Shown here: in pieces, positions 1 through 64,000 of the stretch
Position numbering within the stretch: position 1 is the first letter of the stretch
Layout: each line of letters opens with the position of its first letter
Assembly (NCBI RefSeq): GCF_003201105.1
Contig: NZ_QICJ01000007.1
Coordinates: 186,001-250,000, forward strand
Origin: Dyella sp. AtDHG13
GTDB taxonomy: Bacteria > Pseudomonadota > Gammaproteobacteria > Xanthomonadales > Rhodanobacteraceae
Length of the DNA: 64,000 nucleotides
Direction of reading: 5' to 3'
Made by a program: the position numbers and the translations under genes
The notes under the pieces: model-generated
The model's input: the letters and a program-made list of their open reading frames with translations, nothing else
Databases searched by the model: none
Told to the model about the DNA's origin: nothing

Positions 1-27
1 GCCGTTCCACGGCAAGCGACGATGGAA

Positions 28-321
28 TCAACGGGCGCTGGCGGCCACAGGCTGATGCGCAGGGCCTCGGGCCGTGCGCACGATGGCCCACACCACGGCC
101 GCCACCACGATCACGGGCAGGCAGACCGGCAGCAAGGCAAGCGCCACGATAGGTGCGGCAATCAACAAGGCAATGCCGCCGAAGAACAGGCCCAGCACCG
201 CGCCGATCAGGCTGAAAAGGCCGCCGATCAAGCTGAAGACCAGCTTGAACACCAGGCCGATCATCACCGCGCCCAGCCAGATGCCAAGCACCACCATCAA
301 GAGCACGCTCATTGCGATCAT
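28..321 (-). CDS. Small hydrophobic membrane protein, unknown function
   Basis: A 97-residue protein that is almost entirely hydrophobic. It reads as about three transmembrane segments (residues ~2-25, ~28-52, ~53-78) rich in Gly, Leu, Val and Ile, followed by a short basic and polar tail of about 15 residues. The start at 321 is chosen over an upstream in-frame ATG at 363 because AGGAG lies 7 nt before it. I see no catalytic or metal-binding motif. It resembles the many small uncharacterised inner-membrane proteins of proteobacteria and I cannot assign a function. It is divergent from the cysteine dioxygenase gene across a 224-nt gap that must hold promoters for both; no clear promoter boxes stood out there. 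Confidence 0.6.
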   Translation of the reverse strand: MIAMSVLLMVVLGIWLGAVMIGLVFKLVFSLIGGLFSLIGAVLGLFFGGIALLIAAPIVALALLPVCLPVIVVAAVVWAIVRTARGPAHQPVAASAR

Positions 322-545
322 GACGTTTCTCCTGCCGGCAGCATCGCCGGCGACCATGCGCATGGACGTGTTGAGGCGCCCGATGCGGTTTTCAAGGCCT
401 TCGCGGGAATCATGCTGCGCTTCTGCGGAAGGCCGCGCATGTCGCGAAAGTCATGCTGGAACGGTAGCGTTCGCTCACGCCGGGTTACGGGACTTTAACG
501 ACCCGCATGCTCCACTGCGCGCCGGTTTCCGTCGAGTAACATCGC

Positions 546-1124
546 ATGGCCAAACACATGCAACACCTCAAGGCGCTGCGTGAGATCGCGTTTGACTACG
601 GTGTGGGCGAACATCCCGACCTTGCCACCATGGCACGGGAGCTGAGCCGCGCGGTTTATCAGAACAAACAGGCGCTGGATGCGGATCTGGCCGATCTGCG
701 CACGCGCGACCAGGGCTTCGAGCGCTGGTTCGTTGCACAGCGCAGCAAGCCGGAGATCAGCGTGCTGGTGATGGCGTGGCCCGCCAATCACGCCACGCCC
801 ATCCATGATCACAATGGCCTGTGGGGCCTGGAACTGGCCCTGCACGGCGCGCTGGAAGTGGAGTCCTGGGATCGCGCCGAGGACGGGAAGATCCTGCGAT
901 TGACCGGCCGCGACTGGCTGGGCCCCGGTGACGTCACCTGGTTCGACGCGGACGACCGCTACGCGCACCGCTGCCGCAATCTGTCCCGGCACGAAACCGC
1001 GCTGACGCTTCACGTATACGGTGGCGATCTGGCACAGTACTTCACATACGAAGAAGCCGGCGAAGCCGGCCAGTGGACCAGGAACGCGCAGCGCAGCAGC
1101 ATCGCCGGCCGCCTGTACGCCTGA
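546..1124 (+). CDS. Cysteine dioxygenase-type cupin (thiol dioxygenase)
   Basis: A 192-residue cupin of the cysteine dioxygenase / 3-mercaptopropionate dioxygenase family, which uses one Fe(II) and O2 to oxidise a thiol to a sulfinate in the cytosol. The metal triad is visible: H87 and H89 in PIHDHNGLWG and H141 in YAHRCRN. The C-terminal HVYGGDLAQY is also typical of the family. The length fits the bacterial family (about 190-200). There is no strong ribosome site; ATG at 558 is an alternative start. The next gene, 36 nt downstream on the same strand, is a flavoprotein that probably shares its transcript. Whether the substrate is cysteine or 3-mercaptopropionate cannot be read from these motifs. 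Confidence 0.85.
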   Translation: MAKHMQHLKALREIAFDYGVGEHPDLATMARELSRAVYQNKQALDADLADLRTRDQGFERWFVAQRSKPEISVLVMAWPANHATPIHDHNGLWGLELALHGALEVESWDRAEDGKILRLTGRDWLGPGDVTWFDADDRYAHRCRNLSRHETALTLHVYGGDLAQYFTYEEAGEAGQWTRNAQRSSIAGRLYA

Positions 1125-1160
1125 GCCACGCACGTTCCAACGCTTTTTTAAGGGAGTGGC

Positions 1161-2534
1161 ATGTATCGACGGGTCGCCATCATCGGCGGCGGCGCTGCAG
1201 CGGCAGCGCTGCTGAGCGAGCTGCTGGAACGCCAGCCGCCGCAGCCGTTGCATCTGGACTGGTACACTGGCGGCGGTAACTCGCCGCGCGGCGTCGCGTA
1301 TGGCACGCGGTCCGACAAGCATCTGCTGAACGTGCGTGCCGCCTCGATGAGCATGTTCACCGCCAGGCCGCACGGTTTCCTCGATTTCGCCCAGCGCGGC
1401 GACAGCGCCATCGCCGGCACGGATTTCCTGCCGCGCCGTCTCTACGGCGACTATCTCGAGGCGGAAGTGGAGCGCGCGCTCGAACGCGCGCGCGCGGCCG
1501 GACACGACGTGCGCGTGCTGCCGTTCGCGGTGGACGCCATCGTGCCGGAGAGCGACGGCGTCACCGTCATTCACGGCGAGGAAAACGCGCATGTGGATGC
1601 GGCCGTGCTGGCTATCGGCTCATTGCCGCCGCAGCCCTTGAGCGGCGTCGCGGATGCCGCGCTCGCGAGCGGCCGCTACGTCACCGAGCCTTGGGGTTTT
1701 CTTGCGCAGGCCAAGCCGGACGCGCGACCGCTCAAGGTCGTGCTGATCGGCCTGGGCCTTACCGCCGTCGACGTGCTGCTGGAACTGTCCGCGCTGTGGC
1801 CCAACGCCACCTTCGAGGCCATTTCGCGTCACGGCCTGCTGCCGGAACCGCACCTGCATCAGGCCTCCGCGCCGGCCGACGACGGCAGCGAGCTGATCGA
1901 ATCCATGCGCGAGGCGCCGTATATCCGCACGTGGATTCGCCTGCTGCGCGAAGCCGTCGCGCAGAGCGCCGACTGGCGCACGGTGATCGACAGCCTGCGT
2001 CCGCATACACCTTCGCTGTGGGCGCTGCTGCCCGAAGCGGAGCGTTCGCGCTTCCTGCGGCATGCACGCTGGGCGTGGGAACGCGTGCGCCATCGCATGC
2101 CGCCGCAGGTGATGGCCGCAATGAAGGCATTGGAAGACGCCGGCCGCCTGCACCGCCGCCGTGGCCGCCTGCAGGCGGTGGACGTGGCGGGCGACAAGCT
2201 GCATCTGGACATCCGCTTGCCGCACGGCAAGGGCGTGGAAACCATGGACGCCGACCTGGTGATCCAGACGGTGGGCCTCAATACCGACGTGCGCCGCACG
2301 CAACACGCGCTGATCCGCCAGCTGACCACCAACGGTCACGTGACCGCCGACCCGCTGGGCCTTGGCGTCACCGCCACCACCGAAGGCCGTGTGAAGCACG
2401 GCGAGCAGACCTGGCCGCACTTCTACGCCATCGGCACCCTGCTCCGCGGCGTGCTGTGGGAATCGACGGCCATGCCGGAGATCCGCCAGCAGGCCCGCAA
2501 TCTTGCGGACCGCCTGGTGAAGAGCGAGAAGTGA
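1161..2534 (+). CDS. FAD/NAD(P)-binding oxidoreductase (COG4529-like)
   Basis: A 457-residue flavoprotein of the uncharacterised FAD/NAD(P)-binding group often called COG4529. The N terminus RRVAIIGGGAAAAALLSEL is a Rossmann FAD-binding loop. The motif GVAYGTRSDKHLLNVRA (about residues 48-64) is characteristic of the group. A second nucleotide-binding strand, KVVLIGLGLTAVDVLLEL, lies near residue 195, and the C terminus has a typical flavoprotein closing segment (HFYAIGTLLRGVLWESTAMPE, read in two parts around residues 420-440). AGGGAG sits 5 nt before the ATG. It follows the thiol dioxygenase in the same direction, which suggests a role in sulfur or thiol oxidation, but the substrate is unknown. 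Its stop codon lies inside the left arm of a long inverted repeat. Confidence 0.75.
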   Translation: MYRRVAIIGGGAAAAALLSELLERQPPQPLHLDWYTGGGNSPRGVAYGTRSDKHLLNVRAASMSMFTARPHGFLDFAQRGDSAIAGTDFLPRRLYGDYLEAEVERALERARAAGHDVRVLPFAVDAIVPESDGVTVIHGEENAHVDAAVLAIGSLPPQPLSGVADAALASGRYVTEPWGFLAQAKPDARPLKVVLIGLGLTAVDVLLELSALWPNATFEAISRHGLLPEPHLHQASAPADDGSELIESMREAPYIRTWIRLLREAVAQSADWRTVIDSLRPHTPSLWALLPEAERSRFLRHARWAWERVRHRMPPQVMAAMKALEDAGRLHRRRGRLQAVDVAGDKLHLDIRLPHGKGVETMDADLVIQTVGLNTDVRRTQHALIRQLTTNGHVTADPLGLGVTATTEGRVKHGEQTWPHFYAIGTLLRGVLWESTAMPEIRQQARNLADRLVKSEK

Positions 2535-2689
2535 GTGAAGAGAAGTGAGTAGTGAGAGAGAGCGTGGCGCTGGCCTGCTCTGTCTTACTCCTCACTTCTC
2601 TGATTTCGCTTTCCAGCGCCGAAGGAGGTGAGGGAAAGCGTCACGCAGCAAGCTCTCTCTCACTACTCACTCCTCTTAACTCACTCCTG
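2526..2689. repeat. Long imperfect inverted repeat (GTGAGTAGTGAGAG type)
   Basis: The arms at about 2528-2563 and 2652-2688 are inverted copies of roughly 36 bp with only a few mismatches; the innermost 19 bp (2545-2563 and 2652-2670) are exact. A second, shorter stem lies inside (GGCGCTGG near 2565-2572 against CCAGCGCC at 2613-2620), and the central TTACTCCTCACTTCTCT (2585-2601) is a third, partial copy of the arm in the reverse sense. The element spans the stop codon of the flavoprotein gene and ends just after the stop of the convergent dehydrogenase. It could act as a bidirectional terminator or be a dispersed palindromic element. The purine-rich, GTGAG-repetitive composition is unlike the two common REP types elsewhere in this window. 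Confidence 0.7.
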
Positions 2690-2694
2690 CCTTC

Positions 2695-3708
2695 TCACCA
2701 TCCGCTCAGCACGATTTTCCCGATCGTGCTTGCACTTTCCACCTGCTCATGCGCACGGCGAAGATTGGCCGCGTTGATGACGCCCATGTTCTCGCGCAGC
2801 GTGGTGCGCAACACGCCGGCGTCGACCAGATCCGCCGCCTCGTTGAGCAACTGGTGCTGTGCCTGCATGTCCTCGGTGTGGAACAGCGAGCGGGTGTACA
2901 TGAGCTCCCAGTGCAGCGACAGGCTCTTCTGCTTGAGCAGACGGATGTCGATCGGCGTGGCGGGATCGTCGATCAAGGCGAGCTTGCCTTGCGGCTTGAG
3001 CAGCTCGACCAGGGCCGGATAGTGCTGGTCGGTATGCGTAAGGCTGAGCACGTAGTCCACGCCTTGCGGCGCCATCGCCTTCACCGCCGTCACCAGATCG
3101 CCGCGATGATCGACCGCATGATGCGCGCCCAGTTCTTTCACCCATGACTGCGTGTCGGCGCGCGACGCCGTGGCGATCACCGTGAAGTTGGTCAGCCGGC
3201 GTGCCAGCTGGATGGCCATCGAACCCACGCCGCCCGCGCCGCCGACCACGAGAATCACGCCGCTGCGCGCCGTGCTGCCACGGGGCACGCCCAGGCGGTC
3301 GAACAGCATTTCCCATGCCGTGATGGTGGTGAGCGGCAAGGCAGCCGCCTGCGCGAAATCGAGGGTCGACGGCTTGCGCCCCACGATGCGTTCGTCGACC
3401 AGCTGGAATTGGGCATTGCTGCCGGCCCGATCGATGGCGCCCGCGTAGTACACGTCGTCACCGGGCTTGAACAAGGTGACGTCGGCGCCCACGGCAACCA
3501 CGGTGCCCGAGGCATCCCAGCCGAGCACCTTGTCGACGCCCTGCGGATCGGTGCGCAGGCGCACCTTGGTATCGACCGGATTGACCGACACGGCCTCCAC
3601 CCGCACCAGCACATCGCGTCCTTGCGGCGACGGCTGCGGAAGCTGCACATCGATAAGGCTCTGCACGTCGGTGATGGGCAGGCTGTGCCGATAGGCAACG
3701 GCTTTCAT
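2695..3708 (-). CDS. Zinc-type alcohol dehydrogenase-like / quinone reductase (MDR family)
   Basis: A 337-residue medium-chain dehydrogenase/reductase. The N-terminal GroES-like half has the signature VRVEAVSVNPVDTKVR (about residues 35-50) and GWDASGTVVAVG. The NAD(P)-binding loop VVGGAGGVGSMAIQLAR lies near residue 155. The catalytic Zn-ligand Cys/His cluster of true alcohol dehydrogenases is not evident, so an NADPH-dependent quinone or enal reductase activity is more likely than alcohol oxidation. The start is supported by AAGGAG 7 nt upstream. A PRISE-type SDR gene lies 39 nt upstream on the same strand and an MFS pump gene before that. The three probably form an operon, 6069 to 2695, divergent from a LysR regulator. 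Confidence 0.85.
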   Translation of the reverse strand: MKAVAYRHSLPITDVQSLIDVQLPQPSPQGRDVLVRVEAVSVNPVDTKVRLRTDPQGVDKVLGWDASGTVVAVGADVTLFKPGDDVYYAGAIDRAGSNAQFQLVDERIVGRKPSTLDFAQAAALPLTTITAWEMLFDRLGVPRGSTARSGVILVVGGAGGVGSMAIQLARRLTNFTVIATASRADTQSWVKELGAHHAVDHRGDLVTAVKAMAPQGVDYVLSLTHTDQHYPALVELLKPQGKLALIDDPATPIDIRLLKQKSLSLHWELMYTRSLFHTEDMQAQHQLLNEAADLVDAGVLRTTLRENMGVINAANLRRAHEQVESASTIGKIVLSGW

Positions 3709-3747
3709 GCATGACTCCTTGAGAGGGGAAAACGGTAAAGGGGAAAC

Positions 3748-4806
3748 TCAGGGAATGATTCTGCGCCGGCGAAAGTCGTCAAACAGTCGCGTAAACATCG
3801 CCTTGGTTTCCACGTGTTCGTGGAAGCCGTGGCGGCGCGCCTTGGAACCGTCGCCGAACATGTCGTAGTCCCATGAGAACACGAAGTCCGCGAAACGCCA
3901 GGACGATACCTGCGACCAGCCATGCGGCGCCAGGCCGTGGCGTTCGCCCATGGCCTTCCACAGCGGCGCCTTGTCCGCCATCACCGTGTCCAGCGACAAC
4001 GGCAAGGGCGGCGCCACCGGCACGCCGAAATAGTCGGCGATGAAGGGCCACATCTCGCTCCAGCGGAACAGATCGCCGTTGGTGATGTTGAACGCCTGGT
4101 TGGCGCAACGCGGCTCGGTGGCGGCCCACACGGTGGCGCGCGCGAGCAGGCCGGCGTCGGTCATTTCCAGCAGACGGTCGTAAGCGCCCGGTTTACCGGG
4201 AAAGCGCAGCGGCAGGCCGAGCTCCTTGCTGATCGACGCATAGACGGCTATCGCCAGCGCCAGGTTCATGGGATTACCCAGCGCAAACCCGCCGACCACC
4301 GCCGGTCGAATCGCCGACCAGTTCCAGGCCTTGCCCTGCTGGCGCGCCTCGAGGAACCGCTGCTGGTCGTGCATGAATTCCGGCGGCATGAAGGCCGCAT
4401 CGGTTTCGCGCGCCGGCGTCTTGAACGGACCAAGGTGACCGCCGTAGACCTTGTAGCCCTGCATCAGGCTGATGTGTTGCAGGTGCGCCGCCACCGGTTC
4501 GATGGCATCGACCACATTCACCAGCATGGCGAGATTCGGCGGCACCAGTTCCGCCCAGGTGGGGCGATCCTGGTAGGCGGTGTAGAACACGTGCGTCACA
4601 TCGGTCAGCGCACCGAGTTTCGCGCGCGCATCGTCGATGTCGAGCAGATCGACGGCGATGTGCCGCACGCGCGCCTGGTCTTCACCGCCGCGTCGCGACA
4701 GGCCGATCACGCGCCAGTCGTCCAGCGTCGACAGATGATCGATCAGATTGCGGCCGATCACGCCCTGCGCGCCGACGACGAGGGCTACCTTGGGTTGCGT
4801 GGTCAT
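3748..4806 (-). CDS. SDR oxidoreductase, progesterone-5-beta-reductase/iridoid synthase-like (PRISE)
   Basis: A 352-residue extended short-chain dehydrogenase. The nucleotide loop VVGAQGVIGRNLIDHL (about residues 10-25) has the GxxGxxG pattern, followed by GLSRRGG, which is typical of NADPH-binding PRISE enzymes. HISLMQGYKVYGGHLG (about residues 112-127) contains the Tyr/Lys region, and AIRPAVVGGFALGNPMN follows. This family reduces activated C=C bonds of enones. The real bacterial substrate is not known. It sits between the MDR dehydrogenase gene and the MFS pump gene on the same strand, so it is probably co-transcribed with them. The combination suggests reductive detoxification of an electrophile plus export. 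Confidence 0.8.
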   Translation of the reverse strand: MTTQPKVALVVGAQGVIGRNLIDHLSTLDDWRVIGLSRRGGEDQARVRHIAVDLLDIDDARAKLGALTDVTHVFYTAYQDRPTWAELVPPNLAMLVNVVDAIEPVAAHLQHISLMQGYKVYGGHLGPFKTPARETDAAFMPPEFMHDQQRFLEARQQGKAWNWSAIRPAVVGGFALGNPMNLALAIAVYASISKELGLPLRFPGKPGAYDRLLEMTDAGLLARATVWAATEPRCANQAFNITNGDLFRWSEMWPFIADYFGVPVAPPLPLSLDTVMADKAPLWKAMGERHGLAPHGWSQVSSWRFADFVFSWDYDMFGDGSKARRHGFHEHVETKAMFTRLFDDFRRRRIIP

Positions 4807-4839
4807 GACGTTCCTTCGCTTGGGGAGAGTGCGGCGCGG

Positions 4840-6069
4840 TCAGGCGCCTGCGGCGCAGGTCGCCACGTTGGCGCCGCGACGGCGCTCCAGCGCGGCGCTG
4901 ATCAGCGTGGCCAGCAGGCCGAGCAAGGCGACCACAGCGCCCGCGATGCTCACGGAAGACAGGCCCAGATTCATGTCGATCATCGAGCCGCCGATGAACG
5001 CGCCGATGGCGTTGCCCAGGTTGAACGCGGCGATATTGAGCGTGGAGGCCAGATGCGGACCTTCGCTTGCCTGCTGCACCACGCGCATCTGCAGCGGCGG
5101 CACGGTGGCGAAGGCGGCAATGCCCCAGACGAACACGGTGACGATGGCGGCGACGGTGCTGTGCATGGTCCAGGCGAAGGCGAACATGATCAGCGCCAGC
5201 ACCACCAGCACGCCGGCCAGCGACGGCATCAGGCGCCAGTCCGCCAGGCGGCCGCCCAGCATGTTGCCGATGGTCGTGCCCACGCCGAACAGGATCAGCA
5301 CCCAGCCCGTGGCGCCCACGCTCACATGCGACACCTGCTGCAGGATCGGCGCGATGTAGGTGAACACGGTGAACACGCCGCCAAAGCCCAGCACCGTCAT
5401 CAGCAGCGCCAGCAAAACCTGCGGCTGGCGCAGCACGCCAAGCTCACGCTTCATGTGCGGCGACGGCAGGTCCGGCAGTGCCGGCACCAGACGCCACACG
5501 GCGATGGCCGCCACGATGCCCAGCCCCGTGACGGCGGCGAAGGTGGAGCGCCAGCCGGCCCACTGGCCCAGGAAGGTGCCGAACGGCACGCCCAGCACGT
5601 TGGCCAGGGTCAGGCCGGTGAACATCAGCGCGATGGCGCGGGCGGCCTGCCCGCGCGGCACCACATGCGAAGCCACCACCGCGCCGATGCCGAAGAACGA
5701 GCCATGGCAGAACGCCGCCACCACGCGCGCCACCATCAGCACGCCGTAGTTGGGCGCCACGGCGCAGAGCGCATTGCCCAGGATGAAGAGGCCCAGCAGC
5801 AACAGCAGCGCGTTGCGGCGCTCCATGCGCGCGGTAAGCGCCGCCAGCAGCGGCGCGCCGGCCGCCACGCCCAGCGCGTAGCCAGACACCAGCAGGCCGG
5901 CAGAGGGGATGCTGACGTGCAGGTCCGAGGCGACCTCGGGCAGCAGCCCCATGATCACGAACTCGGTGGTGCCGATGGCGAAGGCCGCCACCGAGAGGGC
6001 CAGCAAGGCCAGCCGGGAGGGTCCGGACGCCGTGGCGCCGGGCGTTGCAAGGGAATCGGGGGCGTTCAT
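4840..6069 (-). CDS. MFS efflux transporter, DHA1 family (AraJ/YdhP-like)
   Basis: A 409-residue integral membrane protein with 12 predicted transmembrane segments. TM1 carries AFAIGTTEFVIMGLLPEV, a hallmark of the AraJ/YdhP/NepI branch of DHA1 drug:proton antiporters, and loop 2-3 carries a shortened motif (LTARMERR). The start was set at 6069; a second in-frame ATG at 6099 would add 10 residues, and neither has a strong ribosome site. It is the first gene of a probable three-gene minus-strand operon with two reductases and is divergent from a LysR regulator across about 125 nt, the usual arrangement for a regulator and its target. The substrate is unknown. Confidence 0.85.
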   Translation of the reverse strand: MNAPDSLATPGATASGPSRLALLALSVAAFAIGTTEFVIMGLLPEVASDLHVSIPSAGLLVSGYALGVAAGAPLLAALTARMERRNALLLLLGLFILGNALCAVAPNYGVLMVARVVAAFCHGSFFGIGAVVASHVVPRGQAARAIALMFTGLTLANVLGVPFGTFLGQWAGWRSTFAAVTGLGIVAAIAVWRLVPALPDLPSPHMKRELGVLRQPQVLLALLMTVLGFGGVFTVFTYIAPILQQVSHVSVGATGWVLILFGVGTTIGNMLGGRLADWRLMPSLAGVLVVLALIMFAFAWTMHSTVAAIVTVFVWGIAAFATVPPLQMRVVQQASEGPHLASTLNIAAFNLGNAIGAFIGGSMIDMNLGLSSVSIAGAVVALLGLLATLISAALERRRGANVATCAAGA

Positions 6070-6193
6070 GGGAGGATCCCTGACGGAAATGGCCGCCACT
6101 TTGCGCCTTGTCGTTTCTTGCGGGAATTGAGCAAACTAGAGATGCATCTTTTCCCAGAAGTTAAAGATGCGCACTTTCCTGGCTAGGGAGCTC

Positions 6194-7123
6194 ATGGTCG
6201 ATTTCGAAGACATGCGCCTGTTCGTCCGGGCCGTTGGCGAGGGCAGCCTGTCGGCCGCCGGACGGGAACTGGGCCTGTCGCCGGCCGCCGCCAGCAAGCG
6301 CCTGACGCGGCTGGAGACCGCGCTGGGCGTGCGGCTGCTGCAGCGCAGCTCGCGCCGCCTGGTGCTCACCGAGGAAGGCACCATCTACTACGAGCGCTGC
6401 CAGGCCATCATCGCCGATGTGGACGACGCCAACTCCGCCGTCGGGCTGCGCCAGCTGGAAGTGCGCGGCCAGCTGCACATCTCCGCCTCGGTGGACATGG
6501 GGCGCCAATACGTCGGCCCCATCGCCGCCGATTTCGCCGGCCAGCATCCGCAGCTGCACCTGCGCGTGACCAATTCCGACGCCATGCTCGACCTGTTCGA
6601 GCACGGCGTGGACGTCGCCGTGCGCGGCGGCAGCATGGCCGATTCGCGGCTGGTGTCGCGCCTGCTGGCCAGCAACTTCCGCGTGCTATGCGCCTCGCCG
6701 GGCTACCTGGAACGCCACGGCCATCCGCGCAGCGTCGAGGAGCTGCGGCAGCACCGCTGCCTGATGCTGCACCGCCCCGGCCACGGCGTGCTGCCGTGGA
6801 TCATGCAGACGCCGGAAGGGCCGCGCCCGCTGCGCGTGGAGGCCGCCATCACCTGCGACAACGGCGACCTGATGCGCGAACTCGCCGTGGCCGGCCACGG
6901 CATCGCCTTCAAGTCCGCGTGGGACATCGCCGCGGACGTGCGCGCGGGCCGGCTGGTTCCGCTCAAGGGCGACGTGATCCTGCCGGATGCCCACATCTAT
7001 GCCATCTATCCGAGCCGCGCCTACCTGCCGGCACGCATCCGCCTGTTCGTGGATCATCTGCAGCAGGAACTGAAGGCGCGCGAGCAGGACGTGCTCGATA
7101 CCGTGCGCGCCGCCATGCGCTGA
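6194..7123 (+). CDS. LysR-family transcriptional regulator
   Basis: A 309-residue LysR-type regulator. The winged helix-turn-helix is at the N terminus (FEDMRLFVRAV, then SLSAAGRELGLSPAAASKRL and LGVRLLQRSSR, residues ~5-60). The effector-binding domain begins near residue 90 and has the family segments VDVAVRGG and VAGHGIAF. The start at 6194 is preferred over 6167 because AGGGAG precedes it and it gives the usual N-terminal length. It is divergent from the MFS/SDR/MDR operon and most likely controls it and itself. The inducer cannot be deduced. The downstream cardiolipin synthase gene starts 48 nt after this stop and may be read through. Confidence 0.9.
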   Translation: MVDFEDMRLFVRAVGEGSLSAAGRELGLSPAAASKRLTRLETALGVRLLQRSSRRLVLTEEGTIYYERCQAIIADVDDANSAVGLRQLEVRGQLHISASVDMGRQYVGPIAADFAGQHPQLHLRVTNSDAMLDLFEHGVDVAVRGGSMADSRLVSRLLASNFRVLCASPGYLERHGHPRSVEELRQHRCLMLHRPGHGVLPWIMQTPEGPRPLRVEAAITCDNGDLMRELAVAGHGIAFKSAWDIAADVRAGRLVPLKGDVILPDAHIYAIYPSRAYLPARIRLFVDHLQQELKAREQDVLDTVRAAMR

Positions 7124-7170
7124 CCCTACGGACCCGCCATGCCCACCCCACGCCATCCTCGCCACGCCAC

Positions 7171-8577
7171 ATGCTGACCACCATCCTCGGCGCCTTGCTG
7201 CTCACCCTGCACGTAGCCGGCGTGCTGGCCGCCATGCATGCGGTGATGAACACGCGCACGCCGCAGGGCGCGTTCGCCTGGGCGCTGGGCCTGGTGTTCC
7301 TGCCCTACGTCACGCTGGTGCCGTACCTCTATCTCGGACGCAGCCGCTTCCACGGCTACGTGGACCTGCACCGCGCGCGGCGCGGGCAGATCCAGGCGCT
7401 GATGACCGGCGAACCACTGGCCGCCCGCGACAGCCCGCCCGTGGTCAGCGAGCGCTACGGCGAAATCGCGCACATGCTGGGCGCGCGTTTCCATGCGGGC
7501 CAGCGCCTGCGCCTGCTGGTGGACGGAGACGCCACGTTCGACGCCATCCTCGGCGCCATCGCCCAGTCGCAGCGCTGCGTGCTGGTGCAGTTCTTCATCA
7601 TCCACGACGACATGCTCGGCAAGCGCATGCAGCAGGCCTTGATCGACCGCGTGCGCGCCGGCGTGGACGTCTGCGTGCTGTACGACGGCATCGGCAGCCA
7701 CGCACTGCCCCACGGCTACGTGGACACGCTGCGCGCGGCGGGCGTGAGCATCCATCCGTTCGCCACGCAGCGGCGCAGCAACCGTTTCCAGCTGAACTTC
7801 CGCAACCACCGCAAGATCGTCGTGGTCGATGGCGTGCGCGGCTACGTCGGCGGGCTCAACGTGGGCGACGAGTATCTCGGGCTCAAGCCGCCGCTGGCGC
7901 CATGGCGCGACACGCACCTGGAAATCGAAGGCCCCGCCGTGGCGGACCTGCAGCGCAGTTTCGCCGAAGACTGGCACTGGGTGACCGGCGCCCTGCCGCC
8001 CCTGCTCAAGCCGGCGCCGGGCGAAGGCAGCGCGCACACGCTGATCGCCGCCACAGGGCCGGCGGATCGCCAGGAAACCTGCTCGCTGTTCTTCGTCGGC
8101 CTGATCCACGCGGCGCGCCGGCGCCTGTGGATCACCACGCCGTACTTCGTGCCCGACCAGGCGGTGATGTCGGCGCTGCGGCTGGCGGTGTTCCGCGGGG
8201 TGGATGTGCGCGTGCTCATTCCCTCGCGCCCCGATCACCACACGGTGTTCCTCGCCTCCACGCTGTACGCGCACGACGCGCTGCGCGCGGGCATCCGCAT
8301 GTTCCGCTACCAGCCGGGTTTCATCCACGAGAAGGTCTTGCTGGTGGACGACGACACCGCGTCGGTGGGCAGCATGAACCTCGACAACCGTTCGTTCCGT
8401 CTGAATTTCGAGATCGGCGCCTTGAACGTGGACCGCGCGTTCGCCGCGCAGGTGGAAGCCATGCTGTGCAACGACTTCGCGCATGCGCACGAGGTCACCG
8501 AGGCGGAGTACGACAAGGCGCCTTACCTGCGCCGGCTGGCGATGCACATCGCCCGGCTGTTCGACCCCGTGCTCTGA
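7171..8577 (+). CDS. Cardiolipin synthase (phospholipase D family)
   Basis: A 468-residue membrane enzyme that joins phosphatidylglycerol molecules into cardiolipin at the inner membrane. Two N-terminal hydrophobic segments (residues ~2-20 and ~32-53) match the PLDc_N region of bacterial cardiolipin synthases. Two HxKxxxxD catalytic motifs are visible, HRKIVVVDG near residue 213 and HEKVLLVDD near residue 388, each followed by the expected GGLNVGDEY and GSMNLDNRSF. The length matches ClsA-type enzymes. The start at 7171 was chosen because it begins directly at the first membrane segment; the open frame extends much further upstream without coding character. It follows the LysR gene on the same strand. 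The symbol is left blank because several cls paralogues are common. Confidence 0.9.
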   Translation: MLTTILGALLLTLHVAGVLAAMHAVMNTRTPQGAFAWALGLVFLPYVTLVPYLYLGRSRFHGYVDLHRARRGQIQALMTGEPLAARDSPPVVSERYGEIAHMLGARFHAGQRLRLLVDGDATFDAILGAIAQSQRCVLVQFFIIHDDMLGKRMQQALIDRVRAGVDVCVLYDGIGSHALPHGYVDTLRAAGVSIHPFATQRRSNRFQLNFRNHRKIVVVDGVRGYVGGLNVGDEYLGLKPPLAPWRDTHLEIEGPAVADLQRSFAEDWHWVTGALPPLLKPAPGEGSAHTLIAATGPADRQETCSLFFVGLIHAARRRLWITTPYFVPDQAVMSALRLAVFRGVDVRVLIPSRPDHHTVFLASTLYAHDALRAGIRMFRYQPGFIHEKVLLVDDDTASVGSMNLDNRSFRLNFEIGALNVDRAFAAQVEAMLCNDFAHAHEVTEAEYDKAPYLRRLAMHIARLFDPVL

Positions 8578-8586
8578 GCGCCGGAA

Positions 8587-9780
8587 CTAGGGCCGGCGGC
8601 CGTAGACCACGTACAGGCCGGCCGTGAGCAGCGCGGCGGCCAGCGACAGCGCCGCCGCCACCACGAACATCGGCCCGTAGCGCCCGCCCGAGGCGATCCA
8701 GCCGCCCAGTGGGCCGGTGATGCCCAGCGCCACGTCGATGAATACCGAGTACGCCGCCAGCGCCGCGCCGCGGTTGCTCGCGCTCACGCGCTCCACCGCC
8801 ACCACCCCGAGCGCCGGGAAAATCAGCGAAAAGCCGATGCCGCTCAGCGCCGCTCCCAGCATGGCCACGGCGGCATGGCCGGCGGTGGCGAGCACGATCA
8901 GGCCGGCGCATTCCACCAGCAGGGACACCAGGGCCGTGCGATAGCCGCCAAAGTGCGCAATGGTCCAGCCCAGCACCAGGCGCACGCCGACGAAGCACAC
9001 GCCGAACACGCTGAGCGTGGGCGCCGCGCCGGCCCATCCCTGGCTGGCGTAGTACAGGGTGATGAAGGTGGCGATGACGCCGAAGCCCACCGACCCCAGC
9101 GCCAGCCCCATGCCATACGGCGCGACCCGGCCGAACACGTGATGCATCGGCATGCGCTCGCCCGCCTCGCCCCGCACGGCGGGACGGCGCCACGCCAGCA
9201 GCAGGCCGCCCGCCATCAGTGCCAGGCTCGCCACGCCGATGCTGGCGAAACCCAGCGCACCGGCCAGCACCACGCCCAGCGGCGCGCCCACCGCCAGTGC
9301 GCCGTAGGTGGCAATGCCGTTCCACGAGATCACCTTGGCGGTGTGCTGCGCACCGACGCTGCCGATGCCCCACATGATGCAGCCCGTGGCCACGCAGCTC
9401 TCGCCCATGCCCAACGCGAGGCGCGCCACCAGCATCACGCCCACCGAGGCCACGGGCGTGCCGCGCAGCAGGGCCGCGATGCTCATCAGCAGGCCGCTGG
9501 CGGCGCAGGCGGTGAGGCCGATCAGCGCGGCGCGCTTGGGGCCGGCCGTGTCGGACGTGCGCCCGGCAAAGCCGCGGCTCAGCAGCGTGGCCACGTACTG
9601 GGCGCTGATCACCAGCCCGGCCAGCACCGCGCCAAAACCGAGGTCGTCGTGCACGAACGGCGGCAGCACCGCCAGCTGCATGCCGATCACCAGATACGCC
9701 AGGAAGGTGAACAGGACGATCTGGACAATGCGCAGGGTCAGCGGCGTTCCGCTTGCGCCCGGTTCAACGTGAGCATTCAT
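8587..9780 (-). CDS. MFS transporter, YhhS/arabinose-efflux-like
   Basis: A 397-residue integral membrane protein with about 12 transmembrane segments. Features of the YhhS-like MFS group are visible: LPPFVHDDLGFGAVLAGLVIS in the TM1-TM2 loop (read in two parts, residues ~40-60), SRGFAGRTSDTAGPKR at the conserved loop 2-3 (about residues 68-83), and ARLALGMGESCVATG near residue 120. The substrate is unknown. It converges on the cardiolipin synthase gene with only 9 nt between the stops. The next minus-strand gene starts 69 nt upstream of it, so the two may share a promoter. Confidence 0.85.
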   Translation of the reverse strand: MNAHVEPGASGTPLTLRIVQIVLFTFLAYLVIGMQLAVLPPFVHDDLGFGAVLAGLVISAQYVATLLSRGFAGRTSDTAGPKRAALIGLTACAASGLLMSIAALLRGTPVASVGVMLVARLALGMGESCVATGCIMWGIGSVGAQHTAKVISWNGIATYGALAVGAPLGVVLAGALGFASIGVASLALMAGGLLLAWRRPAVRGEAGERMPMHHVFGRVAPYGMGLALGSVGFGVIATFITLYYASQGWAGAAPTLSVFGVCFVGVRLVLGWTIAHFGGYRTALVSLLVECAGLIVLATAGHAAVAMLGAALSGIGFSLIFPALGVVAVERVSASNRGAALAAYSVFIDVALGITGPLGGWIASGGRYGPMFVVAAALSLAAALLTAGLYVVYGRRP

Positions 9781-9849
9781 GGGTACAACATCGGAAGAAG
9801 GAAAAACGGCCGCGCGTCCCGGCCTGAACCGCGATGGACGCCCGCGGCG

Positions 9850-10224
9850 TCACTCGGACGGGCGCCGCCGTCGGCTGGCCACCAGCCAGCCGAGGAAAAC
9901 GCCGATGCACACGCCGATGAACTCGGCCATCACGCGCCCGCCGAGATTGTCCGGGTCGTGCACTTCGGCCAGGCGCACGCGCAGCAATTGCAGCGACTGC
10001 ACGCGCCCGTAGTTGAAATAGACCAGGTTCCACATGTCGCTGCCGCCCGCCAGCACCATGGCGATCAGCGTGGCCCAACCTATTTCCATCGCCGGGATCC
10101 AACCCTGGGTGCGTCCGAACAGGTGCAGCAGGGTGTACACGAGCAAGGCGATGACCAGCGCGATGGCGCCGGCCTCCAGCGAGCCCACGTACCCATACCC
10201 CATCCAGGATTGATCGAAGAACAT
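9850..10224 (-). CDS. Small inner-membrane protein, unknown function
   Basis: A 124-residue protein with three likely transmembrane segments (residues ~17-37, ~45-62, ~98-115) and a basic C-terminal tail (SRRRRPSE), which suggests the C terminus lies in the cytoplasm. The start at 10224 is the first Met before the first membrane segment; AGGGG lies just upstream. A longer in-frame ATG at 10365 adds 47 residues of low-complexity basic sequence and is unlikely. I recognise no domain. It is followed by the MFS transporter gene on the same strand and divergent from nicotinamidase across 204 nt. Confidence 0.6.
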   Translation of the reverse strand: MFFDQSWMGYGYVGSLEAGAIALVIALLVYTLLHLFGRTQGWIPAMEIGWATLIAMVLAGGSDMWNLVYFNYGRVQSLQLLRVRLAEVHDPDNLGGRVMAEFIGVCIGVFLGWLVASRRRRPSE

Positions 10225-10428
10225 GCCCCTGTTTTCCCGTCGGCTGGCGTGGGCGCCATTATGCCTGTCGCGGCCACCCGGCCGCGCTGCGGGCAAGCCA
10301 CGCGCAAGAAGTTTTCCACCCTGAACGTTTTGCATCGCCGGCGGATCGCGCGTCGAGCGCATCACACCTCGCCGGCCCGCGGCCGACTAGACTTTACGAC
10401 GCAACCTTTTGCGAGACCCGACGCGACC

Positions 10429-11076
10429 ATGAACCCGCCCATCAGCCGCCGCGCCGCCCTTGTCCTGGTCGACGTACAACCGGACTTCATGCCCGGCGGC
10501 GCGCTGGCCTGCCACGAGGGCGACGCCATCGTGCCGGGCATCGACCAGTTGCTGAAACGCGACGTGTTCCAGCACGTCGTCGCCACGCAGGACTGGCACC
10601 CGGCCGATCATGTGTCGTTCGCCACGTCCCACCCGGGCCGCGAGCCGTTCGACCGCATACCGCTCTACGGCCATGCCCAGACGCTGTGGCCGCCGCACTG
10701 CGTGCAGCACACGGCCGGGGCGGAACTGCATCCGTCCATCGACTGGTCGCATCTGGATACGGTGATCCGCAAGGGCGATGACCCGCGCGTGGATTCGTAC
10801 AGCGGCTTTCGCGAGAACCACGGGCCGCACGGCAAGCGCCCCGCCACGCCGCTGCACGACTGGCTGCGCGAACAGGGCGTGGACGAGATCTACCTGTGCG
10901 GGCTGGCGCGCGACGTCTGCGTGCTGTGGACCGCGCAGGACGCCGTGGAGCTGGGCTACCGCACGCACGTGCTGTGGGACCTCACACGCCCCGTCACACC
11001 GGACACCGATGCGTCGACGCGCCTGCGCTTCGACCAGATGGGCGTGGACGTGATCGATTCGTCCGCGCTGGCCTGA
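10429..11076 (+). CDS. pncA: Nicotinamidase
   Basis: A 215-residue cysteine hydrolase of the isochorismatase-like fold that converts nicotinamide to nicotinic acid in the NAD salvage pathway. The catalytic triad is visible: Asp in LVDVQPDF (residue ~16), Lys in VIRKGDD (~113) and Cys in ARDVCVLWT (~164). The metal-binding DWHPADHVSF (~54-63) is also present, and the length fits PncA. The start at 10429 is the only one compatible with the family; the open frame continues far upstream only because the region is GC-rich. A promoter may lie near 10386-10410 (the AT-rich stretch before the start), but I cannot fix its boxes. Confidence 0.92.
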   Translation: MNPPISRRAALVLVDVQPDFMPGGALACHEGDAIVPGIDQLLKRDVFQHVVATQDWHPADHVSFATSHPGREPFDRIPLYGHAQTLWPPHCVQHTAGAELHPSIDWSHLDTVIRKGDDPRVDSYSGFRENHGPHGKRPATPLHDWLREQGVDEIYLCGLARDVCVLWTAQDAVELGYRTHVLWDLTRPVTPDTDASTRLRFDQMGVDVIDSSALA

Positions 11077-11132
11077 GGCTTCGGGCTGGACAGGCGGTGG
11101 AGCCGGTCCAAAATCCCGCGCGGGCACCCATT

Positions 11133-11262
11133 CGTCATTCCGGCGTAGGCCGGAATCCAGTGACGAAAGGAAACGGTTATCGCGTGCCGTTTAAAGCCTG
11201 GGGCGCTTCTGCGACAACCGCGCTATGAGGCCACTGGATTCCGGCCTACGCCGGAATGACGG
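11133..11262. repeat. Inverted pair of REP-like palindromes (CATTCCGGC type)
   Basis: Two copies of one element face each other: 11133-11165 and, in reverse, 11231-11262. Each contains its own hairpin (TTCCGGC-gtag-GCCGGAA) flanked by CGTCA and TCCAGTGACG. The 65 nt between them contain no gene. Paired elements of this kind, with a conserved CATTCC...GGAATCCAG core, are dispersed through many proteobacterial genomes. Here they fill the gap after nicotinamidase and may work as a terminator or mRNA 3' stabiliser. A diverged relative occurs at 41491-41523. Confidence 0.8.
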
Positions 11263-11302
11263 CAGCGATGGAGCGCGTTGCAGGGAAAGCTTGAACCGAC
11301 GC

Positions 11303-11491
11303 TCAGGCGTCGTCCTCGGAACTCACCTCGACCTGCGGCTCGCCGTCCGCGTCGACGCTCACGCGGATGTCGATGGGACGGCAGCAGACCTGGCAGTCCT
11401 CGAAATAGCGCTGGCTGCCGGCTGAGCCATCGACGAGGATCTCGATGGCTTCGCCGCAGTAAGGACAATGGATGAGGACGGAGTCGAGCAT
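11303..11491 (-). CDS. CPXCG-motif small cysteine-rich protein
   Basis: A 62-residue protein with a zinc-ribbon-like pattern: HCPYCGE (residues ~8-14) and CQVCCRPID (~34-42), followed by an acidic C-terminal tail. It matches the family named CPXCG motif-containing cysteine-rich proteins, whose function is not known; metal binding is inferred from the paired CxxC motifs. The start at 11491 has GAGGGC upstream and begins at the conserved N terminus, whereas the longer reading (to 11638) overlaps the end of the adjacent lipoprotein gene. It lies downstream of that lipoprotein gene on the same strand. Confidence 0.75.
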   Translation of the reverse strand: MLDSVLIHCPYCGEAIEILVDGSAGSQRYFEDCQVCCRPIDIRVSVDADGEPQVEVSSEDDA

Positions 11492-11526
11492 GCTGCCCTC
11501 GTCACCGGCCCTATCGGGCGCGTCGC

Positions 11527-11949
11527 TCAGCGCTTGGCGAGCGACAGCGACGAACCCCACTTGTTGACCTGCACGATCTGGCTTTCGCCGGCCGCCAGCG
11601 TGGTGTCCACGTGCGCGTCGCCGCTCACCTTGTGGCATGCGCCGGAGTTGCGCAGCGACACGGTATGCGCGCCACTGGGCAGGTAGAGCGTCGCCTGCTC
11701 GCCGGTTTCGAGCTGCGCGGCGAACTTGTCGTCCACCAGCACCTGGCTGGAGCAGCCGCCGCCAAAGAAGCCATTGGCACGCACGACCTGCAGCGTGGCA
11801 TTGCCATCGCCCGGCGTCTGGTAGAGGAACTGGCGATTGGACACCACGTCCTTGATGACCTTGTCGTGGTCATTCGTCACGCCGCAGCCGGTCAGGGCCA
11901 CCATGGCCACCAGCATCGCCGCGCCTGCTGCGCTCTGCCTGATCTTCAT
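11527..11949 (-). CDS. Putative lipoprotein, unknown function
   Basis: A 140-residue protein with a lipoprotein signal peptide: basic MKIRQ, a hydrophobic core and the lipobox LTGC at residues ~19-22, giving a mature Cys that would be lipidated and anchored in the envelope. The mature part has two further Cys (in GGGCSS and GACHK), which may form a disulfide in the periplasm, and a beta-rich look. GGAG lies about 8 nt before the ATG at 11949. I recognise no family. It is on the same strand as, and just upstream of, the CPXCG protein, and downstream of a PIN-domain gene. Confidence 0.7.
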   Translation of the reverse strand: MKIRQSAAGAAMLVAMVALTGCGVTNDHDKVIKDVVSNRQFLYQTPGDGNATLQVVRANGFFGGGCSSQVLVDDKFAAQLETGEQATLYLPSGAHTVSLRNSGACHKVSGDAHVDTTLAAGESQIVQVNKWGSSLSLAKR

Positions 11950-12016
11950 CACCGCACTCCATGGAAAGTTATTCGAGCATCGCGAACACGCGATCAACCG
12001 GTTGTGAATCGTACGC

Positions 12017-12475
12017 TCACGGCAGGGGTGGTTCCCATGCCGAAGGGCACAGGATGCGGAACCAGCCTTCGCGCGCCGTGCGCCGGGCCAGCTGCAGCAG
12101 CGCCTTGTCCTTGCTGAGCAGGCATTGCGCGCCTGCCGCCAGCGCCAGTTCGAGGAATTTCTGGTCGTCCGGGTCCGCGCAGCGCGGCAGCTTCACCTCC
12201 GGGCGAGTCGCCAGCGCCGTGCCAGGCAGCAGCGACACCCAGCGGTCGAACACCGCCCCGGCGTCGGCGCGCGCGGCTTCCGTCAATCCAAACGCCGGAT
12301 ACGCCAGCACCGCCAGCCACTCCGCCCGGCACGGCTCGTCCACCACCGCCACGGCCGCGCCTTGCCGCAACGCGTCCATCAGGCGGGCGCAGGCGGGGTC
12401 GCGGAACACGAACAGGTCGAGCGCCACATTAGTATCGAGGACGAGCCGGGGAACGGAAACGGACATGGCGCGCAT
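12017..12475 (-). CDS. PIN-domain protein, putative toxin-antitoxin toxin family
   Basis: A 152-residue PIN-fold protein of the family annotated as putative toxin components of toxin-antitoxin systems. Acidic metal-binding residues are visible: Asp in LVLDTNVALD (residues ~11-20), Glu in EPCRAEWLAVL (~47-57) and Asp in RCADPDDQKFLELA (~98-111), followed by LLSKDKALL. PIN proteins of this kind are Mg-dependent ribonucleases. No small antitoxin gene lies immediately upstream: the next upstream gene is divergent and unrelated. A chromosomal, perhaps domesticated, role is therefore as likely as a classical toxin. ATG at 12466 is an alternative start. Confidence 0.75.
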   Translation of the reverse strand: MRAMSVSVPRLVLDTNVALDLFVFRDPACARLMDALRQGAAVAVVDEPCRAEWLAVLAYPAFGLTEAARADAGAVFDRWVSLLPGTALATRPEVKLPRCADPDDQKFLELALAAGAQCLLSKDKALLQLARRTAREGWFRILCPSAWEPPLP

Positions 12476-12528
12476 GGTGGCATACCCGGCCGGCTAAAAT
12501 GGGCCTCCTGCCCTGCGAACTGAAGCCC

Positions 12529-12801
12529 ATGACCGAACGCCTTTTCGACCGCTACACGGTCCGCGCCACGGCGATCGCCGAAGGCTCGCGCTACACTGCC
12601 TGCATGGTGGTCTCGCCGCGCGGGCGCGCCGGTTTTCCGGTGTACTTCGCCATCTGCGAAAACCGCAGCTTCCGCGACAAGGCCCTGGCCGAGGCCGCCG
12701 CCGCCAAGGCGCTGGAAGCCATCGAGGCGCTGGAAGAGGACGGCACCCCCGTCTTCCCCGAGGGCTATACCGGCTTCGACGACGCGCCGCCCAGCGCATG
12801 A
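12529..12801 (+). CDS. Hypothetical protein, 90 aa
   Basis: A short soluble protein: an N-terminal beta-like half (FDRYTVRATAIAEG, then CMVVSPRGRAG and PVYFAICENRSF) and a helical, Ala- and Glu-rich C-terminal half (ALAEAAAAKALEAIEALEED). I recognise no domain. The start at 12529 is preferred to 12499 because it begins the compact part; the ribosome site is weak. The stop codon overlaps the ATG of the metallopeptidase gene (ATGA), so the two are translationally coupled and the pair likely functions together. It is divergent from the PIN gene with only about 50 nt between starts. Confidence 0.65.
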   Translation: MTERLFDRYTVRATAIAEGSRYTACMVVSPRGRAGFPVYFAICENRSFRDKALAEAAAAKALEAIEALEEDGTPVFPEGYTGFDDAPPSA

Positions 12802-13304
12802 GCGTGCTGAAGTACCTGGGCGGCTATCCGCCCGCCGTGCTCGACAAGGTGCGCCAGCTGATCGACCGCGACGAGCTGGGCGAGTATCTGCACAAGCGCC
12901 ATCCCGACCGCCACGAGGTACAGAGCGACAAGGCGCTTTACGCCTATGCCGATGCGCTGCGCCAGGAGCATCTGCGCAACGCGCCCGGCATCGACCGCGT
13001 GTGGTACGACAGCAAGCTCGACGTGATCAGCAAGGCGCTGGGCATGCACACGGCCATCTCCCACGTGCACGGCGGCCGCCTGAAGGCGCGCAAGGAGATC
13101 CGCATCGCCTCGCTGTTCCGCGACACGCCGCCGGAGTTCCTCAAGATGATCGTGGTGCACGAGCTGGCGCACCTGAAAGAGGCCGAGCACAACAAGGCGT
13201 TCTACCGGCTGTGCGAGTACATGCAGCCGGATTATCACCAGCAGGAATTCGACCTTCGTCTGTACCTGACCTGGCGCGATCTGGAAGCTGCCCGCGGCGC
13301 TTGA
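12798..13304 (+). CDS. M48-type / YgjP-like zinc metallopeptidase
   Basis: A 168-residue protein with the zinc-peptidase motif HELAHLKEAEHNKAFY (about residues 115-130). The two His of HExxH and a third His five residues on (HNKAFY) make the metal site, as in the YgjP/DUF45 group of M48-like peptidases. It lacks membrane segments and is probably cytosolic; YgjP homologues have no settled substrate. The start overlaps the stop of the 90-aa hypothetical gene by 4 nt, indicating coupling. The length is close to that of small members of the family. The catalytic motif is clear; the biological role is not. Confidence 0.8.
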   Translation: MSVLKYLGGYPPAVLDKVRQLIDRDELGEYLHKRHPDRHEVQSDKALYAYADALRQEHLRNAPGIDRVWYDSKLDVISKALGMHTAISHVHGGRLKARKEIRIASLFRDTPPEFLKMIVVHELAHLKEAEHNKAFYRLCEYMQPDYHQQEFDLRLYLTWRDLEAARGA

Positions 13305-13355
13305 CGCAAGCCTGGCGCGATAGAATTGGCGCGTTCTCCCCGACCGGTAGCGCCT

Positions 13356-14267
13356 ATGCCCGCATGGTTTCGCCAATGGCTCGATCGCCCCCGCATCATC
13401 CAGATCGGCGGGCGGCCGTTCGTCAGCGAGGGGCTCACGCAACGCGTGTGGGACGACATCTACCACTTCGCGCTCACCATTCGCTGGCCGACCTTCTTCG
13501 GGCTGGCGGCGACGATATTCGTCATCGTCAACGGCCTGTTCGCCGTGCTTTACCAATTGGGCGACCACGCCATCGCCAACCAGTTTCCCGCCAACTTCGC
13601 GGGCGCGTTCTTCTTCAGCGTGGAAACGCTGGCGACGGTTGGCTATGGCGACATGCACCCGCAAACGGTGTATGGCCATGTGGTGGCCACGGCCGAGATC
13701 TTCATGGGCATGCTGAGCATCGCGCTGGTCACGGGCCTGGTGTTTGCCCGGTTCTCGCGGCCACGCGCCAAGATCATGTTTGCCAACCATCCCGTGATCC
13801 GCTTCGTGCACGGCAAGCGCACGCTGATGATCCGCGTGGCCAACGCCCGCCAGAACGCCATCGTGGAAGCCTCCGCGAAACTGCACCTGCTGGTGCGCGA
13901 GACCTCGCCGGAGGGCTTTCGCCTGCGACGCATCCACGACGTCTCCCTGCTCCGCGACCGCCATCCGGTCTTCATGCTGAGCTGGAGCCTGATGCACGTG
14001 ATCGACGAGAACAGCCCGCTGTACGGCATGGGCGAAGAAGCGCTGGAGACGCTGGAGGCCACGCTGATGCTGAGCATCGAGGGCATCGACGAGACCACGT
14101 CGCAATCCATGCTCGCCCGCCACCAGTGGAGCTGGCGCGACTGGCGCTGGAACCATCGCTACATCGACCTGGTGAGCGACGACGAGCAGGGCGTCAGCCA
14201 CATCGACTACGGGGTTTTCCATCGCGTCCTTCCGATCGAGGAAGGCGAGGACAGCGACCGGCTCTGA
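13356..14267 (+). CDS. Inward-rectifier-type potassium channel (KirBac-like)
   Basis: A 303-residue two-transmembrane channel subunit. TM1 (residues ~46-70) leads to a pore helix and the K+ selectivity filter TVGYGDM (residues ~94-100), then TM2 (~110-133). The cytoplasmic Kir-type immunoglobulin-like domain follows, with the typical segments IMFANHPVIRFVHGKRTLMIRVAN (read in two parts, residues ~143-166) and HDVSLLRDRHPVFMLSWSLMHVID (two parts, ~197-220). The length matches KirBac1.1/KirBac3.1. It would form a tetramer in the inner membrane passing K+. The start at 13356 is the Met nearest the amphipathic slide helix. It is monocistronic and converges on the quinone reductase gene. Confidence 0.9.
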   Translation: MPAWFRQWLDRPRIIQIGGRPFVSEGLTQRVWDDIYHFALTIRWPTFFGLAATIFVIVNGLFAVLYQLGDHAIANQFPANFAGAFFFSVETLATVGYGDMHPQTVYGHVVATAEIFMGMLSIALVTGLVFARFSRPRAKIMFANHPVIRFVHGKRTLMIRVANARQNAIVEASAKLHLLVRETSPEGFRLRRIHDVSLLRDRHPVFMLSWSLMHVIDENSPLYGMGEEALETLEATLMLSIEGIDETTSQSMLARHQWSWRDWRWNHRYIDLVSDDEQGVSHIDYGVFHRVLPIEEGEDSDRL

Positions 14268-14273
14268 AGGCGC

Positions 14274-15245
14274 CTACAGCGTCAACAGCACCTTGCCGAT
14301 GGAGGCGCGGCTTTCCAGGAACGCATGCGCGGCCGCGCCCTCGCGCAGCGGAAAGCGCGCGGCCACGCTAGGCACCACCGCGCGCCGCCGGATCTGGTCG
14401 AACAACAGCGCCGCCCGTTCGCGCCGCACCTCGGGCCCCGTCAGCACGTTCCACAGGTCGCCACCGGTGAGGGTGAGCGAGCGGTCCATCAGCAGGCGGG
14501 GATCGACCGGGTCGGGATCGCCGGCCGCCATGCCGTAGAACACCACGGTGCCGCCGATGCGCGTCGCCGCCAGGCTGTCGGCCAGCGTGCGCCCGACCGA
14601 GTCGTACACCACGTTGGCGCCGTGGCCGCCCGTCAGTGAACGGGTCGCCTGTATCCATTCGCCGTAACCCACCGCGGCATCGGCCCCCGCGGTGATCACC
14701 GCATCGCGCTTGGCCTCGCTGGAGGCCACGCCCAGCACCACCGCGCCCAGCGACTTGAGCATCTGCACCAGCAGCAGGCCCACCCCGCCCGCCGCGGCAT
14801 GTACCACGGCGACATCGCCCGGGCGCACCGAAAAACTGTCGGTCACCAGGTATTGCGCCGTCAGGCCCTGCAACAGGACGGCGGCGGCGGTATCGAAGTC
14901 GATGTCGTCCGGCAGCGGAATCAGGCGGTCGCGATCCACCGCCACCAGCTCGGCGTTGGCGTGGGGCATGTCGGCAAAGCCCACCCGGGCGCCCACCGGG
15001 AACAGGGCATCGCCCTCCGCGGACTGCGCCACCACGCCCGCGCCTTCGTACCCCAGCACCCAGGGCGCAGTGCCGGTGAGGTGATAGTTGCCGTTACGGC
15101 GGTAAACGTCGGCGAAGTTGAGGCCAACGCTCCGCATGCGTACCAGGACCTGTCCCGGGCCGGGCACCGGGTCCAGTCGTTCGGTCCAGCGCAGGACGTC
15201 GGCGGGCCCAAAGCGGTCGAAGGTCAGTGCGTGCATGGCGTTCAT
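14274..15245 (-). CDS. Quinone oxidoreductase (zeta-crystallin-like, MDR family)
   Basis: A 323-residue medium-chain reductase. It has the quinone-oxidoreductase signature GLNFADVYRRNGNY (about residues 40-53), GYEGAGVV, the dinucleotide loop HAAAGGVGLLLVQMLKSLGA (residues ~147-166) and a C-terminal RASIGKVLLTL. Structural zinc Cys ligands are absent, as expected for NADPH:quinone reductase of the QOR type. The start was set at 15245 (GGGG just upstream); 15236 and 15263 are alternatives. It is convergent with the K+ channel gene, with 6 nt between stops, and divergent from the first sulfotransferase gene. It is not obviously part of the sulfotransferase island. Confidence 0.85.
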   Translation of the reverse strand: MNAMHALTFDRFGPADVLRWTERLDPVPGPGQVLVRMRSVGLNFADVYRRNGNYHLTGTAPWVLGYEGAGVVAQSAEGDALFPVGARVGFADMPHANAELVAVDRDRLIPLPDDIDFDTAAAVLLQGLTAQYLVTDSFSVRPGDVAVVHAAAGGVGLLLVQMLKSLGAVVLGVASSEAKRDAVITAGADAAVGYGEWIQATRSLTGGHGANVVYDSVGRTLADSLAATRIGGTVVFYGMAAGDPDPVDPRLLMDRSLTLTGGDLWNVLTGPEVRRERAALLFDQIRRRAVVPSVAARFPLREGAAAHAFLESRASIGKVLLTL

Positions 15246-15432
15246 CCCCGGCGAGGGAGGCAAGGATGACAGGTTTAGCGATAGGAACGGCGGCCCGTAG
15301 AGGGTGAACGTGACGGCCGGGTAGTTTTTTCCTTACGCAAAGCTGTACTTTTGGTCAACGCGGCGCAAAATCACGCGTTATTCACCTTCACTGGTCGTAA
15401 GGCCGCGGCCAATGTTCAGGGAGACAGCGTCT

Positions 15433-16353
15433 ATGCGGCGAACCTTTGTCGTAGGTTGCCCACGTTCCGGCACCACCATTGTCCAGGCGCTGCTGGGCAG
15501 GCATCCGGCCATCTACACGCTGCCGGAAACCGCCTTCTTCGAGCAATTGCATGGCGACCTGGGCTGGCGCTGGGGCGATGCGGGCGTGCAGCCGCGGCGA
15601 CGTCGTTGGCGCCAGTCGCTGGGCCTGACCCGCCGCCACATGCGGGAAACCTTCGCGGCCCTGCAGACGCAGCTGACCGGCTCGCCGCCGGCCATTCCCC
15701 GCCCTTACCGCCAGCAGGCGCTGTCCCGCCAGTTCCTTGCCCTGCTGGATCGCTCCGCCGATGCCGCCGGCCGCTCCATGTGGCTGGAGAAGACGCCCAA
15801 CCACCTGCTCTATATCCCCGAAATCGAAACCCTCGCGCCCGACGCCCGGTTCGTGCACGTGGTGCGCCGGGGCATCGACGTGCTGGCCTCGCTGGCCGAC
15901 GTGTACCTGCGTTACGAGAACGACGAAGCCTTCGGTGGCGGCACCGTCCATTGGGCGCGACGCTGGAACCGCGCGGTGGAAATCCACCACCAGCACGTCG
16001 GCCGCGCCAATCACCATTTCATCTTCCAGGAAGACCTGGTGCGCTACCCCGACAGCGAATGGGCGCGGCTGTGCGCCTTCCTCGACCTGCCCCCGGACGC
16101 GCCGCTGGACAGCGCCTGCCAGCAGTCCATCGCCAACCTGAAGGACGAGCCCTGGAAGGTCGCCGCCATCGAGGGCCAGGTGCGCGAAGCCGACCACAAG
16201 GTCGACAGCCTGTTCGGTCCCAAGCTGCAGCGCTGGCTGCACGACCACCTGGCCTCCTACGAGGACCTGCACGCCCAGTGCCAGGCCGTCCGGGCGCGAC
16301 CCGCGCCGCGGATCTTCAAGGTCTACGACGCCCAGGCGGCCAGCGCGGGCTGA
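15433..16353 (+). CDS. Sulfotransferase (Sulfotransfer_3-like), no TPR
   Basis: A 306-residue PAPS-dependent sulfotransferase. The 5'-phosphosulfate loop is VGCPRSGTTIVQALLGRHP (residues ~7-25), LEKTPNHLLY (~119) matches the catalytic-strand region, and the 3'-phosphate site is VHVVRRGIDVLASLADVY (~142-159). Unlike the three other sulfotransferases nearby it has no TPR array. The start at 15433 has AGGGAGA about 9 nt upstream, which beats the ATG at 15412. It is the first gene of a cluster with a TPR-hydroxylase and three TPR-sulfotransferases and converges on the hydroxylase gene with 7 nt between stops. The acceptor is unknown; related enzymes act on tyrosine residues, sugars or small molecules. 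Confidence 0.88.
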   Translation: MRRTFVVGCPRSGTTIVQALLGRHPAIYTLPETAFFEQLHGDLGWRWGDAGVQPRRRRWRQSLGLTRRHMRETFAALQTQLTGSPPAIPRPYRQQALSRQFLALLDRSADAAGRSMWLEKTPNHLLYIPEIETLAPDARFVHVVRRGIDVLASLADVYLRYENDEAFGGGTVHWARRWNRAVEIHHQHVGRANHHFIFQEDLVRYPDSEWARLCAFLDLPPDAPLDSACQQSIANLKDEPWKVAAIEGQVREADHKVDSLFGPKLQRWLHDHLASYEDLHAQCQAVRARPAPRIFKVYDAQAASAG

Positions 16354-16360
16354 ACCGCCT

Positions 16361-17683
16361 TCAGCCGGCGGGCACCGGAACCTCGCTGGCCCGATTGAAA
16401 TCGCCGATGGCTTCGACCAAGTCGGTCACGGCCAGACGCTCCACCTCGGTGAGATCCGGATTCCAGCTGTCCAGAATCACCACCACGCGCGTGCGGTCGC
16501 TGCGGTTCCACGCCTCGTGCTCGAAGGTGTCGTCGAAGGTGACGCAACGGCCTTCCTTCCACTCGTGCAACTCGCCGCCGACGTTGATCGCGCAATCGGG
16601 CGGCACGATCAACGGCAGATGCGTCACCAGGCGCGTATTGGTCACGCCGCGATGGGGAAGGATGTGCGTGCCCGGACGCAGCACCGAGAACAGCGTCTCT
16701 GGCGCATGATCGCGAATGCGCACCAGCGGCACCCGCTCCAGCACCGCGGACGTGCGCGGACACCGCGCATGGTGATCGTCGAAACGCTCGCCGTGGCGGT
16801 AGAAGAAATAGCCGTCCCACTGGGCCGGCTGCGCGCTGGATGAACGCAGATGCCCCTTGAGCTCCTCCTCGGTCTGCCGGCCGAGGAAGGGCTCCAGCGA
16901 TTCGCTATCGGCCAGTACGTCGAGCAGCTCTTCGCGGATCACGTCGGTGGCGGCTTCCAGCTCGGCCTGCCAGGGAAACCGTTCCCGCCCGTAGTAAGGC
17001 TGGCTGGGGATGTCCGGGAAATAGAGGAACTTGGGCTTCTGTCGGGGATCGGGCAGGTTGGCCGGCTGCTCGCCCAGATAGATGGCCAGGCCATGCTCGA
17101 CGCGGGTCAGCTCACCGCGGCCGTAGCGCTGGCGTAGCGGCTCGAGCACCGCATCGAAGGTGCTGCGCCGGCCCTGGTCGATGACACGCATGGCGTGCTT
17201 CACCGGCTCGCGCAACCCAGGGGCTGTCGTCGCATCGCTCATCCAGCGCCCCTGCGCCTGCGCGCTGTTCACGGCACCGAAATAAGTCAGCACGGCGCCG
17301 CGCAGATCGCCTTGCCTTTCCAGCGCGATACCCAGGCGCAGCCGCGCCACGAACAAGCCCGGCGCGATGGCGAGGCACCGCCGCAGCGTCTCGATGGCGC
17401 CCGCGATATGGCCCGTGGCCATTTCGGCCACGCCCAGCTGATGGAGGATGTCCGGGTTCTCCGGTTGCCCCTGCACCGCCCGCTGCAGCAGCGCCACCGC
17501 GCCCAGCGCGTCCCCACGCGCAAGGCGGCTGGCGGCCAGGAATTGCAGCGCCTCGACATCCCCCGGCAGCATTTCGAGCAGTCGCGAAAACGACTGCTCG
17601 GCCAGCGCCATGTCCCCCGTTCTGAGCCCGTTGAGCGCCATGTCGCGCAACGCGGCCACGCCCCCTTCCACGCCCTTGCTCAT
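16361..17683 (-). CDS. TPR - aspartyl/asparaginyl beta-hydroxylase
   Basis: A 440-residue fusion. The N-terminal half (residues ~5-150) holds about four TPR-like repeats, for example EQSFSRLLEMLPGDVEALQFLA and HQLGVAEMATGHIAGAIETL (each read in part). The C-terminal half is an AspH-type Fe(II)/2-oxoglutarate dioxygenase: HILPHRGVTNTRLVTHLPL (~350-368) supplies the first His and 2-oxoglutarate Arg, and FDDTFEHEAWN (~393-403) supplies the second His. The order TPR then oxygenase is that of animal aspartate beta-hydroxylase, which hydroxylates Asp/Asn in substrate proteins. The start at 17683 has GGGGTGAG upstream; the longer open frame overlaps the divergent gene. It is divergent from a TPR-sulfotransferase pair. 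Confidence 0.88.
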   Translation of the reverse strand: MSKGVEGGVAALRDMALNGLRTGDMALAEQSFSRLLEMLPGDVEALQFLAASRLARGDALGAVALLQRAVQGQPENPDILHQLGVAEMATGHIAGAIETLRRCLAIAPGLFVARLRLGIALERQGDLRGAVLTYFGAVNSAQAQGRWMSDATTAPGLREPVKHAMRVIDQGRRSTFDAVLEPLRQRYGRGELTRVEHGLAIYLGEQPANLPDPRQKPKFLYFPDIPSQPYYGRERFPWQAELEAATDVIREELLDVLADSESLEPFLGRQTEEELKGHLRSSSAQPAQWDGYFFYRHGERFDDHHARCPRTSAVLERVPLVRIRDHAPETLFSVLRPGTHILPHRGVTNTRLVTHLPLIVPPDCAINVGGELHEWKEGRCVTFDDTFEHEAWNRSDRTRVVVILDSWNPDLTEVERLAVTDLVEAIGDFNRASEVPVPAG

Positions 17684-17843
17684 TCTCACCCCGTATTCAA
17701 AGGCATTGCTGCCACTCGTCCCCGAAACGCTGCAGTCTTCGCTGCCGTGCGTATATGCATAATAAGCATGTTTGACGGGCCGCACGCGCCCTGGGTGCCG
17801 CAGAAAGATGCGCGGCGCAGACATCATTCTCGACCGGGCCACT
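17684..17843. promoter_or_regulatory. Divergent control region of the hydroxylase and TPR-sulfotransferase genes
   Basis: These 160 nt separate two divergent starts (17683 and 17844). The only AT-rich part is near 17751-17775, around GCATAATAAGCATG, which contains the inverted tetramers ATGC and GCAT and could serve as a -10 region in both directions (CATAAT on the plus strand, TATTAT on the minus). No convincing -35 boxes are visible. A shared promoter region here would co-express the hydroxylase with the sulfotransferases. Confidence 0.35.
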
Positions 17844-19424
17844 ATGAATCCGCGACTGCAAGGACTGGGACCCACGGCTGCCCAGCAGGTCATGACCGCC
17901 GCCCAGGCCATCGAGGCCGGACGCGCCGACGAGGCGGACCGCCAGCTCGAACGCACCCTCGCCGCCTACCCGGACCACCCCGAAGTGCTGCGCATGAAGG
18001 CCGGCATCCACAGCCTGCGTGGGCAACACCAGGAGGCCGTGCGACTGATGCAACGCGCCCTGGCGCAGCGGCCGCAGGACCCGCTTTATCACAACACTCT
18101 GGGTTCGCTGTTCGGCTCGGCGGGCGACTACGAAGGCGCGATTCGCGCCTTGCGGCGCACCTGCGAACTCGACCCTCGGCTGGCCCTGGCCTGGTACAAC
18201 CTGGGCGTGATGCTCACCAAATCGGTGCGCAACGAAGAAGCCACGGAAGCGCTGCAGCGCGCGGTGAAACTCGCGCCCGACCTCGTCGCCGCACGCGCAC
18301 TGCTTGCCGACCTGCTGCGCACGCGCGGCGACATCGACGCGGCAGCCAGCGAATACCGACAGCTCCTCGCCGTGCGCCCCAGCTTCGGCCTGGCATGGTG
18401 GGGGCTCGCCGATCTTCGCACGCAGCGCTTCGACGACAAGGACATCGCCAGCATGCAGTCCGCCCTGCGGCGGCCGGATGCCAGCGAAAACGACCGCATC
18501 GCCATTGGCTTCGCGCTGGCCAAGGCGTTCGACGAGCAGGGGCAGTACGCCAAAGCCCTTGATGCGCTTGCCACCGCCAACGCCACGGCGCGCCGCTATC
18601 AGGCGTGGGATGCGCCACGCTTTTCCGCAGGCGTCCAGTCGATCTCGGATGCCTTTGAACCCGCACCCGCCGGAAGCAAGGAGGCGCTGGGCAGCGAGGT
18701 CATCTTCATTGTCAGCCTGCCGCGCTCCGGTTCCACGCTGGTCGAACAGATCCTCGCTTCGCACTCTTCGGTCGAGGGCGCCGGCGAGTTGCCGGACCTC
18801 TCACAGGTGCTCGCCGAGGAAACACGCAGGCTGGGCGGCAAACCCATTCCACAGTGGGCTCGCGAAGCCACGCCGGATGACTGGCAGCGCCTCGGCCAGC
18901 GCTATCTCGACCGTACCGCACGCTGGCGCAGCGAGCGCCCCATCTTCACCGACAAGCTCCCGAGCAACTGGATCTACATCGGCGCCATTCGCGCGATGCT
19001 CCCGGGCGCGCACATCGTCGCCGTGCGGCGCGACCCGTTGGAAACCTGCTTCTCGTGCTATCGCCAGCCACTGGATGGCAGCAACGGCTATAGCCGCAGC
19101 TTCGAGGATCTCGCCAGCTTCTGGCGCGACTTCGACCGCAGCGTCTCCCGCAGCGCTGCGCTGCATCCGAGCTTTGTCCGCGAACACAGCTACGAAGCCA
19201 TGGTGGCTGACCCGGAAACGCAGATTCGCGAGCTGCTGGATTTCTGCGGCCTGCCTTTCGAGGAAGGCGCACTGAACTTCCACGAAAACCAACGCGTCGT
19301 GCGCTCGCCCAGCGCCACCCAGGTGCGCCAACCCATGCGCACCGACACGGCGCGCTCGCAGCGCTATGGTGCCTTGCTCGATCCCCTGCGCGCCGCGCTT
19401 GGCTTGCCGGCCTTTCACGCGTGA
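17844..19424 (+). CDS. TPR-sulfotransferase
   Basis: A 526-residue two-part protein. Residues ~10-210 form a TPR array (six or so repeats such as AIRALRRTCELDPRLALAWYNLG and EALQRAVKLAPDLVAARALL, quoted in part). Residues ~280-520 are a PAPS sulfotransferase domain: 5'-loop FIVSLPRSGSTLVEQILASH, central FTDKLPSNWIYIG, and 3'-site IVAVRRDPLETCFSCYRQPL. The start at 17844 is the Met directly before the array; the in-frame ATG at 17772 adds unrelated basic sequence. The next gene begins inside its stop codon (GTGA), so the two are translationally coupled. The TPR part probably binds a partner or substrate protein. Confidence 0.9.
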   Translation: MNPRLQGLGPTAAQQVMTAAQAIEAGRADEADRQLERTLAAYPDHPEVLRMKAGIHSLRGQHQEAVRLMQRALAQRPQDPLYHNTLGSLFGSAGDYEGAIRALRRTCELDPRLALAWYNLGVMLTKSVRNEEATEALQRAVKLAPDLVAARALLADLLRTRGDIDAAASEYRQLLAVRPSFGLAWWGLADLRTQRFDDKDIASMQSALRRPDASENDRIAIGFALAKAFDEQGQYAKALDALATANATARRYQAWDAPRFSAGVQSISDAFEPAPAGSKEALGSEVIFIVSLPRSGSTLVEQILASHSSVEGAGELPDLSQVLAEETRRLGGKPIPQWAREATPDDWQRLGQRYLDRTARWRSERPIFTDKLPSNWIYIGAIRAMLPGAHIVAVRRDPLETCFSCYRQPLDGSNGYSRSFEDLASFWRDFDRSVSRSAALHPSFVREHSYEAMVADPETQIRELLDFCGLPFEEGALNFHENQRVVRSPSATQVRQPMRTDTARSQRYGALLDPLRAALGLPAFHA

Positions 19425-20971
19425 CCCTGGCCGTGCCTCCGTCACTGGAAGGAGCACCGGAACACGCATGGCTAAGCCATGGGCGCACGCTCGCCTTGCA
19501 CGGCGAGTTGGCGGCTGCGCTTGCGCTCTATCGCGATGCCGCCGAGCGTTTTCCCGAGTCCGCCGACATCCGGCTCGGTTGGGCGGGTTTGCATTGGCAA
19601 TCCGGACAACATGACGCGGCCGAACGATTGCTGCGCGATTGGCTGCAGGCACATCCAGCGGATGAAGGCGCCACCTTCCTGCTCGCGCAACTGCTCCGCG
19701 AACAAGGTCGCCTACGGGCCGTTGGCGAGACAGTGCGCGCACTGTTCGAACACGGGACGCACGACATCGACACCATCATCCGTGCCGTGGAAATGCTGGA
19801 TGACTTTGGCCTTCCAAACGATGCCTTCATTATTTGCGAACACGCCATCGACACAGGCCCGAATGATCCACGCCTCCACGCTTACGCGGGCATGCTGGCC
19901 ATTCAGCTGGGCAAGTTCGCCCGCACGCGCGAGCATTACGCCTATGCATTGGAGCACGAACCAGCCGCTGTGGACTGGAACATTCCCTTGGGTCTTTCCG
20001 GTCTTCAACGCTATACGGACTCCAGCCATCCGGACCTCGCCTTTCTCCAGGGCCTGCTTCAGCGCCCAGCGCTGAGCGCGAGCACCCGTCGCGCCACCTT
20101 GTTCGCACTGGGCAAGGCGCATGACGATCTTGGCGACTACGCCGCCGCCACCCATTACCTGCGCGAAGCCAACGCACTTGCGCATGCCGACTCCACCTGG
20201 TCTCGCAAGAAGTGGAAGCGCGGCGTCGACGCGCGGCTTGCCAGTTCTTCGAGCGACATCGCTCTGCCACCGCCCGGTGACTGGGCGCCGATCTTTATCG
20301 TTGGCGTTCCGCGATCAGGCACGACCTTGCTTGCCGAACGTCTGGCACGCCATCCCGAGGTAAAGAACCGAGGCGAGCTCGGCTGGCTTGAACATGCCGA
20401 ACAGCGCCTTTCATCCGCAGCCGGCGACACAGAGCGGATGCTGGAACAGATCGCCAGGGATGTCGCCCGCCAACTGCTACAGGACGACGACAGGGCACGC
20501 TGGTACATCGACAAGCAACCGATGAACCTGTTGCGCGTGGACCTGGCCATGCGCTTGTGGCCCAACGCACGGATCATCCATTGCGAGCGCGATGCCCGCG
20601 ATACGGCGCTGTCCTTGTGGATGCAGTCGTTCAACGACGCCGCTCACGACTATGCGTACGACTTTGGCGACATCGCGGCGGTCATCCGCGACTGCAGACG
20701 CCTCGCCGCACACTGGGGCAAGCGCTATCCATCCTCATTTCTCAATGTGTCCTATGAGGCGCTGGTCAGCGCACCCGGCGAAACCCTGGACGGCATCGCC
20801 CAATGGCTCGGCCTGACTGGTCGTGCGCCCGACGACCACGAGACCGCGCCGCGTGGCATCGCTACCGCCAGCGCATGGCAGGCACGGCAGGCAGTCTTCA
20901 CAAGCTCGGTGGGTCGGTGGCAACACTATGCCCCTTATCTGCCCGAACTGGCCGCATTCGACCCGCGTTGA
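19421..20971 (+). CDS. TPR-sulfotransferase (GTG start)
   Basis: A 516-residue protein with the same design as its upstream neighbour: a helical TPR region (residues ~15-250) and a sulfotransferase domain (~285-500). The 5'-phosphosulfate loop is FIVGVPRSGTTLLAERLARHP, the middle motif YIDKQPMNLLRV, and the 3'-site IIHCERDARDTALSLWMQSF. It begins with GTG overlapping the previous stop by 4 nt. Third-position GC is visibly lower in 19440-20950 than in surrounding genes, which may reflect later acquisition or relaxed constraint. It converges on the third TPR-sulfotransferase gene with 18 nt between stops. Confidence 0.9.
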   Translation: MTLAVPPSLEGAPEHAWLSHGRTLALHGELAAALALYRDAAERFPESADIRLGWAGLHWQSGQHDAAERLLRDWLQAHPADEGATFLLAQLLREQGRLRAVGETVRALFEHGTHDIDTIIRAVEMLDDFGLPNDAFIICEHAIDTGPNDPRLHAYAGMLAIQLGKFARTREHYAYALEHEPAAVDWNIPLGLSGLQRYTDSSHPDLAFLQGLLQRPALSASTRRATLFALGKAHDDLGDYAAATHYLREANALAHADSTWSRKKWKRGVDARLASSSSDIALPPPGDWAPIFIVGVPRSGTTLLAERLARHPEVKNRGELGWLEHAEQRLSSAAGDTERMLEQIARDVARQLLQDDDRARWYIDKQPMNLLRVDLAMRLWPNARIIHCERDARDTALSLWMQSFNDAAHDYAYDFGDIAAVIRDCRRLAAHWGKRYPSSFLNVSYEALVSAPGETLDGIAQWLGLTGRAPDDHETAPRGIATASAWQARQAVFTSSVGRWQHYAPYLPELAAFDPR

Positions 20972-20989
20972 CAGACGCCGTTCCGAGCC

Positions 20990-22816
20990 TCAGCCCGAGG
21001 TAGCGTCGTAGCCCCAGTGGCGAAGCATGGGCTCGAGGATCGGCAGCAGTGGTTCGAAGTGCTCGCGATACTTTTGCCAGCGACCGACCGCCTTGCGATT
21101 GACTGGCTCGATGACCTGCGAGTAGCTCGGCGTCGCGATATACGTCTTGCGCCGCGCATGCTCGTCGAAGCCGAGCATGGCCGATGTGTCTTCAAGTTCA
21201 AGGAAATCCGCGATACGCGACACCTGCTGCGGAAAGTCGTCGACCAGGTCCTCGTAGCGGGACACCATCACCGACGGACGCAGTATCTCGACCTCGTCCA
21301 GCCAGCATTGCATGGTTTCCACATAGGCGTGAGCGAGACGCTCGAGATTGCTGCACGCCGCCGCCAGCGCGCTGGAACGGAAGCTGTGCATATAACAGCT
21401 CAACAGCACATCGCAAGGATGGCGCACGGCAAGGATGAACTTCGCCTCCGGGAACAGTCGGTGCATCATCGGCAGCCAGTGCATGTTCAACGGATTCTTG
21501 TCGACCAGCCGCGCATCCCAATTGCGCCGGATGCGCTCGTCCACCATCGCGTGATAACGCTTGCGCAGCTCGTCGGTATCGAACTGACGCAACACGCTCA
21601 GATCGTCAAGGATGCGACGGTCGTGATTGCCGAGAATCCCGGCCAGCCGGTTGAAGAACGGATTCTCGTCCATCGACTGCAGGCCCGGATGCGCATCGAG
21701 CACCTGCTCCAATAAGGTCGTGCCCGAACGGGGAAAACCCACCACGAAGATCGGCGAATCGCGCATCTCCGGGGCGATCAGCGTGGGCCAGCGCGCATAT
21801 TGCTCGGCGGTGACGCGTGGCGCATCGACGGGCATGGCAGGGGCGCCGGGCACGAAGAATTCGGGCGAATCGAAGTTTCGATCGGCGGCTTCCAGGCGAT
21901 GCGCCACCTGCAGCGCCTCCATCGCCTTGGTCGTCTCGCCCAGCTTGTCGTACGTAGCGGCGAGCTGGAAGTAGTGGTTATAACTTGTGTCGGACTCTGG
22001 CCCCGTGCGCTCCAGAAGATCACGGGCCGCAGCAGCGTTGCCCGTGCGCAAGGCCAGCGTCGCCATCACATGGCGTGCCTCCTTGACCTGCACATCCGAT
22101 GCGCCGGACCCGGCACGCAACACCGGTACGAGCACAGCTTCGGCATCGGCGAGTCGATTGAGGCGCTCGTAGTGGCTGGCCAGCAACAAGCGCACATCGA
22201 ACTGGCCGGGCCATCGCGCCAAGAGATCCTCCAGCACCTCGACAGCGTCAGGGATGTCGTTCTTGAGCGTCAGCACCTGGGCCAGCGACAACTGCAGGTC
22301 GTCGTCATTGAACGGCACCCATTGGCGCCAGCGACGCAGCAGATCTGCCGCGCCCTCCACATCCTGGCAATGGCAACAGGCACGCGCTGCATCGACGCGT
22401 GCCGCGAGGGAATCGGGCATGGCCGCGACGACGTCAAGCAGAAGTTGGCGTGCCGTCAGGTAATCGCGCATCTCGATCAGGAGCAGACCGAGCTGGCTCT
22501 TGGGCGTGATGTTCGACGGATCCAGGTCCACCGCTCTCGCAAAGGCCTTGGCAGCTTCTCCCTTGTTGCCGGTTTCCTGCAGGGCGGTTCCATAGTTGTT
22601 CCAGGCCAGGCTGCTGTCCGAGCCCTGCGCCAGTTCGGCATAGAGCGGCAGCGCCTCGTTCACGCGACGCTGCATGTGCAGGCTGATGGCGAGCATCAAC
22701 GTCAGGTCGGCCTGACCCGGATGCCGCGCCAGGGCAGCGCGACTCAGTTGTTCGGCACGCTCAGGATGACCGCTGTTGATGGCGGCTCCAATCAAGGGAA
22801 GTTCGTCGGCAACCAT
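20990..22816 (-). CDS. TPR-sulfotransferase, downstream of the TonB receptor
   Basis: A 608-residue protein with a long TPR array (residues ~5-330, about eight repeats, for example SSLAWNNYGTALQETGNKGEAA quoted in part) and a C-terminal sulfotransferase domain: FVVGFPRSGTTLLEQVLDAHP, VDKNPLNMHWLPMMH and FILAVRHPCDVLLSCYMHSF. The start was set at 22816; 22828 and 22864 are alternatives. It follows the TonB-dependent receptor gene on the same strand. A perfect 12-bp hairpin at 22835-22860 lies only about 20 nt before its start, so it may be expressed by read-through or from its own promoter within the receptor gene. The substrate is unknown. Confidence 0.9.
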   Translation of the reverse strand: MVADELPLIGAAINSGHPERAEQLSRAALARHPGQADLTLMLAISLHMQRRVNEALPLYAELAQGSDSSLAWNNYGTALQETGNKGEAAKAFARAVDLDPSNITPKSQLGLLLIEMRDYLTARQLLLDVVAAMPDSLAARVDAARACCHCQDVEGAADLLRRWRQWVPFNDDDLQLSLAQVLTLKNDIPDAVEVLEDLLARWPGQFDVRLLLASHYERLNRLADAEAVLVPVLRAGSGASDVQVKEARHVMATLALRTGNAAAARDLLERTGPESDTSYNHYFQLAATYDKLGETTKAMEALQVAHRLEAADRNFDSPEFFVPGAPAMPVDAPRVTAEQYARWPTLIAPEMRDSPIFVVGFPRSGTTLLEQVLDAHPGLQSMDENPFFNRLAGILGNHDRRILDDLSVLRQFDTDELRKRYHAMVDERIRRNWDARLVDKNPLNMHWLPMMHRLFPEAKFILAVRHPCDVLLSCYMHSFRSSALAAACSNLERLAHAYVETMQCWLDEVEILRPSVMVSRYEDLVDDFPQQVSRIADFLELEDTSAMLGFDEHARRKTYIATPSYSQVIEPVNRKAVGRWQKYREHFEPLLPILEPMLRHWGYDATSG

Positions 22817-22834
22817 GGCTTCACACATAAAGAA

Positions 22835-22860
22835 GGGCCGCGTGGACATCCACGCGGCCC
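22835..22860 (-). terminator. Rho-independent terminator after the TonB receptor
   Basis: A perfect palindrome, GGGCCGCGTGGA (22835-22846) and TCCACGCGGCCC (22849-22860), followed on the minus strand by TTCTTT. It lies 27 nt after the receptor stop codon and ends just upstream of the TPR-sulfotransferase start. It would terminate receptor transcription or attenuate read-through into the next gene. Confidence 0.8.
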
Positions 22861-22886
22861 TCAAGGTTAACGCTTATATCAACGAC

Positions 22887-25877
22887 TTAGAACTTGACCG
22901 TGACGCGAGCCCAGTAGTAGCGGCCCATCAGGTCGAAGTCGCTCGGGTCGGTGTTGGCGTTGAGCGTGTTGTTCGCATACAGCATGGGCGGCTGCTTGTC
23001 GAACAGGTTGTTCACGCCGAAGTCCAGACGGGTGTTGATCATGGCCAGGTTGTAGCCGACCGACACGTCGTTGTAGACCGTCGCACCGTACTTGAGGATC
23101 GAGCCCGGATTGCCGTTCGGCGCGCTGTCCAGCGGCGAGCCTTCGGCAGCGCCGTTCTGGAAGCGACCGATGTAGCGCATGCGCCACTGGGCGCTCCAGC
23201 CGCCGCCCTGCCAATCCACGAAGCCCTGTGCACGCCAGCGCGGGAACAAGCAGACGCCCACGTTGTCCGGGCAGGCCGCTGCGGCCGACGAACCATAGGC
23301 CAGCAGATGACCGGCATCCTTGTAGGTGATGCCACCCTCAGCCGCCGAACCGGTGCTCTGGTTATAGTACTTCAGGTAGGTCGCGTTGACGCCGATGTTG
23401 ATCTGGCCGAACGAGAACTGCGGCAGCTTGTAGTTCGCCGACCAGTCGATGCCCGAGGTGCTCAGGGCACCGATGTTACCCACCGGCTCCACCGTGGACT
23501 GCAGCAGCTGGCCAGCATTCGTACCCGTGCTGGGATCACGCTGGATGTACTGGCAGTACACCGTCGAACCCTGGGCACAGAGGTTCAGCAGGCTCTGCAG
23601 GCCAACCTGGGTGATAGTGTTGTTGATATTAACGCGCCAGAAGTCGATCGTGGTCGACAGGCCCGGCACGTAGGACGGGCTGTACACCAGGCCGAAGTCA
23701 TACGACTTGCCATGCTCCGGCCTGACGTTGAAACCCGCCACGCGCGCACCCTGAACGACAGCGCCGCCCTGCGAAGCACCCGGCAAGGTCAGCTGGTTCA
23801 CGAAGGAACCGTCGGTCGGGACGTTCTTACAGGCCAGGGCCAGCGGCGAACCTGCGGGAGCACCGGTGTAACCGTTACAGGGATCGGTATGGATCAGCGG
23901 AGCGTCAGAACCCGAGACGTACAGCTCGCTCAGGCTGGGAGCGCGGAACACGTCTTCCATGGTGCCGCGGAGCAACAGGTCGTCGATCGGCTTCCACTCC
24001 AGCGCGAACTTGAAGTTGTTCGTGCTACCGAAGCTGCCGATCTTCGAGTAGCGATCACCGATGGTCAGGTTCAGCGACTGCACACCCGGCAGGCCGGCAA
24101 GCACCGGAATGAACGCTTCGGCGTACACATCCTTGGTGGTGTAACCACCCTGCACCGCGCTCAAGCACTGGCTGCCCAGCGTACAGCTACCGGTGGTCGG
24201 GTCGATGGTCAGCTGCGGAGCCGGAACGGTGTGCTGGTAGTCCTTGCGATCTTCAACGCCCAGCGCAAGCTGCACGGCGCCCGCCGGCAAGCTGAACAGT
24301 TCGCCGCTAAGGCCGGCGTGCCACGTACGCTGGATGACGTAGCTGTTGGACGGAGCAGTGACGCTAGCCGCCTTGATGGCCGCGATGCTGGCCGCGGTCG
24401 AGTTGGGCTCGAACGGGTTGAACTGGCAGGCTGCCTGGCTGACGCCTGCGCTCGGCGCGCAGGTGGCGGTACCGTCGGGATTGAGCGTGGAAGCACCGGT
24501 GTACAGCTTGGTCTGATCGACTAGGCCGGCAGTGGTGGTGGTCACGCTCTGATGACCGTAGTTGAAGCCGACGTCCCAGTTCCAGTTCTTGTCCCAAACA
24601 GTGAAGTCGCCCTTGAAGCCCGTGTTGATCTGGGCGTCGGTACGGCCGGTGAACGCTTCACGCACACCGTTGGAGGTCAGACGCTGGGTGAAGGCAAGGC
24701 TGTTGTTCGTGCCATTGCCATAGCCGCCGCCCGGGTTGAAAACGTTGAACGCGTTGCCCGGATCGACCGAGGCTCCGGTGTTGGTCGTGCCATACACGGC
24801 CGGAGCCAGCTGGAAGTTGGCGGAGGTCTTCTCATAGACCGCGTTCACGTAGGCCGTGACGTGGTCACCCAGGTGATAGTCACCATTGAGGAAGCCACCC
24901 GTGCGTTCCTGCGGGGTCATGATCAGGTTGACCGACGCGTAGTTGTACTTGTCGGTGGCCGGGTTAAAGCAGTGGTAATTGGCCGAGTTGAAGGCCGTCG
25001 GGTTACCACCGGCATTCAGCGCGACGCGGTTGACCTGGCCAGGGGTAGTGCAATTGAGGCCGCCCGCCGCAGCGGTTGCCGAGTCGACCTGAATACGGCC
25101 CACCGGCGTCGCGGTCGAACCACCGATGTAGACCTGCGAACCGGACAGCGTCAACGCATTCTTGGAGAAGGCGCGGTTGGCCGACAGCACGCCATCCTGC
25201 TTGTTGTAGCTGATGCCGGCCATCAAGCTGCCCTTATCGGACGTCTGGCCGAACGTGAAGGTGTAGCCGCTCTGGTCACCGTCGTTGCGGTCGGACTCGC
25301 CGACGTTCGCGGTGAAGGTGGCACCCTGGTAGTTCTTGCGGGTGATGAAGTTCACCACGCCGCCGATGGCGTCCGAACCGTAGGTGGCCGACGCACCGGT
25401 CGGCAGCACTTCGATGCGCTCGATGGCATCGGCCGGGATGGCGTTCGGATCCTTGCTGAGCAGGCGCTGGCCGTCGATCAGGATCAGCGTGCGCTTGGAA
25501 CCCAGGCCGCGCAGGTTGATGGACGAACCGCCCGTGCCACCACCGTTGTTGACCTGCGGGTTGACGGCACCGCCGGTCATGGCGGGCAGCTGCTGGACCA
25601 GGTCGCCCAGGGTCAGCTTGCCGGTGGCCTGGATGGCGGCGCGGTCAATGGTCACGACCGGGCTGGCCGTCTCGACGTCCACGCGGCGGATCAGCGAACC
25701 GGTCACGGTGACCGTTTCGAGCGTCTTGCTCTTGGTCTGGTCGGCCGGTGCCGGCGTATTGGTCTGCGACTGCGCGTCCTGCGCGAAAGCGGCACTGCCG
25801 TAGGCGCTCGCGGCGAGCATGCCCAGCGACAGAGCCAGGCGCACGGACGTGCACAGTTTATTTTCCCCGAACTTCAT
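22887..25877 (-). CDS. TonB-dependent outer-membrane receptor
   Basis: A 996-residue outer-membrane receptor that takes up a ligand using energy from TonB-ExbBD. It has a signal peptide (residues 1-32, ending AAFAQ), a low-complexity Q/T/P stretch, a TonB-box-like ETVTVTG (~54-60), a plug domain (~65-180; INLRGLGSKRTLILIDGQRLL and PTGASATYGSDAIGGVVNF quoted in part) and a long 22-strand barrel ending in Phe (ARVTVKF). GGAGG lies about 9 nt before the start. The size and SLIRRVDVETASPV stretch are typical of the many receptors in Xanthomonadales and Caulobacterales that handle carbohydrates or peptides. The ligand is unknown; the flanking sulfotransferases and hydroxylase are its only functional context. 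Confidence 0.93.
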   Translation of the reverse strand: MKFGENKLCTSVRLALSLGMLAASAYGSAAFAQDAQSQTNTPAPADQTKSKTLETVTVTGSLIRRVDVETASPVVTIDRAAIQATGKLTLGDLVQQLPAMTGGAVNPQVNNGGGTGGSSINLRGLGSKRTLILIDGQRLLSKDPNAIPADAIERIEVLPTGASATYGSDAIGGVVNFITRKNYQGATFTANVGESDRNDGDQSGYTFTFGQTSDKGSLMAGISYNKQDGVLSANRAFSKNALTLSGSQVYIGGSTATPVGRIQVDSATAAAGGLNCTTPGQVNRVALNAGGNPTAFNSANYHCFNPATDKYNYASVNLIMTPQERTGGFLNGDYHLGDHVTAYVNAVYEKTSANFQLAPAVYGTTNTGASVDPGNAFNVFNPGGGYGNGTNNSLAFTQRLTSNGVREAFTGRTDAQINTGFKGDFTVWDKNWNWDVGFNYGHQSVTTTTAGLVDQTKLYTGASTLNPDGTATCAPSAGVSQAACQFNPFEPNSTAASIAAIKAASVTAPSNSYVIQRTWHAGLSGELFSLPAGAVQLALGVEDRKDYQHTVPAPQLTIDPTTGSCTLGSQCLSAVQGGYTTKDVYAEAFIPVLAGLPGVQSLNLTIGDRYSKIGSFGSTNNFKFALEWKPIDDLLLRGTMEDVFRAPSLSELYVSGSDAPLIHTDPCNGYTGAPAGSPLALACKNVPTDGSFVNQLTLPGASQGGAVVQGARVAGFNVRPEHGKSYDFGLVYSPSYVPGLSTTIDFWRVNINNTITQVGLQSLLNLCAQGSTVYCQYIQRDPSTGTNAGQLLQSTVEPVGNIGALSTSGIDWSANYKLPQFSFGQINIGVNATYLKYYNQSTGSAAEGGITYKDAGHLLAYGSSAAAACPDNVGVCLFPRWRAQGFVDWQGGGWSAQWRMRYIGRFQNGAAEGSPLDSAPNGNPGSILKYGATVYNDVSVGYNLAMINTRLDFGVNNLFDKQPPMLYANNTLNANTDPSDFDLMGRYYWARVTVKF

Positions 25878-26229
25878 GAGAACACCCTCCCGTTATTTAT
25901 ATTGACTGGGTTTGAAAGATTTCCCCGCCTCAAACCCGCGCCCGATTCACCCAAACATTTCAGGTGCAGACCCCTTGAAGGTATCCACAGCGCTGGGCAT
26001 TTATCACGCTTTACTTACAGATAGTCAATAAAATCTATACGGCAAGAAATTGCTATGTCGCGACAGTTATCGCACTTATTTGCGAATGAACCTGTTCGGA
26101 ATTGGAACCCCTCTGATACGCCCGCGTCCCTTGCGGAGCTCCGACCTTCGTTGCATTGCGGTGAAGCCACGGTGAAAGCGGCCTGACGTGGCATCCGGTG
26201 CTGCGCCAGACCACTGATTTCCGTGGGAT
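25878..26229. promoter_or_regulatory. Upstream region of the TonB receptor with a sigma-70-like promoter
   Basis: This 352-nt gap is clearly AT-richer than its surroundings. On the minus strand it holds TTGACT (-35, 26023-26028) and GATAAA (-10, 26000-26005) separated by 17 nt, giving a leader of roughly 115 nt before the receptor start at 25877. The rest (26040-26229) is unassigned; it lies between the receptor start and the stop of AMP nucleosidase and could hold further regulatory sites. Confidence 0.45.
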
Positions 26230-27021
26230 TCAGTCGGCGCCGCCGTCGTCCTCGAAACGCAGGTGTTTGACGCTGCGCCCCCTGCGTCGCACCAATTTCA
26301 ACGCTTCAATACCAATGCGTATGTGGCGTTCAACAAATTGCGCTGTCACGCTCTTGTCGCTTAATTCCGTCTTAACGCCCTCGGGGATCATGGGCTGGTC
26401 GGAAACCAGCAGCAGCGCGCCGCACGGGATCTTGTTGGCGAAGCCCGCCGCGAAGATGGTGGCGGTTTCCATGTCGATCGCCATGCAGCGGGTGCGCCGC
26501 AGGTATTCCTTGAAGGTGTCGTCGTGCTCCCACACCCGGCGGTTGGTGGTGTACACGGTCCCTGTCCAGTAGTCGTAGCCGAGGTCGCGGATCATGGTGG
26601 ATACGCCGCGCTGGAGCTGGAAAGCCGGCAGCGCCGGAACCTCGGGCGGCAGGTAGTCGTTAGAGGTGCCTTCCCCGCGGATGGCGGCGATGGGCAACAC
26701 CAGGTCGCCGATGGCGTTCTTCTTCTTGAGTCCGCCGCACTTGCCCAGGAACAGGGCGGCCTTGGGACGGATGGCGCTGAGCAGATCCATCACGGTGGCC
26801 GCGTTGGGGCTGCCCATGCCGAAGTTGATGAGGGTGATGCCGTCGGCGGTGGCGTTGGGCATGGGACGGTCCCGCCCCTGCACTTCCACCCCGTGCCACT
26901 CGGCGAAGAGGTCCACGTAATGCCCGAAATTGGTCAGCAGAATATGCTGGCCGAACTGCTCCACAGGCGTGCCGGTATAGCGCGGCAGCCAGTTGGAGAC
27001 GATCTCCTGCTTGTCCTTCAT
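26230..27021 (-). CDS. amn: AMP nucleosidase (short form)
   Basis: A 263-residue enzyme of the nucleoside-phosphorylase/hydrolase fold that splits AMP to adenine and ribose 5-phosphate. Visible family segments are HYVDLFAEWHGVEV, INFGMGSPNAATVMDLL (~66-82), FLGKCGGLKKKNAIGDLVLP (~92-111), and MAIDMETATIFAAGF (~183-197), whose Glu binds the ribose. LLLVSDQPMIPEGVKT is the typical AMN C-terminal motif. It lacks the N-terminal domain of the 480-residue E. coli Amn and corresponds to the short form found in many proteobacteria. It is divergent from the DegV gene across a 427-nt region. Confidence 0.85.
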   Translation of the reverse strand: MKDKQEIVSNWLPRYTGTPVEQFGQHILLTNFGHYVDLFAEWHGVEVQGRDRPMPNATADGITLINFGMGSPNAATVMDLLSAIRPKAALFLGKCGGLKKKNAIGDLVLPIAAIRGEGTSNDYLPPEVPALPAFQLQRGVSTMIRDLGYDYWTGTVYTTNRRVWEHDDTFKEYLRRTRCMAIDMETATIFAAGFANKIPCGALLLVSDQPMIPEGVKTELSDKSVTAQFVERHIRIGIEALKLVRRRGRSVKHLRFEDDGGAD

Positions 27022-27448
27022 TGAGACCCCATGAGGTCGGCGCAGCGAACGACGCCGCTGCGCGTTACCGGCGACGCCACGCCGGCACGATGCCAGATAA
27101 GTGCACCCATGATAGCGGGTGAAAGGCGTGTTCTGCGCCTTTGCGCGCCGGATTCACCTTGCGTCGCCGCTATCCACGGCGCCAAGCGGGCTCCACGTCG
27201 GGCACCCCGCCAGTCCAACCCGCCCGCACATATTATATGGACTGCCATTTGCGAGCTGCTTGGTTGCACAAGCAACCAATGGCCGCCCGGCTGCACCGTC
27301 GACGGCCAGCCCGCTCGCCACGGCCGCCCGCCCCGCGGATCGGCCCGGCACCGAAAAAGCCCGTAGCTTCATGCCCCAAGGGTCAGGGTCGGCACGTGCC
27401 GGGGTGCGTGCTATGTTGACCGCGCTAGATCACTGGGGAGTCTTCAAC
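27022..27448. promoter_or_regulatory. Intergenic region with a TGGTTGC-GCAACCA palindrome
   Basis: This 427-nt divergent gap holds an inverted repeat TGGTTGC-acaa-GCAACCA at 27261-27278 just downstream of an AT-rich ACATATTATATGG (27229-27241), which could be a -10 region for the DegV gene, so the palindrome is a candidate operator. A TTGACC at 27416-27421 lies too close to the DegV start to be its -35. The open frames in this gap have no coding character. Confidence 0.35.
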
Positions 27449-28393
27449 ATGCGGATGGGCCTGGCCATCGATGCGGCCTGCGATTTGCCGCAGGCGTTCC
27501 TGCAAGAACACAACATCGCGGTGATGCCCATCACCATCCGCATCGATGACGAAGTCTTCATGGACAACCGCAACCAGGTCGAGCTGCATCGCTTCCTGGA
27601 CCGGAACCTCGGCAACCGCAGCCATTCGGCCGAGACCATTCCCTGCTCCGTCGAGGAAGTGCAGCAGCTGTTCCTGGACAAGCTGGTGCTGGAGCAGGAC
27701 TGCGTGTTCTGCCTCACCATCACGGCCACGCGCAGCGCCATCAACGACCACGTGGTCAAGGCGAGCTTTGCGGTGCTCAAGCACTACCGCGAGGTGCGCG
27801 AGAAGAACAACCAGTCCGGCCCCTTCCTGATGCGCGTCATCGATACGCGCACGCTGTTCGCGGGGTCCGGGCCGGCCATTGTCGAAGCCGTGCGCCTGAT
27901 CGAGGCGGGCGAGCAACCCGCCGCCATCCGCGAACGGCTCACCTACATCGCCAACAACTCGTACGGCTACATGCTGCCCCGCGACCTGTACTACCTGCGG
28001 GCCCGCGCCAAGAAAAAGGGCGACCGCAGCGTGGGCCTGGTCAGCGCCATGCTCGGCTCGGCGCTGGACATCAAGCCGCTGCTGCGCGGCTATCGCGGCG
28101 AGACCGGCCCGGTGGGCAAGGTGCGCGGCTTCGAGCACGGCGCGGAAACGCTGTTCAACTACGCGGCGCAACGCGTGCGCGCCGGCCTGCTGGTGCCGGC
28201 CGTCTGCGTGAGCTACGGCGGCGATCTGGCCGAACTGGCCAAGCTCCCGGGCTATGCGGGGCTACGCACGGCATGCGACGAAAGCGGCGTGGCGCTGATG
28301 GAGGCTCCCATGAGCATCACCGGCATGGTCAACGTGGGCGAAGGCGCGGTGACGCTCGGCTTCGCCGCCGAAGAACACGTCGCCGAGTTCTGA
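27449..28393 (+). CDS. DegV family fatty-acid-binding protein
   Basis: A 314-residue DegV-type protein. Family features are ADVS-equivalent AIDAACDLPQAFLQEHNIAVMP near the N terminus (read in part), PCSVEEVQQLF (~68-78) and a mid-region FLMRVIDTRTLFAGSGPAIVEA (in part, ~126-147) that parallels the fatty-acid-binding pocket of DegV/FakB proteins. In firmicutes FakB hands fatty acids to the FakA kinase; no kinase gene is adjacent here, and the role in this organism is open. The start at 27449 has GGGGAG 8 nt upstream; ATG at 27413 is less likely. A DUF4124 protein gene follows after 25 nt. Confidence 0.8.
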   Translation: MRMGLAIDAACDLPQAFLQEHNIAVMPITIRIDDEVFMDNRNQVELHRFLDRNLGNRSHSAETIPCSVEEVQQLFLDKLVLEQDCVFCLTITATRSAINDHVVKASFAVLKHYREVREKNNQSGPFLMRVIDTRTLFAGSGPAIVEAVRLIEAGEQPAAIRERLTYIANNSYGYMLPRDLYYLRARAKKKGDRSVGLVSAMLGSALDIKPLLRGYRGETGPVGKVRGFEHGAETLFNYAAQRVRAGLLVPAVCVSYGGDLAELAKLPGYAGLRTACDESGVALMEAPMSITGMVNVGEGAVTLGFAAEEHVAEF

Positions 28394-28418
28394 GCCCCGA
28401 CCTATAGGAAGGCTTGGC

Positions 28419-29051
28419 ATGATCCGCCAGTGCTTTCTCGCCATGCTGCTCCTGCTGAGCCTGCCCACGGTGGCGGGCACGGCGTACCAGTGCACCGATG
28501 CCAGCGGCAAGCTGTCCTTCCAGGACAAGCCGTGCGGCGCCCAGCAGCGCCAGCAGGTGCTGCAGCTGGACGACTCTCAGCCCTATACGCCGGCAGCACC
28601 CGACACCGCCAGCACGGCCGCGGCCGCATTCACTCCGCCTCCGCCAGCACCGGCGCCGCCCGCATCGCCCTTGCCGACCTTGTACGCCTGCGTGCGCGCC
28701 ACCGATGGCAAGACCTACACCAGCGAGCAAGGCGATCCCCAGCCTTACCAGGTGCCCTTTGGCATCCTGGGCGCCGGCTCACTGCCGCTTTCCAAGGTGT
28801 ACGGCGGCCCAGGCGCTGCCGGCGCATCGGCGCCGGAACTCAACCACGGCCGGGTGACGCCCGGGCTTGTCGCCAACTACTACGTCTGGGTGCAGGACCA
28901 GTGCCGCGAACTGACGCGGGCGGAAACCTGCCGTTCGCTGCGCGACGCGTATGACGACAACGAGGAAAAGCTCCGGCGCGCCTTCAAGAGCGACCAACCG
29001 CCACTGGAACAGCGCGAGCAGCAATTGCGCGCACAACTGCGCAACTGCTGA
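28419..29051 (+). CDS. Secreted DUF4124-domain protein
   Basis: A 210-residue exported protein. The signal peptide (MIRQCFLAMLLLLSLPTVAGTA, read in two parts) is followed by YQCTDASGKLSFQDKPCG (~23-40), the core of the DUF4124 domain. Then come a Pro/Ala-rich linker (~55-87) and a C-terminal region with paired Cys (CVRATDG, QDQCREL, ETCRSL and a terminal NC) that could form disulfides in the periplasm. AGGAAGG lies upstream of the ATG. DUF4124 proteins are common in this order and have no known function. The stop is at the edge of a tandem repeat array. Confidence 0.8.
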   Translation: MIRQCFLAMLLLLSLPTVAGTAYQCTDASGKLSFQDKPCGAQQRQQVLQLDDSQPYTPAAPDTASTAAAAFTPPPPAPAPPASPLPTLYACVRATDGKTYTSEQGDPQPYQVPFGILGAGSLPLSKVYGGPGAAGASAPELNHGRVTPGLVANYYVWVQDQCRELTRAETCRSLRDAYDDNEEKLRRAFKSDQPPLEQREQQLRAQLRNC

Positions 29052-29080
29052 AGCGCGCTGCGCATATCTTGCGCAATGTC

Positions 29081-29757
29081 ATGCAAGTGCGCGCCACGCA
29101 ACGCCGATCGCGGGTTTTCCACAGGCTTGCCACCAGGGTTTCCCCAAACGCTGTGGAAAACATCGCGTCCAGGCGTGATGCAAAAGTGCGCACGATGATG
29201 AAAACTTCGCGCTGGCGCGCACTTGCATCACCTGTCCACAGGCTTGCCCAGCGCTCGTCCACATTTGCTGTGGAAAACAGCGCACCCATGCGTGTCGCGA
29301 AAGTGCGCACGATGATGAAACCCTCGTGCCGGCACGCACTTGCATCACCTGTCCACAGGCTTGCCCCGCCATCATCCACATTCGCTGTGGAAAACAGCAC
29401 GCGACGCATGGTGCAAAAAATGCGCAAGCTGATGAAAATCCCACACCGGCGCGCACTTGCGTTATCTGTCCACAGGCTTGCCCCTAGCCCATCCACACAG
29501 GCTGTGGAAATCCGCGCGCCGACGCTGCCGAAAAGATGCGCAGAATGCTGAAACTGTCGGCAGCACGCGTACTTGCGTCATCTATCCACAGACTTGCCAA
29601 AGGGCCATCCACATTCCTTGTGGACAACCGCCCGGCGCTGCCGCTTTTTTGCGCAGGATGCTGAAACTTTCGCGGTGGCGCGCACTTGCGTTACCTATCC
29701 ACAGGCTTGTCATGGGGACATCCACATTCGCTGTGGAAAACGTCGCGCACAGGCGCT
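29081..29757. repeat. Six-unit tandem array of a ~117-bp TCCACAG repeat
   Basis: The whole gap between two convergent genes is one array. The motif CCACAGGCTTG (or a close variant) begins at 29119, 29236, 29353, 29470, 29586 and 29699, giving periods of 117, 117, 117, 116 and 113. Each unit also carries TCCACATTCGCTGTGGA or a variant, a GTGCGCA-GATGATGAAA block and a GCGCGCACTTGCRTYA block. In unit 1, GTTTTCCACAG (29114-29124) and CTGTGGAAAAC (29151-29161) pair perfectly. Outside them ATGCAAGTGCGCGCC (29081-29095) is the exact inverse of 29214-29228. Units 5 and 6 contain CTATCCACA, one base off a DnaA box. Both strands are open in part, but there are no ribosome sites and period slippage breaks the frame, so I read it as non-coding. 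Confidence 0.92.
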
Positions 29758-29776
29758 GCCTACCGACCGCCGAAGC

Positions 29777-30559
29777 TCAGAATCCGTAGTTGAGGAAGCC
29801 GCCATCCACCGCCAGCACCTGGCCGGTGACGTAGCTCGCCGCCGGCAGGCAGAGGAAGGCGATGGCGGCGGCCACTTCCTCCGGCTCTCCGATGCGACGC
29901 AGCGGCGTGCGGTCGAGCACCTCGTCGAGGTACTCGTCGTTGGCGAGCGCGGGCTCCGAACGCTGGGTGCGGATGTACCAGGGCGCCACCGCGTTGACGC
30001 GGATGCCATCGGCCGCCCATTCCGCGGCCAGGTTGCGGGTGAGCTGATGCAAGGCTGCCTTGGTCATGCCATAGGGCGAGCCCGTGCGCACGTGCGTCAC
30101 GCCCGACACGGAGCCCACGTTCACGATGGCCGCGTTGGCGTGCTGTACCAGCTGCGGGTGCGCCAGGCGACACATCTCGAAGGCCGAGAACAGGTTCTGC
30201 TCGAAGATGGCCCGATACTCGTCCTCACGATAGGCCAGCGTCGGCGCTGGGCGGTTGCCGCCGGCATTGTTCACCAGCAACGACAGCGGCGCGCCAAGGT
30301 CGGCCACCCAATCGAACACGGCGAGGCGTTCTTCCTGCTCGCTCAAATCCGCGCCGAAGGCCAACACCTCGATGCCGGGGAAATCGTCCAGCAACTCCAC
30401 GCGCACCTGTTCCAGGTAATCGGCATCGCGCGCCACCAGCAGCAGGTTGGCGCCAAGGCCGGCCAGTTCGCGGGCGGTGGCATAGCCGATGCCCTTGCTC
30501 GCACCGGTGATCAGGGCGGTGTGTCCTTGCAGCTGCCAGGCGTCGATGCGTGCATTCAT
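29777..30559 (-). CDS. SDR oxidoreductase (tropinone-reductase-like)
   Basis: A 260-residue classical short-chain dehydrogenase. TGASKGIGYATARELAGLG (residues ~18-36) is the cofactor loop, with a basic residue pattern that suggests NADPH. LVNNAGGN (~95), the catalytic Ser in VGSVSGVT (~145) and YGMTK (~160) complete the active site, and LAVDGGFLNYGF closes the protein as in 3-oxoacyl-ACP reductase and tropinone reductase relatives. The substrate is unknown. Its stop abuts the repeat array; it is divergent from a small lipoprotein gene with about 80 nt between starts. Confidence 0.88.
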   Translation of the reverse strand: MNARIDAWQLQGHTALITGASKGIGYATARELAGLGANLLLVARDADYLEQVRVELLDDFPGIEVLAFGADLSEQEERLAVFDWVADLGAPLSLLVNNAGGNRPAPTLAYREDEYRAIFEQNLFSAFEMCRLAHPQLVQHANAAIVNVGSVSGVTHVRTGSPYGMTKAALHQLTRNLAAEWAADGIRVNAVAPWYIRTQRSEPALANDEYLDEVLDRTPLRRIGEPEEVAAAIAFLCLPAASYVTGQVLAVDGGFLNYGF

Positions 30560-30642
30560 GCGCCGAGCTTAGAGCCTGTCCACGTTCTGCGCCAAGCGCG
30601 GGCGGCTACCATGCAGCCGTCCTGACTACGGCGAGGCCCTCG

Positions 30643-30861
30643 ATGAAACGCCTGCTTCCCTTGCTTGGCCTGCTTGCCCTTACCGCCTGTTCCGGCAAGC
30701 CGCCCGCGCCCGAATCCGCGCCGGCCTCTGCCAGCACCGCGCGCGTGGCCACGCCATGGGACGACATGAAGAAGGACGAACAACGCGCCGCCAACGTGCA
30801 GAAGACCGTGGACGAGCAGGCGAAGAAGCAGCAGGAGCAGATCGACGCCGCACAGCAGTAA
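30643..30861 (+). CDS. Small lipoprotein, 72 aa
   Basis: A lipoprotein signal (MKRLLPLLGLLALTAC, lipobox LTAC) is followed by a short Pro/Ala/Ser linker and a charged helical C terminus (DDMKKDEQRAANVQKTVDEQ and more) rich in Lys, Gln and Asp, probably a coiled coil. GAGG lies upstream of the ATG at 30643. It resembles the small envelope lipoproteins widespread in Xanthomonadales; the function is unknown. The orphan ABC ATPase gene begins 47 nt downstream. Confidence 0.65.
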   Translation: MKRLLPLLGLLALTACSGKPPAPESAPASASTARVATPWDDMKKDEQRAANVQKTVDEQAKKQQEQIDAAQQ

Positions 30862-30908
30862 AACGCGGCACTTGGCAAATGGACGTCTGGACGTGCATCG
30901 TGTCCGGC

Positions 30909-31730
30909 ATGAACGCCCATCACGACGAACTTGCCAACGCACCGCTGCTGGACATTAACGAAGCCAGCGTGATGCGCGGCGACCGGCTGATTCTCGATCG
31001 TTTCAGCCTGCGCATCGGCGCTGGCGAGCACACTGCCATTCTCGGTGCGAATGGCGCGGGGAAATCCACCCTGGTGCGCCTGATCACGCGCGAGCTCTAC
31101 CCGCTGGCGCGCCAGGACGGGCGCGCCTCGATGAAGGTGTTCGGCCGCGACCGCTGGCACGTGTCCGACCTGCGCGGGCTGCTGGGCATCGTTTCGCCCT
31201 CCCTGCAGCACGACTGCACCAGCGATGCGTCGCTCGAGGTGTCCGAGGCGGTGCTGTCGAGTTTCTTCGCCGCGCAGCGTTTGGGCCTGAACCATCACGT
31301 CACACACGCCATGCGCGAACGCGCGGACGAGGCCCTGGAACAGGCCGGCGCCACGCATCTTCTCGGGCGCACCATGGCCAGCCTGTCCACCGGCGAAGCG
31401 CGTCGCGTGCTCATTGCGCGGGCCCTGGTGCATCGTCCGCGGGCGCTCTTGCTCGACGAACCCTGTGCGGGCCTGGACATGGCCAGCCGCCGGCGCTTCC
31501 TGGAAAACCTGCGCGGGCTCGCGCGCCACGGCACTACGCTGCTGCTGGTGACGCATCACGTGGAGGAGATTCTCCCCGAAGTCCAGCAGGTGGTGCTGCT
31601 GCGTGACGGACAGCTGCTGCGGCAAGGCCCCAAGCACGAGGTGCTCACCAGCGCCCTGCTTTCCGACACCTTCGGCATGCCCGTCTGCGTGGAGCGCCAC
31701 GGCGACTACTACAACGCGGCGATTGCATAG
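30909..31730 (+). CDS. ABC transporter ATP-binding protein (orphan)
   Basis: A 273-residue ATPase. Walker A is LGANGAGKST (~43-52), the signature region is SLSTGEARRVLIARAL (~157-172) with the LSTGE variant, Walker B is LLLDEPCAGLD (~180-190) and the switch His is in VTHHVEE (~213-219). Sequence flavour is that of iron-siderophore/molybdate-type or ModF-like ATPases. No permease or binding-protein gene is adjacent, so its partner is elsewhere or it acts alone. ATG at 30879 is an alternative start. A strong bidirectional terminator follows. Confidence 0.8.
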   Translation: MNAHHDELANAPLLDINEASVMRGDRLILDRFSLRIGAGEHTAILGANGAGKSTLVRLITRELYPLARQDGRASMKVFGRDRWHVSDLRGLLGIVSPSLQHDCTSDASLEVSEAVLSSFFAAQRLGLNHHVTHAMRERADEALEQAGATHLLGRTMASLSTGEARRVLIARALVHRPRALLLDEPCAGLDMASRRRFLENLRGLARHGTTLLLVTHHVEEILPEVQQVVLLRDGQLLRQGPKHEVLTSALLSDTFGMPVCVERHGDYYNAAIA

Positions 31731-31743
31731 GCCGCGCCCAAAG

Positions 31744-31773
31744 AAAAAGCCCCGGCGAATACCGGGGCTTTTT
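31744..31773. terminator. Bidirectional Rho-independent terminator
   Basis: The stem is GCCCCGG (31749-31755) and CCGGGGC (31762-31768), with A5 before and T5 after, so it works as a terminator for both the ABC ATPase (plus) and SppA (minus) transcripts that converge here. Confidence 0.92.
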
Positions 31774-31793
31774 CATGCATGTCGCGACGAGCG

Positions 31794-33656
31794 TCAGCGC
31801 GGCGAGCAGAAGCAGTAGGCGTAGACGTTGGGACGACCCGACTGCGCCGTACGCAACAGCTTCAGCTCCGGCGCGATCGTGTCAATGTGGGCCACCCACG
31901 ACGGCAGCTGCACGCCATAGGCCTGCGCCATCTGCACCATCGCATCGTTGTTCAGGCTGACCAGGAACTGCGCGAAGCCGCCCATCGGCTCTTCCACGTA
32001 ACGCACCGGCGCGCCCTTGCCCAGCTTCGCGCGCTGCGTTGCGTCGGCGATGGCTTCGCCGATGCCGCCGAGCTGGTCGACAAGGCCGCGATCGAGTGCC
32101 TGCTGTCCCGTCCACACGCGACCCTGCGCGATGGCGTCGACGGCGTCGTAGGGCTTGCCGCGCGCCTTGGCCACCTGGCCGACGAAATCGCGGTAACCCT
32201 TCTCGATGGTCGCCTGGATCACCGTGCCGACCTTCGGGTCGAGCGGACGCGTGATGTCGAACGCGCCGGCCAGCGGGCTGGTGCCCACGCCGTCGCTCTT
32301 CACGCCCAGCTTGTCCAGCGTGCCCGGCACGGTCATGACCATGCCGAAGATGCCGATGGAACCGGTGATGGTGTTGGGTTCGGCGTAGATGCGATCGGCG
32401 TTCATCGAGATCCAGTAGCCACCGCTGGCCGCCACGTTGCCCATGGACACCACGACCGGAATGCCGGCCTCGCGGGTCAGCGCCACTTCGCGGCGGATCT
32501 GCTCGGCGGCATACACCTCGCCGCCCGGCGAGTTCACGCGCAGCACCAGCGCCTTGGTGCGCTTGTCTTCGCGCGCGGCGCGGATCAGCGCGGCGGTGGA
32601 GTCGCCGCCCACCGTGCCCTGCGGCTGCTTGCCGCCGGTGATTTCGCCTTCGGCCACCACTACGGAAACGCCCGGCGTCTGCGTGGCGTCCTCCGACAGC
32701 GTGCCGGCGTACTGCGCCAGCGACACCTGACGGAAGCCCTCGCCCTTCTTGCCGGCGGGCACGCCTTCCTTGCGCATCATGGCGATCACTTCGGCCGGCG
32801 TGGCCACGCCGTCGACCAGGTGCTGCTCCAGCGAGAGCTGGCCCAGGTCACCCTTGGCGGTGGCGATCTTCTCCGGCAGCGTGTCGATGTCCGAGCGCAG
32901 CGTGGCCGGATCCATCTTGCGCAGCTTGGCCACCTCGTTGATGTAGCTGTCCCACAGCCCACCCATCCAGAAGCTGTCGGCTTCCTTCGCTTCGGGCGAA
33001 GCGTGGTCGAGGATGTACGGCTCGGCGGCGCTCTTGAACTGGCCGACACGGAACAGGTGCACGTCCACGCCCAGCTTGTCGAGCAGGTCCTTGTAGAACA
33101 GGCGGTAGTTGGCCAGGCCGGTGATCATCACCCCGCCCTGCGGATCCACCAGCACGCGGTCGGCATGCGCCGCCAGGTAGTACTGGCCCTGGTCCAGGCT
33201 CGGCGCCCACACGATGACCGGCTTGCCGGCGGCGCGGAAGCGGTCGAGCGCCGCGCCCACCTCGCGCAACGCGGCAAAGCCGCCGCCCTGCAGCTCGCCG
33301 GGCTCGAGCAGGATGCGCGTGATGCGCGCGTCCTTCGCGGCCGCGTCGATGGAGCCCACCAGGTCGCGCAGCTGGATCTGCTTTGGCGGGTTGCCCGACA
33401 GGCTGGCCAGGGCGCGCTGCATCGGATCGATGCTGTACTGCTCCACCAGGTCGCCCTTGGGCTTGATGACCAGCACGCTGTCGCTCTGGATGGCGTGCTC
33501 GGAGCGCGCGCCGGCGAAACCGACCAGCAGCACCAGCAGGAACACGAATAGGAAGGCGAAGAAGATCAGGTTGAGGATGGTCAGCCTGACGATATTGATG
33601 CCGCGTCCAAGAACGCAGAGAAAGGCCCAAAAGCCGGTGGTACGGGGCGCCGCCAT
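31794..33656 (-). CDS. sppA: Signal peptide peptidase SppA, 67-kDa type
   Basis: A 620-residue inner-membrane serine protease that degrades signal peptides after cleavage. An N-terminal membrane anchor (residues ~23-48) precedes two tandem S49 domains. The general-base Lys is in [13 protein letters not shown] (~204-216) of the first domain, and the nucleophilic Ser is in [13 protein letters not shown] (~407-419) of the second, the same split as in E. coli SppA. The length matches the long form. GAGG lies upstream of the start. It is transcribed alone and converges on the ABC ATPase gene. Confidence 0.92.
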
Positions 33657-33776
33657 GCGAGGTTCCTCAAGATGTCCGGAACAGCGTAGCTGTTCGCGCG
33701 GCGAAGGTCATGTGGTGCGAACGACGCATGGCCTTCGGCATGGCCGCTCGTTTTCGCAGGCGCTGGAAGCCTGGGC

Positions 33777-35144
33777 TCAGCCCGGCCGCTGCCAGCGCTC
33801 GTGGAAGGCGTTGCGGCAGAAGCGCGTGAACAGCAGGATGGCCGCCATGGTCAGGCCGGCGATCAGGCCGATCCACATGCCGCGCGCGCCCATGTCGTGG
33901 CGGAACGCCAGCCACCAGCCCACCGGCATGCCCACACCCCAGTAGGCGAACAGGGTGATCACCATCGGCACGCGGGTGTCCTTGAGGCCGCGCAGCGCGC
34001 CGTTGGAGGTGACCTGGATGCCGTCGGAGAACTGAAACAGCCCCGCCAGCACCATCAGCTGCGCCGCCAGCGCGATCACCCCGGCATCGTGCGTGTACGC
34101 GCGCGCCAGCACGTGCGGCAGGGTCAGCATCACGGTCGAGGAGACGGTCTGGATGCACAGCGCCAGCCCGACGCCGCACAGGCCGGCGTAGCGCACGCCC
34201 TGCGCATCGCCGCGGCCGACCGCGTTGCCCACGCGCACGGTGATCGCCATCGACAGGCCCAGCGGCACCATGAAGGCGATGGTCGCCACGCTCAGCGCCA
34301 CCTGATGGCTCGCCACCACCGTCTCGCCCAGCGTCGCGATGGCCAGCGCGACGGCCACAAACAGGCCACCTTCGGCCAGCAGGGTGACGGCCATCGGGCC
34401 GCCGATCTTCATCAGTTCCAGCATCATCGCCGGCTTGGGCCAGGCCAGGCCGCCGCGCAGGTTGGCGTCGCGATAGGCCGGGTGTTTGATCACGAACCAC
34501 AGGAAGGCCAGCATCTCCAGCCACAGCACCGTGGCCGTGGCGATGCCGCTGCCCAGCGAGCCCAGCGCCGGCAGGCCGAGCTTGCCGTACATCAGCACAT
34601 AGCCCAGCGGTGCCAGCACCAGCAGGCCGCCGAAACTGAAATACATCGACGGGCGCGTCATCGACAGGCCTTCGGACAGGCCGCGGATGGCGAAGTAGCT
34701 GGTCATGGCCGGCGCGGCCCAGCTGATGGCGTGCAGGAAGTGCATGACGTCGGTGCGCAAGGTGGGCACCACGCCGATCCAGTCGAGCAGGGGCGTGGCA
34801 TGGCGTACCAGGAACCACAGCACGATGCCCATGCCCCAGGCCAGCCACAGCGCCTGCACGAACACCGCGCCCGCTTCGTGGCGGCGGCCCGCGCCGTCCA
34901 GCTGGGCGATCGACGGCGGCACCGCCATCATCATGCCCAGGCCGCTGACCAGTGCCAGCGCCCAGATGCTGACCGCCGTGGTCACGGCCGCCTGCACGTG
35001 CGCGCTCAGATGCCCCGCGAGCACGGCATCGACAAAGTTCGGACCCACCGCGGCAAGCTGCGCGGCGATCAGGGGAAGGGCTAGGCGCACCGTGGCGCCG
35101 ACCTCGCGCGCCACCCTGGCGCGATCGGGGCGGAAAGACAGCAT
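33777..35144 (-). CDS. MATE family multidrug efflux pump (NorM-like)
   Basis: A 455-residue membrane protein with 12 predicted transmembrane segments that exports cationic compounds using an ion gradient. MATE features are LPLIAAQLAAVGPNFVDAVLAG (in part, residues ~24-45), PPSIAQLDGAGRR, and in the second half QVALSVATIAFMVPLGLSMAIT (in part) and RVGNAVGRGD. The length matches the NorM branch. The start at 35144 has AGGAG about 8 nt upstream; the open frame extends to 36197 but overlaps the divergent DUF3667 gene. Substrate and coupling ion are unknown. Confidence 0.88.
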   Translation of the reverse strand: MLSFRPDRARVAREVGATVRLALPLIAAQLAAVGPNFVDAVLAGHLSAHVQAAVTTAVSIWALALVSGLGMMMAVPPSIAQLDGAGRRHEAGAVFVQALWLAWGMGIVLWFLVRHATPLLDWIGVVPTLRTDVMHFLHAISWAAPAMTSYFAIRGLSEGLSMTRPSMYFSFGGLLVLAPLGYVLMYGKLGLPALGSLGSGIATATVLWLEMLAFLWFVIKHPAYRDANLRGGLAWPKPAMMLELMKIGGPMAVTLLAEGGLFVAVALAIATLGETVVASHQVALSVATIAFMVPLGLSMAITVRVGNAVGRGDAQGVRYAGLCGVGLALCIQTVSSTVMLTLPHVLARAYTHDAGVIALAAQLMVLAGLFQFSDGIQVTSNGALRGLKDTRVPMVITLFAYWGVGMPVGWWLAFRHDMGARGMWIGLIAGLTMAAILLFTRFCRNAFHERWQRPG

Positions 35145-35282
35145 AGAAGCACTCCTGGTCCGCCATTCTAGCGCACCGCTCTCGTACTCCTCCGACAGCG
35201 CGCTACGGCAAGACACCACGACAGCTGTCTCCGACATCCTCTTGTGCCAAGATCGCCGGCTGATCATCCCGGGGGAGAGGGC

Positions 35283-36401
35283 ATGAAGAAGGACATCGTC
35301 TCGTTCGAAGGCGTGCATTGCGCCAACTGCAGCACGCCGATGCAGGGCGAGTTCTGCCACGACTGCGGACAGTCCATCCACACCGTGCTGCGTCCCATGC
35401 ACCACATGGTGGAAGACACGCTGGACATGGTGCTGCACGTGGACGGCCGCGTGATCCACACCTTGCCGCCGCTGTTCCTCAAGCCCGGCTTTCTCACGCT
35501 GGAATACTTCGCCGGCCGCCGCCAGCGCTACGTGGCGCCGTTCCGACTGATGTTCGTGCTGGCGCTGCTGGCCTTCTTCGTATCCCACCTGGTGGTGGGC
35601 GGGGCCGATCTGTTGAAGTTCAGCGTCGAGGCCAGCGCCGGCACCGGCGAGTTCGCCAAGGACACGACGCCGGAGGCCGTGCGCGCGCACTTCGAGCAGA
35701 TGCGCCAGGACATCGAGAAATCCAAGGGGCAAACCGACCAGAAGGCGAAGCACTTCAACCGGCTGGTCAACATCGAGCGCGACCACGCCAACCACCGCCT
35801 GGCCGAGCTGCATGCCGCGCCCCTGCCCAATGTCGTCGTGGATGACATGACCGCCCATACGACGCCCATCGACATTCCCTGGCTGCCGGCGGCCATCAAC
35901 CACAGCCTCGAACGCTCCCAGGCGCGGGCCGTGTCCAACATCCGCCAGATGCAGGGCGGCGGCGAGCAGGCGGCGGAGGCCGAGGAGCGCGTGATGGCTT
36001 CGGCATTCCACGCGCTGCCGCAGACCATGTTCGTGCTGATGCCGCTGTTCGCCCTGCTGCTGAAGTTCACCTACCTGTTCAAGCGCCGGCTCTACATGGA
36101 GCACCTGATCGTGGCGCTGCACAGCCACGCCTTCCTGTTCCTGTGCCTGTTGCTGGGCGTGCTGCTGTACGCGCTGCAGGTCTGGCTGACGCCTCATGCC
36201 GCCTGGGTGGGCACGCCATTGCGCCTGTTGCTGTGGGCGCTGTGGTTATGGTCGCTGGTCTACCTGCTGCTGATGCAGAAGCGGGTCTACCGGCAGGGCT
36301 GGTTCATGACCATCGTGAAGTACCTGTTCGTCGGCTGGTGCTACACCATCATGGCCTGCTTCGCCCTCGCATTCGCGGCGGTACTGGGCATGACCAACTA
36401 A
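35283..36401 (+). CDS. DUF3667-domain membrane protein
   Basis: A 372-residue membrane protein. It starts with a zinc-ribbon-like CANCSTPMQGEFCHDCGQ (residues ~11-28), then the DUF3667 core with LKPGFLTLEYFAGRRQRYVAP (in part, ~66-86), a first membrane segment (~88-105), a charged extramembrane region (~115-235) and three C-terminal membrane segments. GGGGGAGAGG lies right before the ATG. Nothing is known of the function; the N-terminal CxxC...CxxC pair suggests metal binding. It is divergent from the MATE gene and precedes a 475-nt gap with regulatory-looking palindromes. Confidence 0.82.
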   Translation: MKKDIVSFEGVHCANCSTPMQGEFCHDCGQSIHTVLRPMHHMVEDTLDMVLHVDGRVIHTLPPLFLKPGFLTLEYFAGRRQRYVAPFRLMFVLALLAFFVSHLVVGGADLLKFSVEASAGTGEFAKDTTPEAVRAHFEQMRQDIEKSKGQTDQKAKHFNRLVNIERDHANHRLAELHAAPLPNVVVDDMTAHTTPIDIPWLPAAINHSLERSQARAVSNIRQMQGGGEQAAEAEERVMASAFHALPQTMFVLMPLFALLLKFTYLFKRRLYMEHLIVALHSHAFLFLCLLLGVLLYALQVWLTPHAAWVGTPLRLLLWALWLWSLVYLLLMQKRVYRQGWFMTIVKYLFVGWCYTIMACFALAFAAVLGMTN

Positions 36402-36423
36402 GCCCGGCCAACCCGGCAGATTC

Positions 36424-36439
36424 TGTGACATAAATCACA
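36424..36439. promoter_or_regulatory. Perfect CRP/Clp-type binding site
   Basis: TGTGACATAAATCACA fits the CRP consensus TGTGA-N6-TCACA exactly on both arms. Xanthomonads carry a CRP homologue (Clp) with the same recognition sequence. It lies 23 nt after the DUF3667 stop and about 440 nt before priA. I could not find a good -10 box at the spacing expected for class I or II activation, so the controlled transcript is unclear. Confidence 0.7.
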
Positions 36440-36672
36440 CACAAACCGGGGAACTACGCAATTTCGGCAAGCTGTGAAAGCGCCTCGGGGCGGGGTTTTG
36501 CACAGCGTCACACGGCTGTCAAGGCAAGTCCCGTGCCGATGGCAATTGCATGAACCCCAGCCGAGCAAAAAACTCAAGCACCTGTATTTAATGATGTTTT
36601 TCAGGTGGCTAAAACTTGAACAGGGCGTAGGGAAGGGCGTTTTCATGCGCCCCAGGGGCCTCCTTCAACGGC

Positions 36673-36707
36673 CCATCCACAGAGTTATCCACAGCACCTG
36701 TGGATAA
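36673..36707. promoter_or_regulatory. DnaA-box cluster (two perfect boxes in a palindrome)
   Basis: TTATCCACA (36685-36693) and its exact inverse TGTGGATAA (36699-36707) are separated by 5 nt, and a weaker CCATCCACA lies at 36673-36681. Both perfect boxes match the high-affinity DnaA consensus. The cluster lies 170 nt upstream of priA, the replication-restart helicase gene. Confidence 0.7.
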
Positions 36708-36876
36708 CGTGAAAAGCCCCCTGCCGTTAGTCACTTAGCTGCCCTTTCTAGATGACAGGGGAGCAAAAGTACGCAAGGCAAGGCGCGGCGGCCCATCCGC
36801 GGATTTACGCATTTCACCCGGCTGGAATTCCGCCCGGTGCATCGGCCCGGTTACACTGATTCGCCAAGAGGTCTTC

Positions 36877-39045
36877 ATGCCCGCCGTCCTTCGCGTCGCC
36901 CTGCCGGTGCCCCTGCCAACCCTGTTCGATTACCTGCCGCCGGCCACCGGCGAGGCGGTCGCGGGCAGCCGGGTGCTGGTGCCGTTCGGCAAGGGCAAGG
37001 CGGTGGGCGTGGTGGTCGAGGCGGGGGTGGAATCGGCGGTCGGTAACGCCCGCCTCAAGCGGGTGTTGCGCGTACTGGACGACGGCCCCCTGCTCGACGC
37101 CGAACTCATGGCCACCCTCGCCCGCGCCGCCGATTACTGGCTGGGCGCTCCCGGCGAGGCCTACGCCAACGCCCTGCCCCTGGCCCTGCGCGAAGACCGC
37201 CCGCTCCCCGACCTGCACGAAGAAGCCTGGGCGCTGACAGCCGCCGGCCGCAGCGCGCTCGACGCCGGCAGTCGGCGCGGCGGCAGCCGTGCCCTGCTCG
37301 AAGTGCTGGCGCGCGGCCCGCAGACCGCCGAACTGCTGCACGAGATGCTGCCCGGCTGGCGCGACGCCGCGCGTCGGCTCAGCGAGGCCGGCCTGATCGA
37401 ACGCACCCGCGCCGACGCCGCCGGGCCGGCGCCTGTGACGGCCGCCCCTTCGCTGAGCGACGAGCAGCGGCAAGCCGTGGAGGTCATCGGGCAAGCGCTG
37501 GGCGGCTTCCAGCCCTTCCTGCTCGATGGCGTCACCGGCAGCGGCAAGACCGAGGTCTACCTCGCCCTGATCGAGCAGGTCATCGCGCAAGGCAAGCAGG
37601 CCCTGCTGCTGGTGCCGGAAATCGGCCTGGCCCCGCAGACCGTGCGCCGCCTGCGCGACCGCCTGGGCGTCGCCGTGCAGGTGCTGCATTCCAACCTCGC
37701 CGAGGGCGACCGCGCGCGCGCCTGGCTGCGCGCGCGTTCCGGCGAAGCCAAGGTGATCCTGGGCACGCGCTCGGCCATCTTCACGCCGCTGCCGAACGCC
37801 GGCCTGATCGTGGTGGACGAGGAACACGACAGCGCCTACAAGCAGCAGGAAGGCTTCCGCTACCACGCGCGCGACCTCGCTATCCTGCGCGGGCGCGCGC
37901 TCGACGTGCCGGTGGTGCTCGGCTCGGCCACGCCCTCGCTGGAATCGCTGGCCAACGTGCAGGCGGGCCGCTACCGCACCCTGCACCTGCGAGCGCGACC
38001 GGGCGCGATCCGTGCGCCGCAGGTGCAGATCGTGGACATGCGCGCGCAACGCCTGGAACACGGCCTTTCGCCCGCCCTGCTCGCCGCGGTGAGCGACACC
38101 GTGGCGCGCGGCGAACAGGCGCTGGTGTTCCGCAACCGCCGCGGCTACGCGCCGGTGCTGCTCTGCTACAGCTGCGGCTGGCATGCCGAATGCCCGCGCT
38201 GCGAACATCCGATGACCTTGCACGCCGGCCGGCGCGCACTGATCTGCCACCACTGCGACTACACCACGCGCATGCCGGGGCAGTGTCCGTCGTGTTTCTC
38301 GCCCGAGCTCAAGCCGCAGGGCCAGGGCACCGAGCGGCTGGAAGAAGCGCTGGCCGCGCATTTCCCCGATGTTCCCGTGATGCGCATCGACCGCGAAACC
38401 ACGCGCCGGCGCGACGCTTTCGAGCAACTGCTGGAAGGCCTGCACGAGGACCGCCCCGCCATCCTGGTGGGCACGCAGATGCTGGCGAAGGGACACGACC
38501 TGCCCAACCTCACCCTGGTCGCCATCGTCGGCGTCGATGAAGGCCTGCACAGCGTGGACTTCCGCGCGAGCGAGCGACTCGCGCAACTGGTGGTGCAAGT
38601 AGCCGGGCGCGCGGGGCGCGCGAAGAAACCCGGCCGCGTGCTGCTGCAGACGCATCATCCCGAACATCCGCTGCTGCGCCAGTTGCTCGCGCAAGGCTAT
38701 GCCGCGGCCGCCGCCACGCTGCTGGAGGAACGCCGCAGCGTGCAGCTGCCGCCCTTCGGCCATCAGGTGCTGCTGCGCGCTGATGCGCACCAGCGCGAAC
38801 ACGTCGACGCCTTCCTGGGCGACGCCGCGAACGCGCTCAGCGGCGCACCGCTGCAACTGGCCGGTCCCATGCCCGCGCCCATGCCGCTGCGCGCCGGCCG
38901 TCATCGCGGGCAGTTGCTGATCGAAGCGGAAACACGCGGCGCGCTGCATGGCGCGCTCAGGCCTTGGTACCCCACGCTGTCGACGCTGCCTTCGGCGCGT
39001 CGCGTGCGCTGGTCGCTCGACGTCGATCCCATCGATCTCTACTGA
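36877..39045 (+). CDS. priA: Primosomal protein N' (replication restart helicase PriA)
   Basis: A 722-residue 3'-5' DNA helicase that reloads DnaB at stalled forks. The N-terminal 3'-binding domain (PLPTLFDYLPP, PFGKGKAVGVVV) is followed by the DEAH helicase core: Walker A DGVTGSGKTEVYL (~211-223), motif II VVDEEHDSAYKQQ (~310-322) and GSATPSLES. The zinc-binding insert has eight Cys/His positions (LCYSCGWHAECPRCEHPMTLH and HHCDYTTRMPGQCPSC, quoted in part, ~429-475), and motif VI is VAGRAGRAKKPG (~593-604). The length is normal. AAGAGG precedes the ATG. It is followed at 58 nt by NDH-2. Confidence 0.96.
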   Translation: MPAVLRVALPVPLPTLFDYLPPATGEAVAGSRVLVPFGKGKAVGVVVEAGVESAVGNARLKRVLRVLDDGPLLDAELMATLARAADYWLGAPGEAYANALPLALREDRPLPDLHEEAWALTAAGRSALDAGSRRGGSRALLEVLARGPQTAELLHEMLPGWRDAARRLSEAGLIERTRADAAGPAPVTAAPSLSDEQRQAVEVIGQALGGFQPFLLDGVTGSGKTEVYLALIEQVIAQGKQALLLVPEIGLAPQTVRRLRDRLGVAVQVLHSNLAEGDRARAWLRARSGEAKVILGTRSAIFTPLPNAGLIVVDEEHDSAYKQQEGFRYHARDLAILRGRALDVPVVLGSATPSLESLANVQAGRYRTLHLRARPGAIRAPQVQIVDMRAQRLEHGLSPALLAAVSDTVARGEQALVFRNRRGYAPVLLCYSCGWHAECPRCEHPMTLHAGRRALICHHCDYTTRMPGQCPSCFSPELKPQGQGTERLEEALAAHFPDVPVMRIDRETTRRRDAFEQLLEGLHEDRPAILVGTQMLAKGHDLPNLTLVAIVGVDEGLHSVDFRASERLAQLVVQVAGRAGRAKKPGRVLLQTHHPEHPLLRQLLAQGYAAAAATLLEERRSVQLPPFGHQVLLRADAHQREHVDAFLGDAANALSGAPLQLAGPMPAPMPLRAGRHRGQLLIEAETRGALHGALRPWYPTLSTLPSARRVRWSLDVDPIDLY

Positions 39046-39103
39046 GCACGGGACGACGCGGCGAAACCTTCAATGATTCTCTTCACTTCACAAGAGGCAT
39101 CAC

Positions 39104-40408
39104 ATGGAAGGCAACGCATCACCCGACACCCGTCCTCGCGTGGTCATACTCGGCGGCGGCTTCGGCGGCCTCGCCGTGGCGCGCGAGCTGGCTGACACCC
39201 GCGCCCGCATCACGCTGGTCGACCGGCGCAACCATCATCTTTTCCAGCCACTGCTCTACCAGGTGGCGACCGCGGGATTGTCCGCGCCGTCCATCGCCGC
39301 GCCGCTGCGCCAGATCCTGAGGAAACAAGCCAACGTCACCGTGCTGATGGACGACGCGCGCGAGGTCGATCTCGATCGCAAGCGGGTGACGCTCGCGCGC
39401 GGCGACGTGCCCTACGACGCACTCGTCATCGCCACCGGCGCCACGCACGCCTATTTCGGCCACGACGAATGGGAACGCCACGCGCCGGGCCTGAAGACGC
39501 TGGAGGACGCGTTCGCCATCCGCCGTCGCGTGCTCGTCGCCTTCGAGCGCGCCGAGCGCGAGGAGGATCCGGCGCTGCGCCAGGCATGGCTCAACTTCGT
39601 CATCGTCGGCGGCGGCGCCACCGGCGTGGAGCTGGCCGGTACCGTGGCCGAAATCGCGCGCCACACCTTGCCGCGCGAATTCCGCCGCGCCGACCCGCGC
39701 CGCGCCAACGTGCTGCTGGTGGAGGCCGGCCCGCGACTGCTGCCCGCCTTCGACGAGGATCTCTCGGACAAGGCGCGGCGCCAGCTGGAGAAACTCGGTG
39801 TGCAGGTGCGCCTTGCCACCTCCGTCACCGCCATCGACGGGGATGGCGTGATGCTGGACGGCACGCCCTACGCCGCGCGCACCGTGCTGTGGGCGGCCGG
39901 CGTGGCGGCCTCGCCGCTGGGCCGCAAGCTCGGCGCGCCGGTGGATCGCGCAGGCCGCGTGCTGGTGGAGCCTGACCTCAGCCTGCCCGGCCACCCGGAC
40001 GTCTTCGTCATCGGCGATCTCGCCGCCGTCACCCAGGTCAACGGCAAGCCCGTGCCTGGCGTCGCGCCCGCCGCCAAGCAGATGGGACGCTACGTCGCCA
40101 CCGTGCTCAAGGCACGCTGGCGCGGCGAGAAAAGCGTAAAGCCCTTTGCCTATCGCGACGATGGCGCGCTCGCCACCATCGGCCGCATGGCCGCCGTGGC
40201 GCAATTTGGACGTCTGAAACTGTCCGGCATCCTGGCTTGGTGGGTGTGGCTGATCGCCCACATCGCCTTCCTGATCGGCTTCCGCAACCGTCTCGTGGTA
40301 ATGCTGGACTGGGCCTGGGCCTACTGGACCTACCAGCGCCACGCCCGCATCGTCACCGGCATCGACGACCGCGCCGATGCACAAACGTCTTTGCCCAAGG
40401 ACGCTTAG
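39104..40408 (+). CDS. ndh: Type II NADH dehydrogenase (NDH-2)
   Basis: A 434-residue single-subunit, non-proton-pumping NADH:quinone oxidoreductase of the inner membrane surface. The FAD loop is VILGGGFGGLAVARELA (residues ~10-26), NHHLFQPLLYQVATAGLS (~40-57) is a strong NDH-2 signature, the NADH loop is FVIVGGGATGVELAGT (~164-179) and the quinone-side FAD motif is VFVIGDLAAV with APAAKQMGRY. A hydrophobic C-terminal helix (~375-395) probably anchors it to the membrane. AAGAGG precedes the start. It is in line with priA and transaldolase. Confidence 0.92.
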   Translation: MEGNASPDTRPRVVILGGGFGGLAVARELADTRARITLVDRRNHHLFQPLLYQVATAGLSAPSIAAPLRQILRKQANVTVLMDDAREVDLDRKRVTLARGDVPYDALVIATGATHAYFGHDEWERHAPGLKTLEDAFAIRRRVLVAFERAEREEDPALRQAWLNFVIVGGGATGVELAGTVAEIARHTLPREFRRADPRRANVLLVEAGPRLLPAFDEDLSDKARRQLEKLGVQVRLATSVTAIDGDGVMLDGTPYAARTVLWAAGVAASPLGRKLGAPVDRAGRVLVEPDLSLPGHPDVFVIGDLAAVTQVNGKPVPGVAPAAKQMGRYVATVLKARWRGEKSVKPFAYRDDGALATIGRMAAVAQFGRLKLSGILAWWVWLIAHIAFLIGFRNRLVVMLDWAWAYWTYQRHARIVTGIDDRADAQTSLPKDA

Positions 40409-40444
40409 GGTGGAGAATCAGGGTTTTCCAAGCCGGACAACGCC

Positions 40445-41398
40445 GTGTCTTCCCAACTCGAACAGCTGCGCCAGTACACCACCGTCGTCGCCGATACCGG
40501 CGATATCGAAGCCATCGCCCGCTGGCGCCCGGTGGACGCCACCACCAACCCGTCGCTGCTGCTCAAGGCCATCGAGAACCCCAAGTTCGCGCCGGTCATC
40601 GAGGAATCCGTGGCGTGGGCCAAGGGCAAGAGCAACTCGCGCGAGCAGCAGCTGGTGGACGCCAGCGACCACCTCGCCGTGGCCGTGGGCCGCAAGATCG
40701 TGGAACTGGTGCCGGGCCGCGTGTCCACCGAAGTGGACGCGCGCCTGTCCTTCGACGTGGACGCCTCCATCGCCAAGGCCGAGCGCCTGGTGCAGCTCTA
40801 CGCCGACGCCGGCGTGCCGCGCGACCGCATCCTGATCAAGCTGGCCTCCACCTGGGAAGGCATCCGCGCCGCCGAGCAGCTGGAGAAGCGCGGCATCAAC
40901 TGCAACCTCACCCTGCTGTTCTCGTTCGAACAGGCGGTGGCCTGCGCCGAAGCCGGCGTATTCCTGATCTCGCCGTTCGTCGGCCGCATCATGGACTGGT
41001 ACGTCGCCAACACCGACACCAAGAGCTATGCGCCGGAAGAAGACCCGGGCGTGAAGTCGGTGCGCCGCATCTACGGCTGGTACAAGGAGCACGGTTTCCC
41101 GACCGTGGTGATGGGCGCCAGCTTCCGCAACATCGGCCAGATCCAGGCCCTCGCCGGCTGCGACCGCCTGACCATCAGCCCCGACCTGCTGGAAAAGCTC
41201 GACCACGACACCTCGCCGCTGCCGCGCGCACTCAACGACACCGGCGCCACCAAGGCCAGGCCCACGCCGATCACCGAAGCCCAGTTCCGCTGGGGCCACA
41301 ATGAAGACGCGATGGCCACGGACAAACTCGCCGATGGCATCCGCAAGTTCGCGGCGGATCAGCGCAAGCTGGAAAAGCTGCTGACGGAAAAGCTGTAA
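40445..41398 (+). CDS. tal: Transaldolase (GTG start)
   Basis: A 317-residue enzyme of the non-oxidative pentose phosphate pathway. [18 protein letters not shown] (~3-20), [12 protein letters not shown] (~32-43) and EVDARLSFD are family hallmarks; the Schiff-base Lys is in [12 protein letters not shown] (~131-142). [18 protein letters not shown] and ISPFVGRI follow. The length matches E. coli TalB. The start is GTG at 40445, 36 nt after the NDH-2 stop, with only a weak ribosome site. It is followed by a cluster of REP elements. Confidence 0.95.
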
Positions 41399-41425
41399 GG
41401 GCCGCATGGGGCCGCTGCTCTTGCT

Positions 41426-41616
41426 CCCTCTCCCCGCTGGGGAGAGGGTTGGGGTGAGGGGTCACTCTTGCCTCACCGCTTCATAAGAGCCGTCATCCCA
41501 GCGAAAGCTGGGATCCAGTGACGTCACTGGCTCTGCCTCGAAGGATGGCTAACGCAGGACACGGTGGGGCGAGCACCCGCCCCCTCACCCCAACCCTCTC
41601 CCCGGAGGGGAGAGGG
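41426..41616. repeat. REP cluster: two CCCTCTCCCC elements around one CATCCCAGC element
   Basis: Two copies of the widespread palindromic element with the core CCCTCTCCCC...GGGGAGAGGGTTGGGGTGAGGGG face each other at 41426-41461 and 41581-41616. Between them at 41491-41523 lies one copy of the CGTCATCCCAGCGAAAGC-type element, a relative of the pair at 11133-11262. This fills the gap between the convergent tal and outer-membrane factor genes and probably serves as terminator or mRNA 3' structure, a common place for such elements. Confidence 0.85.
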
Positions 41617-41635
41617 AGTCAAAGGCAAAAGCACC

Positions 41636-43099
41636 TCACTTCATCCCACGCGCCTTGGCATCCACCGCCAACTGCTTCACCGCGATATCGTCGCTCTGCC
41701 AGCCGCCGCCCAGCGCCCGCACCAGCTGCACGCTCGCGCGCAACTGGTTCGTCTGCAGCGACAGCAGGCCAAGGTGCGCGTTGAGCGAATCCACCTGCGC
41801 CGTCACCACGTCGAGATAGCTGTTAGCGCCCTGCTTGTACAGCGCGGTCGACAGCTTCAAGGTGCGATCGGCCGCCGCGGTGGCGTCCTGCTGGTCTACC
41901 AGGGCATTGCCGTAGTTCTTCAGCAGCGACTGGTTGTCTTCCACCTGCTGGAACGCCGCCAGCGCCGTGCTCCGGTAGCGCGCGCTGGCCTCGTCGAAGG
42001 CCGCGTGCGCCGACGCCACCTGCGCACGGCGACGCCCGCCGTCGAACACATTCAGCAGCAGGTTCGGACCCAGCGCCCACAGCGTGCTCGGCGCATTCAA
42101 CAGATTGCCCCAGGCGCCGCTGGTGTAGCCGCCGTTCGCGCTCAGCGTGAGTGACGGGAAGAACGCCGAGCGCGCGACGCCGATCTGCGCATTGGCCTCC
42201 GCCGTGCGCCGCTCGGCGGCGGCGATGTCCGGTCGACGCTCCAACAGAGTGGAGGGCAGCCCCACCGGGATCACCGGCAGGCTCGGCAGGTCGGTCTTCG
42301 CATCCAGCGTGAAGCTGGATGCAGGCTGGCCCACCAGGGAGGCGATGGCATGCAGCAACACGTCGCGCTGTGCCTTGGTCTGCGACAGCTGCGAGCGCGT
42401 CGAGGCGAGCTGCGTCTGCGCACGATCCACATCGAGCCCGGACACCGCACCGCCTTCATGCAAGGTCGTCGTCAACTGCAAGGCGCGCTGATACGCATCG
42501 ACCGTCTTCTGCAGCAGATCGATCTGCCGGTCCACGCCCACCAGCTGCACGTAGCTGTCGGCCAACGAGGCTTCCAGGCTCAGGCGCACCGAGGCGAGAT
42601 CCGCCGCCGATGCCTGCATCGAAGCACGGCCCGCCGCGACGTTGTCGCGCACGCGACCCCACAGATCCACTTCGTACGACGCCTGCGCCGTCGCCGAGTA
42701 CAGGTCGTAGTACTCCGGCGAGGTCGGGCCATGCAGCGGCGAATTCAACGACGCGCGATTGCGTTGCGCGCCCGCACCCACCGAGATCTGCGGAAACAGG
42801 TCCGCACGCACCTGCGCAAGGTAATCGCGCGACTGCTGATAGCTCGCGAAAGCCGCGGCGAGATCCGGGTTGTGGTCGATCAACTGCTGCTCGAGGCCGT
42901 TGAGGCGCTCGTCGCCGTACAAGGTCCACCAGCCTTCGCGCGGCAACTGGTCAGAAGGCTGCGCGGTGGTCCATGGGCCGGCCGACTGGTAATGCTCGGC
43001 GACCGGCGCTTCCGGCGGCTTGTACGTGGGCGCCATGGAACACGCGCCCAACACCAGCGTCGCCGCGATGATGGCTGCGAGGCTCTTAGGCTTTGTCAT
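41636..43099 (-). CDS. RND efflux outer-membrane factor, NodT/OprM family lipoprotein
   Basis: A 487-residue TolC-like outer-membrane channel. A lipoprotein signal with lipobox LGAC (residues ~17-20) is followed by MAPTYKPPEAP. Two OEP repeats follow, each a long coiled-coil/beta unit (SYEVDLWGRVRDNVAAGRAS, in part near ~145-165, is a family signature; VDRAQTQLASTRSQL near ~230; RRPDIAAAERRTAEANAQIG near ~288). It completes the tripartite pump with the adaptor and permease encoded just upstream. Its start overlaps the adaptor's end by 14 nt, so it is coupled. Confidence 0.92.
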   Translation of the reverse strand: MTKPKSLAAIIAATLVLGACSMAPTYKPPEAPVAEHYQSAGPWTTAQPSDQLPREGWWTLYGDERLNGLEQQLIDHNPDLAAAFASYQQSRDYLAQVRADLFPQISVGAGAQRNRASLNSPLHGPTSPEYYDLYSATAQASYEVDLWGRVRDNVAAGRASMQASAADLASVRLSLEASLADSYVQLVGVDRQIDLLQKTVDAYQRALQLTTTLHEGGAVSGLDVDRAQTQLASTRSQLSQTKAQRDVLLHAIASLVGQPASSFTLDAKTDLPSLPVIPVGLPSTLLERRPDIAAAERRTAEANAQIGVARSAFFPSLTLSANGGYTSGAWGNLLNAPSTLWALGPNLLLNVFDGGRRRAQVASAHAAFDEASARYRSTALAAFQQVEDNQSLLKNYGNALVDQQDATAAADRTLKLSTALYKQGANSYLDVVTAQVDSLNAHLGLLSLQTNQLRASVQLVRALGGGWQSDDIAVKQLAVDAKARGMK

Positions 43100-44282
43100 G
43101 GGGCTTGCCCGCCTGCGGGTTCTTGGCGATGCGTACTTCGTCGCCGTCGGCCAGGCCGTCCGGCGGGTTGATGATCACGCGGTCGTTCGCTTCCAGGCCC
43201 GAGCCGATCTCGATTGTCTTGCCATAGTCGCGGCGAATGGTGACCGTCTTGAAGTGCGCGTGGTCGCTGGCGTCGAGCGTGGCGACGTGCAAGCCCTTAT
43301 CGTCGAAGATCAGCGCTTCGGCCGGCACGCGCAGGCCCAGCGCGCCGGAGCCGATCTTGAATTTCAGGCTCGCATAGCTGCTCGGCAACAGCTTGCCGTC
43401 GGGGTTGTCCACCAGCAGCTGCACCAGCGTGGTGCCGGACGTCGGCGTGATCGCGCGGGCATCCGCCTCCACCTTCGCGGTGAACGACTTGCCCGGATAC
43501 TCCGGCACGGTCAGTTCGGCGTCGTCGCCCTTGTGGATGGCCGGCGCATACACCTGCGGCACGCGCACGTAGACGCGCAGCTTGCTGGTGTCGGACACCG
43601 TGAACAGCGGCGTGCCGGTGCCGCTGCTGTCGGCCGTGATCAGCGCACCCACGTCGGTGTTGCGCGCGGTCACGCGACCGTCGAACGGCGCGACCAGTTT
43701 CGCGTACGACTTCAGCGCCTTCAGCCGATCGAGATTGGCCTGCGATGCGTTGACCTGCGCCTGCTTGGCGGCAAGATCGCCGTTGTACTGGTCCACCGAC
43801 TGCTGCGAGACCGAATCGGGGTCGGTCTGTCGCAGCACCTGCCAGCGCTTGGCGGTGGTCGCGGCGAGCGTTGCGTTGGCCTTGGCGGTCGCGAGGTCGG
43901 CCTGCGCCTGCAGCAGCTGCTGGTCGAGATCCGGCGTGTCGATGATGCCGAGCACGTCGCCGGCCTTCACCGGTGCACCGATGTCCTTCGCCCAGGACTT
44001 CAGGTAGCCGCTGGTGCGCGCATAGATCGGCGCGTTGGTGAACGCATCCATCTGCGCGGGCAATTCGAGCGGCGCTGAGCCATTCGCATTCTCGGGCTCG
44101 GAGATCAACACCGTGGGAATGGCCTGCTCGTCCGTCCACTGATGCAGGTTGCGCGCCTGCACGATGCGCGTCGTGGTGCCGATCACCGCGATCGAACCGA
44201 ACACGAGGACGCCGATCACGGCAGCCAGGCGCAGGCGGCGCGGAGACAACTGGACCTCAGGGAGTTGAGTGTGTTCAGACAT
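43086..44282 (-). CDS. RND efflux periplasmic adaptor (membrane fusion protein)
   Basis: A 398-residue adaptor. A single N-terminal membrane anchor (~16-38) is followed by a lipoyl/biotin-like domain (YLKSWAKDIGAPVKAGDVLGIIDTPDLDQQL, in part), a coiled coil, a second lipoyl half (APFDGRVTARNTDVGALI, ~170-187) and beta-barrel and membrane-proximal domains. A C-terminal VIINPPDGLADGDEVRI is typical of the HlyD_D23/CusB-like adaptors. GGAG is about 9 nt before the ATG at 44282, which overlaps the permease stop by 8 nt. An in-frame ATG at 44300 is possible. Confidence 0.92.
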   Translation of the reverse strand: MSEHTQLPEVQLSPRRLRLAAVIGVLVFGSIAVIGTTTRIVQARNLHQWTDEQAIPTVLISEPENANGSAPLELPAQMDAFTNAPIYARTSGYLKSWAKDIGAPVKAGDVLGIIDTPDLDQQLLQAQADLATAKANATLAATTAKRWQVLRQTDPDSVSQQSVDQYNGDLAAKQAQVNASQANLDRLKALKSYAKLVAPFDGRVTARNTDVGALITADSSGTGTPLFTVSDTSKLRVYVRVPQVYAPAIHKGDDAELTVPEYPGKSFTAKVEADARAITPTSGTTLVQLLVDNPDGKLLPSSYASLKFKIGSGALGLRVPAEALIFDDKGLHVATLDASDHAHFKTVTIRRDYGKTIEIGSGLEANDRVIINPPDGLADGDEVRIAKNPQAGKPHDKA

Positions 44283-47200
44283 GGGCAGGTACTCCGGCAT
44301 GGTCAGCCGAATCAGAGTCGGGCACGTGCTTGTGACGTGCGTGCACGATGGAGAAAACGACGGGAACGAAGATCAGCGTGGCCGTGGTGGCGAACAACAG
44401 GCCGCCGATCACGGCGCGGCCCAGCGGTGCGTTCTGTTCGCCGCCATCGCCGAGCCCAAGCGCCATCGGCACCATGCCGATGATCATGGCCAGCGCGGTC
44501 ATCAGCACCGGACGGAAGCGCACGAAGCCGGCCTCGCGCGCCGCCAGCAGGGCGTCGCCGTGCAGCGCCAGCCGCTCGCGGCAGAAGCTCACCACCAGCA
44601 CCGAGTTGGCGGTGGCCACGCCCATGCACATGATGGCGCCGGTCAGCGCCGGCACCGACAGCGTGGTGTGCGTGACGAACAGCATCCACAGGATGCCGGC
44701 CAGTGCGGCTGGCAACGCGGTGATGATCACGAACGGATCCGTCCACGACTGGAAGTTCACCACGATCAGCAGGTACACCAGCACGATCGAACCGAGCAGG
44801 CCGAACAGCAGGCCCGAATAGGCATCGTGCATGGTCTGCACCTGGCCGAGCAGCACGGCGTTCGCGCCCTTGGGCTTGTCCTTCGCCGTGTCGTCCAGCA
44901 CTTTCTGGATGTCGCCGGCCACGGCGCCCAGGTCGCGCCCCTGCGTGGCGGCGAAGATCTCCACCATCGACTGGATGTTGTACTGGCTCACGATGGTGTT
45001 GCGGTGCGTGCGCGTGATGTTCGCCAGCGCGCCCAGCACCTGCGCATTGCCGCCCGACTTGGCGGTGATCGGCAAGTTGTTGAGCTGCGGCAGCGAGTCG
45101 AGCTGGTACTGCGGCACCTGCGCGGAGATCGGATAGGTGACGTTGTTGTCCGGATTGAGCCAGTACGTCGGCGCGACCTGCGCGGTGCCGGACAGGTCCG
45201 CGATCAGACTGCTGGTCACGTCCGCCTCGGTAAGGCCAAGCAGCTGCGCACGCGTGCGGTCCACGTCGATGCGGAAGGCCGGCTGCGCCTGCGACTGCTG
45301 CAGCCGCGCATCGACCACGCCCGGAATCTGGCGGACCTTGTTGAGCAGTTCGTTGGCGTACGCGAAATCCTGGCTGAGCTTGCCACCGCGGATCTGCAGG
45401 TCGATCGGCGCGGGCGAACCGAAGTTCAGGATCTGGCTGACGATGTCCGCCGGCGGGAACGAGAACGTGGAACCCGGGAACTCGCGCGGCAGTTTCTCGC
45501 GCAGCAGCTTCACGTATTCCGCGCTCGGGCGGTGGCCTTCCTTCAGCGAGATCTGGATGTCGCCGTCCGACTCGCCCACTTCGCCGGTGTTGTTGTAGAT
45601 GGTGTTGATCGAACTGGAATACTGGCCGATGTTGTCCACCAGCGCTTCCAGCTCGTCACCCGGAATCACCTGGCGGATGGCCTTCTGGATGTCCGCGAAC
45701 TCCGCCGCCGTGGTCTCCACGCGCGTACCCACCGGCACGCGCACGTGTACCAGGATCTGGCCGCCGTCCACGTCGGGGAAGAAGTTGCTGCCCAGTCCCG
45801 GCAACAGCAGGAACGACAGCAGCACGAAGCCCAGGAAGCCCGCCACGAACACCTTGCGATGCTCCAGCGCCAGGTGCAGCACGCCGCTGTAGCCGGCGCG
45901 GAACGTCTCGAAGCGGTTCACGAAGCCCTGCTGGAAGCGACCCAGCGCCGTCCTGGGCGCCGGCTGCTCGATGTGCTGGCCGTGCTCGTCCACCGTCGCC
46001 GGGTGCTCCTTCAAAAGATACTTCGCCATCGTCAGCACGAGCGTGCGCGACAGGATGAAGGAGAAGATCATGGCGAAGATCACCGCTTCCGCCATCGGCA
46101 CGAACAGGTAGCGCGCCACGCCCGGCAGGAAGAACATCGGCACGAACACGATGCAGATGCAGCACAGCGACACGAAGGCCGGCACGATGATCTGCGCCGA
46201 GCCGTCCACGATCGCGGTGATGACGTCCTTGCCCTGCTCCAGGTGCCAGTTGATGTTCTCGATGGTCACCGTGGCTTCGTCCACCAGGATGCCCACCGCC
46301 AGCGCCAGGCCGCCCAGCGTCATGATGTTGAGCGTCTGCCCAATGGCCGACAGCGTGAACACCGAGCCGAGCACCGCTAGCGGAATCGAGGTGGTGATGA
46401 TCAGCGTGGAGCGCCAGCTGCCGAGGAAGAGCAGGATCATCAAGCTGGTGAGCGCGGCGGCGATGATGCCCTCGCGCACCACGCCGTCGATGGACGCACG
46501 CACGAACACCGACTGGTCGCCGATCGGCGTCACGGTGAGGTTGTCGGGCAACGCGTCCTTCATCTGCGCGAGCTTCTCGCGCGCACCGGCCACGATGGCG
46601 AGCGTGGAGGTCGAGCCGTTCTTGAGGATGGAAAGCAGGGTCGAGCGCTTGCCGTCCACGTGCACGATATTGGTCTGCGGCGGGTTGCCGTCGCGCACGT
46701 GGGCCACGTCGCGCACGTAGATGGTGGTGCCGTTGACCTCCTTGACCGGCAGGTCTTCCAGCTCCTGCACGTGGATGGCGGCGTTGTTCAGCTCCATCAC
46801 GTATTCGTACTTGCCGATCTTCTGCGTGCCGATCGGGCTGATCTGCTGCTGGTTGGCCAGCGCGTTGGCCACATCCTGCGTGGAAAGTCCACGCGCCTGC
46901 AGCGCGGCCGGATCCACGTCCAGCTGGATCTGGCGCGTCTTGCCGCCAAACGGATACGGAATGGCCGCGCCCGGCACCGTCACCAGCTGCGGGCGCAACT
47001 GGTTGAGGCCAAGGTCGCCCAGCTGCTGCTCCGACAAGCCCTGGCCCGACAGCGCAAGCTGCAGGATCGGCACGGTCGAGGCGTTGTAGTTGACGATCAG
47101 CGGCGGCGTGGCGCCGGCCGGCATCTGCTTGAGGATGGTCTGCGCAATGGCCGTGACCTGCGCGTTCGCCGTGGCGATGTTGACGCCGGGCTGGAAGAAG

Positions 47201-47484
47201 ATCTTGGTGATGCCCATGCCATTGATCGACTCCGACTCGATGTGCTCGATGTCGTTGACGGTCGTGGTCAGCACGCGCTCGAACGGCGTGTTCATGCGGC
47301 CGGACATCTGGTCGGGCGTCATGCCGGTGAACTGCCAGGACACCGCGATCACCGGGATGTTGATCTCCGGAAAGATGTCGGTGGGCGTGCGCATGGCCGA
47401 CATCACGCCGAAGATGAGGATGGCCAGTGCGAGAACAACAAAGGTGTAGGGCCGCGTGAGCGCGATCCGGACGATGCCAAGCAT
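44275..47484 (-). CDS. RND multidrug efflux permease (AcrB/HAE type)
   Basis: A 1069-residue inner-membrane proton/drug antiporter with 12 transmembrane segments. It begins MLGIVRIALTRPYTFVVL, has two large periplasmic loops, and in TM4 carries GGLALAVGILVDEATVTIEN, where AcrB has the proton-relay pair DD; here the pair is D-E. TM10 has the expected polar stretch near the C terminus (MCMGVATANSVLVVSFC). The start was set at 47484; a TTG at 47523 is an alternative. Gene order is permease, adaptor, outer-membrane factor, the less common order for RND operons. A two-component system lies directly upstream on the same strand. Confidence 0.9.
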   Translation of the reverse strand: MLGIVRIALTRPYTFVVLALAILIFGVMSAMRTPTDIFPEINIPVIAVSWQFTGMTPDQMSGRMNTPFERVLTTTVNDIEHIESESINGMGITKIFFQPGVNIATANAQVTAIAQTILKQMPAGATPPLIVNYNASTVPILQLALSGQGLSEQQLGDLGLNQLRPQLVTVPGAAIPYPFGGKTRQIQLDVDPAALQARGLSTQDVANALANQQQISPIGTQKIGKYEYVMELNNAAIHVQELEDLPVKEVNGTTIYVRDVAHVRDGNPPQTNIVHVDGKRSTLLSILKNGSTSTLAIVAGAREKLAQMKDALPDNLTVTPIGDQSVFVRASIDGVVREGIIAAALTSLMILLFLGSWRSTLIITTSIPLAVLGSVFTLSAIGQTLNIMTLGGLALAVGILVDEATVTIENINWHLEQGKDVITAIVDGSAQIIVPAFVSLCCICIVFVPMFFLPGVARYLFVPMAEAVIFAMIFSFILSRTLVLTMAKYLLKEHPATVDEHGQHIEQPAPRTALGRFQQGFVNRFETFRAGYSGVLHLALEHRKVFVAGFLGFVLLSFLLLPGLGSNFFPDVDGGQILVHVRVPVGTRVETTAAEFADIQKAIRQVIPGDELEALVDNIGQYSSSINTIYNNTGEVGESDGDIQISLKEGHRPSAEYVKLLREKLPREFPGSTFSFPPADIVSQILNFGSPAPIDLQIRGGKLSQDFAYANELLNKVRQIPGVVDARLQQSQAQPAFRIDVDRTRAQLLGLTEADVTSSLIADLSGTAQVAPTYWLNPDNNVTYPISAQVPQYQLDSLPQLNNLPITAKSGGNAQVLGALANITRTHRNTIVSQYNIQSMVEIFAATQGRDLGAVAGDIQKVLDDTAKDKPKGANAVLLGQVQTMHDAYSGLLFGLLGSIVLVYLLIVVNFQSWTDPFVIITALPAALAGILWMLFVTHTTLSVPALTGAIMCMGVATANSVLVVSFCRERLALHGDALLAAREAGFVRFRPVLMTALAMIIGMVPMALGLGDGGEQNAPLGRAVIGGLLFATTATLIFVPVVFSIVHARHKHVPDSDSADHAGVPAHV

Positions 47485-47640
47485 GCGGGGGATTTCCGTG
47501 CGCGAAATGATGCGTCGCGGCAAATTTTCGCATGCACCGGATACCCTCAGAAGAGTCCGATGGATGAAGATAATTTCATGTTGCGCGGAACGGGCGCGAT
47601 GGACAGCAGCATGAAGATTTCTTCATGCCGCCGAACGCGC

Positions 47641-49074
47641 TCACACCGTCATGGGCGTGACTTCCGGCACGGTGCGCGACAGGCAGGTGCCTACCTTGTC
47701 GTCGGGGCCCGGCGTGTAGCAGTACAGCGTGAGCCGCGCGCCGCTGCTGCTCGCATCGGCGATATCGAGGCCGTAGCCGTGCAGGCGCACGATGGCGCTG
47801 ACGATGCTGAGCCCCAGCCCGGAACCGCCCGTCGTGCGGCTGTTGTCGCCGCGATAGAAGCGGCGCGTCACCGCATCGCGTTCGCCGGCGGGAATGCCAG
47901 GGCCACTGTCGACCACGTCCACGCGCGGCCCGCGTTTGTCCATGCTCGCGCGCAGCATCACCTTGCCGCCCGTCGGCGTGAACTTGATCGCATTGCCCAC
48001 GAGGTTGGCCAGCGCCTCGAACAGGAGGTGCGCATCGGCGCGCACCGGTGCGAGCGGCTGGATCTCGACGTCGAAGGTCTGCCCGCGATCCTCCGCCACC
48101 GGGGCGTAGAACTCATGCACCTGGCGCAACACCTGCCCGACGTCCACCTCGTCGAAACAGGCGACACGGTGGCGATCTTCCAGTTCGGACACGCGCAGCA
48201 AGGCACGGAAGCGCGTCAGCACTTCGTCGATGTCGACCACGCACGATTCCACCAGCGCAGCCTCCGGCTCGCCATCGAGCTGCTGCTGCGCGCGGTACAG
48301 GCGCGCACGCAGCCGCGTCAACGGCGTGCGCAGGTCGTGCGCGATGTTGTCGCACACGCCTTTCACTTCGTTCATCAGGCGCTCGATCTCGCCCAGCATG
48401 GTGTTGACGATGCTGGCGAGCTGATCGAGTTCGTCGCCGCGTCGGCTCACCGGCAGGCGCTTGGACAGGTCGCCCTGGCGGATGGGATCAGTCGCTTCCT
48501 GCAGTTCGCGGATGCGCTTCTGCGGACCACGCCGCAACAGGAAGCCGCCGAGCAGGCCGGGAATGATGGTCAGCGAAAGACCCCACAGCAGCGCGCGGCG
48601 GATGATCGCGCCGATGCCGTCGATGGTGCTGATGTCCTTGGCGATCACCAGGATGTCGCCGTTCGGCAGCGTGGTGGCGAGGCCACGCGCGCGCACGCGC
48701 TCCGCGTCGCGATCGGGGCGCGGCAGGCCGTGCCTGAGCAGGTGCACCTGCCCGTCGCGCAGCAGCGAGGTCGGCAGGTGGTCGATGTTGCCGGCCACCG
48801 GCTGGTGGTCCTTGTCGAACAGGCCCACGGACATGATGCCGTGCGGATCGATGGCCGCGGCATTGTCCACCGTGGTGGCAAGGCGCGCCGGGTCCGTGGA
48901 GGCGATGTAGTGCATGCGCTGCTGCAGCATCTGGTCGATGACCGTGTTGAGGTAGCGCGTGGTTTCCCACTGGATCACGCCGACCAGCACGGCGCCCCAT
49001 ACGACGAACAGGGCGCCGTAGATCAGGATCAGCCGCGACGTGGTGGAATGCCAGCTGTTTGGACGTCCGTTCAT
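47641..49074 (-). CDS. Sensor histidine kinase (HAMP-HisKA-HATPase)
   Basis: A 477-residue inner-membrane kinase. TM1 (~15-37) and TM2 (~163-185) flank a periplasmic sensor region of about 125 residues. HAMP follows (~186-240), then the H-box DNIAHDLRTPLTRLRARL (phospho-His near residue 255), N-box ALANLVGNAIKFTPTG (~355) and G-boxes VVDSGPGIPAGE and TTGGSGLGLSIV. The ATG overlaps the regulator's stop (ATGA), so regulator and kinase are made together. The efflux operon begins 156 nt downstream, which suggests that this pair senses an envelope stress or substrate and controls the pump. Confidence 0.9.
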   Translation of the reverse strand: MNGRPNSWHSTTSRLILIYGALFVVWGAVLVGVIQWETTRYLNTVIDQMLQQRMHYIASTDPARLATTVDNAAAIDPHGIMSVGLFDKDHQPVAGNIDHLPTSLLRDGQVHLLRHGLPRPDRDAERVRARGLATTLPNGDILVIAKDISTIDGIGAIIRRALLWGLSLTIIPGLLGGFLLRRGPQKRIRELQEATDPIRQGDLSKRLPVSRRGDELDQLASIVNTMLGEIERLMNEVKGVCDNIAHDLRTPLTRLRARLYRAQQQLDGEPEAALVESCVVDIDEVLTRFRALLRVSELEDRHRVACFDEVDVGQVLRQVHEFYAPVAEDRGQTFDVEIQPLAPVRADAHLLFEALANLVGNAIKFTPTGGKVMLRASMDKRGPRVDVVDSGPGIPAGERDAVTRRFYRGDNSRTTGGSGLGLSIVSAIVRLHGYGLDIADASSSGARLTLYCYTPGPDDKVGTCLSRTVPEVTPMTV

Positions 49075-49799
49075 GACACCACCGGAGCGGTTTCGTTGGC
49101 GGCGGCGATCATGTAGCCGGTGCCGCGCACCGTGTGGATCAAGGCCGGTTGCCCGGCGCCGTCGATCTTGCGCCGCAGGCGCGCGATATGCACGTCGATC
49201 ACGTTGGTGCCGGGATCGAAGTGAAAACCCCACACCGTCTCGAAGATCATCGTGCGCGTCAGCACCTGTCCGGAATTGCGCATCAGGAATTCGAGCAGGC
49301 GGTATTCGGTGGGCAGCAGGGTCAGCGGCTGGCCGCCGCGATAGGCCACGTGGCTCACCAGGTCCAGCTCGAGATCGGCCACACGCAGGCGCTGCACCAT
49401 CGCCTGCGGCTGGCGACGCCGCAGCAGCACTTCGGCGCGCGCGGACATTTCATCGGGCGCGAACGGCTTGGTGAGGTAGTCGTCGCCGCCCGCGCGCAGG
49501 CCGCGCACACGTTCGTCGACATCGCTCAGCGCGCTGATCATCAGCACGGGCGTGTCGCGCCCTGCCCTGCGCAGTTCGGCCACCACGTCGATGCCATCCA
49601 TGCCGGGCAGCATGCGATCGAGCGTGATCAGGTCGTAGTCGCGCTGCATGGCACGCTCCAGTCCTTCGCTGCCATTGGCTACCCACTCCGCCTGCATGCC
49701 GTGCGCACTCAACTCCGCCACGATCTCGCGCGCGGTGGTTTCGTCGTCTTCGATGACCAGCACCTGGGGCATGGCAGCCATAAACACCGGGAATCCCAT
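49071..49799 (-). CDS. OmpR-family response regulator
   Basis: A 242-residue regulator. The receiver domain has VIEDDETTAREI (~15-26), phospho-acceptor Asp in DLITLDRMLPGMDG (~54-67) and Lys in DDYLTKPFAPDE (~105-116). The winged-helix DNA-binding domain follows with LTLLPTEYRLLEFLMRNSGQVLTR (in part), and ends VIDVHIARLRRKID and IHTVRGTGYMI, as in OmpR/PhoB proteins. ATGs at 49781 and 49772 are alternative starts; none has a clear ribosome site. It is the first gene of the TCS and probably controls the RND operon downstream. Confidence 0.92.
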   Translation of the reverse strand: MGFPVFMAAMPQVLVIEDDETTAREIVAELSAHGMQAEWVANGSEGLERAMQRDYDLITLDRMLPGMDGIDVVAELRRAGRDTPVLMISALSDVDERVRGLRAGGDDYLTKPFAPDEMSARAEVLLRRRQPQAMVQRLRVADLELDLVSHVAYRGGQPLTLLPTEYRLLEFLMRNSGQVLTRTMIFETVWGFHFDPGTNVIDVHIARLRRKIDGAGQPALIHTVRGTGYMIAAANETAPVVS

Positions 49800-49835
49800 G
49801 GGAGAACGCGGAGGCGGTCCTGTCCCCGCAAAGCC

Positions 49836-49859
49836 AAACGGCCCCGATGGGGGCCGTTT
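49836..49859 (-). terminator. Terminator hairpin after rpoH
   Basis: AAACGGCCCC (49836-49845) pairs perfectly with GGGGCCGTTT (49850-49859) across a GATG loop. On the minus strand it lies 24 nt after the rpoH stop and is followed by TTTGGCTTTG, a weak T-rich tract. Confidence 0.8.
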
Positions 49860-49883
49860 GTCATCTTACGCTGACATTGAAGA

Positions 49884-50741
<858 letters not shown>

Positions 50742-50770
50742 GTGTGGAACCTCCTGAATAGGGGATCAGC

Positions 50771-50797
50771 TTAGCACTCGGATAGTGAGAGTGCTAA
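50771..50797. promoter_or_regulatory. CIRCE element (HrcA operator) in the rpoH leader
   Basis: TTAGCACTC (50771-50779), nine bases, then GAGTGCTAA (50789-50797): this matches the HrcA-binding CIRCE consensus at every arm position. It lies between the rpoH start and its candidate promoters. A sigma-E-like -35 (GGAACCT, minus strand, 50808-50814) with TCTCA (50786-50790) 17 nt further down would place the CIRCE over a start site. Confidence 0.93.
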
Positions 50798-50833
50798 AGG
50801 CCCCGAAAGGTTCCGGGACCTTTGATGAACTGA

Positions 50834-50862
50834 ATAGTACAGGAATTTGAGGCACCTGTCCA
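50834..50862 (-). promoter_or_regulatory. Candidate sigma-70 promoter of rpoH
   Basis: On the minus strand TGGACA (-35, 50857-50862) and TACTAT (-10, 50834-50839) are 17 nt apart. Transcription would begin near 50827, giving a leader of about 85 nt that includes the CIRCE element and an AAAGGT/ACCTTT hairpin. Confidence 0.55.
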
Positions 50863-50927
50863 GCGAGGCGCCCCGGGGAGGCTCCACTGTGCCCAGGCGG
50901 CGGTTCAGCGACCGTGAAAAGGCCGTT

Positions 50928-51629
50928 TCAGCCGAGTTCCGAGCGCATCGGCAGGGACCAGTCGATCGGGGCGACCCCGCGGCTTTCCAGGTATCGGTTC
51001 GCCGCCGAGAAGTGCCCGCAGCCGATGAAACCGCGATGCGCCGACAAGGGAGATGGGTGCACCGACCGCAAAATGCAATGGCGGCGGCCATCGATCAGCT
51101 GGCCCTTCTTCTGGGCATAGGAGCCCCAGAGCATGAAGACCAGCCCTTCCCGCTCCCGGTTGAGGGCATCGATGGCGGCGTCGGTGAAGCCTTCCCAGCC
51201 CTTGCCCTGGTGGGACCCGGCCATGCCCTGCTGGACGGTGAGCGTGGCGTTGAGCAGCAGCACGCCCCGATCCGCCCAGGGGGTCAGGCAGCCGTGGTCG
51301 GGCGCCGGGAAGCCCAGGTCGCGCTGGATCTCCTTGAAGATGTTCTGCAGCGAGGGCGGCGCCGGCACGCCGGGCCGGACGGAGAAGCACAGGCCATGGG
51401 CCTGGTTCGGGCCGTGGTAGGGGTCCTGCCCCAGGATCACCACCCGCACGGCGTCGAACGGGGTGTGGTCGAAGGCGGCGAAGATCTCGGCGCCAGGCGG
51501 ATAGATCACCTTGCCGGCCTGCTTTTCGCTGCGCAGGAAGCCGCCCAGGGCCTGCATGTCGGGCCGGCTGAGGTAATCGCCGATGCGAGCCTTCCACGAA
51601 GGCTCGAGCTTCACGCGATCCTCGGTCAC
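50928..51629 (-). CDS. ung: Uracil-DNA glycosylase (GTG start)
   Basis: A 233-residue family 1 uracil-DNA glycosylase that removes uracil from DNA. The catalytic Asp is in [20 protein letters not shown] (GQDPYH at ~67-72), LLLNATLTV lies near 124, and the second active-site motif is [13 protein letters not shown] (~192-204). The length is normal. It starts with GTG at 51629 overlapping the stop of the preceding response regulator by 4 nt (GTGA), an unusual translational coupling of a repair enzyme to a two-component protein. Its 3' end lies 187 nt upstream of the rpoH start. Confidence 0.95.
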
Positions 51630-52468
51630 GCCGCGTCGCCCCGCTCGCGCAGGTGCTGCGACACGCGCAGCTGGAACAGCAACTTGGTCATCAGCAGTTT
51701 TTCCTCGATGGGTTTCTCGACCAAGTCGTTCGCGCCGGCACGCAGCAGCGCGGCCTGGTTGGCCGGGTTCTCGTCGCCCGTCATCACCAGCACGGGCAGG
51801 CGGCCCTTGCCGTAGCCGTAATCGCGGCGGATGCGTTCGAGCAGGTCGCCGCCGGTGAGTTCGCCCTTCAGGCTGACGTCGGTGAGCACGATGTCGGCGC
51901 CGACGCGGGACGCTTCCTTCGCCTTGTCGAGCAGCACCAGCGCATCTTCGACGCTCACCACGTGGTGCACGGTCAGGCCGTGCTTTTCCAGGATGCGCCG
52001 GGTCGCCAGCGCCACCACGCGGCTGTCTTCCACGTAGAGCACTTCGCCCTGGGCGGATTCGGGCGGCTTCACGTAGCCACGGATGAATTCCGCCAGCGCC
52101 TGGAAGCCCAGCGACTTGTCGAAATAGTCGGTGACGTGTTCGCCCAGCGTGCGGTTGTGCAGGCGGTCGTCCACGTCGCCGGACACCACCACGATGGGCA
52201 CGTAGGCCTGCGCGGCGGATTCACGAACATGGCGCGCAAGCTCGAGCCCGTCCATGTCGGGCAGGCGCAAGGCGATGGTGATGAAGTCGAAGGCGCCGCC
52301 TTCCATCAGCTCCTTGGCTTCCGCGCCACTGCCGGCGCCGACCACGTCGCTGTCGGGCAGCTCGCCCTTCAGCACGCGCGCAATCAGCTGGCGTACCACC
52401 TTGGAACCATCCACCACCAGCACCCTGGGCGCCGTTCCCACCGCACGACTGCTGAAACTTCCACTCAT
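51626..52468 (-). CDS. Double-receiver response regulator, first receiver degenerate
   Basis: A 280-residue protein made of two receiver domains and no output domain. Receiver 1 (residues ~15-130) has VVDGS instead of the acidic pair and A66 in [13 protein letters not shown] where the phospho-acceptor Asp should be; its Lys (DYFDKSLG) remains. Receiver 2 (~142-270) has VEDS, acceptor D197 in IVLTDVSL and Lys in LVEKPI, so it should be phosphorylatable. Such proteins usually act by protein contact, for example in chemotaxis or phosphorelay. No cognate kinase gene is adjacent. AGGGG precedes the ATG. Its stop overlaps the ung start. Confidence 0.88.
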
Positions 52469-52614
52469 CCCCTGTCACCCACGTGTAGGCCGGCGCTCCC
52501 TGCCGGCAACCTGTCGATGCACTGTCCCAGCGCCCGGAAACTTCGATCCGGGATGCTGCACCATCCCCACCAACCTTGCATGACAAGCTCGCCGTGGCGT
52601 GAGCCGGCGCACGC

Positions 52615-53601
52615 TTAGGCCGCCTTGCGCAACTGCCATGCACTGACCAGGCGGGCGCCCAGCCAGCCCAGCACCGCGGCGCCCACCGGCACGGCCGCCA
52701 GCAGCCACACCGGCAGCACGTCGACCTGCAGCTTGCCGGCATAGACCTGACCCAGCCGCTGCACGGGCTCGGCCAGCGCCAGCTCCACCAGCAGCGCGAA
52801 GCCGGCGGCAAGGATGCCGGCGAACAGGCCGTACCAGATGCCGGCATACAGATAGGGCCGACGCACGAAGGCACGGCTCGCGCCCACCAGCATCAGCACG
52901 CCGATTTCCTCGTGGCGGCTGGCGATATCCACGCGCACCGTGTTGCCGACCACCAGCAGCACGGCCACCGCCAGCAACGCGGCCAGAATCATCACGATGC
53001 GCTGGCCGACGCCGAGCAAGGCTTCCAGGCGCTGGCGCCACGTGCCGCCATCCTGCACCTGGTCCACGCCCTGCATGCCGCGCATGTCGGTGACGAGCTG
53101 GTCGACGCTGTCGGCGCTCACGCCGGCCTTGGGCTGCACTTCCAGCACGAACGGCAACGGATTGACGTCCAGCGTGTGCAAGGCGCCGGAAAAGCCCTGC
53201 ATCTTGGCCAGCTCGTCCATGCCCTGGTCGGGCGATTTGACGGTGACGCCGGCGACTTCGGCGCGTTCGCGCAGCTTCTTGGCCATCATGTCCGCCGAGG
53301 ACACGCTTTGCCCCGGCTGCAGGAACACGCTGATGGTCTGGTTCTGGCCCAGCGCGTCGCCCATCTTCTGCAGGTTGCCCAGCAGCAGATAGAAAGTGAG
53401 CGGCAAGGCCAGCGCGATGGCCATCACCGCCACGGTGAGCAAGGTGCCGACCGGGCGCGACATCAGGCGACGTAGGCTCGACGCCGCGCTCCAGCCGTGA
53501 TGCTCGCGCCAGCTCGCCACCGGCCGGGGCTTGCTGCGAATGCCGCGCGACTGGTCGGACAGCAGCGGGCTTTCCATCGGGAATTCGGGTTGCGTGCTCA
53601 T
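52615..53601 (-). CDS. ftsX: Cell-division ABC-type permease FtsX
   Basis: A 328-residue inner-membrane protein with four transmembrane segments (~55-75, ~200-222, ~250-272, ~295-318) and the large periplasmic loop typical of FtsX between TM1 and TM2. That loop includes ISVFLQPGQSVSSADMMAKKLRE (in part) and the motif LPFVLEVQPK. With FtsE it forms a complex at the septum that activates peptidoglycan hydrolases. A very strong AGGAGGTG lies before its ATG, within the end of ftsE, which it overlaps by 4 nt. Confidence 0.93.
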   Translation of the reverse strand: MSTQPEFPMESPLLSDQSRGIRSKPRPVASWREHHGWSAASSLRRLMSRPVGTLLTVAVMAIALALPLTFYLLLGNLQKMGDALGQNQTISVFLQPGQSVSSADMMAKKLRERAEVAGVTVKSPDQGMDELAKMQGFSGALHTLDVNPLPFVLEVQPKAGVSADSVDQLVTDMRGMQGVDQVQDGGTWRQRLEALLGVGQRIVMILAALLAVAVLLVVGNTVRVDIASRHEEIGVLMLVGASRAFVRRPYLYAGIWYGLFAGILAAGFALLVELALAEPVQRLGQVYAGKLQVDVLPVWLLAAVPVGAAVLGWLGARLVSAWQLRKAA

Positions 53602-54275
53602 AGCACCTCCTGTGCGGCCACGTCGGCGACGAGGCGGCCGTGATCGAGCACGATCACGCGCTTCTTCATGCGCTTGATCAGCGGCAGGTCGTGGCTGGCG
53701 ATCAGCACGGTGGTGCCCACGTTCTGGAATTCGGCGAACAGGCCCATGATCTCCACCGCCAGCGTCGGGTCGAGGTTGCCGGTGGGTTCGTCCGCGATCA
53801 GCAGCATGGGCTTGGCGACGATGGCGCGCGCGATGCCCACGCGCTGCTGCTCGCCGGCGGAAAGCGTGGCGGGCAGCTGGCGCTCGTAGGCGAGCAGGCC
53901 GACCTTCTCCAGCGCCGCGCGCACGCGCTTGCCGCGCTCGCCGGGCGCCATGCCGCCGATCATCAGCGGCAGCTCGACGTTGGCGAACACGGTGCGGTCC
54001 ATCAGCAGGCGATGGTCCTGGAACACCATGCCCAGGCGGCGGCGCAGCTTGGGAATGCCGGCGCGGGCCACCTTGGCGAGGTTTTGCCCATCCAGCGTGA
54101 TCACGCCGTGCGACGGCCGCTCGATCAGGCCCAGCAGTTTGAGCAAGGTGCTCTTGCCGGCGCCCGAATGGCCGGTCACGAAGGCCATTTCGCCCGTCGC
54201 CACTTCAAAGGAAAGTTGCGACAAGGCCTCGTGGCCGCCTTCATAGCGTTTGCTGACTTGATCGAAGCGGATCAC
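53598..54275 (-). CDS. ftsE: Cell-division ATP-binding protein FtsE (GTG start)
   Basis: A 225-residue ABC ATPase. Walker A is GHSGAGKSTLLK (residues ~36-47), the signature is TLSAGEQQRVGIARAI (~137-152) and Walker B LLIADEPTGNLD (~160-171), with the switch His in IASHDLPLIKRM. The wording and length fit FtsE rather than LolD. The start is GTG at 54275. It is coupled to ftsX by an ATGA overlap. The 118 nt upstream hold no gene; the next gene on this strand is rhlB, whose stop lies there. Confidence 0.93.
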   Translation of the reverse strand: MIRFDQVSKRYEGGHEALSQLSFEVATGEMAFVTGHSGAGKSTLLKLLGLIERPSHGVITLDGQNLAKVARAGIPKLRRRLGMVFQDHRLLMDRTVFANVELPLMIGGMAPGERGKRVRAALEKVGLLAYERQLPATLSAGEQQRVGIARAIVAKPMLLIADEPTGNLDPTLAVEIMGLFAEFQNVGTTVLIASHDLPLIKRMKKRVIVLDHGRLVADVAAQEVL

Positions 54276-54393
54276 CGCGCATCCCCGGTCCTGGATGACA
54301 GAAGGATAAGGGATGCACGCGCGAAGGTCAGTCGGTTTTGTCTCGCGGCGCTGCCGCGGATTCAGCCGCGACAGCGCTCGACAGGCGGATCGC

Positions 54394-56106
54394 TCAGCGC
54401 CCGGTGAAGAAGCGGCTCAGCCGGCGGAAGAAGCCGACCTTCTTGGGCGCTTCCTGCTCGGCCTGCTTGCCCGAGGTGATGGCGACGTGGCGCGACGGAC
54501 GCGAGTGGTTGCTCTCGCCATTGCCGCGTTCGCGCGGCGGGCGGCGCTCGCCGCGCGGTTGACGATTGCCTTCGCCGGCCGGGTTGGCGGCGGCCTCCGC
54601 GACCGGTGCGTCACCCTCGCGGCGACGGTTGCGGCCACCGCGGCGGCGGCGACGCTTGCGCTCCGCGCCTTCCGTGTTCTCGCCCGCGGCGGGTGCCGGT
54701 GCGCGCTCGGGCTTCGCCGCTGCTTCGGCGCCCTCGGCTGCCTGCTCGGGGCGGGGCTTGCGCGGCTCACGCGGCTTGTCGCCGCGCGGACGATCGCCAC
54801 TGCGGCCACCACGGCTGCGCGAACCCTTGCGCGGCGAGCCGTCCTTCTCGCGCTGCTCCACCTTGTCGCCGAAGGCGGCGCTGTCGGCGGCCACGTCGGC
54901 CATGTACTGCGCGTCCTGCTCGCGCGGCTGCGGCATCACCAGCATGTCCGCCTCGATGTTGGCCACGGGAATGCGCTGGCCGATATACGTCTCGATGTCC
55001 GGCAGGCTCATCGCGTACAGGTCGCAGGCGAAGCTGATCGCGTCGCCCTCGGCGCCCAGGCGCGCGGTGCGGCCGATGCGGTGCACGTAGTCTTCCGCGT
55101 CCTGCGGCAGGTCGTAGTTGAAGACGTGGCTGACGGCCGGGATATGCAGGCCGCGCGCGGCAACGTCGGTGCACACCAGGATGTCGAGCTGGCCTTCCTG
55201 GAAGCGCTGCAACAGCTTCTGTCGCTTGAGCTGCGGCACGTCGCCCGACAGCGCGCCCACGCGGTAGCCCTGGCGCTTGAGGCGGTCGGTGATCTTCTCG
55301 GCCGCGGCCTTGGTGTTGACGAAGATGATGCTGCGCGAGGGGTTGGTGCGATCGAGCAGGTTGAGCAGCAGCGGCATCTTCTCTTCCTTGGCGGGGAAGT
55401 AGACGACCTGGCGCACGCGGTCGGCAGTGACGTTGTCCGTCTCCACCTCCAGCTTTTCGGCGTTGTGCATGTGCTCGTAAGCCAGCTCCAGCACGCGGTG
55501 GCTGAGCGTGGCGGAGAACAGCAGCACCTGGCGCTGCTCGCGCGCCGGCAGGCGGCGGAAGATGAAGCGCACGTCCTTGATGAAGCCGAGGTCGAACATG
55601 CGGTCCGCCTCGTCGATCACCATCACTTCGACGGCGTCCAGGCTGAACACGTGCTGCTTGAAGTAGTCGAGCAGGCGGCCCGGCGTGGCGATGATGATGT
55701 CGCAGCCATCCTTGAGCTGCTGGCGCTGCTTGTCGTAGTCCACGCCGCCGTAGATGAGCGCGGTGCGCAGGCCGGTGTGGCGGCCGATGGACTTGGCGTC
55801 CTTCTCGATCTGGATGGCCAGTTCGCGGGTGGGCGCGATCACCAGGGCGCGCGGGTCGCTGTCCTTGCGCTCGGCCACGGCCGGCGTGGTCAACAGGCGA
55901 TTCATCATCGCCACCAGGAAGGCGCAGGTCTTGCCGGTGCCCGTCTGGGCCTGGCCGGCGACGTCGCGGCCCGTCAGCGCGACCGGCAGGGTCAGCGCCT
56001 GGATCGGCGTGCAGCGGGTGAAGCCCGCCTCGTCGAGGCCTTTCTGAAGCAGCGGATGGAGATCGAAATTGGTGAAGAAGGTATCGGTGAGAACGGTTTG
56101 GGACAT
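54394..56106 (-). CDS. rhlB: DEAD-box RNA helicase RhlB with basic C-terminal tail
   Basis: A 570-residue ATP-dependent RNA helicase. The Q motif is [16 protein letters not shown] (~29-44), motif I AQTGTGKT (~53-60), DEAD-box [13 protein letters not shown] (~164-176), SAT in [11 protein letters not shown], and [10 protein letters not shown] (~349-358). The core of about 420 residues is followed by a ~150-residue low-complexity tail rich in Arg, Pro, Ala, Gly and Glu ([17 protein letters not shown] near ~490) and a short helical end, [16 protein letters not shown]. The helicase acts with RNase E in mRNA decay; the tail probably binds RNA. It is divergent from trxA-rho, as in related Xanthomonadales. 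Confidence 0.92.
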
Positions 56107-56567
56107 TGCTCTTGGGATATGAATGCAGGCAGCGCCCGGGGGCGGCCGCCTGGCTCCTTGCCGGTGAGACGCAAACAAGGAACGGGTGGATGGTCGGCGC
56201 GGCCGGGACATGGCGGCAGTGTCCCAGGCAGGACCGGCGGGAGCGGCGGCGTGCGACAGCTCCGCTGGCATAGGTCAAAGGACTACCGGCTTTAACCCTT
56301 TGGCAGTCAAGGGAAAACCCTTTCACCTATGTCAACGGAACCGTCCCTGGCCACCCGTGGGAGGCCAATGCATCCAAATAGGCCGGATGCACCGACAGCC
56401 TCCCTTGAATCGCTTGAATCGCGCCCCGAGTTACGTTGCAATGGAGGCCTGCCGCAATGGCACCAGACTTCCTTTTGGTACGACCCCGCGCTTCATGGGC
56501 GCCCCAGTGTAGCCGATGCTGGGCGCGCGGTCGTGAAACCCTACCCCGCCTATCTTCGGAGATCCCG
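56107..56567. promoter_or_regulatory. Divergent rhlB / trxA control region
   Basis: This 461-nt gap has no convincing gene. For rhlB a weak promoter is possible on the minus strand (TTGACT at 56305-56310 with GGTAGT at 56282-56287, 17 nt apart). For trxA a heat-shock-like promoter is described separately. The 5' leader of trxA would be about 130 nt. Confidence 0.4.
56404..56431 (+). promoter_or_regulatory. Candidate sigma-32 (heat-shock) promoter of trxA
   Basis: CTTGAA (56404-56409), 14 nt, then CCCCGAGT (56424-56431) resembles the sigma-32 consensus CTTGAA-N13-15-CCCCATNT, preceded by the usual C-rich bases. A second CTTGAA at 56413-56418 is too close to the -10 to serve. Confidence 0.5.
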
Positions 56568-56918
56568 GTGAGCGACCTGATTACCCATGTGAGCGATGAC
56601 GCCTTCGAGCAGGAAGTGCTCCAGTCCGATACCCCTGTCCTGCTCGACTTCTGGGCGGAGTGGTGCGGCCCGTGCAAGGCCATCGCCCCGATCCTGGACG
56701 AGCTGGCCCAGCAGTACGAAGGCAAGCTGCGCATCGCCAAGATCAACATCGACCACAACCAGAAGACGCCCCGCAACTACGGCGTGCGCGGCATCCCGAC
56801 CCTGATGGTCTTCAAGAACGGCAAGGTCGAAGCCACCCAGATCGGCGCGGTCAGCAAGGGCGCGCTGACCCAGCTGATCGACAAGGCCATCGCGCAGACG
56901 GCCGGCAACGCCGCCTGA
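56568..56918 (+). CDS. trxA: Thioredoxin 1 (GTG start)
   Basis: A 116-residue thiol-disulfide oxidoreductase. The active site is WAEWCGPCKAIAP (Cys near 34 and 37), followed by KINIDHNQKTPRNYGVRGIPTL (in part), where the cis-Pro is IPT (~78), and the C-terminal GAVSKGALTQLID. The length is normal. The start is GTG at 56568, with GGAG 8 nt upstream; upstream in-frame ATGs would add unrelated sequence. It precedes rho by 183 nt, an arrangement conserved with rhlB in many gammaproteobacteria. Confidence 0.95.
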   Translation: MSDLITHVSDDAFEQEVLQSDTPVLLDFWAEWCGPCKAIAPILDELAQQYEGKLRIAKINIDHNQKTPRNYGVRGIPTLMVFKNGKVEATQIGAVSKGALTQLIDKAIAQTAGNAA

Positions 56919-56969
56919 GACAGCATCGCGCTTCACCTCGCTTCGGAAAATTTTTCTGAAGTTTTCCCG

Positions 56970-56993
56970 CCGCGGCGCTTTACGGCGCCGCGG
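56970..56993 (+). terminator. GC-rich hairpin in the trxA-rho gap
   Basis: CCGCGGCGC (56970-56978) pairs with GCGCCGCGG (56985-56993) across a 6-nt loop. There is no T tract behind it, so it may pause transcription or belong to the rho leader rather than terminate trxA. Confidence 0.5.
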
Positions 56994-57101
56994 GCCGGGT
57001 GCTAGATTTCCTGCGTCCGTCGGGACAGTCCTGTCCCCCGCGCCGTCCGCGCAACGCAACCTTCCCTCCTGTCATCAACGGCGCCCCGCAGAGGTTTGCC
57101 C

Positions 57102-58841
57102 GTGTCTGATATCGAAAGCAAAGAAACCAACGACGCCAAGAGCGCCGACGCCAAGCCTGTGGCTGAAACCCGCACGCGCGCGCCGCGCAAGTCCGCCGCC
57201 GCGGCAGCCGCTGCCGCCGAGAAGGCCGAGAAGCAGCCGCAGCTCGACATGCCGCCGCTGCCTCCCGTGGAGCGCGCCGCGCCGCCTGCCTCCGAACCGC
57301 CCGCCCCCGCTCCTGCCGCCGAATCGGCGCCGCAGAACGACGGTGGCCAGCGCCAGCCGCAGGAAGCCCGCGAGGGCGGCCAGCAGCAAGGTGGCGGCAA
57401 CGGCGGCAACCAGCAGAATTTCAACCGCAACGACCGTGACGGTCGCGGCCGCCGCCGGCGCCACGAGCGCAACCAGCAGCGCGGCCAGGGCGGTGGCGGC
57501 GGCAACCAGCAGCATCCGCGCAACAACAACGGCCTGCCGGTGGACGACGAGTACGCCGACGCCGGCAGCAACGACCGCCTGATCAACCTGACCGAACTCA
57601 AGCGCAAGAACGCGTTCCAGCTGCTGGAATTCGCCGAGTCGCTGGGCATCCAGGAAGGCGTGGCGCGCGCCCGCAAGCAGGACGTGATCTTCTCCATCCT
57701 CAAGGCCCACGCCCGCTCCGGCGGCGGCATCTGGGCCGAGGGCGTGCTGGAAATCCTGCAGGACGGCTTCGGCTTCCTGCGCTCGGCGGACGAGTCCTAC
57801 CTGGCCGGCCCCGACGACATCTACGTGTCGCCCAGCCAGATCCGCCGCTTCAACCTGCGCACCGGCGACTACATCACCGGACGCGTGCGCCATCCGAAGG
57901 AAGGCGAGCGTTACTTCGCGATGCTCAAGGTCGACGACATCAACGGCGATCCGCCGGAGGCGTCGAAGAACAAGATGCTGTTCGAGAACCTGACGCCGCT
58001 GTTCCCGCGCAAGGCATTCAAGCTCGAGCGCGGCAACGGCTCGACCGAGGACATCACCGGCCGCATCCTGGACCTCGTCGCGCCGATCGGCCGCGGCCAG
58101 CGCGGCCTGATCGTCTCGCAGCCGAAGTCCGGCAAGACGATGATGCTGCAGAACATCGCGCAGGCCATCCAGTACAACCATCCGGACGTCCATCTGATCA
58201 TGCTGCTGATCGACGAGCGCCCGGAAGAAGTGACGGAAATCGCCCGCACCGTGCGTGCGGAAGTGATCTCCTCGACCTTCGACGAGCCGGCCGTGCGCCA
58301 CGTGCAGGTCGCCGAAATGGTGATCGAGCGCGCCAAGCGCCTGGTCGAGCACAAGAAGGACGTGGTGATCCTGCTCGACTCCATCACGCGCCTGGCCCGC
58401 GCCTACAACACCGTGGTGCCGAGCTCCGGCAAGGTGCTCACCGGTGGTGTGGACGCCAACGCCCTGCAGCGCCCGAAGCGTTTCTTCGGCGCCGCGCGCA
58501 ACGTGGAGGAAGGCGGCAGCCTGACCATCATCGCCACCGCGCTGACCGACACCGGCAGCAAGATGGACGAGGTGATCTACGAGGAGTTCAAGGGCACCGG
58601 CAACATGGAAGTGCACTTGTCCCGCCGCATCGCCGAGAAGCGCGTGTACCCGGCCATCGACATCAACCGCTCCGGCACCCGCCGCGAGGACCTGCTGATC
58701 GAGCCGGACCTGCTCTCCAAGATCTGGATCCTGCGCAAGCTGCTGCATCCGATGGACGAGCTGGCCGCGATGGAGTTCATGCTCGACAAGATGAAGAACA
58801 CCAAGTCCAACGACGAGTTCTTCAACTCGATGAAGCGCTGA
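57102..58841 (+). CDS. rho: Transcription termination factor Rho with long N-terminal insert (GTG start)
   Basis: A 579-residue hexameric RNA helicase. The first ~160 residues are an extra low-complexity region: an Ala/Pro/Glu-rich part and then Gly/Gln/Asn/Arg-rich sequence ([19 protein letters not shown], near ~92-110). The Rho N-terminal helical domain follows ([20 protein letters not shown]), then the cold-shock RNA-binding domain (GFGFLRS), Walker [16 protein letters not shown] (~344-358), Walker [17 protein letters not shown] (~423-438) and the Q/R-loop region. E. coli Rho is 419 residues. GTG at 57102 has AGAGG about 8 nt upstream. Confidence 0.95.
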
Positions 58842-58861
58842 TCCTCCGCGCCTTCGTCACC

Positions 58862-58889
58862 GCAAAGGCCGCCTCCGGGCGGCCTTTGC
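58862..58889. terminator. Convergent terminator between rho and diguanylate cyclase
   Basis: GCAAAGGCCGCC (58862-58873) and GGCGGCCTTTGC (58878-58889) form a perfect 12-bp stem with a TCCG loop, positioned between the convergent stops of rho and the diguanylate cyclase gene. Confidence 0.85.
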
Positions 58890-58899
58890 ATGTCCGGCC

Positions 58900-59850
58900 T
58901 CAGGAACGCGGCGGATACACGCAGAGCGTGTTTCGCCCCGCCGCCTTCGCCGCATACAGCGCGCGGTCCGCGCAATGCAGCAAGGCTTCGCGCGGGCCCA
59001 GCTTGGAGGGTGGCAGGTCGTCCAGGCTGGTCACGCCGATGCTGATCGTCACGCAGTCGTACGGGCTGCCCGGATGCCAGATGGCCAGCGCGCGGATGTC
59101 CTGCAGGATGTGCCTGGCCACGACCTGCGCGCCCGAGGTATCGGTATCCGGCAGGATCGCGATGAATTCCTCGCCGCCATAACGCCCCACCAGATCGCTG
59201 TGGCGGCGGATGCTCTTGCGCAGCCGCGCGGCGATGGCGCGCAGGCATTCATCGCCCTTCTGATGCCCGGCGTGATCGTTGTAGGACTTGAAGTAATCGA
59301 CGTCCATCATCAGCACCGACAACGCGGCGCCGCTGCGCATGCAGCGCCGTGCTTCCGCGGCGAGCGCGTCGTCGAGCCGGCGGCGGTTGGCCAGGCCGGT
59401 CAGGTGATCGTGGCTGGCGTGGAACTGCCACAGGCGGCGCGCCTCTTCCGAGGCGACTTCCATGCGCTTGCGGTTGGTGATGTCGACCAGGGCCGTGGTC
59501 ATGCCCAGCACATTGCCGTCGCTGTCGCGCACGGCCTGCAAGGCCACCATGAAATGCCGGCCGTGGCAGGCCAGCTCGCGCTCCTTCAGGTCGAAGCCGG
59601 CATCGAAATCCGCGAAATCCTGTTGCAGCTGCTCGTCCGCGCCGGAGAGGTAATCGTTTACGCGACGACCCGTGAGATCCGCCGGAAGCAAGCCGTGAAT
59701 GGCCGCATAGGCGCCATTGACGCCCGTGTAGCGGCCATCGCGGTCGATCACGCCCAGCGCCACGGGAATCGCGTCGTACAGAGACTGCAGCGACGTGGCC
59801 AGCGGGCCGATCAAGGTGTCGGCGTCGAAACGCGGCGACGCGTTGCTCAT
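58900..59850 (-). CDS. PAS-GGDEF diguanylate cyclase
   Basis: A 316-residue soluble enzyme expected to make cyclic di-GMP. A PAS domain (residues ~15-135, VALGVIDRDGRYTGVNGAYA and a closing VDITNRKRMEVASEE) is followed by a GGDEF domain with HDHLTGLANRRRLD (~152-165) and the active-site motif RYGGEEFIAIL (~235-245). An RxxD inhibitory site (RHSD) lies five residues before GGEEF, so product feedback is likely. No membrane segment is present. GGAG lies upstream of the ATG at 59850; a longer frame to 60018 starts with basic sequence and lacks a ribosome site. The 309 nt upstream (59851-60159) hold nothing I recognise. Confidence 0.9.
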   Translation of the reverse strand: MSNASPRFDADTLIGPLATSLQSLYDAIPVALGVIDRDGRYTGVNGAYAAIHGLLPADLTGRRVNDYLSGADEQLQQDFADFDAGFDLKERELACHGRHFMVALQAVRDSDGNVLGMTTALVDITNRKRMEVASEEARRLWQFHASHDHLTGLANRRRLDDALAAEARRCMRSGAALSVLMMDVDYFKSYNDHAGHQKGDECLRAIAARLRKSIRRHSDLVGRYGGEEFIAILPDTDTSGAQVVARHILQDIRALAIWHPGSPYDCVTISIGVTSLDDLPPSKLGPREALLHCADRALYAAKAAGRNTLCVYPPRS

Positions 59851-60159
59851 GCCCTGCTCCAGACCATAGGTGCGTGACGACCGTGCCCGGCCGTGCTGCG
59901 TGTCTTTGCCGAAAGCCCGGCGGCGCGAGCGCACGAGGGTCACGGCCCTGCGCGCGACTCGCGGCCAGCTTCTCTGCAGCTTGAAATTTCGCTTGACCAT
60001 CTCATTCCTCCGGCCCACGCGAACGGAAGACGCTCGAGGGGAGAGCGCTCTGCGCCAGCGGGCGACGACCGCGGGGAATAGCCGGCGAACACGCCGGGAA
60101 TGCGGATCGTCCAGTGACCATGGTGCTCAAGTGCTGCCTTGGCCGGAATCAGAAAAGTC

Positions 60160-60660
60160 CTACCGACGGGATAGTGCCGTCTCTTCTCCGCGCGCGGCCA
60201 GCAGACAATGCCGCAGGCCATCCATCGTCCCGGCCATGTGGCGTTCAAGCATGCGGCGGATGAAAGGCGACCACAGCCGGGCCAGCCAGCCTATCGGCGT
60301 GACCTGCACGGAATGGGTGAGGTAGGTTCCCTCGCCGCGCGGCGACAGTGAGAAGTCGAAAGCCACGCGCATGAAACGGCCCGCATAGACACAGGCCAGG
60401 CTGCGCGCAGGCTCGCGCGCCACGATGGCGCCGGTCAGCACGCCGTGGCGCGTCACGCCCTGGTAGACGCAGCGCAGCGCATCGCCCACGGCGTTTTCGC
60501 CGCCGTGGTATTTCTGCACGCGAATGCAGCGATCCAGCCAGCGATGCATCGAGGACACGTCATCGACCAGCGCGAACACCTCGCCCGGCTCGCGCGGCAC
60601 GAACACACTCTGGCGTCGATAGAGCGCCGACAACCGTGAATCCTTCCGCATCAACCGCAA
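60160..60660 (-). CDS. SRPBCC (START-like) domain protein
   Basis: A 166-residue protein with the helix-grip pattern of SRPBCC/polyketide-cyclase-like proteins. REPGEVFALVDDVSSMHRWLDRC (in part, ~23-45) is the usual N-terminal strand-helix, and a long C-terminal helix (WLARLWSPFIRRMLERHMAG) closes the fold. Such domains bind small hydrophobic ligands; the ligand is unknown. The next gene upstream on the same strand (a GlsB/YeaQ-like membrane protein) ends 10 nt before this start, so the two are co-transcribed. Confidence 0.75.
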   Translation of the reverse strand: MRLMRKDSRLSALYRRQSVFVPREPGEVFALVDDVSSMHRWLDRCIRVQKYHGGENAVGDALRCVYQGVTRHGVLTGAIVAREPARSLACVYAGRFMRVAFDFSLSPRGEGTYLTHSVQVTPIGWLARLWSPFIRRMLERHMAGTMDGLRHCLLAARGEETALSRR

Positions 60661-60670
60661 GGCACGGCTA

Positions 60671-60931
60671 TCAATTCAGGCACTGCTTGAGCACGCGCAG
60701 CATCACCAGCAGCACGACCGCGCCCAATGTCGCCACCACCAGCGAAATGACGAAGCCGCCGCCCACGCTGAATCCGATGACGTGCGCAAGCCAGCCGCCG
60801 AGGCACGCGCCCAGCACGCCGATGAGAATGTCGATGAACAGGCCATAGCCGCTGCCCTTCACCATCAGGCCCGCGATCCATCCGGCGAGCGCGCCGATGA
60901 CCAGCCACACCAGCAGACTGTGTTCCGCCAT
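60671..60931 (-). CDS. GlsB/YeaQ/YmgE-family small membrane protein
   Basis: An 86-residue protein of the transglycosylase-associated (GlsB/YeaQ/YmgE) family with about three membrane segments and the family's Gly motifs: LVIGALAGWIAGLMVKG (~10-26), DILIGVLGACLGGWL (~34-48) and FVISLVVATLGAVVLL. Members are often stress-induced envelope proteins of unknown mechanism. AGGAG precedes the ATG at 60931 by 11 nt; the longer frame to 61099 is unlikely. It is probably co-transcribed with the downstream SRPBCC gene. Confidence 0.85.
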   Translation of the reverse strand: MAEHSLLVWLVIGALAGWIAGLMVKGSGYGLFIDILIGVLGACLGGWLAHVIGFSVGGGFVISLVVATLGAVVLLVMLRVLKQCLN

Positions 60932-61301
60932 AAATCGAATGCTCCTGTGACATGACATAACGAGGGCGCGTCCCGTCCTGCGGAACGCGCCCTCATGGCT
61001 TGGCCTGTGTTGGGCCCGGATCGGACATTCCGCTGCCACGGCTTGCACCGCCTGGAACACAAGCCGTGGCGCGGACGCCCCGTACATAAATCCCGACAAA
61101 CCGATCAGGGGTGGCGCGGTTTGTCGCCGGCGTGCTCACCGACACATGTCATCCATGGCATGCGGGAAACCTCATGCGGCCGGCGCACCTGCGCGGTGCG
61201 GCAACCCCATGTCGTGGGACGCATTGGACGATGTGCGGCGCGCCAGCGGAATCAGAACATTCCTACCCTGGTCACGAGACGAACGCGGTAAATCCAGGCG
61301 T
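60932..61301. other. Intergenic region with a perfect 10-bp hairpin
   Basis: This 370-nt gap lies between the RcsB-like regulator's stop and the small membrane protein's start. GAGGGCGCGT (60962-60971) and ACGCGCCCTC (60985-60994) form a perfect stem, with inner CCG/CGG pairing. It could end the regulator's transcript or structure the leader of the downstream gene. I found no gene or clear promoter in the remainder. Confidence 0.4.
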
Positions 61302-61931
61302 TCAGAGCAAGCCGATGGAACGGGCGTAATCGTAGAGCTGCTTGTCGCTGTCCAGGTTCAGCTTGCGCATGGCGTCGCGCTTCTGCTGACTGATGGTTTT
61401 CACGCTGCGCTCCAGCCGCCGCGCGATTTCCGACACGGTCATGCCTTGCGCCAGGAACCGCACCACCTCGACCTCGCGCTTGGAGATCACCGGTTCCGCG
61501 CCGGTCGGGTACATGCCTTCGATCTGGCGGCGCATGCGCTCGCTGAGGTAGCTGCGTCCCGCGCGGATCATGTCGATGGCGAGTATCAGCTCCTTCGCCA
61601 TCGCCATCTTGTCGACCACGCCGCGCACGCCGACGCTCACCATGTTCTGCACCAGCGCCGGATTGCGCAGCATGGTCAGCACCAGGATGGGCAGGGAGGG
61701 ATAGGTTTCGCGCACATGCTGCAGCAGGGCCAGGCCGTCATGGCCTTCGATGTCCGCCGGCATGGAGAAATCCGTGATGAGCAGGTCGCAGGGCACCTGC
61801 GCCAGCCGTTCGAGCAATTCGCGACCGTTGCGCGCTTCGCCGACCACCTCCAGCTGGTTGCCGTAGTCGCGAAGCGAGGTCTTCAAGCCGATCAGGACGA
61901 CCGGATGATCATCGGCAATTATGACCCGCAC
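61302..61931 (-). CDS. RcsB-like NarL/FixJ response regulator (GTG start)
   Basis: A 209-residue regulator. The receiver has VRVIIADDHPVVLIGLKTSL (~1-20), phospho-acceptor Asp in CDLLITDFSMPADIEGHDG (~49-67) and LVLTMLRNPALV. The LuxR-type HTH is KREVEVVRFLAQGMTVSEIA (~147-166) then RRLERSVKTISQQKRDAM. The pattern, including ITDFSMP and VKTISQQK, is close to E. coli RcsB. The start is GTG at 61931 with AGGAG upstream. It is divergent from a sensor kinase with a degenerate receiver-like end. An RcsB-type role is inferred from sequence only; no rcsD or rcsF is seen. Confidence 0.85.
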   Translation of the reverse strand: MRVIIADDHPVVLIGLKTSLRDYGNQLEVVGEARNGRELLERLAQVPCDLLITDFSMPADIEGHDGLALLQHVRETYPSLPILVLTMLRNPALVQNMVSVGVRGVVDKMAMAKELILAIDMIRAGRSYLSERMRRQIEGMYPTGAEPVISKREVEVVRFLAQGMTVSEIARRLERSVKTISQQKRDAMRKLNLDSDKQLYDYARSIGLL

Positions 61932-62067
61932 ACTGCACTCCTGCTCTACCTGCACTGCAAACAGCACATAAGCTACGACATTCAAACAAAGGCGCTGACT
62001 TGATAGTGTCCATTGTTTGTGGCACCCGCGCTTCAAAGGTAGCATGAAGCCCTGACCATCCAGCCGC

Positions 62068-64000
<1,933 letters not shown>

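Follow-up and report, generated by a model that had tools for sequence, protein, structure and literature searches.

The six-gene island described here, in a 64,000-nucleotide stretch of Dyella sp. AtDHG13 DNA (the window), can be read, with what we judge to be an even chance of being correct, as a modification cassette for its own outer-membrane receptor, in which cytoplasmic enzymes would dock through tetratricopeptide repeats (TPRs) and modify the receptor before export. The constant unit of such islands is a TonB-dependent receptor (TBDR) together with a TPR-fused sulfotransferase (TPR-ST), to which an AspH-type oxygenase and other enzymes are added. In the proposed mechanism, TPR-ST A and TPR-AspH would work in the cytoplasm, the site of PAPS and 2-oxoglutarate (2OG), and their TPR superhelices would bind the receptor precursor while it is freshly synthesized and still unfolded. 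The sulfotransferase (ST) domain would then add sulfate and AspH a β-hydroxyl on Asp or Asn, and later export would display the modified receptor loops on the cell surface. The minimal unit would be the receptor and one TPR-ST. Add-on modules would comprise TPR-AspH, any additional TPR-STs, the ST without TPRs and, elsewhere, a 2OG-FeII_Oxy_3 enzyme, and the benefit may lie in changed ligand, phage or host recognition.

All six genes that an earlier note on this DNA had placed within 10.4 kb were found there by Pfam, and they are confirmed as real and intact. The 996-residue TBDR (P0003; 22887..25877, minus strand), which contains Pfam plug (5e-22) and barrel (2e-25) domains, ends 37 nt from the gene for its paired, TPST-like enzyme, TPR-ST A (P0002; 619 aa, 20990..22849, minus strand; Sulfotransfer_3 E 8e-34 plus TPRs). 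TPR-ST B (P0004; 510 aa, 17892..19424, plus strand; Sulfotransfer_3 E 7.8e-39 plus TPRs, PRSGST loop) overlaps by 4 nt at its stop with the GTG start of TPR-ST C (P0005; 516 aa, 19421..20971, plus strand; Sulfotransfer_3 E 3.6e-35 plus TPRs). Divergent from TPR-ST B, across a gap (17684..17891) containing one small ORF that occurs at 2 of 17 same-genus loci, lies TPR-AspH (P0001; 440 aa, 16361..17683, minus strand; PF05118, Asp_Arg_Hydrox, E 2.8e-46 plus TPRs), for which a start at 17683 is likelier (the longest ORF begins at 17956). The stand-alone PAPS-type ST (P0006; 306 aa, 15433..16353, plus strand; Sulfotransfer_3 E 5.3e-30, PRSGTT loop) is present in several, not all, same-genus islands. 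On the other side of the receptor, a region whose DNA is conserved within the genus (25878..26229) leads to an AMP nucleosidase-like gene (26230-27021, minus strand). The earlier description of the enzymes was likewise borne out, with intact PAPS loops in all four STs (PRSGTT in three, PRSGST in one), TPRs on three of the four, and TPRs fused to an AspH-type oxygenase that retains H344, H389 and R399.

The predicted model of TPR-ST A (pLDDT 91.4) adopts a fold for which every sulfotransferase among the best 50 Foldseek matches is a tyrosylprotein sulfotransferase (TPST; TMt 0.61-0.72), and its ST domain is nearest to these enzymes by sequence as well (E 1e-16). Residues R374, S375, E395, K451, R476 and S484 of P0002, invariant in 35 sequences, align with catalytic residues of TPST, namely Arg, Glu, Lys, Arg and Ser. 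Arg, Ser and a His/Glu base are named for sulfotransferases in PMC6637879. A supply of PAPS is indicated by two APS-kinase matches in the genome. The ST part of TPR-ST B gives weak PDB matches only, to the polyketide-synthase enzyme CurM (E 3e-6), the nearest match, and to TPST1 (E 1e-3). No Sec-type start was seen by eye at the enzyme N-termini, where a crude hydropathy check separates receptor and enzymes poorly. An anti-phage role was considered and dropped, as PADLOC matched one of the six proteins (P0004), weakly (5e-5) and in its TPR part. TPR-AspH matches human AspH chains in the PDB (E 1.6e-26), and its H344, H389 and R399, invariant among 17 diverse members, align with the human His/His/Arg; the two His are taken to be Fe ligands and R399 the Arg that binds 2OG.

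The pairing of receptor and TPR-ST recurs well beyond this island. With gene labels assigned on six-frame segments, all five TPR-ST loci in this genome abut a TBDR, for which chance gives a rough probability of 3e-9 to 1e-7 on an estimated gene count. The five receptors are clearly of different types in a survey and receptor tree covering 36 TBDRs, part of the total. The four further loci consist of a TBDR and a TPR-ST only, which points to a minimal system without a third partner. Among relatives, a full cassette (TBDR and ST within 8 kb) is present at 73 of the 118 distinct loci with TPR-AspH, a proportion that rises to 59 of 65 in the Dyella/Rhodanobacter clade, and cassettes occur in several separate AspH clades, including Steroidobacteraceae and Nevskiaceae; those of Steroidobacter and Nevskia add another 2OG oxygenase (2OG-FeII_Oxy_3). 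The linkage of TPR-AspH and TPR-ST genes to TonB receptors, whose absence the earlier note had named as refuting its idea, holds across genera and orders. In a phylum-wide sample of 28 genomes, with one TPR-ST locus taken from each, the locus is TBDR-adjacent in 6 of 7 TBDR-rich genomes (0.14 adjacencies expected by chance) and in 0 of 21 TBDR-poor ones, leaving 22 loci without a TBDR by HMM search. Plain STs, drawn mostly from genomes other than the TBDR-rich ones, are TBDR-adjacent in 0 of 12 cases versus 6 of 28 for TPR-STs, a difference that is not significant (Fisher p 0.15).

Receptor and sulfotransferase also diverge together. Mirror trees over 69 loci correlate the TBDR equally with the TPR half of the TPR-ST and with its ST domain (r 0.96 for each; partial r given AspH 0.94 and 0.93, respectively). 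In a 20-locus control the AMP nucleosidase on the other side of the receptor reaches r 0.23 with the TBDR, compared with 0.95 for the TPR half and 0.97 for the ST domain in the same loci. In an operon-type subset of 11-12 loci, the ST domain correlates with the receptor at r 0.68, within the range of flanking genes (0.55-0.75), and the TPR half at 0.94; a domain-level test over 16 operon-type loci (TPR 0.91, ST domain 0.65) is given little weight because its largest contrasts all involve a single locus, L080. A sliding window along the receptor revealed no segment that stands out in tracking the TPR. Co-divergence is expected without contact if two genes pass on as a block.

Equal roles for AspH and ST, as the earlier note's reading would imply, are not supported. 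TPR-AspH diverges independently (r 0.64 with the TBDR, 69 loci), 16 of its 118 loci lack both ST and TBDR, and 21 carry a degenerate TPR-ST, with a TBDR within 8 kb in 4 of these; it is in other lineages that TPR-AspH lies beside degenerate TPR-STs, mostly without a TBDR.

Plasmid-borne loci extend the pattern to other surface proteins, so that a surface-protein gene is found repeatedly beside a TPR-enzyme gene in this genome, in relatives and on plasmids. Of 32 plasmid TPR-ST records, 18 were opened and 16 were annotated; a TBDR is adjacent in three of the 16 and 2 kb away in one, an autotransporter lies within three genes in nine, a flagellin is the neighbour in one, and two have none of these. 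The latter two, like the 22 phylum loci without a TBDR, count against the preferred reading. The Enterobacteriaceae and Azospirillum plasmid sets include a TPR-fused glycosyltransferase (one of each tested), and such GT9 and annotated-GT8 proteins adjoin both TPR-STs and autotransporters.

Several known systems offer parallels. TibC and Aah act in the cytoplasm and are encoded next to their substrates. These autotransporter heptosyltransferases (BAHT) are dedicated modifiers of an outer-membrane autotransporter (PMC4358343); they differ from the cassette in transferring heptose, and the abstract of that paper does not mention a TPR fusion. The TPR-fused GT9 and annotated-GT8 proteins look like a bridge between the BAHT and cassette kinds. 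In FlmG of Caulobacter (PMC7591256), an N-terminal TPR domain binds the secreted flagellin and a C-terminal glycosyltransferase modifies it in the cytoplasm before export. The cassette enzymes share the arrangement of TPRs and C-terminal catalytic domain and would share the cytoplasmic timing, but FlmG glycosylates flagellin by proven docking, whereas the cassette would place sulfuryl and hydroxyl groups on a TBDR by docking that is presumed. Animal AspH, which also bears TPRs, and TPST1/2 are secretory-pathway enzymes that target EGF domains and acidic Tyr sites. The former has a PF05118 oxygenase with the same His/His/Arg as TPR-AspH and the latter share fold and catalytic residues with TPR-ST A, but the cassette receptor has no EGF-like substrate domain (Pfam gives plug and barrel only) and few acidic-Tyr motifs. 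To our knowledge RaxST carries no TPR, unlike the cassette TPR-STs. This Xanthomonas enzyme is a bacterial tyrosylprotein sulfotransferase that uses PAPS and acts on a secreted product, RaxX (PMC6637879). RaxX is itself a leader peptide of 60 residues, exported by RaxAB; the cassettes showed neither a gene for such a peptide nor a transporter like RaxAB, and the comparison drawn in the earlier note survives as a loose analogy.

The main rival reading, which we regard as rather unlikely, is that the target is a peptide or small protein, secreted and encoded at another site, such as a metallophore or signal of RiPP-like type, which the TBDR re-imports or senses; β-hydroxy-Asp would bind metal and sulfate would help recognition. 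Its model is methanobactin, whose operons include a TBDR (MbnT) and, in two Methylocystis operons, a sulfotransferase (MbnS) (PMC3621798). A sphingomonad gene list likewise has clusters with adjoining numbers for lasso-peptide B2, PqqD, asparagine synthase, aspartyl β-hydroxylase and two sulfotransferases (PMC10040529). Methanobactin operons also encode a precursor peptide and MbnB, but neither was found in the cassettes, nor were precursor and core biosynthesis genes of RiPP metallophores (methanobactin, lasso) found linked to them. The genome does hold one MbnB/TglH/ChrH-family gene (C16:67050), but none of the five loci shares a contig with it or with the one weak match to Transglut_core3 (C13:99079). 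A scan of 1940 small ORFs at 78 cassette loci gave 52 clusters present in at least four loci, none confined to cassettes (36 wholly outside the outermost cassette genes, the other 16 with some members outside). The gaps of the window contain nine small ORFs, the better conserved of which all lie upstream of the receptor and are conserved within the genus; that region yielded no cassette-confined peptide gene across genera, and the earlier failure to find a RaxX-like small peptide gene in the island holds. The five TBDR/TPR-ST pairs would, moreover, require unlinked precursors, and the autotransporter neighbours would be left unexplained.

It is less probable that the substrate of the STs and AspH is LPS, another lipid or a small metabolite carried by the receptor, with the TPRs as an enzyme scaffold only. 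TPR-AspH does match NCBIfam models of lipid hydroxylases, scoring 114.7 bits with OlsC and 70.8 bits with LpxO, and the CurM likeness of TPR-ST B points the same way, but both scores fall far below the cut-offs of 450 and 500, and the lipid-hydroxylase reading of TPR-AspH was dropped. A separate PF05118 gene that appears LpxO-like is located elsewhere in the genome (C5:59736), the gene clusters inside the cassettes of loci L052-L095 include as extras only the 2OG oxygenase and housekeeping genes of flanking type, and TPR-ST A is TPST-like. The least probable alternative is genomic hitch-hiking, in which the TBDR and TPR-ST are inherited as a block and the TPR-ST acts in trans on many surface proteins rather than on its neighbour. 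The cassette is found at several genomic addresses and an in-clade receptor, L198_4, has no ST of its own, as such a process would allow, yet ST subfamilies group by the type of abutting receptor (16 changes versus a shuffled mean of 75) in a tree of 199 domains, a quick tree with long-branch warnings in which near-copies favour such clustering, and the adjacency in six of seven TBDR-rich genomes also speaks against it.

Modification of the receptor itself thus stays the preferred reading. Every cassette gene but that of the receptor encodes an enzyme, so the receptor is the likeliest target, and we infer that it is the substrate. The earlier proposal of a shared substrate stands in part. That the TPRs on both kinds of enzyme reflect one common partner is supported, with the receptor as leading candidate; the linkage holds in relatives, and the principle extends to the TPR-glycosyltransferases beside autotransporters. 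Equal enzyme roles and sulfated Tyr on the receptor are not supported as stated. Acidic, TPST-like Tyr motifs are rarer in cassette receptors (mean 0.29, n=62, 15 with any) than in 31 unlinked sister receptors (mean 1.71, every one with at least one), the fetched members of the latter set having no ST within about 1.5 kb and L252, which has one, being left out; the window's receptor (model pLDDT 81.8, nearest PDB fold PfeA) has none. The flagellin next to a Paroceanicella TPR-ST has about one Tyr, so that Tyr could not be the general acceptor if this flagellin is a substrate. The sulfate acceptor may be a residue other than Tyr. Differential conservation between cassette and unlinked receptors was dropped as evidence, as 41 of 44 cassette-specific conserved columns are kept by L198_4, and the columns therefore mark the clade, not modification.

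TonB receptors are gatekeepers for nutrients, phages and bacteriocins entering the Gram-negative cell, and we know of no sulfation or hydroxylation of them. If the preferred reading is true, homologues of two animal secretory-pathway enzymes, carried on TPR arms, modify such receptors, and assays that used recombinant, unmodified receptor would need re-reading. A role that can be put to the test would then also exist for proteins annotated as 'tetratricopeptide repeat-containing sulfotransferase family protein', and many enzyme-substrate pairs would become predictable from gene adjacency. More tentatively, and on balance doubtfully, Proteobacteria may possess a modular surface-protein decoration code, in which a TPR arm is joined to interchangeable TPST-like ST, AspH or glycosyltransferase domains and several enzymes act together on a single neighbouring receptor, autotransporter or flagellin, with hydroxyls introduced by AspH and the second 2OG oxygenase as possible sulfate acceptors in the receptor cassettes.

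The six genes that the earlier note placed at 15433-25877 are all present there, and comprise a stand-alone PAPS-type sulfotransferase (ST; 15433-16353, +), a TPR-fused AspH-type Fe(II)/2-oxoglutarate (2OG) oxygenase (TPR-AspH; 16361-17683, -), two TPR-fused sulfotransferases (TPR-STs), B (17892-19424, +) and C (19421-20971, +), whose genes overlap by 4 nt, and, on the minus strand, TPR-ST A (20990-22849), which lies 37 nt downstream of the gene for a TonB-dependent receptor (TBDR; 22887-25877). The island is flanked on one side by a quinone-oxidoreductase-like gene, named by reading its sequence, and on the other by an AMP nucleosidase-like gene (PNP_UDP_1, the finer name likewise from reading the sequence).

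Searched against the PDB, TPR-AspH matches human AspH over 134 residues (E 1.6e-26), with alignment of the two His iron ligands and of the Arg that binds 2OG; all three are invariant across 17 diverse members. The predicted structure of TPR-ST A (pLDDT 91.4) has a TPR half similar to OGT and SPINDLY by Foldseek, and every sulfotransferase among its 50 best matches is a TPST, including tick TPST (8w5z, E 6.5e-8) and human TPST1 (TMt 0.70-0.72). By sequence, the ST part of TPR-ST A likewise matches tick TPST (1.2e-16) and TPST1 (3e-15), with the next sulfotransferase at 5e-8. The corresponding part of TPR-ST B gives a less clear picture, matching CurM at 3e-6 and TPST1 at 1e-3. The closest folds to the predicted receptor (pLDDT 81.8) are PfeA, PirA, Cir, FepA, and BtuB. 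The genome contains two APS-kinase matches and is therefore able to make PAPS.

The pairing of TPR-ST with receptor is repeated elsewhere in this genome, in which profile searches found 10 Sulfotransfer_3 matches and 43 TBDR barrels. Four TPR-ST genes beyond the island (neighbourhoods L014-L017) each directly adjoin a TBDR, and their receptors differ clearly in type, from an Oar-like protein of 1043 aa to one of 814 aa; the TPR-ST of L015 has no exact PRSG[ST] string but still matches the ST family at 5e-49. The rough chance of all five TPR-ST loci adjoining a TBDR, based on an estimated gene number, is 3e-9 for direct neighbours and 1e-7 if two genes on either side are allowed. Two more STs, on contigs C18 and C7 (at 112375), have no TPRs by HMM, and neither adjoins a TBDR: the nearest to the C18 gene is about 5.5 kb away, and none occurs in the 15 kb fetched around the C7 gene. 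This genome also has FAD-dependent halogenase-like genes near or beside TBDRs at L014:14657-15997 (Trp_halogenase by Pfam) and L211:4016-5596 (named by reading the sequence), and putative PiuC/PKHD-like hydroxylase genes directly adjoining TBDRs at L192:5509-6183 and L193:5259-5936 (by inspection of sequence).

Of 197 genomes belonging to the same family, 112 encode TPR-AspH (E 1e-40 or better) and, among the genomes listed, which leave aside 65 without a match, so do all 18 of the same genus, this one included. Its neighbourhoods were collected from 60 loci and the best 80 of 553 named loci, and the resulting 140 were reduced to 118 distinct loci by dropping 22 duplicates. Seventy-three of these are cassettes, with both a TBDR and an ST within 8 kb of TPR-AspH; five have an ST only, three a TBDR only, 21 a degenerate TPR-ST beside TPR-AspH (with a TBDR also within 8 kb in four and an ST in three), and 16 none of these. 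The Dyella/Rhodanobacter AspH clade accounts for 65 loci: 59 cassettes, and six with an ST or a TBDR. The cassette occupies several genomic addresses (by the AMP nucleosidase, between flanking gene clusters c23/c22 and c30, and between c19 and c28) and is also present in Steroidobacter, Peristeroidobacter, Nevskia, and gammaproteobacterial MAGs. On a quick AspH tree its presence is clustered yet spread beyond one clade (11 changes against a shuffled mean of 36). A further cassette module, and a second hydroxylase type, is OXY3, a protein of about 205 aa that the one member tested places in 2OG-FeII_Oxy_3 (PF13640). It is encoded in 13 of the 73 cassettes (for example at L065:7164-7781, and at about 9.3 kb in L172, L174, L175, L179, L187, L189, and L190), and six of the 13 are in the family of the window. 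In the Steroidobacter, Peristeroidobacter, Nevskia, and MAG loci (L172, L174, L175, L179, L187, and L190) the gene order is TBDR, TPR-ST, OXY3 (reversed), TPR-AspH, ST, and L189 shares it except for the last gene. Contig C9 of the Dyella genome encodes a cassette-clade receptor without an adjoining sulfotransferase (L198:5791-8622), and so offers a ready-made reference case for modification in trans.

Across 69 loci with the TBDR/TPR-ST pair on one strand, receptor distances correlate at 0.96 with the TPR half, 0.96 with the ST domain, and 0.64 with AspH; given AspH, the partial correlations are 0.94 and 0.93 for the TPR half and ST domain, with a permutation p of 0.003, which is the floor for the 300 permutations run. 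The AMP nucleosidase, which adjoins the other side of the TBDR in 20 loci, served as a control and correlates with it at 0.23, against 0.95 for TPR and 0.97 for ST in the same loci, and seven other flanking genes give 0.04-0.61 (11-16 loci each). The coupling is not produced by adjacency alone, though the pair could still be moving as a block without physical contact. In an operon-type subset of 11-12 loci the TPR half stays at 0.94 and the ST domain drops to 0.68. In a tree of 199 ST domains, STs cluster by type of adjoining receptor (16 changes over all labels, shuffled mean 75). Long-branch warnings attach to this tree, and clustering of this kind is favoured by near-copies.

Among 28 TPR-ST and 12 plain-ST loci, hand-picked from the high-scoring matches listed for a phylum sample of 120 genomes, a TBDR adjoins six of the former and none of the latter, a contrast that alone is not significant (p 0.15). 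All six adjoining cases fall among the seven TPR-STs from genomes with at least 15 TBDR matches, where 0.14 would be expected by chance, against none of 21 from genomes with five or fewer. No autotransporter was found by HMM near the 28 TPR-STs, and a further phylum TPR-ST (L270) has a flagellin within about 5 kb. TPR-ST A also matches 32 plasmid records, of which 18, 16 of them annotated, were examined. A TBDR lies directly upstream of the TPR-ST in three Pseudoalteromonas records and 2 kb away in Komagataeibacter. Nine records have an autotransporter no more than three genes away: three from Enterobacteriaceae, four from Azospirillum, and one each from Thalassospira and Pacificitalea. The Paroceanicella TPR-ST gene (L310:3995-7005) sits in a flagellar gene cluster and is divergent from the gene of a flagellin that has almost no Tyr. 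The Methylovirgula and Novosphingobium EMRT-2 plasmids have no surface-protein neighbour of the TPR-ST; of the two unannotated records, searched by HMM, one has an adjoining TBDR, and all that the other shows is a partial TBDR at a distance of 5-6 kb. These non-independent records form nine groups (three Enterobacteriaceae genera counted as one); in seven of them the TPR-ST has a surface-protein neighbour. Sets of TPR-ST, TPR-glycosyltransferase, and autotransporter occur at L307:4663-10876 (Enterobacter sp. 638 plasmid), where the gene annotated as glycosyl transferase family 8 has TPRs, and at L309:5218-12344 (Azospirillum plasmid), where a "TPR protein" is TPR plus GT9 heptosyltransferase (one tested for each group). 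On a Polymorphobacter plasmid, genes for a 178-aa protein and for an AspH, whose TPR is detected by our own HMM and not by Pfam, are divergent from a TBDR; no TBDR was found by HMM on the Niveispirillum AspH plasmid.

TPR-AspH in genomes of the Rudaea, Dokdonella, and Tahibacter types adjoins a 692-703-aa TPR protein with an ST fold but without PRSGTT, or a TPR-only protein. In the degenerate TPR-STs, GLPGS replaces PRSGTT (L099:10685-12766, L103:7194-9272, and L106:14449-16539), and these proteins are linked to TPR-AspH mostly without a TBDR. The TPR partner of TPR-AspH here survives the loss of its own catalysis, possibly as a pseudo-enzyme adaptor.

Several unrelated modifying domains, most with a TPR array, gather at one secreted surface protein, and TibC is an enzyme that modifies autotransporters (PMC4358343); the receptor is therefore the presumed substrate of the cassette enzymes, a reading for which we put belief and doubt about level. 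Against it, acidic-Tyr motifs are fewer in cassette receptors than in unlinked ones (0.29 vs 1.71), residue signatures are not tied to ST linkage, no docking segment for the TPR was found in the receptor, some TPR-ST loci have no surface-protein neighbour, and in some lineages no receptor accompanies TPR-AspH. Modification of a peptide ligand, the main rival, we consider rather improbable. The sources on RaxST and methanobactin are PMC6637879 and PMC3621798, respectively. In halotolerant sphingomonads, Table 2 of PMC10040529 gives adjoining gene numbers for lasso-peptide B2, PqqD, asparagine synthase, aspartyl beta-hydroxylase, and two sulfotransferases, and in such lasso-type clusters these two activities may serve to make a RiPP.

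In the titles and abstracts of the papers listed from the open-licence PMC literature, outside which fall preprints and most subscription papers, no description was found of a system joining a sulfotransferase to a TPR, TonB receptor, or autotransporter, or a beta-hydroxylase to TonB. The proposed mode of action is of an already known kind; as far as the literature searched shows, what is new is the putative chemistry, sulfation together with Asp/Asn hydroxylation, and the putative target class, TonB receptors.
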